NCBI GenBank assembly: GCA_021791445.1
Contig: JAJYWO010000008.1
Span: 1-34,220 of the forward strand
DNA from: a bacterium
GTDB taxonomy: Bacteria > Patescibacteriota > Minisyncoccia > UBA6257 > UBA9933
Length of the DNA stretch: 34,220 bases
Reading direction: 5' to 3'
Every line of letters starts with the position of its first letter. Position 1 is the first letter of the stretch. The notes under the pieces are model-generated. The model did not search any database. It saw only the letters and a list, made by a program, of their open reading frames with translations, and had not been told where the DNA came from. Shown piece by piece: positions 1 through 34,220 of the stretch. The translations under genes and the position numbers were made by a program.

Positions 1-499
1 CTAATTGGAAAGCGTCGGCGTCACCGGTTAAAATTATAATTTTTAAATCAGGCAGTCCGCCGTCCGCCGGCTGGCGGAGCGAAGAAAATTTTTCAGCCGC
101 GGTGCCGATTAAGTCGTCCGCTTCAAATCCCGGAATTTCAAAAGTTTTTATGCCGAAAGCGTTAAATAAATTATGCGCTTCTATGATTTGCGAAATCAAT
201 TCGTCGGGCGCTTTGGGTCGATGGGCTTTGTATTTTTCGTACATTTCTTTGCGAAAAGTCGGCTCCGGCCGGTCAAAGAAAGCGGCAACATAATCCGGTA
301 AATTATTATTTATTCCATTGGCGGAAGTGAGTATATTCTCGCTATTATTTTTCTTTACCGGATTAAGAATTTTAAGCAGAATATTGGAAAGGCCGTAAAG
401 CGCGCCGCTGGAACGGCCGTCTTTTGTCGTAAACGGCGGCAAAGCGTGAAAGCAGCGGTGAATCAAAGCGTTGGCGTCAATGAGTAGAAGAGTTTTCAT
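1..499 (-). CDS. polA: DNA polymerase I, N-terminal 5'-3' exonuclease region (partial, runs off window start)
   Basis: Reverse-strand translation begins MKTLLLIDANALIHRCFHALPPFTTKDGRSSGALYGLSNILLKIL and continues YKAHRPKAPDELISQI...FGIKTFEIPGFEADDLIGTAA...ILTGDADAFQL, typical of the PolA FEN domain. Confidence 0.9.
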   Translation of the reverse strand, partial: MKTLLLIDANALIHRCFHALPPFTTKDGRSSGALYGLSNILLKILNPVKKNNSENILTSANGINNNLPDYVAAFFDRPEPTFRKEMYEKYKAHRPKAPDELISQIIEAHNLFNAFGIKTFEIPGFEADDLIGTAAEKFSSLRQPADGGLPDLKIIILTGDADAFQL

Positions 500-531
500 A
501 TTTTCAATTGTATATTATAATATCAATAACA

Positions 532-2241
532 ATGTTGCAAATTCCATCTCAAAAACTGAAAGAAATTTTAATCAAGGACAATCTTGTTGATCCGGAAAAA
601 TTTGATTTTCTAGCGAACGAGGCGAAACGCATGGGCCAGGATATCGGGGATATTTTGATTTCGCGCAACATCATCACGACGGATTATTTTTACGGCGTTC
701 TGGCGGCTTATTTCAACGTTGAAATGGCCGATTTAATCGGCAAGAAAATAGACGAGCAAGTTCTTAATCTTCTTTCCGAGAATGTGGCCAAGCAGAAAAA
801 GGCGATTGTGTTCGGGAAAGAGCCGGACGGCGATTTAAGCGTCGCCATGGAAAATCCGAACGATTTGGGAATTATTGAATTTCTCAGGAATAATTTAAAA
901 TCCGAAATTAAGCCGTATCTCGCCACTCAAGACGACTTAAACAAAGGATTTGCGATGTACAGCCGCAAATTCGCCGAAGATTTCAGAAAACTGGTTGAAG
1001 AAAACATTCAGGCGTCATTGAGGCAGAAAGCCGGCACGGTTGAAGAAGCGGCTTCCGCGATTCCCATTGTCGCGCTTATTGATAATATCATTTTCTACGC
1101 GCTTTCATTGCGCGCTTCCGATATTCACGTGGAAATTCTTGAAGACGGAATTTTGATAAGGTTCAGAATTGACGGCGTTCTTCATGAAATTGTCAAGATT
1201 CCCAAAGAAGTCCATCCGGCGGTTGTCGCCAGGGTGAAATTAATCGCGGCGTTGAAAATAGACGAACACCACAAGCCGCAGGACGGCCGAACTCATTATA
1301 AAGTCGGTTCGGATTTGATTGACATCAGAATTTCCATTATCCCGACTTTTTATGGCGAGAAAATTGAAATGCGTCTTTTGCCGGCCGCCCAGAAACCGCT
1401 CGCTTTAAGGGAGGTCGGTTTGATGGATGATATGATTAAAATCATTGAAGAGAATATCAAGAAGACTTACGGGATGATTTTGGTGACCGGTCCGACCGGA
1501 AGCGGAAAAACCACGACGCTTTACGCCATTTTGAACATTTTGAATATGCCGGAGGTCAATATTATTACCATTGAGGATCCGATTGAATACAACATTAAAT
1601 ACATTAATCAGGTCCAAATAAATCCGCTGGCGGGCATCACTTTTGAAAGCGGATTGCGTTCCATTTTAAGGCAAGACCCGAACATTATCATGGTCGGCGA
1701 AATTCGCGACGAAGAAACCGCCGAAATCGCGGTGCATTCGGCTTTGACCGGGCATTTGGTTTTATCCAGCTTGCACACCAATGACGCGACAACGGCGATT
1801 CCGCGCTTGTTTGATATGAAAATTCCGCCGTTTTTGACGGCCGCGGTTTTGAATTTGATTGTCGCTCAAAGATTGGTGAGAAAAATTTGTCTGGATTGCA
1901 TTGGTTCATTCGCGCCTTCGGAAGATTTGTTAAATTCCATAAAAAAACAATTAAAAGAGTTGAATATTGATTCCGAATTCAGGGCGCCGAAAGTTTTATA
2001 CCAAGGCAAGGGATGCATAAGCTGCGGCAATACCGGCTATTCCGGCCGTTTAGGAATTTTTGAAATTCTGAATATTGACGAGGATTTGCGCAAGGAAATC
2101 ATCAATCCGAATTTTTCTCTTGATAATCTGGCGAAATTGGCGAAAGAAAAAGGGATGATTACAATGTTCCAAGACGGATTAAGAAAAGCGGAATTGGGAA
2201 TAACGACGATAGAAGAAGTATTGCGCGTAATTCGCGAATAA
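532..2241 (+). CDS. pilB: Type IV pilus assembly / type II secretion ATPase (PilB/GspE family)
   Basis: Walker [45 protein letters not shown]-terminal CxxC zinc region. Start placed at internal ATG 532 (ORF opens at 508). Confidence 0.93.
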
Positions 2242-2335
2242 AATAAATTTTCAATTTCCAATTTTCATTGAATTTTCAATGATTCATTGTTTCATTTATT
2301 GAAAATTGAGAACTGAAAATTGAAAATTTTTTAAG

Positions 2336-3547
2336 ATGCGTTTCCACTACATCGCCTCCCAAACGGGCGGAAAAATTATAGAAGGGGATTATGAAGCTGA
2401 AAGCACGGCGGATGTTTTGGGTTATTTGGCGAGCCAAGGGCTAAGGCCGATTTCCCTGAAAGCTTCCAAAGAGCTTGCGAAAACCAAAGGATTTAAAATT
2501 TTCAGCCATACGATTGACATTGAAGACAAAGTTTTTTTGACGAAATATTTGGCTTTAATGTTGCGGGTCGGTACCGATCTTTTGAGGGCGATAGACATTT
2601 TGGTTGCTGATTTTGAAAAGCCGGCGCTTAAAGCGCTTTTGATGGAAATTAGAAGTTCTCTGGAAAAGGGCCAGCCGTTTTATTCGGTGTTTTTGAAATA
2701 TCCGAAATTTTTCTCGTCGGTTTTCATTAATATGATTAAAGCCGGAGAAACTTCCGGAAATTTGGAGCTTGTTTTCGGCCAATTGAGCGTTTCGTTGCAA
2801 AAAGAACAGGATTTAAGAAGGCAAATCAAAGCGGCGCTTACTTATCCGGTTATTCTTTTAATCGCTTCGGTGGTCATTCTTTTCATTTTGGTGAGTTTCG
2901 CGCTTCCAAAAATCGCCAATATCTTTTCTTCGGGCGGATTTGAGCCGCCGCTTTTTTCAAAAATCGTTTTCGCCATCGGACTTTTTATGGGAAAATATTT
3001 TTGGTTTATTCTCGCTTTGGCGGTTATTTTAATCGGCGGCATATGGTTTTTTATGCTGAAATCAGTCGCCGGAAAGAAAATTTTTTCAAGATTTATCGTA
3101 AGGACTCCTCTTATCGGCGGCGTTCTCAAGAAAATCGCCCTGCAGCGTTTTGCCTCTACTTTTTCCGCTTTGCTTTCTTCGGGATTGCCGATACTTGATT
3201 CTTTGGAAATCACCGCGGACGCGGTCGGCAATGAAGAATTGAAGGCGAGTTTGCGGAGAATCGCGCGCGAAGGGATTTCAAAGGGTTTGACCATCGGCGA
3301 AGCGTTCCGCAAGGAACCGGTGTTCCCGAGAGTGGTCGTCAATTTGATGGCGATTTCCGAAAAAGCCGGACATATTGAAAATATTTTGGCGACTTTGGCG
3401 GATTTTTACACTTCGGAAATAGAATCTTCCATCAAGTCCTTGGTTTCATTCTTGGAGCCGATATTGCTTTTGGTTATCGGGCTTGTCATCGGCACCATCG
3501 CGCTGGCAATCATTGTTCCGATTTATCAATTAGTAGGACAATTCTAA
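2336..3547 (+). CDS. pilC: Type II secretion system F family / PilC inner-membrane protein
   Basis: 403 aa with two GspF-type repeats (TKYLALMLRVGTDLLRAIDIL; QRFASTFSALLSSGLPILDSLEI) and TM segments; follows pilB. Confidence 0.93.
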   Translation: MRFHYIASQTGGKIIEGDYEAESTADVLGYLASQGLRPISLKASKELAKTKGFKIFSHTIDIEDKVFLTKYLALMLRVGTDLLRAIDILVADFEKPALKALLMEIRSSLEKGQPFYSVFLKYPKFFSSVFINMIKAGETSGNLELVFGQLSVSLQKEQDLRRQIKAALTYPVILLIASVVILFILVSFALPKIANIFSSGGFEPPLFSKIVFAIGLFMGKYFWFILALAVILIGGIWFFMLKSVAGKKIFSRFIVRTPLIGGVLKKIALQRFASTFSALLSSGLPILDSLEITADAVGNEELKASLRRIAREGISKGLTIGEAFRKEPVFPRVVVNLMAISEKAGHIENILATLADFYTSEIESSIKSLVSFLEPILLLVIGLVIGTIALAIIVPIYQLVGQF

Positions 3548-3553
3548 TCTAAA

Positions 3554-4015
3554 ATGAAAGGTTTTACCCTTGTTGAACTTATAATCACCATCGGCATTAT
3601 TGCCGCATTATCCACCATTGGTTTTTTGAGTTTATTCGGCTATCGCGGCAATCAAGATTTGGATTTAACCGCCAAAGAAATCGTCATAACTTTGCGCAAC
3701 GCGCAAGACCGTTCCATTTCGCAGGAAACCGACGCCGGCCGTTTCGGCGTTCATTTTGAGAATTCTGTTTCTGCGGGCGGATTTTATGATTTGTTTTCCG
3801 GCCCGACTTACGCCACCGGCACCATAATCAGCAAAAATTCTCTGCGTCCGACAATTCAATTTTCCGATCCGACAAGCGGAAACAATAAAGACGTTATTTT
3901 TACTCCGGTGAGCGGTTTGCCGAACGCTTCAACAACCATTACAATTTCCCTTAAAAGAGATACTTCAATTTTGAAAACAATAATTGTGAACACCAATGGA
4001 CAAATTCAATACTAA
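3554..4015 (+). CDS. Prepilin-type pseudopilin (GspH/FimT-like)
   Basis: Class III signal MKGFTLVELIITIGIIAALSTIGFLS. Confidence 0.85.
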   Translation: MKGFTLVELIITIGIIAALSTIGFLSLFGYRGNQDLDLTAKEIVITLRNAQDRSISQETDAGRFGVHFENSVSAGGFYDLFSGPTYATGTIISKNSLRPTIQFSDPTSGNNKDVIFTPVSGLPNASTTITISLKRDTSILKTIIVNTNGQIQY

Positions 4016-4673
4016 TAGAGGTCAATCGCTTATAGAAGTAATTGTCGGCATGTCCGTTGCCACTATTTTAATCGGCGCCGCCACCGCGGCAACGGTTGTG
4101 ATTTTGCGGAGCAATTTTGACGTGAAAACAACCCAAATCGCTTCTTTTTTGGCTTCGGATTATCTGGGCAGCATTCAATCATTGGCTTATTCCGATTGGC
4201 AGAAAATTTATAATCCGCCTTCCGCCAAAGGCGTTGATTCGCAATTTTATTTGAACGCTTCGGGGACAACATTCGCTTTGGTTTCGGGCGCCACCACCAC
4301 GATTATTGAAGGGAAAAGTTTCACCCGTTATTTTTCCATTGAAAATACGAATCGCGATTCTTGCGGCATCGGCAACATCACGACAAGCGCGACAACTTCC
4401 TGCGCCGCTGTGGGCGACAGCGGAATCGCCGAAGATCCGTCAACGCAGAAAATTACCGTAAAAGTAAATTGGGAAGGAGGACGCAGTTTGAATAAAATTA
4501 AATATCTGACGCGAAGCCAAAATAAGGTTTTTGTCCAGACTGATTGGAGCGGCGGAGGGAATCAGGCGGCATTTCCGACGAGCACAAATTACACTTTTAT
4601 AAACAATAAATTCGCGAGTTCAAGCAACATTGATTTTTCAACAGCCGGTTCTCTTAAAATAAACGGAATTTAA
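3996..4673 (+). CDS. Prepilin-type N-terminal methylation domain protein
   Basis: GQSLIEVIVGMSVATILIGAATAATVV after a short leader; overlaps the upstream pseudopilin by 20 nt. Confidence 0.75.
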   Translation: MDKFNTNRGQSLIEVIVGMSVATILIGAATAATVVILRSNFDVKTTQIASFLASDYLGSIQSLAYSDWQKIYNPPSAKGVDSQFYLNASGTTFALVSGATTTIIEGKSFTRYFSIENTNRDSCGIGNITTSATTSCAAVGDSGIAEDPSTQKITVKVNWEGGRSLNKIKYLTRSQNKVFVQTDWSGGGNQAAFPTSTNYTFINNKFASSSNIDFSTAGSLKINGI

Positions 4674-4674
4674 C

Positions 4675-5574
4675 ATGAAAAAATTTAATTCCATGCTTAT
4701 TAGCGGGCAGGCAAAATTTAAAAAATTTGCGGTTTGGTTATTGGGCGGTTTTTTTATATTTACTGCTTTCTACTTTCTGCTTACTACTATTTTCGCCGCT
4801 ACAAATATAGATTCCACTTTTCGCTACGCCTGGAACGATGTAATCGGCTGGGTGGATTTTTACGCGACGGGCAATGTTAATGTTTCTTCAACGCAATTGA
4901 TCGGCTATGCTTCTTCGTCAATTGGGTTTATCGCTTTGGATTGCGCCACTTCGCCGAGCGGCAATGTTTGCGGAACAAGCGATTTTAAAGTTTTGAAAGA
5001 CGGCGATGGCAATTTGAGCGGCTACGCTTTCAATGACAATTTCGGTTGGCTCAGTTTTTCCGGAACAACAACGTTAGGCGGAGCGTACGGCGTTTCCGTA
5101 AATCCTTCAACCGGAGATTTCTCCGGTTGGGCGTGGAATGACAATGTGGGCTGGTTCAGTTTTAACTGTTCCGATCCCGGCGCCGGCGGTTGTTCGATCG
5201 CCAATTATAAAGTTAAAACCAGCTTTACTTCCACTTCCACTTCGGGCTGGCTGGAATCTTCCACATTTGACACTTGGGCGATCGGCGGCGCGGCGATGAA
5301 TACGATTATGTGGCAGGGAACTCAGCCGAGCGGAACAAGCGTAAAATTCCAAATTGCTTCTTCAAACGATTTGGCCGGGCCGTGGAATTATAAAGGCCCG
5401 GATGGCTCGGATACCACTTATTATTCTCCGTCCGGAACCGGTGTTCCGGCGCAGATAAATTTGGCGCACCATAATAACCAAAGATATTTCCGTTATAAGA
5501 TATTTTTATATTCCAATCCCAGTGGCGTTAAATCGCCGACCGTAACGGACATAATAATAAATTGGAGTCCGTAG
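4675..5574 (+). CDS. Secreted/surface protein with WNDNxGW repeats
   Basis: N-terminal TM segment; repeats [40 protein letters not shown]; co-directional with pilus genes. Confidence 0.7.
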
Positions 5575-5614
5575 ATTTTCTTTCTTTTTGACAAAAAAAC
5601 ATTATAATCAAGGA

Positions 5615-7972
5615 ATGTTTGGTTTTTTAAGAAACTTATTCGGCAAGCAGGATTTTAGGCCGCTGGTGGCGGCCATTAACGCTTTTGAACCGGAATTGGA
5701 AAAACTTAATAATGACGAGTTGAAAAGCAAAAGTTTGGAATTAAAAAAACGAATTGCGGAAGGTGAGAAGATTGACGATGTATTGCCGGAAGCGTTCGCT
5801 TTGTGCCGCGAAGCCGCAAAAAGAACTTTGGGCCAGAGGCATTTTGACGTTCAGCTAATCGGCGGCGTTGTTTTGCATCAAGGAAAAATTGCGGAAATGG
5901 CGACCGGCGAAGGAAAAACTTTAACCGCTGTTTTGGCGGCTTATCTTAATGGTCTGTCCGACAAAGGCGTTCATATTATTACGGTTAATGATTATTTGGC
6001 GCGCAGGGACGCGGTTTGGATGGGACAGATTTATGACGCCTTGGGATTAAGTATAGGATGCTTAACGCACGATCAGGCTTTCATTTACGATTCCTCCTAT
6101 ACTCAGATAAACGCAGATAATAAGCAGATAAACGCAGATAATATTCGCGATCAATTGGGCGGTTTTAAAATTGTTCACGAATTTCTCAGGCCGATTTCTC
6201 GCAGAGAAGCGTATCAATGCGACATTCTTTACGGCACAAATCACGAATTCGGTTTTGATTATTTGAGGGATAATTTGGCTTACCGCTTAGAAGATCAGGT
6301 TCAGCGTAAGCCTTTTTATTACGCGATTATTGACGAAGTGGACAGTATTTTAATAGACGAAGCGCGAACACCGCTGATTATTTCCGCGCCGGACGCGGAA
6401 TCGTCGCAGTATTATAAAGTTTTCGCCAAAGTTGTGAGCCGGCTGGAAAAAGAAAAAGATTATTTGGTTGACGAAAAAGCGAAATCGGCGACAATCACCG
6501 ACGAAGGCATCGGCAAGGTGGAAAAATTCCTTAACATCAATAATCTTTACGAGCCGGAAAATCTGCGTTTGGTCCATTATTTGGAAGAATCCCTTAAGGC
6601 CGCGGCGCTTTTCAAAAAAGACAAAAATTATATTGTTGAATCCGCCTCGACTGGCGGAAATGAAATAATAATCATTGACGAATTTACCGGCAGAAAAATG
6701 TACGGCCGCAGATATTCCGGCGGTTTGCATCAGGCTATTGAAGCTAAAGAGGATGTTGAAGTGAAACAGGAATCACGCACTTACGCCCAGATAACTATCC
6801 AAAATTATTTTCGTTTGTATGAAAAATTGAGCGGCATGACCGGCACAGCCCAGACATCGGCGGAAGAATTCCATAAAGTTTATAATTTGGAAGTCGCGAA
6901 CATTCCGACCAATAAGCCGCTTGTCCGCAAGGACCAGCCGGATTTGATTTATAAAACTTTCAAGGCTAAATGCGGCGCTGTGGTGGAAGAAGCGAAAAAT
7001 CGCCGGCAGAAAGGCCAGCCGGTTTTAATCGGCACGGCGTCAATTGAACACAATGAGCTGATTTCTTATTTATTGAGGCAAGCCGGCGTTTCGCATGAAG
7101 TTTTAAACGCCAAAAATCATGAAAGCGAAGGCGCGATAATCGCGCAAGCCGGAAAAATCGGAGCCGTGACGGTGGCGACCAATATGGCGGGCCGCGGCGT
7201 TGATATTGTTCTCGGCGGAAACCCTTTTAGCGTTGAAGAACAGCAAAAAGTGAAAGAAGCGGGCGGTCTGTGCGTAATCGGAACCGAACGCCATGAAGCG
7301 CGCCGAATTGACAATCAGTTGCGTGGCAGAAGCGGACGGCAAGGCGATCCCGGAGAAACGAGATTTTTTCTTTCGCTGGAAGACGATTTATTGAGAATTT
7401 TCGGCGGAGAAAAGATAAAATCGTTAATGGGACATTTGGATTTGCCGGAAAATCATCCTATTGAGTCTAAACTTGTTTCCAGGGTCGTTAATGAGGCGCA
7501 GAAAAAAATTGAAGGATTGAATTTTGATTCCAGAAAACATTTATTGGAATACGACGATGTTTTAAACAAACAGAGAAAGGCGATTTACGAAAAAAGGCAG
7601 AAGATGCTTGCGGAGGGAGTGAACCCGCAATTATTGGGAATGATTGATATGCTTTGGATGAATCATCTGGAAAATATGGAAGCGCTGCGCGAATCCGTTC
7701 GTTTACGCGCTTACGGCCAGCACGACCCGCTGGTGGAATACCGCCGCGAAAGCAATATGATGTACAAGGAAATGATGGCGGGATTTGAGAAATGGATTAG
7801 CGAACAAAATATGAAATCCAATCCGCCAGCTGGCGGACTAAATCCGAAACAAATTGGAAATTGGTCCGCCGGCTGGCGGATGAAAATTGAAAATTCTCAA
7901 CCAAAGGTTGGACGTAATGATATTTGTCCTTGCGGAAGCGGAAAGAAATATAAACGCTGTCACGGAGCGTAA
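5615..7972 (+). CDS. secA: Preprotein translocase subunit SecA (compact form)
   Basis: [59 protein letters not shown]-terminal [14 protein letters not shown]. Start set at [10 protein letters not shown]. Confidence 0.95.
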
Positions 7973-8001
7973 CAGCGTTTATCCTGAGCGAAGTTAAAAA
8001 A

Positions 8002-8340
8002 TTATTTTTCTTTTACCGGCCGAAGATTGATTGCGATTTCTTTGTATTTGATGATTTCGTTGTGAAGTTTGTTTTTTATTTCGTCAATCGCGATTCTAAT
8101 GTCGGAATCGTAATGCTCCGCCCGCAGATTTTTTTTCGGCAGGCGCAAATTCGCTTCGGCGTAAAAAACATTTCCGCTTTTATGGTGTTTGGTGGTTCTG
8201 GCTATTTCAATTTCAGTTTTAATTTCGCCTTCGGCCTCAAATCTTTGTAAAAGATGGTCTAACGCGCCGATTTTTATTTCAACGTATTCGCGGATTGACG
8301 GCGTAATATCAAGATTTTTTGAATGGATGATTATATTCAT
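8002..8340 (-). CDS. hpf: Ribosome hibernation promoting factor / ribosomal subunit interface protein
   Basis: MNIIIHSKNLDITPSIREYVEIKIGALDHLL...HHKSGNVFYAEANLRLP; HPF/RaiA N-terminal fold pattern. Confidence 0.88.
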   Translation of the reverse strand: MNIIIHSKNLDITPSIREYVEIKIGALDHLLQRFEAEGEIKTEIEIARTTKHHKSGNVFYAEANLRLPKKNLRAEHYDSDIRIAIDEIKNKLHNEIIKYKEIAINLRPVKEK

Positions 8341-8376
8341 ATTTTTATTATAAATAAATTGTTTGTAAAATAAAAG

Positions 8377-8401
8377 CTCCCTCCCCTTGTAGGGGAGGGA
8401 G
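8377..8401 (-). terminator. Rho-independent terminator-like hairpin
   Basis: CTCCCTCCCC-ttgta-GGGGAGGGAG perfect 10-bp stem; on the minus strand it is followed by CTTTTATTTT. Confidence 0.6.
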
Positions 8402-8407
8402 AGAAAA

Positions 8408-8455
8408 TTACTTCTTTTTCTTTCCGGCTTTTTTAGCTTTTTTCTTAGCAGCCAT
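8408..8455 (-). CDS. 15-aa Lys/Ala miniprotein MAAKKKAKKAGKKKK (putative)
   Basis: ATG at 8455 to TAA at 8408; terminator-like hairpin immediately downstream; no clear SD. Confidence 0.4.
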   Translation of the reverse strand: MAAKKKAKKAGKKKK

Positions 8456-8669
8456 TTAAGTAATCTGTTTTTATTTTTTTAAGGAATAAAACAGATATTA
8501 TTTTTATAATCAGCGATGAAATTGTCGACCGTACAATCTCGCGCGCTGATCCTTTACTACTTTTTCAATCTGCCTATCGGCAGACAAAGAAGAAAAAAAT
8601 ATTTTTCTTCTTCTATAATAAATTTTATCAAATTGAAAATGAAATGCAATGTGGATAACTGTGGAAAAC

Positions 8670-9632
8670 TCAAATTCGTTCAATTTCTTCTTTAAGTTCA
8701 ATTTCAAATTTTTTTCTCACTTCATTTTTGACAATTTGAATTAAATTTTCCACATCATCGCCGGTTGCGTTTGAAACATTAACGATAAAATTAGGATGTT
8801 TGGGAGAAATTTGAGCTCCGCCGACAGAAATTCCTTTTAACCCGGCTTCGGAAATTAAAAAAGCCGCTGGTATGACTGGAAGGGGATCGTTTTTTATAAT
8901 TAGCGCTGATTTACGCTGATTTAAAAGCTGATTTATGCTGATATTGTTATTAATTTGAGATATTAGAACGTTTTTAAAAGTGCTGCCCAAACTTGGATAT
9001 TCCATCGGGTGATTTGAAAGGCGATAATTGATATTTTGATTCGTTCTTTCTTCTATTTCTTTTTTGTCGCCCTTCCGGAGTTTTAACGTCGCTTCAACAA
9101 TAATTTCTTTTTGCGGATTTTTCTTAAATATGCTTGAACGGTATTCAAAGTCGCAATCTTCCGCTTTTCGTTTGATGATTTTCGGAATTTTTTGCGATAT
9201 GTCCAAACTCACAACTTCTTCAACAACATCTTTTATTTCTCCGCCGAACGCGCCGGCGTTGCCGCGAATCGCGCCGCCCAAAGTTCCCGGAAGACCGCTC
9301 GCCCATTCCAAACCGGAAAGATTGTTTTCTATGGCGAAATTAACTAAATCACTCATTAAAGTTCCAGCTTCGGCTTTAATAATTTCATTTTGTCCGCCAG
9401 TTAGGGGATTGATTTTTGAATTTTGAATTTTTAAAATCAAGCCGTCAAATCCTTTGTCATTTATTAAAACATTGGTCGCGCCCGCCAAAATAAATAAAGG
9501 CGTTTCAAGTTGCCGTTGTTTTTTTATCGCTTTAATTAAATCATCAACATTTTTCGCTTCAAAAAAATATCGGGCATCACCGCCGATTTTATAATGGCTA
9601 AGTTGTTTTAAGGGAACGTTTTGCTCGAACAT
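8670..9632 (-). CDS. murB: UDP-N-acetylmuramate dehydrogenase (UDP-N-acetylenolpyruvoylglucosamine reductase)
   Basis: LKQLSHYKIGGDARYFFEAKN, GLEWASGLPGTLGGAIRGNAGAFGGEI, GSTFKN, SEAGLKG. Start set at internal ATG (MFEQNVPLKQ). Confidence 0.92.
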   Translation of the reverse strand: MFEQNVPLKQLSHYKIGGDARYFFEAKNVDDLIKAIKKQRQLETPLFILAGATNVLINDKGFDGLILKIQNSKINPLTGGQNEIIKAEAGTLMSDLVNFAIENNLSGLEWASGLPGTLGGAIRGNAGAFGGEIKDVVEEVVSLDISQKIPKIIKRKAEDCDFEYRSSIFKKNPQKEIIVEATLKLRKGDKKEIEERTNQNINYRLSNHPMEYPSLGSTFKNVLISQINNNISINQLLNQRKSALIIKNDPLPVIPAAFLISEAGLKGISVGGAQISPKHPNFIVNVSNATGDDVENLIQIVKNEVRKKFEIELKEEIERI

Positions 9633-9640
9633 ATCACAAT

Positions 9641-9695
9641 GGGACCGCTGACGTTTACCTCCAGTTTGCAATAAGTGAGTGCTTTCAACGGTCCC
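9641..9695 (-). promoter_or_regulatory. Structured 5' leader of murB
   Basis: GGGACCG...CGGTCCC closes a ~55-nt element. A minus-strand TATAAT at 9702-9707 predicts transcription starting at about 9695, the first G. Confidence 0.45.
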
Positions 9696-9730
9696 GATAT
9701 TATTATATCTTTTAATTTCAAAATGGTAAA

Positions 9731-9757
9731 CAAAAACCCTCCGCCAAGGGCGGAGGG
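9731..9757 (-). terminator. Rho-independent terminator
   Basis: Minus strand CCCTCCGCC-ctt-GGCGGAGGG followed by TTTTTGTTT. Confidence 0.8.
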
Positions 9758-9812
9758 GCAAACCGGAATAATGGCTCTTCGTAGATATCATCGCAGAGAG
9801 CTATTACCACTT
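9731..9812 (-). ncRNA. Candidate small RNA (~80 nt) between gtrA-like gene and murB
   Basis: Minus-strand TTGACA (9842-9847), 17-nt spacer, TATAAT (9819-9824), structured segment UAAUaGCUCU...AGAGCcAUUA, then intrinsic terminator; no ORF of note. Confidence 0.45.
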
Positions 9813-9836
9813 AAAAAAATTATATTATGAGATTTT

Positions 9837-10277
9837 TTAAATGTCAAGTGTTTTTGGCTTGAAAACTATAAACTTATATCCGATGAAGTTCCAAGCCATT
9901 GAGGCAAGGGTGGCGATAATTTTCGCGGCGTTGGTCCACATTTGCGCTGATAACCCGAATAATGGCGAAGTAAAAGTGGCGAGGGCGTAAACAATAGCGT
10001 CGTTTATGGAAATACCAATAACACTTATTATCAAAAATTGGGAGAATTGTTTTGCTTTTGAATCTTCGGTGTTTTGCGCTTTAAATGTCCAATATTTGTT
10101 CATAAAGTAGCTGTTGATAACAGCCGCGGTGAAAGAGATTGAATTGAAAAGTATCAGCCATTTGCCGCTGTAAATTTTCATTGAAAACATTAAAGCGTTT
10201 AAAATCGCAAAATCAATGCCTGTGTTGACGACCCCCACAACGATGAATTTAGAAATTTGTTTGATAATCGGGCTCAT
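9837..10277 (-). CDS. GtrA family membrane protein
   Basis: KFIVVGVVNTGIDFAILNAL...FNSISFTAAVINSYFMNKYWTF, four TM segments. Confidence 0.85.
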   Translation of the reverse strand: MSPIIKQISKFIVVGVVNTGIDFAILNALMFSMKIYSGKWLILFNSISFTAAVINSYFMNKYWTFKAQNTEDSKAKQFSQFLIISVIGISINDAIVYALATFTSPLFGLSAQMWTNAAKIIATLASMAWNFIGYKFIVFKPKTLDI

Positions 10278-10924
10278 TTTAAAAATTCAAAAATTAGATT
10301 TTTTAACTCCGGCTGGTTTTTCAGAATATCCGTGCCGTGTCCGCCGGTTTCATAAATTTTGATTTGTTTATTAATTTTATCCGGAACGGCTTCAAAAAGC
10401 AATCGGTTTTCTTCGGCGTTGGGACCGTCATCCTCGGCGCTTACAAACAAAATTTTTTGTTTAGGTTGCAGTTTTTTAATAAGCGGTTCGGTTTTGAGGC
10501 CTCTGTAATTCAGTCCGGGGGAAAGCAGGATGGCGGTTTTATATTCCGGATTCTCGGCAATATGTTGAAGCGATAAATTCGCGCCGATTGACGCGCCGAT
10601 GAAAGAAATTTTATCGGGTGTTGCATTGCGTTCTTTAATCAAATAATCAACCGCGGCTTTTAAATCCAATATGCTCTTTTGGTGTTCTTCGTTGGAAAAT
10701 TTAAAAAATCCTTCAGGGCCGCTATTGGATTCGCCGTGGCCGCGCAAATCAATGGCAACGCTTTCATAGCCGTTTTTTTGCGCTTCCATCGCGAAATCGT
10801 TAAAAGATTCTTTGGTTGCAGGCATCATATGCGTCAAAATCAGCCAGCCGATCGGTTTTTCAACGGGATATAAATCAGCCGCGATTTTTATGCTGTCGTC
10901 GGTTGTCAGAAAAATTTTTTCCAT
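10274..10924 (-). CDS. Alpha/beta hydrolase (S33/dienelactone hydrolase-like)
   Basis: VAIDLRGHGES, FIGASIGANLSL nucleophile elbow, D and GGHGTD at C-terminus. Confidence 0.82.
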   Translation of the reverse strand: MEKIFLTTDDSIKIAADLYPVEKPIGWLILTHMMPATKESFNDFAMEAQKNGYESVAIDLRGHGESNSGPEGFFKFSNEEHQKSILDLKAAVDYLIKERNATPDKISFIGASIGANLSLQHIAENPEYKTAILLSPGLNYRGLKTEPLIKKLQPKQKILFVSAEDDGPNAEENRLLFEAVPDKINKQIKIYETGGHGTDILKNQPELKNLIFEFLK

Positions 10925-10998
10925 TAGAAAAAACTTAATGACGCGATTGTCATCAGCGCGATTATAATGATTATTATTTTTGCGATTAACCTCCTCAT
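10924..10998 (-). CDS. 24-aa hydrophobic small ORF (MRRLIAKIIIIIIALMTIASLSFF)
   Basis: TAATG overlap with the start of the downstream hydrolase; single TM-like segment. No SD established. Confidence 0.3.
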   Translation of the reverse strand: MRRLIAKIIIIIIALMTIASLSFF

Positions 10999-11002
10999 GT
11001 TT

Positions 11003-11755
11003 TTATTTTGTATTTTGTATTATATTCTTGATTTCTTTCGGTTTCAAACTGGCTCCACCGACAAGGAAACCGCCTATTTCTTTATATTTTAAGAAATTTT
11101 TGATGTTTTTTCCATTTACAGAACCTCCATAAAGCGTTTTTACGCTTTCCACTTTATATTTACCACTTACTACTTTTTTAATAAAATTTATCATTTCAAC
11201 GGCGTCTTTAGGGGTGTCGGGGTGTTTTGAGCCGATCGCCCAAATTGGTTCATAGGCAATTATTAAATTTTCAATTTTCAATTTACAATTTTCAATGTTT
11301 TTTAGGTCTTTTTGCAGTTGCGATTTGATGAAATTTTCAACGGCTTTTTTGCCGCGTTTGCGGATAGTTAAATTTTCGCCAATACACAAAATCACTTTTA
11401 ATCCGGATTTAAGCGCCGCCAAAACTTTTTTGTTTATCATTCCATCGGTTTCGCCGAGAATTTGGCGACGTTCGGAGTGGCCGACAATCGCATATTTGAC
11501 TTTAAGATTTTTTTCCTGATGCCAGGATATTTCTCCGGTATACGGGCCGTTATTTTTCCAAAAAATATCCTGGCTGCCGAGTTTCGCTTTTTTAATCGCT
11601 TTTCCGACATCTTCTAAAAAAACAAACGGCGGCGCGATAACGACTTCCGAATATTTTTTTTGAGGAATGGCGTTTTCTACCGTTTTTGCCAATTTAATTG
11701 CCGCTTTGACAGTGACGGGATTGCTCTTCCAATTAAAAGCGATGATTTTTTTCAT
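11003..11755 (-). CDS. tpiA: Triosephosphate isomerase
   Basis: [44 protein letters not shown]. Start at 11755 rather than ORF-track 11944. Confidence 0.94.
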
Positions 11756-11777
11756 ATTCTGTATTATTATAGCAGTT

Positions 11778-13586
11778 ATGAATAACAGCGACAATATCAG
11801 AAATTTCGTCATAATCGCCCATATAGACCATGGTAAATCTACGCTGGCAGATAGGATGTTGGAAATAACCGGTACGGTTGAAAAAAGAAAAATGAAGGAA
11901 CAGCTGCTGGACGCGATGGGATTAGAGCGCGAACGCGGCATCACAATTAAGATGGCGCCCGTCAGGATGTCCCATATTCTAAATTCTAAATCCTATATTC
12001 TTAATCTTATTGATACTCCCGGCCATGTGGATTTCGGTTATGAAGTATCGCGGTCTTTGGCAGCCGTGGAAGGCGCGGTTTTGCTTGTTGACGCGACCAA
12101 GGGAGTGCAGGCGCAGACGCTTTATAATTTTGAACAGGCGCAAGCGCAGAGGCTGAAAATAATTCCGGCGGTGAATAAAATAGATTTGCCGAACGCGATG
12201 GTGGAATAAACGAAACAAGAAATGGCGGAACTTATCGGTTGCGACAAAAGCGATATTTTTGAAATATCCGGAAAAACCGGAAAAGGTGTGCAGGAACTTC
12301 TGGAAGCCATAATTAAAATTGTTCCGCCGCCGGTTCCGTCAGAAAAGCAAATACTCCGAGCCCTTATTTTTGATTCCCAATACGACTCTTATAAAGGCGT
12401 TATCGCTTACGTTCGCGTTGTTGACGGCCAAATTAAAGCCGGAGATAAAATTTATATGTTCGCCGCTAAGGCGCAGGCGGATGTTTTGGAAACAGGATAT
12501 TTTAAGCCTGAACTCGTGAAGTCGGAAAGTTTGAATGCCGGAGAAATCGGTTATATTGCCACAGGCTTGAAAGATTTATCCAAAGTCCGCGTTGGAGATA
12601 CAATAACACAATTTTCAATTTTCAATTCACAATTTTCAATTAAACCGTTGACCGGATATAAAGAGCCGCAGCCGGTTGTTTTCGCTTCTTTTTATCCGCA
12701 GGACGCGGACGATTTTGAAGCGTTGCGCGACGCGCTTTCCAAATTAAAACTCAACGACTCTTCTTTGTTTTTTGAGCCGGAAAGTTCGGAAACAATGGGC
12801 CGCGGATTCCGCTGCGGATTTTTGGGAATGCTGCATATGGATATTGTCCGCGAGAGGCTGCTTCGCGAATACGACAGCGAGCCGCTGGCAACGATTCCTT
12901 CGGTTGTTTATAAAATTAAAACCAAAAGAGGGGAAGAAAAGATGATTTATCGGCCTTCGGAATTGCCGGATGGCGGGGAAGTCGCGGAAATTATGGAACC
13001 GTTTGCGACTGTGGAAATTATTTCCAATGCCGAGTATTCCGGCGCGATTATGAAATTATTGGAAAACGCTAGAGGAATTTATAAAAATCTTGAATACCTG
13101 AGCCCGAAAAAAATATTGCTGGCTTACGAGGCGCCTTTGGCTGAGATTATTGTTGATTTTTATGATAAACTTAAAAGTATAACGCAGGGATACGCTTCAC
13201 TCAGTTATGCTATTAAAGGTTTTTCCGCGGCAAATTTGGTCAAGCTTGATATTTTGGTTGCCGGCGAAAAAGTGGATGCCCTCGCGACCGTTGTTCCCAG
13301 AGATCAATCATATCAAAAAGGGAAATATATTGTGGAAAAGCTGAAAGAATTATTGCCGAGGCAATTATTTATGGTGACGTTGCAGGCGGCAATCGGTTCA
13401 AAAATAATCGCCCGGGAAAGCATTGCCGCTTTAAAAAAAGACGTGACCGGATATTTGTACGGCGGCGACAGGAGCAGAAAAATGAAGCTTTGGAAAAAAC
13501 AGAAGAGAGGCAAAGAAAGATTAAAAAGAGAAGGCCGCGTGGAAATCCCGCAGGAAGTATTTATGAATTTGTTTAAGAAGCAGTAG
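11778..13586 (+). pseudogene. lepA: Elongation factor 4 (LepA) with an in-frame TAA at 12207-12209
   Basis: [29 protein letters not shown]...[18 protein letters not shown]...[12 protein letters not shown] then same-frame TKQEMAELIGCDKSDIFEISGKTGKGVQELLE...FRCGFLGMLHMDIVRERL; both halves match LepA. Confidence 0.85.
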
Positions 13587-13608
13587 AAAGTAGTAAGCAG
13601 AAAGTAAA

Positions 13609-14187
13609 ATGGTTAAGAAGAAAAAATATTTATTATATATTTCAATAGCGTTAATTATCGGCGTTATTTTAATTATTTTTAATGAAATATATCCGGTCGC
13701 TTTTGTCGGGTTAAAGCCGGTTTTTGCCAAAGATTTTAACAGGAATTATTCGGCTTCCATGGTTTATTACGAAAAAGCGCTGAAAACTTACGCCAAAGAT
13801 TCGCAGACGCTTGAAGCTAACGAAATAAAAAAGGAAATCCAGCGGGCGGTACTGGATAATCTGATTGAAAATATTCTAATTGAACGCGAATTGAAAAAAG
13901 AGTTGAAGCCGAGCGATTTGAATAGTTTGGTTGAAAAAAAGATGGGTGAGATACCGGGGAGTCAAACGACAGACAAAGCCGTTGAAACTTTATACGGATT
14001 TTCTTTTGATGAATTTAAAAAACGGGTTTTGGAACCGCAGGCGAAAAAGGAGATTTTAAGCAACAGGCTGTTTTTGGCGAGCGTTGATTTTGACGAAAGA
14101 ATGAAAAGCGTCCGTTCGCAAGCGAATATAATGATTTTCTTGCCGGGACTTGAGTGGGACGGGAAGGAAATTATTTTGCGGGATTAG
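13609..14187 (+). CDS. Membrane-anchored hypothetical protein, possibly SurA-N-like
   Basis: N-terminal TM helix then helical region EIKKEIQRAVLDNLIENILIERELKK; assignment weak. Confidence 0.6.
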   Translation: MVKKKKYLLYISIALIIGVILIIFNEIYPVAFVGLKPVFAKDFNRNYSASMVYYEKALKTYAKDSQTLEANEIKKEIQRAVLDNLIENILIERELKKELKPSDLNSLVEKKMGEIPGSQTTDKAVETLYGFSFDEFKKRVLEPQAKKEILSNRLFLASVDFDERMKSVRSQANIMIFLPGLEWDGKEIILRD

Positions 14188-14248
14188 TACAGTGGCAGTA
14201 TGCGACCTTCCCAAGGTTGAGGCGCGAGTTCGATTCTCGTATCCCGCT
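14178..14248 (+). tRNA. tRNA-Gly(CCC)
   Basis: Acceptor GCGGGAT/ATCCCGC, anticodon stem-loop CGACC-TTCCCAA-GGTTG, T-arm with TTCGATT; no encoded CCA. Confidence 0.9.
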
Positions 14249-14263
14249 TTTTATTTAAAATAA

Positions 14264-14291
14264 AAATAGGGGGAAAGATTTCCCCCTATTT
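14264..14291. terminator. Bidirectional terminator-like hairpin
   Basis: AAATAGGGGGAAA-ga-TTTCCCCCTATTT, 13-bp perfect inverted repeat between convergent tRNA-Gly and 14311-14688 ORF. Confidence 0.7.
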
Positions 14292-14310
14292 GATGCTCAT
14301 ACATATAGGT

Positions 14311-14688
14311 CTATCTTGCGTCGGTCTTGATCTTTTCAACAAGATTCGTAGCATACGCCGCGCCTCCGCCTGGATCTTTGAGCGTTTTAGCGGCAATAGG
14401 CTTCGCGATCTCGCCGTCTTTTTCTTTATATATTGTTCCGGCATCGCTGTCCTTCTTCGCTACTGTCTTATCAAGTATAAATAATTTTTCGACCATTGCC
14501 ATTGTTACATCTCTCTGGGTGGCTAATGCCGACCTGTCTTGAGCCGCTAATATCTGAGCGTCTGCTGTTACGCTTGTTAAGCTGTACAGACTTGCGCCCT
14601 CAATTGGCGGACTCGTTGATGGAACCGCAGCATAAGCAAAGACTGCGATAAAGATGAAACAAAGTGCTATTAAAAGCGTTTTTTTCAT
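14311..14688 (-). CDS. Secreted hypothetical protein
   Basis: Signal peptide MKKTLLIALCFIFIAVFAYA; good SD (AAGGAG) upstream on the minus strand. Confidence 0.7.
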   Translation of the reverse strand: MKKTLLIALCFIFIAVFAYAAVPSTSPPIEGASLYSLTSVTADAQILAAQDRSALATQRDVTMAMVEKLFILDKTVAKKDSDAGTIYKEKDGEIAKPIAAKTLKDPGGGAAYATNLVEKIKTDAR

Positions 14689-14892
14689 CTCTTTATTCTC
14701 CTTCTTTTATGGATTTTGCGCTTTTTTACTGACGATACTTTTCACCCCCCCTTTTTATCAGTGGCGGGTTTTAATTTCCCCGCTATATTTAAAAAAGCTA
14801 TTTTAATAATAAAACACATATTAAAAATTTGCAAGAGCAAAATTCTCATAGATTATTTGGCTAAAAACCACGAAGCGTAGTATAATAAAAAT

Positions 14893-16038
14893 GTGAAATT
14901 TTTACGAAATTTAAATAAAAAAGAAATTGTCGGGAAAACTTGCCTTTTGCGAGTGGATTTGAATATAGCCGAAAAAGAAGCGAAAAATTCTCCGCGGATT
15001 TTGGGAATTTTAGCGACGATAGAATTTTTAACAAATAACGGCGCGAAAGTGGTGATTTTGTCGCATAGGGGAAGACCAAAGCCCGTAAAGCGGATAAATC
15101 CAAAATCCAAAATCCTAAATCCTAAAGAATTTTCATTAAAACCATTTGCGAAAATTTTATCAAAATTATTAAAAAAACCGGTTCATTTTATTGATTTCAG
15201 TAAAAATTGGAAAGAAATTCTTGCTACCATCAATGGTAGCAAGAATAATATTTTTCTTTTGGAAAATTTGCGGTTTTTGGCGGGGGAAGAAAAAAATGAT
15301 AGAAAATTGGCGAAGCAATTGGCGAGATTGGGTGATTTTTATGTGAATGACGCTTTTGCCGTCAGCCATCGTAACGCGGCTTCGGTTTCGGCGATTACGA
15401 AATTTTTGCCGAGCTACGCGGGATTGCTTTTAGAGAAAGAGATTAAAAACCTTTCCGTTGTTATGAAAAACCCGAAGCGTCCGTTTGTTGTTATTCTGGG
15501 CGGGGCGAAAATTTCCGATAAAATCGGTTTGATAAAAAAATTTTCCGCCGGCGAGCGGAGAGCGGATTATTTTTTGATTGGCGGCGGCATCGCCAATAAT
15601 TTCTTATTGGCGCAGAGTTTGCCGATAGGGGATTCTATTTTTGAAGAATCAACAGTTAATTTCGCCAAAAAAATGCTGAAAAACAAAAAAGTGATTTTGC
15701 CGGTTGATTACGCGATTGAAAACAGAAAAATTTTAGATATCGGCCCGAATACGATTAAAATGTATTCGGATATTATAAAAAAAGCCAAAACGATAATTTG
15801 GAACGGGCCCATGGGATATTTTGAAAATCCGAAATTCGCCAAAGGCTCGGGGGAAATTGCCAAAGCGATAATCAGCAATAAAAAAGCGTTTTCCGCGATC
15901 GGTGGAGGAGAAACAGCGTCCATAATTCATAATTCCAAATTCATAATTCATAATAATATATTCGTATCCACTGGCGGGGGCGCGATGCTAGAATATCTAG
16001 CGGGCAAAAAGCTGTCAGGGATAGAAGCGTTAAAATGA
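14893..16038 (+). CDS. pgk: Phosphoglycerate kinase
   Basis: LLRVDLNIAEKE, LSHRGRPK, FLLENLRFLAGEE, VNDAFAVSHRNAASV, GGGETASI, STGGGAMLEYLAGKKLSGIEAL; GTG start. Confidence 0.94.
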   Translation: MKFLRNLNKKEIVGKTCLLRVDLNIAEKEAKNSPRILGILATIEFLTNNGAKVVILSHRGRPKPVKRINPKSKILNPKEFSLKPFAKILSKLLKKPVHFIDFSKNWKEILATINGSKNNIFLLENLRFLAGEEKNDRKLAKQLARLGDFYVNDAFAVSHRNAASVSAITKFLPSYAGLLLEKEIKNLSVVMKNPKRPFVVILGGAKISDKIGLIKKFSAGERRADYFLIGGGIANNFLLAQSLPIGDSIFEESTVNFAKKMLKNKKVILPVDYAIENRKILDIGPNTIKMYSDIIKKAKTIIWNGPMGYFENPKFAKGSGEIAKAIISNKKAFSAIGGGETASIIHNSKFIIHNNIFVSTGGGAMLEYLAGKKLSGIEALK

Positions 16039-16868
16039 AAAAAATTTTAATTTTATACCACAAAAATTGTCCTGACGGATTCGGAGCGGCGTGGGCGGCT
16101 TGGAAGAAATTCGGCAAAAAGGCGGATTATGTCGCGGTTGAATATCGTTCCGTTCCAAAAGAAAAATTTTTAAAAAATCGCAAAGAGATTTATATTTGCG
16201 ATTTTTGCCATAATCGGCCGGTTTTGGAGAAATTATTGAAAATAAATCCGAATATTACGATTATCGATCATCATATTACCGCTAAGGAAACAATTAAATT
16301 GGCGAAAAATTATTTTTTTGCCTTAAATCATTCGGGTGCGGTTTTAGCCTGGAAATTTTTTCATTTCAAAAAACCGGTTCCGCGGCTTTTGCGTTATGTT
16401 GAAGACGTTGATTTATGGAAATGGAAATTGCCGTTTACGGCGGAAATATCCGTTGCTTTGGAACTTTACAATAATTTTGATTTTAAAAAATGGGATAAAA
16501 TCGCTCCGGACTTTGAAAGCGCCGAAAAAAGAAAAAAATATGTGGACGAAGGGAAAATAATTTTGAAATACCGCGATACGATTTTGAAAAGAATTATTGC
16601 CGGAGCGGAAAAAGTAAGATTTGGGAAGGTAGGAGCATTTGCTGTAAATTCGCCGTTTTGGCAATCGGAAATCGGAAATTATATTGTGGAAAATAAAAAA
16701 AGAATTGGAATTATCTGGTCGAGAAAATCCGGCAAAATAAATGTTTCATTAAGGTCAAAAAAAGGAATAGCCGATGTTTCAAAAATAGCCGCAAAATACG
16801 GCGGTGGCGGGCATAAAGCAGCCAGCGGATTTTCTTGGGATGTTAATAAGTCGTTTCCGTGGAAATAA
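16035..16868 (+). CDS. DHH family phosphoesterase
   Basis: LYHKNCPDGFGAAWAAW, ICDFCHN, ITIIDHHITA, C-terminal GGGGHKAASGF (DHHA1). Confidence 0.85.
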   Translation: MKKILILYHKNCPDGFGAAWAAWKKFGKKADYVAVEYRSVPKEKFLKNRKEIYICDFCHNRPVLEKLLKINPNITIIDHHITAKETIKLAKNYFFALNHSGAVLAWKFFHFKKPVPRLLRYVEDVDLWKWKLPFTAEISVALELYNNFDFKKWDKIAPDFESAEKRKKYVDEGKIILKYRDTILKRIIAGAEKVRFGKVGAFAVNSPFWQSEIGNYIVENKKRIGIIWSRKSGKINVSLRSKKGIADVSKIAAKYGGGGHKAASGFSWDVNKSFPWK

Positions 16869-16919
16869 AAAGTATAACATTTTGCTTACGATCGTGAATA
16901 AAATGTTATAAAAATTATT

Positions 16920-17348
16920 ATGATAAATCGGCAAAAAATAATCGCATATTGCGACGGCGGTTCAAGGGGAAATCCCGGACCTTCGGCAATCGGAGTTTAT
17001 ATTCCGCAATTAAAAAAAGAATATTCAAAATTTCTCGGGCAGGCGACAAACAATGAAGCGGAATATCAAGCGGCGATTTTCGCTTTGAAAAAAATCAAGC
17101 ATTTAATCGGCGGCGAAAAAGCGGAAAAAGCGGAAATTGAAATAAAAATGGACAGCGAATTGGTTGTTAATCAATTAAACGGCAAATATAAAATAAAAGA
17201 AAAATCTCTCACCCCATTTTTTATTGAAATTTGGAATTTAAAACAGGATTTCGGCAATGTGAAATTTTTTTATATTCCGCGCGAAGAAAACAAGGAAGCG
17301 GACAGAATGGTGAATAAGGAATTGGATAGCCAGAGGGGATTGTTTTGA
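16920..17348 (+). CDS. Ribonuclease HI family protein
   Basis: AYCDGGSRGNPGPSAIGVYI, NNEAEYQAAIFALKK, MDSELVVNQLNGKYKIK, PREENKEADRMVNKELD. Confidence 0.88.
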   Translation: MINRQKIIAYCDGGSRGNPGPSAIGVYIPQLKKEYSKFLGQATNNEAEYQAAIFALKKIKHLIGGEKAEKAEIEIKMDSELVVNQLNGKYKIKEKSLTPFFIEIWNLKQDFGNVKFFYIPREENKEADRMVNKELDSQRGLF

Positions 17349-17350
17349 AT

Positions 17351-17378
17351 TTGACAAAAAGTACAAACTAAATATAAT
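17351..17378 (+). promoter_or_regulatory. Sigma70-type promoter of rnpB
   Basis: TTGACA (17351-17356), 16-nt spacer, TATAAT (17373-17378), about 7 nt before the RNA 5' end. Confidence 0.75.
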
Positions 17379-17384
17379 TGGAAA

Positions 17385-17710
17385 ATTGGCAAGGAAGCGA
17401 TAGCTCCGATTTAATTCGGGGAGGAAGGTCCGGACGCTTATAGAGGTACGGGTTAACGACCCGCCGCCGCAAGGCGAGAGGTGCGAGCAGTGACGCTCTG
17501 GTTCGAAAGAGCCGGAGAAGCCCGATCCCAACGTAGCTGGCTTAATCCTGTTATAGGGATAAAAAAACAGGAGTGAAACGGCAAAATCCTTACTAGGTGC
17601 AAGGCCGAATTCCGACGTTATGTCGGAGAGTGCCGCTAGAGCCTGAGAGCAATCAATGGCCCAGATAAATTATCGCTTAGACACAAAATCCGGCCTATCA
17701 CTTGCCGATT
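17385..17710 (+). ncRNA. rnpB: RNase P RNA
   Basis: GAGGAAGGTCCGGAC and ACAAAATCCGGCCTATCA conserved core motifs; terminal P1 pairing TTGGCAAG / CTTGCCGA; CGAGAGGTGCGAGCAGTGACGCTC region. Confidence 0.92.
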
Positions 17711-17711
17711 A

Positions 17712-17736
17712 AAAAAACCGCCATTGGCGGTTTTTT
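17712..17736 (+). terminator. Rho-independent terminator of rnpB
   Basis: AAAAAACCGCC-att-GGCGGTTTTTT. Confidence 0.9.
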
Positions 17737-17741
17737 GTTTT

Positions 17742-18023
17742 TTAATCGCCGAAAAGAAGCCTTATCGCCGCGCGGCAGACGTCGGAAACAGATTCGCCGC
17801 TTACGCGCGATTTATTTTCCAAAACGCTGATTTTTCTGTCGCCGTTTTGGTATTTTATGTATCCGTTTTCAAGATAACCGATTTTTTTCCGGTAGTAATC
17901 GTAAATGTCGTCTCCGGCGAAATAGCCGAGCTTTTTTCCGTTAAGTTCAATAATATCATTTCCTTTGATATAACCGATTTTTTCTCCGTTTCTAAATATG
18001 TCGTTGTTTATGATTTTAATCAT
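17742..18023 (-). CDS. Hypothetical short-repeat beta protein (93 aa)
   Basis: Repeated IxxNGEKIGYIKGNDI/LNGKKLGYFAGDDI/YRKKIGYLENGYI units. Confidence 0.6.
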   Translation of the reverse strand: MIKIINNDIFRNGEKIGYIKGNDIIELNGKKLGYFAGDDIYDYYRKKIGYLENGYIKYQNGDRKISVLENKSRVSGESVSDVCRAAIRLLFGD

Positions 18024-18030
18024 GGTAATT

Positions 18031-18104
18031 TGGCTGCGGGACTTGGATTCGAACCAAGGTGACGACTTTCAGAGAGTCGCATCCTACCACTAGATGATCC
18101 CGCA
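18031..18104 (-). tRNA. tRNA-Gln(CTG), CCA encoded
   Basis: TGCGGGA...TCCCGCA acceptor with U1-A72, anticodon stem-loop CGACT-CTCTGAA-AGTCG, T-loop TTCGAAT, 3' GCCA. Confidence 0.9.
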
Positions 18105-18138
18105 ATAATTTAATTTATATTATAATTTTAAAGATTTA

Positions 18139-19725
18139 TCAAATTTTTCCTTTTGGCGTTACCCAGAATCCGAGGCGGAATTTTTTGCCGAGCGCCAGCC
18201 GCGTTTGGGCTTCTAAAGCCGGAAACGCGCCGAAAACAACCATTGTAATCAGAAGCAAGGGCCATTGCAGAACCATGGCGATATATTTATGTTTCCCGTA
18301 TTCAATTGGCTTTGGCGGAAGAATAACCATTGTCAGATAAATAGAGGTGATAATGCCGACCATTGACAGTGTCATCAGCCATCTTGTGATTTGGGGAAGA
18401 TTGTAAGCGAGCAGGCTTTGCTTAAAAATTTCTCCTCCCAGAATAATCGGCAGCCAGCCGAGCATAAAAATAATCAAAGTGTTGGTGCTCCATGACCAGA
18501 ATCCTTCAATGTAAATCCACGAATAATGCCATTTTTTGCGGAATTTGATTTCTTTATTTTTCCAAAATCCGAAAAGCATATAAGGAATGTTTTCGCAGCC
18601 CCAGGCCCAGCGGCGCTGCTGTTTATAGAGGTTTTTCATTGTTTGCAAGAAATTGGGCGCGGCATTGGCGTCCATTTTTACGGGATAATAAAGAGGGATT
18701 GTGCCGTAATTTCCGTTATGCCGAAAAAGGCATTGCCAAAAAATTCGCGAATCTTCGCTTACCATGTTAGGTTGCCAAAAATCAACATTGATAAGCGCTT
18801 GCAAAGGCATTGAATGTGAAGAAAAAGTCGTGAGTCGTTCGGTTCTTTCTTGCTGAAGTGTGTGCCAGAAAGTTGCGGAAAAAGCCACAACGCGCGCCAG
18901 AGCCGGCGATTGCCAGATATTGTTGGTGTAAAAAGGCACTGGCTGATAGCTGAAATTTTGGTTATTCGGCGTATTCAGAAAAACATAAGTGAGGCGGCTG
19001 AAATAATCGGGGTAAATAACGGTGTCAACGTCAAAAGCGGAGACGATGACATTTTCATAAGGAATTTGCAGAGCGTCGATTATTTCTTCTTTGGATTTTT
19101 TTCCGGCCCAAGCGATATTGGAGCCTTTGCCCGGGATTTCGCCTTGAATGTCGGCGGGGTGAATTGTGATTAAGAATTTGAAAAATTTATTTTCGTATTC
19201 TTTTTTAATTTTTTCCGCGATTTCAACGGCGCTGTTTCCGATTTTTTCTTCCGCCGCCAGAACAATAATCATTTTTTCTTTCGGGTAATTGGCGTTCGCC
19301 AAACTTTCTACCGAGGCGCGAATTGTTTCTTCTGGTTCGTTGTAAAAAGGGAGGAGGATTAAATGATAAATGCGATTCCATGTATTATTTTTTGTTTGTA
19401 GATTCGGATAAGTTTGTAGGTTTGAATCGGTTTTAAGTTTCTCCAGCCAATCAATTTCCATATTCTTCCGCATTTTTCCAAAAGCCGAACGCAGATGAAG
19501 CGCCAAGTAAATCGTTTTTAAGAGCCAATAAACGTCAAAGGCGATGATGAAAACCGCCGCGAAAATCGGCGTAAGCCACGAAATAAGAACAACGCCGATT
19601 AACGTGCCCCATGACAAAACCGCCGGAAAAATTTCCAACAGCCTGTAAATTCGCCGTTCTTTGGGATTTTCCAAATCAGATGCCGAGCCGATTTTCGTAT
19701 AATTGTATTCTGCGGGAAAAGACAT
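18139..19725 (-). CDS. Membrane glycosyltransferase family 2 protein
   Basis: LILLPFYNEPEETIRASVESLANANYPKEKMIIVLAAEE, SAFDVDTVIYPDYFSRL, QQRRWAWG, C-terminal TM helices. Start set at MSFPAEYNY. Confidence 0.85.
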   Translation of the reverse strand: MSFPAEYNYTKIGSASDLENPKERRIYRLLEIFPAVLSWGTLIGVVLISWLTPIFAAVFIIAFDVYWLLKTIYLALHLRSAFGKMRKNMEIDWLEKLKTDSNLQTYPNLQTKNNTWNRIYHLILLPFYNEPEETIRASVESLANANYPKEKMIIVLAAEEKIGNSAVEIAEKIKKEYENKFFKFLITIHPADIQGEIPGKGSNIAWAGKKSKEEIIDALQIPYENVIVSAFDVDTVIYPDYFSRLTYVFLNTPNNQNFSYQPVPFYTNNIWQSPALARVVAFSATFWHTLQQERTERLTTFSSHSMPLQALINVDFWQPNMVSEDSRIFWQCLFRHNGNYGTIPLYYPVKMDANAAPNFLQTMKNLYKQQRRWAWGCENIPYMLFGFWKNKEIKFRKKWHYSWIYIEGFWSWSTNTLIIFMLGWLPIILGGEIFKQSLLAYNLPQITRWLMTLSMVGIITSIYLTMVILPPKPIEYGKHKYIAMVLQWPLLLITMVVFGAFPALEAQTRLALGKKFRLGFWVTPKGKI

Positions 19726-19775
19726 TATTATAATAGTAAACAGGAAATGGGAACTAGTAAATCCCCGCATTAAAA

Positions 19776-20822
19776 ATGGAAATAATCTTTTTAACCGCGA
19801 TTTTAATAATTGTTTTGGCAGGTTTTGCCGCTATTTTTGTTTTTTTGAAAAATTATAAAAAAATGGAGAAAGACGATCAGTCTTTGCTCTTATTACAAAA
19901 TCAGATTCAGGAAATTACGCGGGCCGTTGATTCCAAGCTGGAGCATTCAACGCGGCTGATGCAGAGCCAGTTCGGCGAAAGTAGCCGGATAATCCGCGAA
20001 ATTACGCAGGAACTTACAAAAGTCGGCGAAGGCCAAAAACAGGTGGTTGACATCGCCCGTCAGCTGGAAAGTTTGCAGGATATTTTGAAAAATCCGAAAC
20101 AACGGGGAGTTTTGGGCGAATATTATCTGAAAACAGTTTTGGAAAATGTTTTGCCGCCGGGTAGTTTTCAGATGCAATACGAGTTCAACGACGGCAGCAT
20201 TGTTGACGCCGCGGTTTTCGTGAAAGATAAAATCATTTCGGTTGATTCTAAATTTTCTCTTGAAAATTACAATCGGATTCTGGAAACGCGCGACGAAACG
20301 GAAAGACAAAAATTGGAAAGCGCTTTTCGCGACGATTTGAAAGCCCGCATTGACGAAACTTCAAAATACATCAAGCCGTCGGAAAACACGATGGACTTCG
20401 CTTTTATGTTCATTCCGTCGGAAGCGGTTTATTACGATTTGCTTATTAATAAAGTCGGCGCCGTAAAAGCGAATACCCGCGATTTGATTGAATACGCGGC
20501 AGGCGAGAAAAAAGTGATGATTGTTTCACCCACGACTTTTTTGGCTTATTTGCAGACGGTTTTGCAGGGATTGAAAGCTTTGCAGATTGAAGAATCCGCC
20601 AAGGAAATCAGAAAAAGAGTGGAAGAATTGGGCCGACATTTAGCGAGTTATGAAACTTATATGAAAAAATTGGGGACGCATCTTGGCACAACGGTGAATA
20701 TGTATAATAGCGCTTATAAAGAACTTGGCAAAATTGACAAGGATGTTTTGCGGATTACCGGCGAAGCCGCGGATTTGGAACCAATCTCGCTTGACAAACC
20801 CAACCAAGATGATATTTTATAG
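19776..20822 (+). CDS. rmuC: DNA recombination protein RmuC
   Basis: N-terminal TM + coiled coil, QRGVLGEYYLKTVLENVLPP, VDSKFSLENY, FMFIPSEAVYYDLL, SPTTFLAYLQTV. Confidence 0.9.
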   Translation: MEIIFLTAILIIVLAGFAAIFVFLKNYKKMEKDDQSLLLLQNQIQEITRAVDSKLEHSTRLMQSQFGESSRIIREITQELTKVGEGQKQVVDIARQLESLQDILKNPKQRGVLGEYYLKTVLENVLPPGSFQMQYEFNDGSIVDAAVFVKDKIISVDSKFSLENYNRILETRDETERQKLESAFRDDLKARIDETSKYIKPSENTMDFAFMFIPSEAVYYDLLINKVGAVKANTRDLIEYAAGEKKVMIVSPTTFLAYLQTVLQGLKALQIEESAKEIRKRVEELGRHLASYETYMKKLGTHLGTTVNMYNSAYKELGKIDKDVLRITGEAADLEPISLDKPNQDDIL

Positions 20823-20850
20823 GTAGAAAATTTAAATAAGGGAGGTTTAT

Positions 20851-21054
20851 ATGGCAGGATATGAGCCGCATTTGTCATTGCAGAAAGAAGTAAGAAAAAA
20901 ATACGAAGATAAATGGGTTGCCCGTTTTAAAAAATATCAAAGAGAAGTCGCTTTTTCCGGCGATTCTTACAGTGAAGTAGTTGACAAAATCATGAAATCG
21001 GAATTGCATTATGACAATTTTGAAATCTTTCACATTCCAGAGGAGATGGAATGA
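20851..21054 (+). CDS. Small protein, possibly DUF5678-like
   Basis: KKYEDKWVARFKKYQREVAFSGDSYSEVVDKIM...FEIFHIPEE; GGGAGG SD upstream. Confidence 0.55.
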   Translation: MAGYEPHLSLQKEVRKKYEDKWVARFKKYQREVAFSGDSYSEVVDKIMKSELHYDNFEIFHIPEEME

Positions 21055-21065
21055 TGAGAAATTTT

Positions 21066-21091
21066 GGGGAGTATAATTACTCCCTTTTTTT
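21066..21091 (+). terminator. Rho-independent terminator
   Basis: GGGAGTA-taat-TACTCCC followed by TTTTTTTAT. Confidence 0.8.
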
Positions 21092-21128
21092 ATTTGTAAA
21101 ATCTTCATTTTTTCATTAAAATTAAAAA

Positions 21129-24100
21129 ATGACTGAAAAAGAAATCTTAAAATTTTGGCAGGAGAATAAAATTTTTGAGAAATCCGTAAAAAGGGAATCA
21201 CTAAAAGGTGATTACGTATTTTACGACGGTCCGCCTTTCGCCACCGGCACGCCGCATTACGGCCATATTGTCGCCAGCGCGATGAAAGACGCGGTGCCGC
21301 GCTATTGGACAATGAAAGGCTATCGCGTGGAACGAAAATGGGGCTGGGATTGCCATGGCCTGCCGATTGAAAATATCGCGGAAAAAGAACTCGGCATCAA
21401 AAGAAAAAAAGAAATTGAAGAAATGGGAATCGGCAAATTCAACGAGTTTTGCCGTTCAAAAATTTTCACTTATGTGGACGAATGGAAGAAAGTCATCGGC
21501 CGCTTGGGCAGATGGGCGGATATGGAAAACAGCTACAAAACAATGGATGTTTCTTTTATGGAGTCCGTTTGGTGGACATTCAAGCAGTTATGGGATAAGG
21601 GTTTGATTTATGAGGGATACCGCTCAATGCATATTTGCACGCGCTGCGAAACAACGCTTTCCCAGCAAGAGGTGAGCGAGGGATATAAGGATATAAAAGA
21701 TATTTCGGCAATAGCGAAATTTGAATTAATTGATGAACCGAATACTTTTGTTTTGGCGTGGACGACTACGCCTTGGACTTTAGTAGGTAATGTGGCGTTG
21801 GCGGTAGGAAAAGATGTTGGATATGCGAAATGGAAAAAAGACGGAGAAGTATTTATTTTAGCCGAAGAATTGGCTGCTAAATATTTTTCAGATTTTGACA
21901 CTACTGATTTTTTAAGATATGAAACTTTACCTGTAAATTATTTAATAGGAAAATCTTATAAGCCTCTTTTTGATTACTACTATAGCGATAAAAATTTAAA
22001 AAATCGCGAAAACGGGTGGAAAATTTATGCTGCCGATTTTGTGACCACCGAAGAAGGCACGGGCGTGGTGCATATCGCGCCGGCCTTCGGTGAAGACGAT
22101 TTGAATTTATGGCAAAAAGAAAATTTGCCGTTTATTCAGCATGTCGGCATGGACGGAATTATCAAGACGGAAGCGAAAGATTTCGCCGGAATGAGCGTAA
22201 AACCGGCCGACGACCATCAATCAACAGATGTGGAAATTATAAAATATTTAGCGAAGAATGGTTTACTTTTCGCCAAAGAAAAATATGAACACAGCTACCC
22301 GCATTGCTGGCGGTGCGACACACCGCTTATCAATTACGCGACTTCTTCGTGGTTCGTGAATATCTTGAAAATTAAAGAGCGCGCCATTGAATTGGCGAAA
22401 GATATAAATTGGTCGCCGTCACACATTAAAGAGGGGAGGTTCGGCAAATGGCTGGAAGGCGCGCGGGATTGGTCAATTTCCAGGCAGAGATATTGGGCGT
22501 CGGCGATGCCGATTTGGAAATGCGAAAAATGCAAAGAAGTAAAAGTGGTCGGTTCGATTGAGGATATTAAAAATAATGTCAAAAAATCCGGCAATAAGTA
22601 TTTTGTGATGCGTCACGGAGAAGCGGAGCAAAATGTTAAAAATATTCTTAATTCAAAATTAGAAATGAATCACTACCATCTTACCGAAAAAGGAAAAAAA
22701 CAAGTTTTAGCAGCGGCAGAAATTCTTCGGCAAACTCAGGATAAAATTGATTTTATTTTTTCTTCTGATTTATTGCGCGCAAAAGAGACCGCAGAAATAA
22801 TAAATGATGGTTTGGGGATAGGTAAGGATAAAATAATTTTTGATGAAAGAATAAGAGAAGTTAATTTTGGAATTTTTGACGGCAAAACAAGCCAAGAATA
22901 TCGTTCTTATTTTTCTTCCTATAAAGAAAGATTTGAAAAAAATCCGCCTAACGGAGAAAATTTCAGCCAATTAAAAAATAGAGTAAGTGAATTTTTATAC
23001 GATATTGATAAAAAATATTCAAATAAGAATATCTTAATTATAAGCCATGAAGCGTCTATTTGGTGTATGGCTGCTGGAGCGATTGGGGCAGATGTTGATG
23101 GGGCGCTGGAAATTACAAAAAGTAAAGAAGAACAATTTATTAAAACCGGCGAAATAATGGAGATTGATTTCGCGCCATTGCCGCATAATCAAAATTATGA
23201 GCTTGATTTGCATCGGCCATATATTGATGAGATTAAATTTCCTTGCGAATGTGGAGGCGAACATAAAAGAATCCCCGATGTTTTGGATACATGGTTTGAT
23301 TCCGGCTCAATGCCCTACGCGCAGAATCATTATCCGTTTGAAAACAAAGAAAAATTTGAAGCCAATTTTCCGGCGGAATTTATCGCCGAAGGCGTGGATC
23401 AGACGCGCGCGTGGTTTTATTATTTGCATTGCATTGCCACAGGGATTAAAGATTCGCGGGCATTCAATAATGCGATTGTTAATGGCATTGTTCTGGCGGA
23501 AGACGGCAAAAAAATGTCCAAGCGTTTACAGAACTATCCGGATCCGATGGAAGTGATAGAAAAATATGGCGCTGACGCTTTAAGATTATATCTTTTGGGT
23601 TCTCCCGTTGTGAGCGCGGAAAATTTGAATTTTTCGGAAAAAGGAGTGGACGAGGCGCATAAGAAAGTCGTGATGCGGGTGAAGAATGTGCTGGCGTTCT
23701 ATAAAATGTATTCTGACGAAAATCCAAAATCCGAAATCCTAAATCCTAAATCAATTAACATATTGGATAAATGGATTTCAATTCGTTTAAATCAGTTAAT
23801 CGGCGAGATTACGGAGGCGATGGACAATTATAAACTGAATGAAGCGGTGCGGCCGATTGGAGATTTTGTTGAAGATTTGTCCAATTGGTATGTACGCCGG
23901 TCGCGGGAAAGGTTTAAAACGGATGGAGAGGATAAGGAAAGCGCAACGGCGACTTTACGATTCGTTTTATTGGAATTTTCAAAAGCAATCGCGCCATTTA
24001 TGCCGTTTATTGCTGAAGAAGTTTATAAAGAATTAAAAGGAGAAAAAGAAAGTGTGCATCTTGAAGAATGGCCAGAGGTTAAGAAAATTACAGACGAAGA

Positions 24101-24581
24101 TAGAAAAATTGTGGAAGAAATGAAAAAAGCGAGAGATGTCGTCTCTATTGCTTTGGAAGAAAGGCAGAAAGCAGGAATAAAAGTTCGTCAACCACTCGCT
24201 TCACTTAATCTAAAAGATAAAAGCTTAAAATTAAAAGCTGATTTATTGGATTTAATAAAAGACGAAGTAAATGTGAAGGAAATTATCTTTAATGAAAATA
24301 TTGCGAACGAAGTTGAATTGGATACAAAAATCACACCTGAGTTGAAAAACGAAGGTATTGTCCGCGAATTAATTCGCAATATCCAGGATTTGCGGAAAAA
24401 AACGGGCTTAACGCCCCAGCAGAAAATCGAGCTTATTATTGAAACCGGCGAAAATTTTATCAAAAATTTCAGCGAGGAAATTAAACGCGCTGTAAACGCC
24501 GAGACGATAGAATTCACTCAAAATAATGGCGAGATAATAAAAATAGATGAATTGGAATTTAAAGTTAAAATTCAAAAATAA
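21129..24581 (+). CDS. ileS: Isoleucyl-tRNA synthetase carrying an inserted histidine phosphatase domain
   Basis: PPFATGTPHYGHI (HIGH), WSISRQRYWASAMPIW, DVLDTWFDSGSMPYAQ, KKMSKRLQNYPDP (KMSKS), anticodon domain; internal FVMRHGEAEQN...ERIREVNFG...IISHEASIW. Confidence 0.95.
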   Translation: MTEKEILKFWQENKIFEKSVKRESLKGDYVFYDGPPFATGTPHYGHIVASAMKDAVPRYWTMKGYRVERKWGWDCHGLPIENIAEKELGIKRKKEIEEMGIGKFNEFCRSKIFTYVDEWKKVIGRLGRWADMENSYKTMDVSFMESVWWTFKQLWDKGLIYEGYRSMHICTRCETTLSQQEVSEGYKDIKDISAIAKFELIDEPNTFVLAWTTTPWTLVGNVALAVGKDVGYAKWKKDGEVFILAEELAAKYFSDFDTTDFLRYETLPVNYLIGKSYKPLFDYYYSDKNLKNRENGWKIYAADFVTTEEGTGVVHIAPAFGEDDLNLWQKENLPFIQHVGMDGIIKTEAKDFAGMSVKPADDHQSTDVEIIKYLAKNGLLFAKEKYEHSYPHCWRCDTPLINYATSSWFVNILKIKERAIELAKDINWSPSHIKEGRFGKWLEGARDWSISRQRYWASAMPIWKCEKCKEVKVVGSIEDIKNNVKKSGNKYFVMRHGEAEQNVKNILNSKLEMNHYHLTEKGKKQVLAAAEILRQTQDKIDFIFSSDLLRAKETAEIINDGLGIGKDKIIFDERIREVNFGIFDGKTSQEYRSYFSSYKERFEKNPPNGENFSQLKNRVSEFLYDIDKKYSNKNILIISHEASIWCMAAGAIGADVDGALEITKSKEEQFIKTGEIMEIDFAPLPHNQNYELDLHRPYIDEIKFPCECGGEHKRIPDVLDTWFDSGSMPYAQNHYPFENKEKFEANFPAEFIAEGVDQTRAWFYYLHCIATGIKDSRAFNNAIVNGIVLAEDGKKMSKRLQNYPDPMEVIEKYGADALRLYLLGSPVVSAENLNFSEKGVDEAHKKVVMRVKNVLAFYKMYSDENPKSEILNPKSINILDKWISIRLNQLIGEITEAMDNYKLNEAVRPIGDFVEDLSNWYVRRSRERFKTDGEDKESATATLRFVLLEFSKAIAPFMPFIAEEVYKELKGEKESVHLEEWPEVKKITDEDRKIVEEMKKARDVVSIALEERQKAGIKVRQPLASLNLKDKSLKLKADLLDLIKDEVNVKEIIFNENIANEVELDTKITPELKNEGIVRELIRNIQDLRKKTGLTPQQKIELIIETGENFIKNFSEEIKRAVNAETIEFTQNNGEIIKIDELEFKVKIQK

Positions 24582-24582
24582 T

Positions 24583-24681
24583 ATGCCAAAAATTTATAAT
24601 AAATTGGCGCGGGATAAAATAGTGGAAATTATAGAAGATGGAGGCAAATTCAAAAAAAGAATAATTTTAGACGAAAGTTAA
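24583..24681 (+). pseudogene. Truncated N-terminus of a MazG-like NTP pyrophosphohydrolase (32 aa)
   Basis: MPKIYNKLARDKIVEIIEDGGKFKKRIILDES* resembles the YNKLVRDKIPEIIE start of that family. Confidence 0.55.
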
Positions 24682-24691
24682 TAGGAGATAG

Positions 24692-24725
24692 TTCATTCCA
24701 ACATTCTCAAGAATGTTGGAATGAA
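24692..24725. promoter_or_regulatory. Palindromic operator candidate upstream of ArsR-like gene
   Basis: TTCATTCCAACATTCT-ca-AGAATGTTGGAATGAA; overlaps a -35 (TTGGAA 24716-24721) with 17-nt spacing to TATTAT (24739-24744). Confidence 0.55.
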
Positions 24726-24751
24726 GTGGATAGTGTGTTATTATAAAAATT

Positions 24752-25048
24752 ATGGACAAGGATAAGGTTGAGAAAAAAGAAAAAAGTTATTATGAATTGG
24801 AAAGAATTATAAAGGGCGTTGCCAATCATCGCCGGATTGAAATTTTGGAAATGCTTGGTAAAAAACCGGAAATGTCCGTGGCGGAAATCGCAGAAAAGGT
24901 GAAAAGCAATTTTAAAACCACTTCGGATCATATCAGAAAAATAGCGGTTGCCGGTTTATTAATGAAACGGTCGGATAGCAAAAGCGTCCGCCACAAACTC
25001 ACGAAGCGCGGCGAGTTCATTCTCAAATTCTTGAGAATGTTGGAATGA
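24752..25048 (+). CDS. ArsR-like winged-helix transcriptional regulator
   Basis: VANHRRIEILEMLGKKPEMSVAEIAEKVKSNFKTTSDHIRKIAVAGLLMKRSDSKSVRHKLTKRG. Confidence 0.8.
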   Translation: MDKDKVEKKEKSYYELERIIKGVANHRRIEILEMLGKKPEMSVAEIAEKVKSNFKTTSDHIRKIAVAGLLMKRSDSKSVRHKLTKRGEFILKFLRMLE

Positions 25049-25057
25049 AGAAAATTT

Positions 25058-25804
25058 ATGTTTATTTTACGGACGAAATTTAAAAATGAAATTATTTCTG
25101 AATTTTTGGTGCCAATAAAGCCGTCAAAAAAAGTGATTATTCTTTGTGGCGGCATGCCGTCGTATCCCGGAAGAAGAAATGAATTGATGGAATTTTTAGC
25201 GAAAAAGGGGTATTGGGTGTTTTTGCCGCGTTATCGTGGTAGCTGGGAAAGCGGCGGGTCGTTTCTTAAAATTTCTCCGCATCATGACATTGTTGATATT
25301 ATTGATGAATTGCCAAGAGGTTTTCGCGATTTATGGAGTAATAAAAGATATAAGATAAAAAATTCGGAAATTTATCTTATTGGTTCCAGTTTTGGAGGGC
25401 CTGCTGTGATTTTAGCTTCTAAAGACAAGAGAATTAAAAAAGTTGTGGCATTTTCTCCAGTGATTGATTGGCGAAAAGAAAGCAAAATTGAAACAGTTGA
25501 TTCGCTTAGTAAATTTACAAAAATCGCTTTTGGCAATGGTTATAGATTTATAGATAAAAATTGGAATAAATTGAAATCCGGAAAATTTTATAATCCAATG
25601 AATGAGGTTAAATCAATTGACGGCAAGAAAATATTCATTATTCATGCAAAAGACGATGATGTGGTGTATTCGAAGCCGTCAGAAAAATTTGCAAAATTAA
25701 CCGGTTGTAAATTCATTTTACTTAAAAGAGACGGTCATTTATCAATATCTAATTTAATATTGCCGAAATTTTGGAAAGAAATTAAAAAATTTTTAGAAAA
25801 ATAA
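25058..25804 (+). CDS. Alpha/beta hydrolase
   Basis: VIILCGGMPSYPGRR, VFLPRYRGSWESGG, LIGSSFGGPAV, IIHAKDDDVV, DGHLS. Confidence 0.82.
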   Translation: MFILRTKFKNEIISEFLVPIKPSKKVIILCGGMPSYPGRRNELMEFLAKKGYWVFLPRYRGSWESGGSFLKISPHHDIVDIIDELPRGFRDLWSNKRYKIKNSEIYLIGSSFGGPAVILASKDKRIKKVVAFSPVIDWRKESKIETVDSLSKFTKIAFGNGYRFIDKNWNKLKSGKFYNPMNEVKSIDGKKIFIIHAKDDDVVYSKPSEKFAKLTGCKFILLKRDGHLSISNLILPKFWKEIKKFLEK

Positions 25805-25886
25805 AAAATTAGTCGGTAATTCTATTTTTGTTTCAACAATTTTATCTTTCTTGGTTATTCCGTTAATTTTGTTTTTGATTTAAAAA

Positions 25887-25911
25887 AAGCCGCGCGAGGC
25901 GGCTTAGTTTT
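25887..25911. terminator. Rho-independent terminator
   Basis: AAGCCGC-gcgag-GCGGCTT with flanking A-run and AGTTTTG. Confidence 0.65.
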
Positions 25912-25921
25912 GTTGTATGGT

Positions 25922-26173
25922 TTATAGTTTCAGCGCTGCGCCGTTTTTTAGCGCATAATCAATTATTTCGCCGAATTCGTCTTTTGAGCATAATCTATTC
26001 GCCGTAATTGTGCAATACCATGCCGGTTCAACTTTTCTGCTTAATATGTCATTTTTGTCGCCAAACGACTCATCTTTTTCGATCTCCACAATATTGCCAT
26101 ACCATCTTTCTATTTTACGGAGCAATTTTTTACTCAATACGACATTGCTAATCGATGGATGGGTTGATTTCAT
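25922..26173 (-). CDS. Hypothetical 83-aa protein
   Basis: Start at MKSTHPSISN with strong SD AAGGAGGTGG; the ORF-track N-terminal extension belongs to another frame of the upstream gene. Confidence 0.65.
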   Translation of the reverse strand: MKSTHPSISNVVLSKKLLRKIERWYGNIVEIEKDESFGDKNDILSRKVEPAWYCTITANRLCSKDEFGEIIDYALKNGAALKL

Positions 26174-26190
26174 AATTTCGCCACCTCCTT

Positions 26191-26367
26191 TCAATTTAAT
26201 TCTATGTGCGGAGTTTTCTTTTTGCATTTATAACAATAAATGGTTTTAATATGTCCGCGTTTCCTGTTGTTGCCGCGCACCCTGTATATTATTTGAACGT
26301 TTTTACAAGGGCGGCATTTTAACGATTTTTGTATTGTCATTCGCATATGTTTTGCATTTAATCCCAT
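26191..26367 (-). CDS. 58-aa zinc-ribbon protein
   Basis: MGLNAKHMRMTIQKSLKCRPCKNVQIIYRVRGNNRKRGHIKTIYCYKCKKKTPHIELN*; two CxxC pairs; SD AGAGGAG upstream. Not in the ORF track (<60 aa). Confidence 0.65.
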   Translation of the reverse strand: MGLNAKHMRMTIQKSLKCRPCKNVQIIYRVRGNNRKRGHIKTIYCYKCKKKTPHIELN

Positions 26368-26507
26368 TTCGAAATCTCCTCTTTGTTATAAATACAAATC
26401 TTTTGACATTTTCCAGCTTCGCTGCATTTTTTGAAATTATCAATCCAATTAATCCAAATTTTAATATTTCTCCCTTCCGGACAATCTTGATAAGTTCCTA
26501 CTCCCAT
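26358..26507 (-). CDS. 49-aa Cys-rich protein
   Basis: MGVGTYQDCPEGRNIKIWINWIDNFKKCSEAGKCQKICIYNKEEISKWD*; SD AAGGAGG upstream; overlaps the zinc-ribbon ORF start by 10 nt. Confidence 0.6.
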   Translation of the reverse strand: MGVGTYQDCPEGRNIKIWINWIDNFKKCSEAGKCQKICIYNKEEISKWD

Positions 26508-26589
26508 TTTTCTAAACCTCCTTTTTTAGTTTTATTTCAAACGATTTAATCGCTTGATGCTGAGTTTAAAATAAGATAAAATTTATTCA

Positions 26590-27981
26590 ATGTCAATAAT
26601 TTCAAATTTTAAAAAATTGGCGAAAAACGATTTAAGAAAAAAAGCGCTTCAAATTGCCGAGGCGGGATATGAGGCGATTGAAATAAAACGAGTAGTAAGC
26701 AGAAAGGTGAAAGTATCAAGGGAAAAAACGAAAGAAGAGTTTTTAATAATTAATACGCATAATAAAAAAGAAAAAATTGATTTAAATAATTATAAAAAGA
26801 TTTTTCTTGTCGGCATTGGCAAGGGGTCGGCGCTGGCGAGCGTGACTTTGGCGAAAATATTAGGAAAAAAATTGAACGGCGGAATCGCGCTGGATATTCA
26901 AAAACCAAAATTGAAAATTGAAAATTATAAATTGAAAATTTTAACAGGCACTCATCCTTTACCTTCTCAACAAAACGTCAACGCCACTCAAAAAATAATC
27001 AAATTGGCGAAGAGCTTGGGAAAAGACGATTTGCTTATAACTCTCATTTGCGGCGGCGGTTCTTCTTTAATGTGCGGTTCGGAAAAAGAATTAAAAGCGT
27101 CGCAAACGGTTTTTAAGGAATTAACTAAAGCCGGAGCGAATATTATGGAATTAAATACGGTCAGAAAACATTTGTCCGAAGTGAAGGGAGGAGGGTTGGC
27201 GAAATTGGCTTATCCGGCAACTGTGCTTTCTTTGGTCATTTCCGATGTTTGCGGCAATGATTTGTCTTTTGTTTCTTCCGGTCCGACTGTTTTTGATAAA
27301 ACCACAAAAAAAGACGCGGAGAAAATTTTAAAAAAATATTTTAATGTAAGGACGTCGGACGTCTCACGGACATCCGACGTCCCCAAATTAATTCGCGTTT
27401 TAACAGAGACGCCAAAAGATAAAAAATATTTCAAAAAAGTAAAAAATATTCTTTTTGTCTGCAATCAGGATGCGGTGATGGCGATGTTGGAAAAAGCTAT
27501 AAAATTAGGATTTTCCGCGAAAATTTATTCATTGGCGTTGGAGGGAGAGGCGATGAACGCTTTATTGCCGATAGTAAAAATGGTGAAGCAAAAACAAGCG
27601 ATTATTGCGGCCGGCGAAACAACGGTAAATTTAAAAAATCGGCCCAAGGGGAAGGGCGGGAGGAATACGGAAGCCGTTTTAGGCGCTGTAGCGCAAATAC
27701 AAAATTCAATCCGCCAGCCGGCGGACCAAATCCTAAATAATTTGGTTTTTATATCTTTTACCTCCGACGGTCGCGATAACACCGAGGCCGCGGGCGCGAT
27801 TGCCGATGAATTAACTTTGCGAAAAGCGAAAAAATTAAAGATGAGCCCGATTGAATTTTTAAAACAGAACAAATCATTCGCTTTCTTTGATAAAACCGGA
27901 GATTTGATTTATGCTAAAAAGAGATGTTTTAATGTGGCTGATTTGATGTTTGTTTTGAGTTTACTGAATGAGCAACATTGA
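26590..27981 (+). CDS. Glycerate kinase (GckA/MOFRL family)
   Basis: GIGKGSALASV, TGTHPLPSQQNVNAT, LICGGGSSLMCG, NTVRKHLSEVKGGGLA, SDVCGNDLSFVSSGPT, SDGRDNTEAAGAIAD. Confidence 0.9.
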   Translation: MSIISNFKKLAKNDLRKKALQIAEAGYEAIEIKRVVSRKVKVSREKTKEEFLIINTHNKKEKIDLNNYKKIFLVGIGKGSALASVTLAKILGKKLNGGIALDIQKPKLKIENYKLKILTGTHPLPSQQNVNATQKIIKLAKSLGKDDLLITLICGGGSSLMCGSEKELKASQTVFKELTKAGANIMELNTVRKHLSEVKGGGLAKLAYPATVLSLVISDVCGNDLSFVSSGPTVFDKTTKKDAEKILKKYFNVRTSDVSRTSDVPKLIRVLTETPKDKKYFKKVKNILFVCNQDAVMAMLEKAIKLGFSAKIYSLALEGEAMNALLPIVKMVKQKQAIIAAGETTVNLKNRPKGKGGRNTEAVLGAVAQIQNSIRQPADQILNNLVFISFTSDGRDNTEAAGAIADELTLRKAKKLKMSPIEFLKQNKSFAFFDKTGDLIYAKKRCFNVADLMFVLSLLNEQH

Positions 27982-28007
27982 TATTAATAATAATTGTATG
28001 TTATAAT
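27978..28007 (+). promoter_or_regulatory. Sigma70-type promoter upstream of GA-repeat ORF
   Basis: TTGATA (27978-27983), 18-nt spacer, TATAAT (28002-28007); first ATG at 28018. Confidence 0.55.
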
Positions 28008-28050
28008 TTATTAAATAATGATTAGCCGTTTAATTCTCAAAAACCACCCC

Positions 28051-28077
28051 GAGAGAGAGAGAGAGAGAGAGAGAGAG
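28051..28077 (+). repeat. (GA)13.5 dinucleotide microsatellite
   Basis: Uninterrupted GAGAGA... from 28051 to 28077. Confidence 0.98.
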
Positions 28078-28139
28078 TAAATCGGGTCGCGCGAATTTTT
28101 GAAAATAAAACTGTTCAAAAATCCATCGCTATTTTTTTA

Positions 28140-29366
28140 ATGGCAATTTTTTGTTTTATTTATATAACTCCACTAACAACCAATGCGGGAGCATTTGGCT
28201 GTATACTTTTAAGTGGCTTATCATCCTTCTTGCCAAAAATAGGATTTATCAATAAAGATAATAATTATTTTGGGGATAATAATAATAGCTGTGGATCGCT
28301 GAGCGGGCCAATGCCGGGTTATTTAACGAAAATCCCTCGCGACTTAAGAGGATCTATTTTTAAAAGAGAAGGAGCTTATGTAAGTTTAATAAAATCCCGC
28401 TTAATAAATTTTTCTCCAGCCAATCCAACGCTTCCTTTTAAAATAAAAATAGAAAAAATTTTAACTGTTGCAAATATTAATAATCAAGAAATTCAACCTT
28501 TTGATTATTCATCAAATATAAAAGAAGTTAATAATATTTTTGAAATTATTGATAGTGTCGGTGGTTCATATACCACTAAAAGCAAAGATTGCAACTGGTA
28601 TGGTGCATGTAAAATAACTTATACAACGACTTATATAAATTATATTTTAACCGCTTACGGCAGGATTTATAGAGGCATAGGAAACCAAAGTACGACTATA
28701 AGAGAAGGAGCTTTTGGAGGAGCTTTTGGGGGGGACGCTAATTATGGGACAAACAGTAGTGGATTAAGTTGGTCATTAGTTTATGAACCGCAGTATCCGT
28801 CGGTTGATTTAAAAATTAATGGAGTTGATGGCGACATTTTGTCAATGACGGTGCCCGACACAGATGTTGTTTTAAGTTGGACGTCGGCAGAAGTTTCTGA
28901 TTGTAAAGCATCTGGCGATTGGAATGGAGATAAGTCAATTTCTGGCAAAGAAGAATTGGGCAAATTATTCCGCGGCAAAGAAAACCCCGGCCAAGGGAGA
29001 ACCTATAATTTTATTATTAGTTGTCGCACAAATGAAGGAGAAGAAGTTTCTGATAGAGTTTCGGCAAATATTTTTCAGTATCCATCATGTTCTTTTTGGG
29101 CCGACCCAGAAAAAATTATTTTGCCTCAAATTTCAACTTTAAAATGGTTTTGCGAATATACTGATTCGGCGAATATTGCCCCCGAAATCGGAAACGTTAA
29201 TTCTGGCGACGGATCTGTCGATGTTAGACCAAGCGAAAACACAGTTTTTCTCCTTAACGCTTTTGGATTGGACGGTTCTACAATTTATCGCGTCGCAGTA
29301 GAGATTGGAATGCCGAAATCATCATCACCTTTAAAATATAGAATAAAAGAGGTGACTCCTCGATAA
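28140..29366 (+). CDS. Secreted/surface hypothetical protein (possible phase-variable product)
   Basis: N-terminal hydrophobic MAIFCFIYITPLTTNAGA; open frame continues 5' to 28026 through the GA tract (...RVARIFENKTVQKSIAIFL) with no in-frame ATG/GTG/TTG. Confidence 0.7.
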   Translation: MAIFCFIYITPLTTNAGAFGCILLSGLSSFLPKIGFINKDNNYFGDNNNSCGSLSGPMPGYLTKIPRDLRGSIFKREGAYVSLIKSRLINFSPANPTLPFKIKIEKILTVANINNQEIQPFDYSSNIKEVNNIFEIIDSVGGSYTTKSKDCNWYGACKITYTTTYINYILTAYGRIYRGIGNQSTTIREGAFGGAFGGDANYGTNSSGLSWSLVYEPQYPSVDLKINGVDGDILSMTVPDTDVVLSWTSAEVSDCKASGDWNGDKSISGKEELGKLFRGKENPGQGRTYNFIISCRTNEGEEVSDRVSANIFQYPSCSFWADPEKIILPQISTLKWFCEYTDSANIAPEIGNVNSGDGSVDVRPSENTVFLLNAFGLDGSTIYRVAVEIGMPKSSSPLKYRIKEVTPR

Positions 29367-29391
29367 AGGTCGGATTTAAAAAATAAAAATC

Positions 29392-29886
29392 ATGGAAGAA
29401 ACAAAAGATATCAATTCAAAAGAAATTATTCTGCCAAAATTATGGGTTTTAATTTTGGGAATATTAAGCGCCGTTTTATTTCCGCCGATCGGAATAATTT
29501 GGGGGATTTTTTTGCTGGTTAAAAAATATCGCAGCATCGGGATAACGCTTATCGGGGGAGCTATTATTTCAACGGCAATCGGCGCGCTGATAGTTTATAA
29601 ACAGTTGATTTTTAAAAATAACAACGAAGAATTTGCGGTAAATATAAACGATTATCCCGTTTTTAACAAAGGAGACATTTTGCCTAAAAATCTTCAAAAG
29701 TTGCAGATGCAAAAATCGCAAAATAAAGAAATTTTGACAATTTTTAAGGAAGAAGCATTGAAAGACATAGTGTCAATAGAACAAGCTCAGAAATTATTGA
29801 GAATATTGGAAGGGTCGTTAAAAAAATTATCGCCAGAGCAGACATATAGGATTTTAGAATTACTTGAAGAAATAGAAAAGAAATAG
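29392..29886 (+). CDS. Hypothetical membrane protein
   Basis: Two TM segments (LWVLILGILSAVLFPPIGIIWGIFLLV; GITLIGGAIISTAIGALIVY). Confidence 0.6.
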   Translation: MEETKDINSKEIILPKLWVLILGILSAVLFPPIGIIWGIFLLVKKYRSIGITLIGGAIISTAIGALIVYKQLIFKNNNEEFAVNINDYPVFNKGDILPKNLQKLQMQKSQNKEILTIFKEEALKDIVSIEQAQKLLRILEGSLKKLSPEQTYRILELLEEIEKK

Positions 29887-29900
29887 GAATAGGTTATATA

Positions 29901-29929
29901 AGAGGTTAAGAAAATTAGCCTCTTTTTTT
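29901..29929 (+). terminator. Rho-independent terminator
   Basis: AGAGGTTA-agaaaat-TAGCCTCT followed by TTTTTTT. Confidence 0.75.
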
Positions 29930-29967
29930 ATTTGCTTTATAACGTGATTATTTTTATAATAATTCTT

Positions 29968-32439
29968 ATGAATAAATTTATTAAAAAATTAAGCGAGGTT
30001 GGGATAAAAGATGTTAGCGAAGTGGGCGGGAAAAACGCGTCGTTGGGCGAGATGATTAAAAATTTGACGCCGAAAGGCGTAAAAATTCCGGGCGGGTTTG
30101 TGGTGACGGCGGAAGCTTATCGGTATTTTTTAGAGAAAACAAAATTAAAACAGTTTATAAAACAAACACTTACGGGATTAAACACGAAAAATCTTAAAGA
30201 TTTAGCAAGGCGGGGAAAATTAATTCGCGAGACCATCAAAAAAACCGAATTTCCGGAAGATTTAAAAGAGGCGATTGCGAAAGCTTACGCGGAAATGGAA
30301 AAAGAATACGGAAAAAATGTTGACACAGCTGTTCGTTCAAGCGCCACTGCCGAAGATTTGCCGGGCGCGTCTTTTGCCGGCGAACACGAAACTTATTTGA
30401 ATATCAGGGGCGCGGAAGAAATTTTAAAATCAACGCGCGCGGCGATGGCTTCATTATTTACCGATCGCGCCATTTCTTATCGTGTTGACAAGAAATTCGA
30501 CCATTTCAAGGTGGCGCTTTCGGTTGGCGTTCAAAAAATGGTGCGTTCGGATAAGGGCTGTTCTGGCGTGATGTTTACTTTGGATACGGAATCGGGCTTT
30601 AAAGATTTAGTTTTAATCAACGGTTCTTGGGGCTTGGGTGAAATGATTGTGCAGGGCGAAGTGACGCCGGACGAATTTTTAGTATTTAAGCCGAAATTGG
30701 GTTTGGCGGAAAATCCGATAATTTCCAAAAAACTCGGCGTCAAGAATCAAAAAATGATTTATTCGGAAGGCAACGGCGTTTCCATAAAAAACACAAAAAT
30801 TATCAATACTTCGCAAAAAGAAAAAGAATCTTTTGTTTTAAGCGATAATGAAATTTTACAATTGGCGAAATGGGGGGTTTTGATTGAAGAGCATTATTCA
30901 AATAAATATAAAAAATGGACGCCGATGGATATGGAATGGGCGAAAGACGGCGGAACCGGCGAATTGTTTATTGTTCAGGCGCGGCCGGAGACGATTCATG
31001 CTTTGCGCGATTTTTCAAAAATCCGCGAGTATGTTTTAACTGATCTGAAAGCTAAAAGCTCAAAGCTAAAAGCTATTGTGAGGGGTGCTTCAGTGGGAAG
31101 TAAAATCGCGACTGGCAAGGCGCGGGTGATTTTAGACGCGAAAAATGTAGGGCAATTCAAGGCCGGCGAGGTTTTGATTACCGATATGACGGACCCCGAT
31201 TGGGAGCCGATTATGAAAATCGCTTCCGCGATAATCACTGACAAGGGCGGACGGACTTCGCACGCCGCGATTGTGTCTCGCGAACTTGGCATCCCGTGCA
31301 TTGTGGGTTCGGAAAACGCCACTAAAAAAATAAAAACAGGACAAATGATTACGGTTGATACCACCGGCGCCGAGGGTTTTGTTTATGATGGCGCGCTGAA
31401 ATTTAAAATTATCGAGCATGATGTCAAAAAAATGCCTAAGCCCAAGACGAAAATAATGATGAATATCGCCACTCCAGAAACCGCTTTTGAAAAATCATTT
31501 TTGCCGAACGATGGCGTAGGACTGGCAAGAGAGGAATTTATTATTGCGGGCGATATCGGAATTCATCCGATGGCGCTGATAAATTATGAAAAAATCAAAA
31601 ATGACGCAAGGCGTTATCCTGAGCGGAGCGAAGGATCTTTTAAGAAAATAATAAATGAAATTGATAAAAAAACCGTTGGTTATCCTGATAAAATTCAATT
31701 TTATGTTGATAAACTGGCTTACGGCATCGCGAAAATCGGAGCCGCGTTTTATCCCAAACCGGTGATTTTGAGATTTTCCGATTTCAAAACCAATGAATAC
31801 CGGACGCTTATCGGCGGCGAATTATACGAACCACAGGAAGAAAATCCGATGATTGGTTGGCGCGGGGCTTCAAGGTATTATCATCCGAGTTTCAAAGACG
31901 CGTTTATTTTGGAATTAAAAGCCATTAAAAAAGTCCGCGAAGAAATGGGCTTGGACAATGTGGAAGTGATGGTGCCGTTTTGCCGCACTCCTCAAGAGGG
32001 CCGGAAAGTCGTGGAAATAATATTAAAAAACAATCTAAAACCTAAAACCCAAAACCTAAAACCTCTTAAAATTTTTGTCATGTGCGAGATTCCGTCCAAT
32101 GTCGTTTTGGCGGATGAATTTCTTGATGTTTTTGATGGAATGAGCATTGGCTCCAATGATTTGACGCAGCTTACGGTAGGCATTGACCGCGACGGCAATG
32201 AAATGATTCGCGGCATCACCAATGAAAACGACGGCTCGGTGAAAAAACTTATTTCCGAAGCCATTAAAAAATGCAAAGCCCGTAAAAAATACATTGGTAT
32301 CTGCGGCCAGGCGCCGTCGGATATAGAAGGTTTTGCCGAATTTCTGGTGGAGCAGGGCATTGAAAGCATGTCGTTAAATCCGGACACTGTCATCAAAACT
32401 ACGCAAAGGGTTTATCAAAAGGAGAGAAATAAAAAGTGA
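29968..32439 (+). CDS. ppsA: Phosphoenolpyruvate synthase
   Basis: VGGKNASLGEMI, VRSSATAEDLPGASFAGEHETYLN, TDKGGRTSHAAIVSRELGIPCIVG, FCRTPQEGRKV, SIGSNDLTQLTVGIDRD. Confidence 0.95.
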   Translation: MNKFIKKLSEVGIKDVSEVGGKNASLGEMIKNLTPKGVKIPGGFVVTAEAYRYFLEKTKLKQFIKQTLTGLNTKNLKDLARRGKLIRETIKKTEFPEDLKEAIAKAYAEMEKEYGKNVDTAVRSSATAEDLPGASFAGEHETYLNIRGAEEILKSTRAAMASLFTDRAISYRVDKKFDHFKVALSVGVQKMVRSDKGCSGVMFTLDTESGFKDLVLINGSWGLGEMIVQGEVTPDEFLVFKPKLGLAENPIISKKLGVKNQKMIYSEGNGVSIKNTKIINTSQKEKESFVLSDNEILQLAKWGVLIEEHYSNKYKKWTPMDMEWAKDGGTGELFIVQARPETIHALRDFSKIREYVLTDLKAKSSKLKAIVRGASVGSKIATGKARVILDAKNVGQFKAGEVLITDMTDPDWEPIMKIASAIITDKGGRTSHAAIVSRELGIPCIVGSENATKKIKTGQMITVDTTGAEGFVYDGALKFKIIEHDVKKMPKPKTKIMMNIATPETAFEKSFLPNDGVGLAREEFIIAGDIGIHPMALINYEKIKNDARRYPERSEGSFKKIINEIDKKTVGYPDKIQFYVDKLAYGIAKIGAAFYPKPVILRFSDFKTNEYRTLIGGELYEPQEENPMIGWRGASRYYHPSFKDAFILELKAIKKVREEMGLDNVEVMVPFCRTPQEGRKVVEIILKNNLKPKTQNLKPLKIFVMCEIPSNVVLADEFLDVFDGMSIGSNDLTQLTVGIDRDGNEMIRGITNENDGSVKKLISEAIKKCKARKKYIGICGQAPSDIEGFAEFLVEQGIESMSLNPDTVIKTTQRVYQKERNKK

Positions 32440-33704
32440 AAATCTTAGATATTGACTTTAAAATTATTCAAGATTCTCGTGGGAAGGATACTCTGGAAGC
32501 CGAATTAAGGGCTGATTTTTCGCGTAAGTCCGTGTTTAGTCTGCGTAAGTCCGCGTTGGCGTGCGCCAGCGTGCCGAGTGGGAAAAGTACGGGAACGCAC
32601 GAGGCGTTTGTTTTGGAGCCGAAAAAGGCGGTGAAAAAATTTAAAGAAATCAAACCGCAGATTTTAAGTCGTGAATTCGATTCGCAAGAGGAATTTGATA
32701 ATTTTCTGATTCAACTTGACGGAACGCCGAATAAAAGCAATCTTGGCGGAAATTTAATTTTGTCTTTGTCCTTGGCATTCGCGCGCTTGAAAGCGAAAAG
32801 CGAAAATTTGGAACTTTTTCAATATATTTGTTCAATATTAAGGCCTCCGCAAGACCTTAATATAAGGCCTTGCGGAGGCCTTATCACTAGGCCAATTTTC
32901 AATGTTATCAACGGCGGCGCGCACGCAACAAATAAAGAATCGAAATTAGATTTTCAGGAATTTCAAGTGATTTCGCAGGTTGAGGATTTTAGCGTGGCTT
33001 TTAGCGTTGGAAAAATTTTTTACAGAAAACTCGGCGATTATCTGCGGGGAAAATTTGGGGCCGAAAACGTGGTTTTGGGCGACGAGGCCGGTTATTCCGC
33101 GCCGTTTAAAAACAATGAAGAAGCGCTGGATTGTCTGGTAGAAGTGATTAAAAAATATAATTATCCGCTGAGAATCGGGTTGGACATGGCGGCGTCGCAA
33201 TTTTTTAAGGGAGATTATTATTTAATCGGCAACAAAAAATATTCAGCCGAAGAATTGAAAAATTATTATTTAAAACTTATTGAAACCTACAACATTTTAT
33301 CAATAGAAGACCCGTTTTTTGAAGAGTCGTTTGAAGATTTCGCGAAATTAAATGTCGATTTAAGCGGAAGATTGGTGATTGCCGACGATTTAACGACCAC
33401 AAATCCAAAAAGATTAAAAATTGCCGTAGAAAAAAAATCGGGCAACGCGATTTTAATAAAACTTAATCAGATTGGCACACTTACGGAAACGTTAAAAGTC
33501 GTAAAAATGGCTTACGAAAATAATTGGCGGGCGGTTGTAAGCCACAGAAGCGGGGAAACGCTTGACGATTTTATCGCCGATTTGGCGGTTGGAATCAATG
33601 CGTGGGGCATTAAAGCCGGTGCTCCGGCAAAACCGGAACGCTTGGCAAAATACAAACGGCTTTTGGAAATTTATAGTAAACAAAATAATAAAAATAAAAT
33701 TTGA
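32436..33704 (+). CDS. eno: Enolase
   Basis: ASVPSGKSTGTHEA, VINGGAHA, LGDEAGYSAPF, SIEDPFFEE, VIADDLTTTNP, VSHRSGETLDDFIADLAVG; GTG start overlapping ppsA stop. Confidence 0.94.
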   Translation: MKILDIDFKIIQDSRGKDTLEAELRADFSRKSVFSLRKSALACASVPSGKSTGTHEAFVLEPKKAVKKFKEIKPQILSREFDSQEEFDNFLIQLDGTPNKSNLGGNLILSLSLAFARLKAKSENLELFQYICSILRPPQDLNIRPCGGLITRPIFNVINGGAHATNKESKLDFQEFQVISQVEDFSVAFSVGKIFYRKLGDYLRGKFGAENVVLGDEAGYSAPFKNNEEALDCLVEVIKKYNYPLRIGLDMAASQFFKGDYYLIGNKKYSAEELKNYYLKLIETYNILSIEDPFFEESFEDFAKLNVDLSGRLVIADDLTTTNPKRLKIAVEKKSGNAILIKLNQIGTLTETLKVVKMAYENNWRAVVSHRSGETLDDFIADLAVGINAWGIKAGAPAKPERLAKYKRLLEIYSKQNNKNKI

Positions 33705-33800
33705 CTTTTTTACAATATTATTTTATTCTTTTAATGTACGTTAAAAAGTGAATAAGAAAGATTTTGATAAAAATAAAACAAGATAAAGGAGGAAGGGGAA

Positions 33801-34220
33801 ATGAGAATTTCTTGGGATGAGTTGTTTGTAAAAATCGTTCGGCTTTATAGCCAGCGGTCGGCGTGCAAGCATTTTCAAGTTGGTGTTATCTTTGTCAGAG
33901 ATAATCGTATTCTTTGCGCGGGATATAATGGTCCGCCAAAAGATGAAATTCATTGCGTTGACGTTGGATGCGCTAAAGAAGACGCGAATGGCAATCGTTT
34001 GCCGACTAATTCCGGACTTTGTCGCGGCGCGCATGCGGAAATGAATGCGGTGGCTAATGCCAATATGGAGCATGTGAGTTTGGAAGGCGCAACGGTATAC
34101 TGCACTTTTTCGCCGTGCTACGATTGCGCGAAAATCTTGGTAAATCTTAGCATCAAAGAATTTGTTTTTGAAAAATGGTACAAGGATTGCCAGGAAGACG
34201 ACAAAGCAATGGAGATCGGA
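33801..34220 (+). CDS. dCMP deaminase family protein (partial, runs off window end)
   Basis: MRISWDELFVKIVRLYSQRSACKHFQVGVIFVRDNRILCAGYNGPP...CRGAHAEMNAV...VYCTFSPCYDCAKIL (HAE, PCxxC); SD AAAGGAGG. Confidence 0.9.
   Translation, partial: MRISWDELFVKIVRLYSQRSACKHFQVGVIFVRDNRILCAGYNGPPKDEIHCVDVGCAKEDANGNRLPTNSGLCRGAHAEMNAVANANMEHVSLEGATVYCTFSPCYDCAKILVNLSIKEFVFEKWYKDCQEDDKAMEIG

Follow-up and report, generated by a model that had tools for sequence, protein, structure and literature searches.

The window, a stretch of 34,220 nucleotides, contains a gene for a predicted secreted protein whose reading frame is cut off from a promoter-proximal start codon by a GA microsatellite (Table 1). This layout had been proposed in a sequence-only reading of the same DNA, and its elements were found as described there: the promoter lies ahead of ATG 28018, TAA 28078 follows the (GA)13.5 tract exactly, base for base, and the 408-amino-acid ORF is open through the tract in another frame, with no upstream start. 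The frame of ATG 28140 is open upstream to 28026, tract included (446 codons), has no ATG, GTG, or TTG between the tract and 28140, and stays intact for 428 codons past the tract. The length of 13.5 units was read from a single metagenome-type assembly and may be wrong by a unit.

Table 1. Features of the GA-tract locus in the window
Feature	Position	Strand	Remarks
Sigma-70-type promoter: TTGATA (27978-27983), 18-nt spacer, TATAAT (28002-28007)	27978..28007	+	Agrees with the consensus at 11 of 12 positions; called on this match alone
Start codon (28018-28020) and 11-codon leader MISRLILKNHP	28018..28050	+	Only start that reaches the secreted frame through the tract
(GA)13.5 microsatellite, 27 nt, read ERERERERE	28051..28077	+	100% pure; proposed slippage switch
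TAA directly 3' of the tract	28078..28080	+	Terminates the leader at the assembled (putative OFF) length
TGA closing the second putative OFF frame	28100..28102	+	7 codons past the tract
Signal-peptide coding region RVARIFENKTVQKSIAIFLMAIFCFIYITPLTTNAGA	28083..28193	+	No start codon 5' of the hydrophobic core; hydropathy 2.7 over 15 residues
ORF of the secreted protein, 408 aa when started at ATG 28140	28140..29366	+	Stop at 29364-29366; ATG 28018 would serve as the in-frame start
Conserved C-terminal region, residues 220-395	28797..29324	+	Common to three paralogs and to relatives' proteins of the secreted type; Pfam and PDB gave no match

The -10 box is preceded by a TG dinucleotide and ends (28007) 10 nt ahead of ATG 28018, so that a leaderless or almost leaderless message would be expected. 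ATG 28018 lacks a Shine-Dalgarno sequence, as does ATG 28140, for which this had been pointed out before. RNA folding across the tract was no better than in shuffled sequences (z = 0.64) and gave no sign of a hairpin. The sequence GAGAGAGAGAGA is expected 0.00 times according to 100 dinucleotide-preserving shuffles of the window, and the tract is the sole GA tract of at least 7.5 units in its genome (480,895-bp assembly). No second copy of the leader was found in the window genome by DNA search. Kinship of the leader with that of a pilin gene in genome G003 (both are 33 nt long, with HP before the tract) was considered and rejected, since a family-wide DNA search gave chance-level matches.

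Start of the secreted protein

Three paralogs in the window genome, all without a tract, are 43 to 48% identical to the window protein over residues 220 to 392. They open with MKFFNNKFFISFLIL, an ordinary signal peptide right from the start codon. The window gene has IFENKTVQKSIAIFLMAIFCFIYITPLTTNAGA where the paralogs start; its IFENK aligns with MKFFNNK, the start of all three, and an isoleucine lies near the start position in the alignment. Thus, the paralogs' start codon falls at IFENK, and the leader and tract stand in for the ordinary start. This bears out the earlier proposal that the upstream part of the ORF is the natural beginning of a signal peptide without a start codon. Tract-less homologs starting at the equivalent of ATG 28140, which by that reading would have refuted the proposal, were not found among the three paralogs.

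ATG 28140 encodes the M of IFLMAIF, within the hydrophobic core. It was rejected as the start on the paralog alignment, and fallback translation from this codon, which the sequence-only reading had allowed for, is unlikely. Constitutive expression from ATG 28140, or from a transcript starting below the tract, would make the leader and tract an untranslated or passive upstream peptide. This is improbable: although no start codon past the tract comes earlier than ATG 28140, a protein begun there, inside the hydrophobic core and without a Shine-Dalgarno sequence, would lose IFENKTVQKSIAIFL, the counterpart of the paralogs' start. Two related pilins (L071 and L320) do have a good start between the tract and the prepilin motif.

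The 180 C-terminal residues of the 408-amino-acid protein are common to secreted-type proteins of relatives. The protein gave no Pfam domain and, by profile search, no PDB match, and AlphaFold2 on its single sequence returned a mean pLDDT of 33, too low for the model to be of any use. No close relatives were found in the genome-contig collection searched.

Proposed frame switch

We propose, with a probability of about 0.8, that translation at the window locus is subject to phase variation (a contingency locus) and that the assembled length is the OFF state. As in contingency loci, the repeat is pure and long enough to be prone to slippage, with a short unit whose length is not a multiple of 3, and lies between a start codon and the remaining coding sequence, with 12.5 or 15.5 units restoring the frame. 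Termination is early in both other frames, 0 and 7 codons past the tract, and the gene belongs to the classes in which phase variation is typical (surface, adhesion, restriction-modification), with a signal peptide here and prepilins among the related tract loci.

Slipped-strand mispairing during replication would add or remove GA units. The frame arithmetic of the sequence-only reading was right: the loss of one unit or the gain of two unites ATG 28018 with the secreted frame, and 9.5 units would likewise do so. The ON product would be MISRLILKNHP-(ER)n-VNRVARIFENK..., whose signal peptide would have a long, charged n-region; at OFF lengths, translation would end at one of the two early stops. 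Cells of a clonal population would then differ, ON or OFF, in a single surface or secreted protein, which plausibly serves in host-cell contact.

Recurrence of GA tracts across the order

GA tracts of at least 7.5 units were found in 17 genomes when 61 relatives were searched. Within the order, tracts of this length occurred with a final G in 35 of 244 genomes and with a final A in 12 of 243 (41 genomes for both endings together), and CA tracts of the same length in 1 of 243. At 19 loci, an ATG is followed by 5 to 14 codons, (GA)n, and then a signal peptide, a membrane segment, or a prepilin (GFTLIEL). These loci belong to genomes G000, G003, G005, G009, G012, G014 (two), G022, G046 (three), G050, G095, G096, G130, G136, G137, and G194 (two). 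The architecture of the window locus is therefore present in at least 15 genomes, with in-frame and out-of-frame lengths mixed. The tract gene of G003 encodes a prepilin with a Laminin_G_3 domain. The three loci of G046 are paralogs with tracts of 27, 47, and 56 nt, and G012, a member of another family, has a similar gene with a tract at the corresponding place. Most ATGs in the 19-locus set have a TATAAT-like box 6 to 15 nt upstream (combined p = 1e-6 relative to shuffles of the upstream sequence).

At L071, L320, L072, and L025, a start codon is also present between the tract and the membrane segment, from which translation could proceed without reading the tract. Such a start is missing from most related loci, which argues against constitutive expression of the window gene. 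Around some GA tracts of the order, for example, L047, L049, L073, and L079, no gene was evident. In the order, C immediately precedes 34 of 43 GA tracts, and G precedes none. At L045 (G071:C5, approximately 1497 to 1515, minus strand), a GA tract with a TAA lies within a putative FkbM-type methyltransferase, recognized by eye only (VDIGANVGYYTVLL). FkbM-type methyltransferases are a class that is often phase-variable elsewhere.

Frames and stop codons at the tracts

The upstream ATG was in frame at 7 and out of frame at 12 of the 19 loci, a count that depends on the ATG taken, with the choice open at four loci. The in-frame share comes close to one third, the value that random, freely changing lengths would give, and the ORFs beyond the tracts stay intact, being open for up to 499 codons. 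Among tracts ending in G, a stop was the very next codon in 22 of 43 cases, compared with a background of 4.2% (binomial p = 2e-19). This excess of stops directly after the tracts suggests selection for a clean OFF state, and a passive tract upstream of a constitutively expressed gene would not predict it.

That the true window tract has another length, misassembled here, and that the gene is always in frame is very unlikely. The out-of-frame loci are too numerous for random errors, and 27 nt is well inside one short read. Dinucleotide tracts are indeed prone to sequencing and assembly error, and contigs of G005, G100, and G136 end at the tract, but real length heterogeneity would likewise break contigs at such places.

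Length change at related loci

A change in length was evident between G095 and G096, which are sister species of the same genus. Their pilin orthologs have tracts of 30 and 19 nt, respectively, between upstream DNA that is 92% identical and approximately 400 bp of nearly identical downstream DNA. The net difference is 12 nt, equal to six GA units, so that both pilins stay in frame. A shift of six units with the frame kept is difficult to reconcile with the tract being an old accident and the gene a pseudogene frozen out of frame. The out-of-frame assembled length of the window tract would fit such decay; however, the ORF past the tract is intact, and the same arrangement recurs in the order at in-frame and out-of-frame lengths alike, which makes a pseudogene highly improbable. 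The contingency locus of the sequence-only reading is thus supported by the paralogs, by the recurrence in both frame states, by the stop excess and the scarcity of CA tracts, and by the difference in pilin tract length between sister species.

In G136, approximately 150 bp comprising promoter, leader, and tract are nearly identical at two places (L324 and L331) with unrelated upstream genes. The two copies have tracts of 42 and 40 nt, and the contig ends two bases past the 42-nt tract. This duplication indicates that the promoter-leader-tract switch may move and spread as a unit.

Reverse transcriptases of diversity-generating retroelements

In the genomes of relatives, GA tracts also interrupt reverse transcriptase (RT) genes at three places. 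The tract-bearing RTs are of the diversity-generating retroelement type (RVT_1, motif IGNLTSQ), and most of them are out of frame as assembled. A template/variable repeat pair was detected in 14 of the 18 RT regions scanned, with 12 to 28 mismatches, 80 to 100% of which were at A of one copy. GA-interrupted RTs with a repeat pair nearby and mismatches at A were noted at L261 (G020), L262 (G021), L263 (G060), L264 (G013), and L265 (G065), and such pairs were also seen with the GA-interrupted RTs at L170, L176, L193, L199, L200, L210, L222, L247, and L249. From these sequences, retroelement hypermutation may itself be phase-variable. If this is true, switchable diversity-generating retroelements would form a second layer, in which hypermutation can be heritably turned off.

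Among 28 retroelement RT homologs of the order with a located NLL motif (L269-L298), 25 have a run of 7 to 14 G or a GA tract 39 to 79 nt upstream of this conserved motif, at a similar position close to or ahead of the RT start. Many RTs with a G run have an ATG downstream of it; thus, the run may affect transcription, initiation, or the template RNA instead of the frame. RT relatives in viral contigs were only 27 to 46% identical and were uninformative on tract length. No such RT was found in the window genome.

We see an even chance that many Patescibacteria keep a few GA-tract switches, as promoter-leader-(GA)n units ahead of host-facing pilins and secreted proteins and as tracts within or ahead of retroelement RTs, and that slippage sets both the displayed surface protein and whether hypermutation runs. 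Patescibacteria are, for the most part, contact-dependent epibionts; their genomes are very small, and few of their regulators are known. Were their pilins and secreted proteins switched by GA slippage, a clonal population would be heterogeneous in its encounters with hosts and phages. Standard annotation shows such genes as truncated or with a wrong internal start, which makes this class easy to miss.

Comparison with known systems

As reported previously, the type III methyltransferase gene mmyCImod of Mycoplasma mycoides is OFF with (AG)12 followed by TAA and ON with (AG)10, and TAA stops after the repeat are conserved in several mycoplasmas (PMC3498834). The GA unit and the placement of the stop are the same as at the window locus. 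However, the mycoplasma tract lies in a cytoplasmic DNA methyltransferase, whereas the window tract precedes the signal peptide of a secreted protein, and the two proteins are unrelated. A methyltransferase domain of the type III mod class is absent from the window protein, a signal-peptide protein with no Pfam match.

The surface-protein gene oipA of Helicobacter pylori has a dinucleotide repeat where its signal peptide is encoded, and slipped-strand mispairing there turns expression ON and OFF (PMC10564699). In oipA, the coding strand carries CT inside the signal peptide of an outer membrane protein; in the window, it carries GA before the signal peptide. Unlike H. pylori, the lineage of the window organism has no classical outer membrane.

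Among CPR bacteria, a Gracilibacterium (BD1-5) has a hypervariable gene in which repeats drive the variation of a predicted surface protein (PMC6851277). That repeat differs from the tract described here, as its 9-nt units encode a PTD peptide and vary synonymously, with no frame switching (PMC6851277). Type IV pili matter in the host contact of Saccharibacteria (PMC12206443), which makes switching of pilins and secreted proteins biologically plausible here. In the open-access literature, we found no description of phase variation by simple sequence repeats in Patescibacteria or CPR bacteria, nor of tracts in retroelement RTs, and PMC8144416 does not mention phase variation or frameshifts. The mechanism is thus already known from Mycoplasma and Helicobacter and seems undescribed in Patescibacteria.

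GA tracts beyond the order

When approximately 85,000 species genomes were scanned for (GA)9.5 followed by TAAA, at least 116 stretches were obtained. Among the matches listed, approximately 30 came from records named as Patescibacteria or CPR lineages, including Nomura-, Kaiser-, Yanofsky-, Magasanik-, Falkow-, Doudna-, Berkel-, Beckwith-, and Woesebacteria. The remaining matches listed were largely from Helicobacter, Campylobacter, mycoplasmas, Bacteroidales, and similar groups. In the CPR matches listed, the long ORF past the tract often encoded a large secreted protein, a prepilin, or an RT.

Other repeats in the window

Imperfect period-7 arrays are strongly overrepresented in the window, with 13 runs of nine or more matches at lag 7 compared with 0.2 in shuffles. 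Such arrays lie at 2298-2328, 11257-11296, 12609-12641, 15096-15126, 15921-15954, 23719-23752, 26907-26940, 31048-31075, and 32035-32064, several of them within conserved genes, such as isoleucyl-tRNA synthetase-like and PPDK-like ORFs.
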